The notes under the pieces: generated by a model
Told to the model about the DNA's origin: nothing
What the model saw: the letters and a program-made list of their open reading frames with translations, nothing else
The model's database searches: none
Made by a program: the position numbers and the translations under genes
Assembly: GCA_030669485.1 (NCBI GenBank)
Contig: DAOVDL010000039.1
Span: forward strand, 1 to 5,956
Source: Candidatus Bathyarchaeota archaeon
GTDB taxonomy: Archaea; Thermoproteota; Bathyarchaeia; Hecatellales; Hecatellaceae
Direction of reading: 5' to 3'
Length of the DNA: 5,956 nucleotides
Shown here: positions 1 to 5,956 of the stretch, in pieces
How positions within the stretch are numbered: position 1 is the first letter of the stretch
Layout of the letters: each line of letters begins with the position of its first letter

Positions 1-55
1 GTCACCTTGCTGTTTTGTTCACAAGTTTACACCGTGACAAAAATCGTATAGAACT

Positions 56-157
56 CTACACTGGAGAGGTTGCGGCGCCCATCTTCACCGTGAGGTCCAG
101 CGCCTCGATCATCTCCTTGCTCATCCGAACTCTCACGCTTAATTCTTCTTTGGACAT
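56..157 (-). CDS. RHH (CopG/MetJ-Arc type) regulator, N-terminal part, ends at an in-frame TAG
   Basis: Reading leftward from ATG at 157-155 gives 33 residues beginning MSKEELSVRVRMSKEMIEAL. This looks like the start of a ribbon-helix-helix DNA-binding protein: a short alternating beta strand (residues 5-12, LSVRVRM) and an amphipathic first helix (about 13-28) ending near MGAATS, where the turn to helix 2 is expected. A TAG at 58-56 then stops the frame. If TAG is read through, the frame continues SSIRFLSRCKLVNKTAR to a TGA at 4-2, giving about 50 residues, the usual length of a minimal RHH protein, with a helix-2-like tail. In known RHH families the strand pairs in a dimer and enters the DNA major groove. 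The ATG overlaps the start of the opposite-strand RHH piece in one CATG. It may be a decayed gene, a recoded gene or a non-functional remnant. No ribosome binding site was identified. Confidence 0.42.
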   Translation of the reverse strand: MSKEELSVRVRMSKEMIEALDLTVKMGAATSPV

Positions 158-287
158 GTGGAAGCCATACCTAGATGCTATGGAACGCTTGATCCGGCAG
201 GGCATCTACGTGAGCCGGGCCGAGGTCATTAAGGACGCGCTGAGACGCCTTTTCAGGCACTACGGAATCGAGATCCTCGAGGAGTGA
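156..287 (+). CDS. RHH family protein, C-terminal helices only (5'-truncated)
   Basis: From ATG 156 the 43-residue product begins MWKPYLDAMERLIRQGIYVS and continues RAEVIKDALRRLFRHYGIEILEE, then TGA. This matches helix 1, the G-x-x-x-S-R turn and helix 2 of archaeal RHH regulators, with an acidic tail. The N-terminal beta strand that RHH proteins need for dimerisation and DNA contact is absent. The same frame stays open back to an ATG at 15, but residues coded from 15 to 155 (such as ISLLIRTLTLNSS) do not resemble an RHH strand and are antisense to the opposing RHH piece, so I do not treat them as native. No Shine-Dalgarno sequence precedes 156. It is either a truncated pseudogene or half of a rearranged pair. 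The helices are recognised with good confidence; function as a regulator is doubtful. Confidence 0.5.
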   Translation: MWKPYLDAMERLIRQGIYVSRAEVIKDALRRLFRHYGIEILEE

Positions 288-317
288 GGCTAGCTTGGCT
301 CGAGAAGGCGGAGCGGC

Positions 318-491
318 TTGAAGAAGAGGGGAAAATACGTCGTCATTACGGCGACTTTGGTTCCAGAGGCCGAAGAGGTGGAGGACAAGGAAATTGAAAA
401 GGAGATCCGCGAAGAGGTTGAAAAGGTCACAATCCCTTGGGTTAAAGAGATCCTGAAGGTCACGATATCGCATTACCTTTTCGAGAATTAG
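318..491 (+). CDS. Small acidic beta-alpha-beta protein, unknown function
   Basis: A 57-codon frame starts at TTG 318, begins MKKRGKYVVITATLVPEAEE and ends at TAG 489-491. I do not recognise the family. Visible layout: a beta strand (about residues 6-15, KYVVITATLV), a highly charged helix rich in E and K (17-38), and a second strand-like stretch (about 42-53, WVKEILKVTISH). There is no ATG in frame; TTG is the first start after a TAG at 291-293, and a GGAG at 310-313 lies four bases upstream, which is short for a ribosome binding site. It follows the truncated RHH gene by 30 nt on the same strand, an arrangement reminiscent of regulator-partner pairs, though nothing shows toxin or antitoxin activity. 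The terminal TAG is followed in frame by GTT CGT TAA, so reading through would add only three residues. The codon pattern is gene-like, but the call rests on this alone. Confidence 0.45.
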   Translation: MKKRGKYVVITATLVPEAEEVEDKEIEKEIREEVEKVTIPWVKEILKVTISHYLFEN

Positions 492-515
492 GTTCGTTAA
501 GGCTTATTAACGAAC
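492..515. repeat. Perfect 9-bp inverted repeat directly after a stop codon
   Basis: gttcgttaa at 492-500 and ttaacgaac at 507-515 are exact reverse complements separated by a 6-base loop (ggctta). The repeat begins on the base after the TAG that ends the small acidic protein. No T-run follows on the plus strand, so a classical intrinsic terminator is not supported. A 3'-end stabilising hairpin, an operator for a dimeric regulator such as an RHH protein, or chance are the alternatives. Confidence 0.55.
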
Positions 516-574
516 GTTATGCTGAAATACGTTCAAAGGCTTGTAGTTTATCACTCGCTCTCTTCTTTCTTAGC

Positions 575-787
575 TTATACGGAGAGCGTAATGGCCATAC
601 TTGTGATTAGGAAGGCCCAGCCAAGCGTTACAATAATCCCTAGAACCTTCTTGGCTGACGTAACAAACTCTAAAACCAATAAAATGGCTGTTAAGGTGGC
701 GAGTAAAGTCATGGCGTCAGCGTACTCAGTAGCAAGAGCGGGATTGGCCTTAACTAGAGTGTTCTTGATCGATCGAACGAGAAGCAA
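575..787 (-). CDS. Probable small two-helix membrane protein
   Basis: The minus strand carries a 70-codon frame, open from directly after a stop (TAA at 790-788) to TAA at 577-575. Its last 45 residues, starting at an internal ATG (712-710), form two hydrophobic segments: MTLLATLTAILLVLEFV, then after TSAKK a second one (LGIIVTLGWAFLITSMAITL). This is the pattern of a membrane hairpin. I do not recognise a family. The start is uncertain: TTG 787 gives 70 residues but lies only 8 bp from the opposite-strand start at 796, while ATG 712 gives 45 residues and leaves room for a promoter. The plus strand of the same DNA also has a long frame (519-791), but its product has no comparable organisation. 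It lies downstream of the Hsp20-like gene on the same strand, too far away to assume co-transcription. Confidence 0.42.
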   Translation of the reverse strand: MLLVRSIKNTLVKANPALATEYADAMTLLATLTAILLVLEFVTSAKKVLGIIVTLGWAFLITSMAITLSV

Positions 788-795
788 TTAGCGAT

Positions 796-1020
796 ATGTT
801 TCATAGGAATTATGAAAGGAAACTTCAAGATAGAATCAGACGATTAGAAAAGGAGAATTCCGACTTGAACAAGATTGCAAAATTGGAGAAAGCTTTTTTA
901 ATAGCAATGGATCTGTTAATGAAAAATATTATTAATAATCACAATGCTAGGGTGTTTTCATCATTAAAGAACCGCGCGCGCTGGGTTAGTGAGAAGCTCA
1001 ACGATTCCATTCATTTATAA
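796..1020 (+). CDS. Small charged, coiled-coil-like protein, unknown function
   Basis: Seventy-four codons from ATG 796 to TAA 1018-1020. The N-terminal half (residues about 6-45) is rich in K, E, R and L with heptad-like hydrophobic spacing, including KLQDRIRRLEKENSDLNKI and then LEKAFLIAMDLLMKNI, consistent with one long helix that could form a coiled coil. The rest is basic and unremarkable. I do not recognise a family. There is no clear ribosome binding site. The 3' end overlaps the 3' end of the minus-strand Hsp20-like gene by 23 bp (convergent), and the frame runs through a CG-alternating tract at 973-981. AT-rich third positions resemble those of the genes at the right end of the window rather than the neighbouring operon. 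It could be a real small gene or a chance frame. Confidence 0.4.
   Translation: MFHRNYERKLQDRIRRLEKENSDLNKIAKLEKAFLIAMDLLMKNIINNHNARVFSSLKNRARWVSEKLNDSIHL
974..983 (+). repeat. Dispersed 10-mer gcgcgcgctg, copy 1
   Basis: A CG-alternating tract (973-981) ends in ctg, giving the 10-mer gcgcgcgctg. It lies 15 bp past the minus-strand stop of the Hsp20-like gene and inside the end of the small plus-strand ORF. The same 10-mer recurs at 4416-4425 and 5213-5222 in the same orientation. Function unknown. Confidence 0.5.
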
Positions 1021-1477
1021 GCTTCTTGAAGCCTCTAGACCGCTTTAGCTTTTGAAGCCTCACATGTAGCACGCCGTTAATATACGACTTGTCTTGGAGT
1101 TCAACCTCTTTAGGTACTTGTACTCTTCGCTCGAAGTTGCCGCCGCCCCTTATCTCCAAGACGCCTTTGCGGAGTCTGACTTTAACCTCTTCAGCCGGTC
1201 CAGGCACCTTGGCTATGAGGGTCACGCCTTCTCCGTCGTCGATGAGGTCGTAGAACCACTCCACTTCACCCGTGGGGTAGGCTTTTTCTTCCCTAAAGAT
1301 TTTCTTTATCTCCTTCAGCCAGTAGATCAGCGTTGCCACTGCGACGGCTCCAAGAACCATCCCCAGGATGCCTCCCTTAACTTTGAAGAGTAAGATTAGG
1401 AGTAAAGCCACTACGGCTATGCTTATTATCGACAGTATGTTTAAGGGTTCTTCAGGGTTCTTCCGCTTCCCTTTCAT
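998..1477 (-). CDS. Membrane-anchored Hsp20/alpha-crystallin-like protein
   Basis: A 159-residue protein. The N-terminus is basic (MKGKRKNPEE), followed by two hydrophobic helices (about 13-31 and 36-53) joined by a short KVKGG turn, then a basic amphipathic linker (55-63). This predicts both termini in the cytoplasm. Residues about 72-143 form an Hsp20/CS-type beta sandwich: EWFYDLIDDGEGVTLIAKVPG, the VKVRLRKGVLEIRG strand pair, ERRVQVPKEV, and the characteristic YINGVLHVRL near the end. The family's A-x-x-x-N-G-V-L signature is present as SYINGVLHV. Small heat-shock proteins hold unfolding clients, but a membrane-tethered version suggests a dedicated membrane client. The gene starts 17 nt after the UPF0182 stop on the same strand, with gagaggtg as ribosome binding site, so the two are almost certainly one operon. 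It ends with TGA. The fold is confident; the client is inference. Confidence 0.88.
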   Translation of the reverse strand: MKGKRKNPEEPLNILSIISIAVVALLLILLFKVKGGILGMVLGAVAVATLIYWLKEIKKIFREEKAYPTGEVEWFYDLIDDGEGVTLIAKVPGPAEEVKVRLRKGVLEIRGGGNFERRVQVPKEVELQDKSYINGVLHVRLQKLKRSRGFKKLINEWNR

Positions 1478-1484
1478 GAAGCTA

Positions 1485-1492
1485 CACCTCTC
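1485..1492 (-). promoter_or_regulatory. Ribosome binding site of the Hsp20-like gene
   Basis: On the minus strand gagaggtg lies 7 bases upstream of ATG 1477, inside the short gap after the UPF0182 stop. It supports this ATG as the start and independent translation of the second gene of the operon. Confidence 0.65.
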
Positions 1493-1494
1493 GC

Positions 1495-4341
1495 TTACGT
1501 TAACTCAATGGTTATATAATGTAGCTCAAGCGTTTCTTCAACACGCAGAAACACTCCGAAGTTCACCTTTGAATCCTCGGTCCACATGTACACCCTTGAT
1601 AGGTTATGGGGCTTAACCCACTCTTCAACGAAGGAGTTTATGAGGGGTTGAGTGTTACTCCAATCCTCTTCAGACACGTATTTAACGCTCCCCTCAGCTA
1701 CTTCAACGGGTGCGGTAACCGCCTCAGCCTGTATGATGTCTAGAACGGCTTCCTCAAAGACTTGGACTAGGTTGGCGACCCTCTCTTCCTCACTTAGCTC
1801 AGGCATAGGTGGAGGGGCTTCAACCCCAGCTATCTCGGCTAAGAAGGCCCGGAAGCTTTCCTCAACAGTGGAGCCTAAACCCACATAGTATTCCCCTGTG
1901 AAGTCCGCTCCCACCGTCGCAATGGTTCCGAGCTGAGTGACAACACCCCCTCCGGGTGCTGTGTAGACCGGTATGAAGAACACGTCGTAGTCACCAATCC
2001 TGTAGAAGATGTGATTCCCTACACGGGGATCCCCCAGAAGCGTCCTCAACGTGGCGAAGTCTGGGTTCCTTTCTAGGGCCTCATCTATGGCCGTTGGACC
2101 CAAAAGCCTGGCCTCCGCCTCCAAGGGTACTTGGTAGAAAATCATCTCGCCGGTGTAGGGGTAATCGTTTCTAACCACCATATAGCCGGCAAGGTTTTCT
2201 CCCAGTGCTCCCCGAAGCTCTAGGGATAGCAGTCCTATATACTCTAGTTCCTCGAAGCCGGGAGGCTGGGCTATGATGTAATAAGTGTCGAGACCCGCAG
2301 GCATCAAGAAGAACTCCTTGGCTGCGATAAAGGTGGCGGGGTCGGTAACGTGGAAAAAGTTGTACGTGGCGATTCTCCACTCGAAAAGCTCTTCAGGATA
2401 CCTTAATTGAGGCTTCAGCCATTCTGGTACCTCCGTGGAAACGTGTTCACTGTAAACCCTCTTGAACAGCTGGCTGAAGTAATCGTCACCCAGGATGATT
2501 AACTGGATGTCCCCGTGGTACACGTCTATCAACGCGTAGCCCACAAGTCTTCCCAGAGGATTCCCACCGCTCCACGGCACGTTCCTAGTGTCCAGAAACA
2601 CGATGAGGGGTATGGCCCAGAAGGTTTGTTTACCGTCGGTCACCGGCCATACGTCCACATGTTCCCCCCCGAACTCATATGTGAAGTATGGGAAAAACAG
2701 CCGCATGCGATTGTACACGTCCCTGTACCTAAGAACCCGCATGGTTGTGGTGGGATAGGAAAGGAGGAAGTTAGGCTCGAAAATCCAGCTCAAGGGCGGG
2801 GAAACATCTAATCCCCCTCTACCATCGTAGAAGTGCCCTCCCACTTCATCGCTCTCAGCTCTTCCGACGGGATACGCAATCCAGGTCTCTCGGAAGAGAC
2901 CCCCCTCACCATAGTAGACCCTTCTCTGTTGAAAGAACTCGGCTGCATCAACGACCCTCCCCCCGTGACCGTCCAGCATCAGGAAGCCGCTGGGCACATG
3001 GGTGTACACCAGGTGGGCGGCGTACCATCGATCCGCCGGCAAGACGGTTTCAGGTAGAATAAGATCCATAGAGGCACTCCAGTAGAGAGAGCCGTTGAAG
3101 CGTAGGAGATCTGCTTCCGTGAAATCTACATAGGGTATCAAACCTATCTCCGGTCTAAGCTTGTCAAAGGATCCCACCTGATCCCACAGACGCACCTTGT
3201 CTAGGAGCTCCTTGTTTTGTGCAACGCAGTAGTCGATCTGATTGGGGGGAATAGATGTCAAGCCAAATTCGTACGGACCCTCCTGAACCTCATCTAGCTC
3301 AGCGAGGTACCTGCTCACAGAGATAAGCTGAGCGTTGTATGGACCAAGCCACTCTGTTTTCCTCATATCCGCGATGCTGTTGTTGATCAGCACTACAGAG
3401 CTGACGGTTAAAGCGATCAAGGCTAGGACGCCTAGGCGAAGGTAAACACGGCGACGCAAGCCAAAGCGCATTCCAACTCCTCCTCCAATCCTTCGCCTAT
3501 CCAAGAGGGTGAACACGGCCAAGGAGACCCCTGCAACACTAAGGCCTAGAATCCAGTACCTCGTATTATAATCTATGAAGGAGGGAAAGAACATTGTGAG
3601 CATAAACCAAAGTAGGAACACGGCGGCTAGGGCTTGGATGGTTGATGTAAACCTGCCTAAGTTAGGCGTTTCTAGACCCCAAAGGTAGGCCACGACCCGA
3701 GGCGCAATGATACGGGTAAACTGGGTTACTGCCACTAGGAGTATGAGACGCACCCACAGGGCGGAAAGCACTGGTGGAACCAGAAGAGTTAAGGAAGGGA
3801 TTAAGGAGACGACGTTGGCTTCAGCATAGACCATGTCCAAGGGAGGAGTCGTGAAGGGGAGGCCAAAGATCCTCGGCAACTCTCCTAGGCCTGATTCCCA
3901 GCCTAGCATGACCGCGTTCACCGCCATGCCAAACATCACGTTGGTGAAGAAGAACATACCCACCAAAACCTTGGTGACCTGCCAAACCAAAAATTTTAGA
4001 GGGGACAACTTGAAGCTATCAAAGTCGAACCACTCTGGTGAGATCCTTTCCATGATTCCCCCAGAGCGTATCAACTTGATGACGAGCCTGATAACCCACC
4101 AGGCTATGGATCGCCTATTCTTGAAATCCACCCTGAAGAAAACGAGAGCTGAAAGGATAAGCCCGCCCAGCAAACCAAAGTATATGGGTTTAATGAAAAG
4201 CTCCCCAAACTCAGAAAGGTTAAGCCAGAAAATCACGATCTCCCGACTAAGAAAAACGGCGAAAATAATGATTAACACGATCGACAGTAGCCAGTACAGG
4301 CGGCGTCTTCGACCGCCATTTTCAACGTCACTCATCGCCAT
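1495..4341 (-). CDS. UPF0182 family large membrane protein
   Basis: A 948-residue protein that I assign to UPF0182 (PF03699), a family of about 900-1000 residues with an N-terminal bundle of membrane helices and a large exposed domain of unknown function. Here the N-terminus is basic (RRRRLYW), with about seven hydrophobic helices near 15-32, 53-70, 118-140, 190-207, 234-254, 263-280 and 301-320, followed by an extracytoplasmic domain from about 325. Family hallmarks in order: VRLWDQ (383-388), YVDFTEADLL (404-413), HLVYTHVPSGFLMLDGHGG (443-461), RVYYGEGGLF (474-483), YRDVYNRMRLFFPYFTYE (539-556), LRYPEELF (646-653), FFHVTDPATF (662-671), and FIPVY with a QLGTIATVG stretch (789-811). ATG 4341 is chosen over the ATG two codons later because AGGAGA lies at a good distance from it. 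Residues 850-948 look like an acidic tail beyond the conserved core. It heads an operon with the membrane Hsp20-like protein. Biochemical role unknown; family call confident. Confidence 0.92.
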   Translation of the reverse strand: MAMSDVENGGRRRRLYWLLSIVLIIIFAVFLSREIVIFWLNLSEFGELFIKPIYFGLLGGLILSALVFFRVDFKNRRSIAWWVIRLVIKLIRSGGIMERISPEWFDFDSFKLSPLKFLVWQVTKVLVGMFFFTNVMFGMAVNAVMLGWESGLGELPRIFGLPFTTPPLDMVYAEANVVSLIPSLTLLVPPVLSALWVRLILLVAVTQFTRIIAPRVVAYLWGLETPNLGRFTSTIQALAAVFLLWFMLTMFFPSFIDYNTRYWILGLSVAGVSLAVFTLLDRRRIGGGVGMRFGLRRRVYLRLGVLALIALTVSSVVLINNSIADMRKTEWLGPYNAQLISVSRYLAELDEVQEGPYEFGLTSIPPNQIDYCVAQNKELLDKVRLWDQVGSFDKLRPEIGLIPYVDFTEADLLRFNGSLYWSASMDLILPETVLPADRWYAAHLVYTHVPSGFLMLDGHGGRVVDAAEFFQQRRVYYGEGGLFRETWIAYPVGRAESDEVGGHFYDGRGGLDVSPPLSWIFEPNFLLSYPTTTMRVLRYRDVYNRMRLFFPYFTYEFGGEHVDVWPVTDGKQTFWAIPLIVFLDTRNVPWSGGNPLGRLVGYALIDVYHGDIQLIILGDDYFSQLFKRVYSEHVSTEVPEWLKPQLRYPEELFEWRIATYNFFHVTDPATFIAAKEFFLMPAGLDTYYIIAQPPGFEELEYIGLLSLELRGALGENLAGYMVVRNDYPYTGEMIFYQVPLEAEARLLGPTAIDEALERNPDFATLRTLLGDPRVGNHIFYRIGDYDVFFIPVYTAPGGGVVTQLGTIATVGADFTGEYYVGLGSTVEESFRAFLAEIAGVEAPPPMPELSEEERVANLVQVFEEAVLDIIQAEAVTAPVEVAEGSVKYVSEEDWSNTQPLINSFVEEWVKPHNLSRVYMWTEDSKVNFGVFLRVEETLELHYITIELT

Positions 4342-4350
4342 ACAACTAGT

Positions 4351-4356
4351 TCTCCT
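4351..4356 (-). promoter_or_regulatory. Ribosome binding site of the UPF0182 gene
   Basis: Minus-strand AGGAGA ends 9 bases before ATG 4341. This favours that ATG over the in-frame ATG at 4335, which would be about 15 bases away. Confidence 0.65.
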
Positions 4357-4387
4357 ATAGCTTGCCTTGATATTGCTTAACTTTTGA

Positions 4388-4407
4388 ATAATAAAAAGGT
4401 TTATTAT
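4388..4407 (-). promoter_or_regulatory. TATA-like promoter element within an inverted repeat, upstream of UPF0182
   Basis: On the minus strand ATAATAAA (4407-4400) and TTTATTAT (4395-4388) are perfect 8-bp inverted repeats with a 4-base spacer. The right arm plus preceding T-run (TTTTTATTATT) is a good archaeal TATA-like box. A start site about 26 bp downstream, near 4366, would leave a leader of roughly 25 nt containing the AGGAGA. The repeat overlapping the box could be an operator. The T-run may also end transcripts of the upstream prenyltransferase gene. All of this is inferred from spacing. Confidence 0.45.
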
Positions 4408-4415
4408 CGTTTAAT

Positions 4416-4425
4416 GCGCGCGCTG
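4416..4425 (+). repeat. Dispersed 10-mer gcgcgcgctg, copy 2
   Basis: Second copy, in an otherwise AT-rich intergenic region. It lies 20 bp past the minus-strand stop of the prenyltransferase gene (4446) and about 20 bp upstream of the TATA-like box of UPF0182. The distance to the upstream stop codon resembles that of copy 1. Confidence 0.55.
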
Positions 4426-4445
4426 CCTTCAAAGATTGTATTGTC

Positions 4446-5138
4446 TTATCGCCCGAATTTTCTTCTTTGGGTATGGAACCAGGTCAGAGCGGCTTCCCAG
4501 TCTTCCTCTGTGCATTCTGGAAATAACTTTTTTATGAAATAAAGTTCAGAATGCTGTGCTTGAACGCTTAGAAAATCGGATAATCTTTGATAATGGCATG
4601 TTCTTATGATTAAATCGGGTTTCTCTTTTATCATTAGGAGAGATTCTATTTTTAAAGGGGTTAATTTTCTGGCAGCCTTCAAACAAGCGTTCAAAAATTC
4701 GTGCTGGGCGCTCTATGCCATTAAAACCTTAATGCAATATTTCGTGTATGCTTTGGTGGCCTCAGTTAGTTGGTTCATCACTTCTTTGAGGGAGGCGGGA
4801 AGTGTGTCTGGTTGGGTGGAGTAGAATTGAAACCTGACCTGCTTTCGATGAGTATCTGGGTTCAAATATTTCCTAAACTCTTCCTGATAAACAGTAAACA
4901 ATTCTTCAAGCTCATCTCTGGACCTTCTAAGGTTGCTCTCACTTAAAGCGTAAACGATTATAGTTGAAACATCCTTTTTGGAACAGAAATCTAGGAATTT
5001 CCTTAGCGTTTCTGCGCCTTTCCGGAACCCTTCAATTCTGGGGATACCTTGTTTTTTAGCGTATCTACGATTGCCGTCTGGAATAAGTCCTATAATCACG
5101 ACCAAACAACCCGCACGTGCGCATTCCTTAATATTCAT
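4446..5138 (-). CDS. uppS: cis-Prenyltransferase (UppS/DHDDS family) interrupted by one in-frame TAG
   Basis: The family condenses isopentenyl diphosphates onto an allylic primer to make the polyprenyl (dolichyl) carrier for surface glycans. The frame is continuous for 230 residues from ATG 5138 to TAA 4446, except for TAG at codon 142. N-half: LIPDGNRRYAKKQG with the Mg/diphosphate Asp (D21), GFRKGAE (37-43), VYALSESNLRRS (62-73). C-half: DLIIRT...RLSDFL with R179, R185, S187 and E198, spaced exactly as R194, R200, S202 and E213 of E. coli UppS, then ELYF and RRKFG at the end. Each half alone lacks essential residues. TAG falls where the family has Tyr of YGGR (here LMA-TAG-SAQHEF). Also unusual: F38 replaces the conserved His of GHxxG, and CHY replaces GGE after RT. 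The in-frame TTG at 5147 is an alternative start. It could be a fresh pseudogene, a sequencing error or a recoded gene. Confidence 0.85.
4713..4715 (-). other. In-frame amber codon inside the cis-prenyltransferase
   Basis: Minus-strand codons around it read AAG GTT TTA ATG GCA TAG AGC GCC CAG CAC GAA TTT. Homology continues in the same frame on both sides with no insertion or deletion. TAT or TAC (Tyr, the family consensus) differs from TAG by one base. No second stop and no frameshift is present in the other 229 codons. Confidence 0.85.
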
Positions 5139-5157
5139 TTCTCCCAATATGCTTACT

Positions 5158-5165
5158 GTTTAAAC
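5158..5165 (-). promoter_or_regulatory. TATA-like palindrome upstream of the cis-prenyltransferase
   Basis: gtttaaac is an 8-bp palindrome centred about 24 bp upstream of ATG 5138. That spacing places a transcription start at or very near the ATG, which would give a leaderless mRNA. A ggga run sits only 2-3 bases before this ATG, too close for a normal ribosome binding site, which supports leaderless initiation. Inferred from spacing only. Confidence 0.35.
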
Positions 5166-5210
5166 CGTGTGCGCGAGAAATACAAAACTAACATTTCAAC
5201 GTAAAAAATT

Positions 5211-5222
5211 GCGCGCGCGCTG
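5211..5222 (+). repeat. Dispersed motif gcgcgcgcgctg, copy 3 (longest)
   Basis: Ten perfectly alternating GC bases (5211-5220) followed by tg, flanked on the left by aaaaaatt. It lies in the divergent intergenic region between the prenyltransferase and the nuclease gene. It contains the 10-mer shared with 974-983 and 4416-4425. Alternating GC of this kind can adopt Z-DNA under negative supercoiling; whether it does here is unknown. Confidence 0.55.
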
Positions 5223-5294
5223 AATGCCTGAAGTAAAACTTATTCCTGCAACCAAGTGCACGCGAGAACTCTTGATGCCGCAATTGCTCACTAA

Positions 5295-5302
5295 TTTATT
5301 AA
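5295..5302 (+). promoter_or_regulatory. TATA-like box for the ATP-cone nuclease gene
   Basis: tttattaa, centred near 5298, predicts a transcription start around 5324. That gives a leader of about 35 nt carrying the AGGAGA before TTG 5359. The arrangement is internally consistent and argues that the ATGs at 5224, 5275 and 5305 lie upstream of the message or are not used. Confidence 0.4.
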
Positions 5303-5344
5303 GAATGTCGAAAGACTCCATCAACGGGGGATCTGTTAGAGAAC

Positions 5345-5350
5345 AGGAGA
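5345..5350 (+). promoter_or_regulatory. Ribosome binding site that decides the TTG 5359 start
   Basis: aggaga ends 8 bases before TTG 5359, ideal Shine-Dalgarno spacing. None of the upstream in-frame ATGs (5224, 5275, 5305) has a comparable site. Starting here puts the conserved ATP-cone motif VIKFDGT at residue 6, the usual place for this domain. Confidence 0.55.
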
Positions 5351-5358
5351 AAGGCGAC

Positions 5359-5956
5359 TTGTCTGAAATCCAAGTTATTAAGTTTGATGGAACGAGGCAA
5401 CTATTCGATAAAGAAAAAATTGTTAACACTTGCATAAGGATGGGCGCAGAAAAAGAAGCCTCCGAGTTGGTAGCAGAGAAAATTAAGAAGAGGGCATATG
5501 ACGGTATACCGACCAAGAAAATCTTACAAATGATCTTCCGTTATCTAAAAAATTATCATCCTAAACTCAAACATCAAATTGACCTAAGAAAAGCCATCAG
5601 CCTATTGCGATCGCAACCCGATTTTGAACAGTTTGTACGTCTCATACTTCAGGAACAAGGCTACACGGTAACTTCTAATCAAATCATAAGAGGGAAATGT
5701 GTAGAACATGAAATAGATGGAGTCGCTAGAAAAGGCGATGAAACCCTTATGGTGGAGATTAAGCATCACTACAACCATCACACCTACACCGGTCTTGATC
5801 CCTCTCGCATTGCTTGGGCAACACTCGAAGACTTAACTGAAGGCTATAAACTGGGCTTGAATTCTGAGAATTTCACCGGGGCGATGATAGTTTGTAACAC
5901 AAAGTTTTCTCGACATGCAAAACAGTACGCCGAATGCAGAGGCCTGTTACAGATAG
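5359..5956 (+). CDS. ATP-cone domain fused to PD-(D/E)XK (Mrr-like) endonuclease, 3' partial
   Basis: The frame is open to the window edge (199 complete codons from TTG 5359). Residues about 4-80 are an ATP-cone: VIKFDGTRQLFDKEKIV, then CIRMGA, the helix ASELVAEKI, and YDGIPTKKILQMI. This nucleotide-binding module is the allosteric sensor of ribonucleotide reductase and NrdR. Residues about 85-199 are a restriction-endonuclease-like fold: DFEQFVRLILQEQGY (E90), then HEIDGVA (D120) and MVEIKHH (E133-x-K135), the PD-(D/E)XK catalytic set, followed by a His-rich loop and the core strand GAMIVCNTKFS. The product is probably a nuclease gated by ATP or dATP; substrate unknown, and a defence or repair role is inference. 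Its C-terminus is missing. The frame extends upstream to ATG 5224 (right after a TGA), with ATGs at 5275 and 5305, but TTG 5359 has the best ribosome binding site. It is divergent from the prenyltransferase. Confidence 0.8.
   Translation, partial: MSEIQVIKFDGTRQLFDKEKIVNTCIRMGAEKEASELVAEKIKKRAYDGIPTKKILQMIFRYLKNYHPKLKHQIDLRKAISLLRSQPDFEQFVRLILQEQGYTVTSNQIIRGKCVEHEIDGVARKGDETLMVEIKHHYNHHTYTGLDPSRIAWATLEDLTEGYKLGLNSENFTGAMIVCNTKFSRHAKQYAECRGLLQI

Follow-up and report, generated by a model that had tools for sequence, protein, structure and literature searches.

Genes and features of the window

The window (the whole stretch of DNA analysed, 5956 bp) carries on its minus strand a cis-prenyltransferase gene that is interrupted by a single TAG. 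Translation of the minus strand from 5138 to 4446 gave 230 codons with one internal stop and a terminal TAA; codons and residues are numbered here from ATG 5138. The features of the gene are listed in Table 1.

Table 1. Features of the interrupted cis-prenyltransferase gene and their positions in the window.
Feature	Position	Strand	Remarks
cis-Prenyltransferase (PF01255) gene, W-S-A-Q subfamily, one TAG inside	4446–5099	minus	probable GTG start to terminal TAA
Possible 13-codon upstream extension from ATG 5138	5100–5138	minus	among aligned close homologues, P0001 alone has it
In-frame TAG, codon 142 from ATG 5138	4713–4715	minus	Trp in 19/19 close homologues; TGG in L001–L004
Open N-terminal part with IPDGNRR and Asn69	4716–5147	minus	PF01255 positions 1–120 of 219
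C-terminal remnant, 82 residues from TTG, with R-x5-R-x-S and Glu198	4446–4694	minus	PF01255 positions 147–219 of 219
TGC, Cys181	4596–4598	minus	Gly in 19/19 close homologues (alignment)
CAT, His196	4551–4553	minus	Tyr in 19/19 close homologues (alignment)

A frame on the plus strand at 5224–5956, divergent from the prenyltransferase gene, joins an ATP-cone (PF03477) to a Mrr-type restriction endonuclease domain (PF04471) and runs off the end of the window. A hydrophobic stretch lies at the N-terminus of the frame at 998–1477 (minus strand), whose HSP20 match of 19.6 bits falls short of the cut-off of 20.8. The product of the neighbouring UPF0182 gene shares 99% identity with one protein and up to 67% with Bathyarchaeia proteins; one Thermoproteota record lies at the same level as the Bathyarchaeia matches, and 67% is the maximum in the class of G001 (a Bathyarchaeota record). 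With moderate confidence, these matches put the host within the Bathyarchaeia or close to them. Neighbours were compared by eye with the orthologous loci L001–L004, covering all frames of at least 70 residues in L001 and, in parts of L002–L004, frames of at least 110 residues; none of the frames listed resembled the UPF0182 or ATP-cone neighbours. Two frames that resemble each other, of 127 and 128 residues, were seen by eye near the divergent prenyltransferase in L001 (1179–1562, minus strand) and L002 (1685–2071, plus strand), and no counterpart was noticed in the window. Among viral contigs, two stretches matched a pattern, neither of which encodes a relative.

Family membership and start codon

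Each half of the frame matched PF01255 separately by hmmscan, the N-terminal half with an E value of 2.4e-25 and the C-terminal half with 5.2e-17. The read-through frame was 94% identical, without an indel, to the intact 230-residue protein P0001, the nearest of 1376 homologues found at E values up to 0.001 among 1547 candidates. Column counts given below refer to the best 120 of these 1376 homologues, that is, the 19 closest (P0001–P0019) and 101 more distant ones. The catalytic aspartate of the IPDGNRR motif (D21) is present in the window, in 17 of the 19 close homologues (the other two lack the stretch) and in all 101 distant homologues listed; Asn69 is kept as well. The R179-x5-R185-x-S187 motif and E198 are present at the family spacing, but downstream of the TAG. 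The original prediction of a full-length cis-prenyltransferase frame with a single in-frame TAG, and with key residues at family spacing on either side of it, was thereby upheld. The frame is not the uninterrupted one of a cis-prenyltransferase, being broken at 4715–4713; the interrupted frame is real, far beyond chance.

Judged by the alignment, GTG 5099–5097 rather than ATG 5138 is probably the start codon. The start is aligned with this GTG in 15 of the 18 proteins P0002–P0019, two of the others beginning later and one earlier, whereas P0001 was called from the upstream ATG, unlike most close homologues.

With key residues kept in both parts, the halves might be made separately and assemble into an enzyme. 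This is hardly credible: between the TAG and ATG 169 the only restarts are the TTG codons 149 and 153, with no ATG or GTG, and the intact relatives are undivided, each of the 19 closest among those listed having at least 200 residues.

The codon replaced by the TAG

The stop had been placed at the conserved Tyr of the YGGR motif. The column is correct: in an alignment with a solved UppS (3ugs), the Trp of P0001 faces the Tyr of YGAR. The residue is a different one, the motif of this subfamily being W-S-A-Q instead of Y-G-G-R, with Trp in all of the 19 closest homologues and TGG in all four orthologues read as DNA (L001–L004). Of the 101 more distant homologues listed, 100 have Tyr and one has Trp, and an aromatic residue occupies this column in 120 of the 120 listed. 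Since the subfamily has Trp rather than Tyr, the earlier expectation that reads might reveal TAT or TAC was aimed at the wrong codon. The TAG is one base step from the TGG of the intact relatives, as in a nonsense pseudogene.

An assembly or sequencing error in a gene that is really intact would fit this single base, as well as the probable origin of the window as a metagenome contig and the intactness of the 94% identical P0001. Such an error is nevertheless unlikely. Apart from the stop, 13 residues distinguish the window from P0001, two of them at invariant columns, which points to another strain, and the fragment P0243 (protein sequence only) seems to show a break in a second contig, one that likewise has Cys181.

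Sibling fragment P0243

A search with the C-terminal half returned four short proteins, among them P0243, which has 51 residues and is encoded on a 2516-base contig (one contig, 2 member sequences). It is identical to window residues 169–219 except for Tyr196; Cys181 is common to P0243 and the window and is absent from P0001. P0243 starts at Met169, the first in-frame ATG past the window TAG, where a gene caller would begin if the frame were broken upstream. Since a contig of 2516 bases is too long to truncate the gene on both sides, the P0243 frame is probably broken either upstream of residue 169 or right after residue 219. On the simplest reading of the protein sequence, its contig would carry the same stop and end near residue 219. 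If this reading holds, P0243 makes a one-off assembly error less likely, and His196 would have arisen after the split from the P0243 sibling. The other three short proteins keep the C-terminus and may have been cut by contig ends.

Further changes and tests of relaxed constraint

At the columns of C181 and H196, Cys and His were never found among the 101 distant homologues listed. Family-unique residues were counted from residue 18 onward, at those columns that the window has and in which at least 15 other members are represented. The window has four such residues, three of which (the stop, C181 and H196) lie at otherwise invariant columns; P0001–P0018 jointly have 129, 32 of them at invariant columns. 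This excess (3 of 4 versus 32 of 129) gave a one-sided Fisher value of 0.056, and of 0.16 without the stop. Unique residues never seen in 102 distant aligned homologues made up two of three in the window, with the stop left out, versus 12 of 129 (Fisher 0.030). The intact members P0011 and P0017 carry more such unique changes than the window does. Of the changes clearly derived in the window since the split from P0001, three of five fall at invariant columns (58 of 217 columns), for which random placement gave 0.12, or 0.20 and 0.28 when one or two ambiguous derived changes were added. The extra changes at invariant columns are suggestive of relaxed constraint, not strong evidence for it.

Comparison of the window with L001 gave a dN/dS of 0.10 at a dS of 1.13. 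Together with an open frame free of frameshifts, this indicates that selection acted on the gene until very recently and that any decay is recent. The original description of a gene in which only one of 230 codons is affected was right in that there is no frameshift, but may understate the damage, as C181 and H196 also lie at invariant columns.

The stop is one base from a Trp codon, and natural amber suppression or near-cognate read-through by tRNA-Trp might give some full-length protein. C181 and H196 suggest that such a product is not under selection, and this explanation is regarded as extremely unlikely.

Distribution of the paralogue and relation to known cis-prenyltransferases

At E values up to 1e-40, the divergent paralogue was found in one of 256 genomes in the class of G001, in one of 150 genomes sampled from the larger class to which G003 (a Ca. 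Methylarchaceae record) belongs and in two of 27 genomes in the class of G002 (a Hadesarchaea record), the positives in the three surveys being the same genomes through which the paralogue had been found. All four carrier genomes have a canonical second cis-prenyltransferase, which scored 266–286 bits versus 152–166 bits for the divergent copy. Being rare and patchy, the paralogue is probably dispensable.

Polyprenyl (undecaprenyl) diphosphate synthases (PF01255/TIGR00055) are the nearest known system: P0001 passes TIGR00055 with 135.5 bits (cut-off 109.55), and the window keeps D21, Asn69, R-x5-R-x-S and Glu198. It differs from them in the TAG, and its subfamily in having W-S-A-Q for Y-G-G-R, Phe38, and KFG or NFG for RXG. 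Phe replaces the usual His at position 38 in 18 of the 19 close homologues (P0001–P0019). RXG is described in a passage of PMC8131916 as the C-terminal motif of homodimer-type cis-prenyltransferases; the window has KFG at this place, and P0001–P0019 have KFG (16) or NFG (3), as read by eye. The missing RXG lowers the case for a homodimer-type polyprenyl synthase, as far as can be judged by motif, and leaves membership of the PF01255 family untouched. With Phe38 and KFG/NFG, the W-S-A-Q subfamily may have a different action or partner. The role in lipid-carrier synthesis assigned to the gene by the original prediction is a family-level guess for the W-S-A-Q paralogue.

A partial parallel is MM_0014 of Methanosarcina mazei, according to the same passage (PMC8131916) likewise an additional paralogue in an archaeon whose other copies presumably make the carrier lipid, and one that departs from the RXG of the homodimer-type enzymes as the window subfamily does. 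The resemblance is distant only, MM_0014 ranking last among the 35 matched sequences of solved structure.

Pyrrolysine and the TAG codon

Decoding of the TAG as pyrrolysine (Pyl) would place this residue at an aromatic column near the active-site region. As Pyl genes occur in related Bathyarchaeia, recoding cannot be dismissed on taxonomy alone. PylS and PylB lie side by side in G003 (L013, L021; G003:C52), the genome of the paralogue carrier Ca. Methylarchaceae HK01M, and PylS scored above its curated cut-off in three of the 256 genomes in the class of G001 (L059, L060 and L061). Near PylS, ARAGORN found a tRNA-Pyl with a CTA anticodon at two of these three loci (L059 and L061) and none in L060; its scans of two G003 loci gave no tRNA-Pyl, and that of the window no tRNA. 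The relevant passages report PylSBCD in representatives of the Bathyarchaeia (PMC9723677), mention Pyl in a Ca. Bathyarchaeota methanogen and regard an mRNA motif as probably unnecessary for Pyl insertion (both PMC9499178). Culexarchaeia are given as lacking pylSBCD in a passage of PMC9723716, which is not relevant to the carriers.

Against these points, the orthologue in G003 (L003) has TGG although its genome has PylS and PylB, this being one such orthologue only. PylS and PylB were above cut-off in none of the other three carrier genomes, which are drafts and may be incomplete. Among the 25 genomes of the class of G001 that are close by their UPF0182 protein, one belongs to the three PylS-positive genomes. 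The RNA following the TAG was no more stable than shuffled sequences (z = -0.13), though no structure is required. C181, H196 and P0243 point to decay, and Pyl in place of a nearly invariant aromatic residue in one lineage, with other invariant residues changed as well, would be an unexpected pattern.

Methylamine methyltransferases are an example of pyrrolysine-encoded proteins. The window gene resembles such proteins in having an in-frame TAG within a conserved frame, and differs from them in that its orthologues have Trp and no TAG. The authors know of no precedent for pyrrolysine in the cis-prenyltransferase enzyme class. The literature search yielded nothing on pyrrolysine in Methylarchaeales and, among the matches listed, no title on an archaeal cis-prenyltransferase with a premature stop codon. 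The UPF0182 frame of G228 was considered as a parallel case of an in-frame TAG and was rejected: it is an open frame of 944 residues with TAGs at its borders.

The suggestion that the amber codon is translated, by pyrrolysine or by tRNA suppression, is not supported by the comparison: no close homologue aligned at the codon has TAG, the column being Trp in 19 of 19 and TGG in 4 of 4, the residue is aromatic in all 120 homologues listed, and further invariant residues are changed. Pyrrolysine at this codon is accordingly rated as very unlikely.

Interpretation

The locus is best explained as an accessory, divergent cis-prenyltransferase paralogue that has recently lost its function through a nonsense mutation, either a pseudogene or a segregating null allele, in an uncultured archaeon that is probably a member of the Bathyarchaeia or of a lineage close by; this reading is drawn from comparative sequence data and is given a probability of about 0.87. 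The stop would have arisen by a change from TGG to TAG where the subfamily has Trp, and translation from GTG 5099 would end after about 128 residues. The C-terminal arginines, serine and glutamate of cis-prenyltransferases serve in substrate binding; the truncated product would be without them and would probably not be a working enzyme. The source genome presumably also has a canonical cis-prenyltransferase, the TAG would go undecoded in the source archaeon, and the changes to C181 and H196 may reflect lost selection. A very recent nonsense mutation was one of the two possibilities originally offered, and it agrees with the TGG of the relatives one step away. The otherwise open frame and the dN/dS of 0.10 count against decay in so far as they confine it to very recent times.

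Most likely, the case is one of ordinary gene decay, and the genetic code is not put to any new use. Were the codon translated, pyrrolysine would occur beyond methylamine metabolism, in an enzyme of isoprenoid synthesis. As a caution for lineages that bear Pyl genes, a lone in-frame TAG is no evidence of recoding unless orthologues share the TAG.
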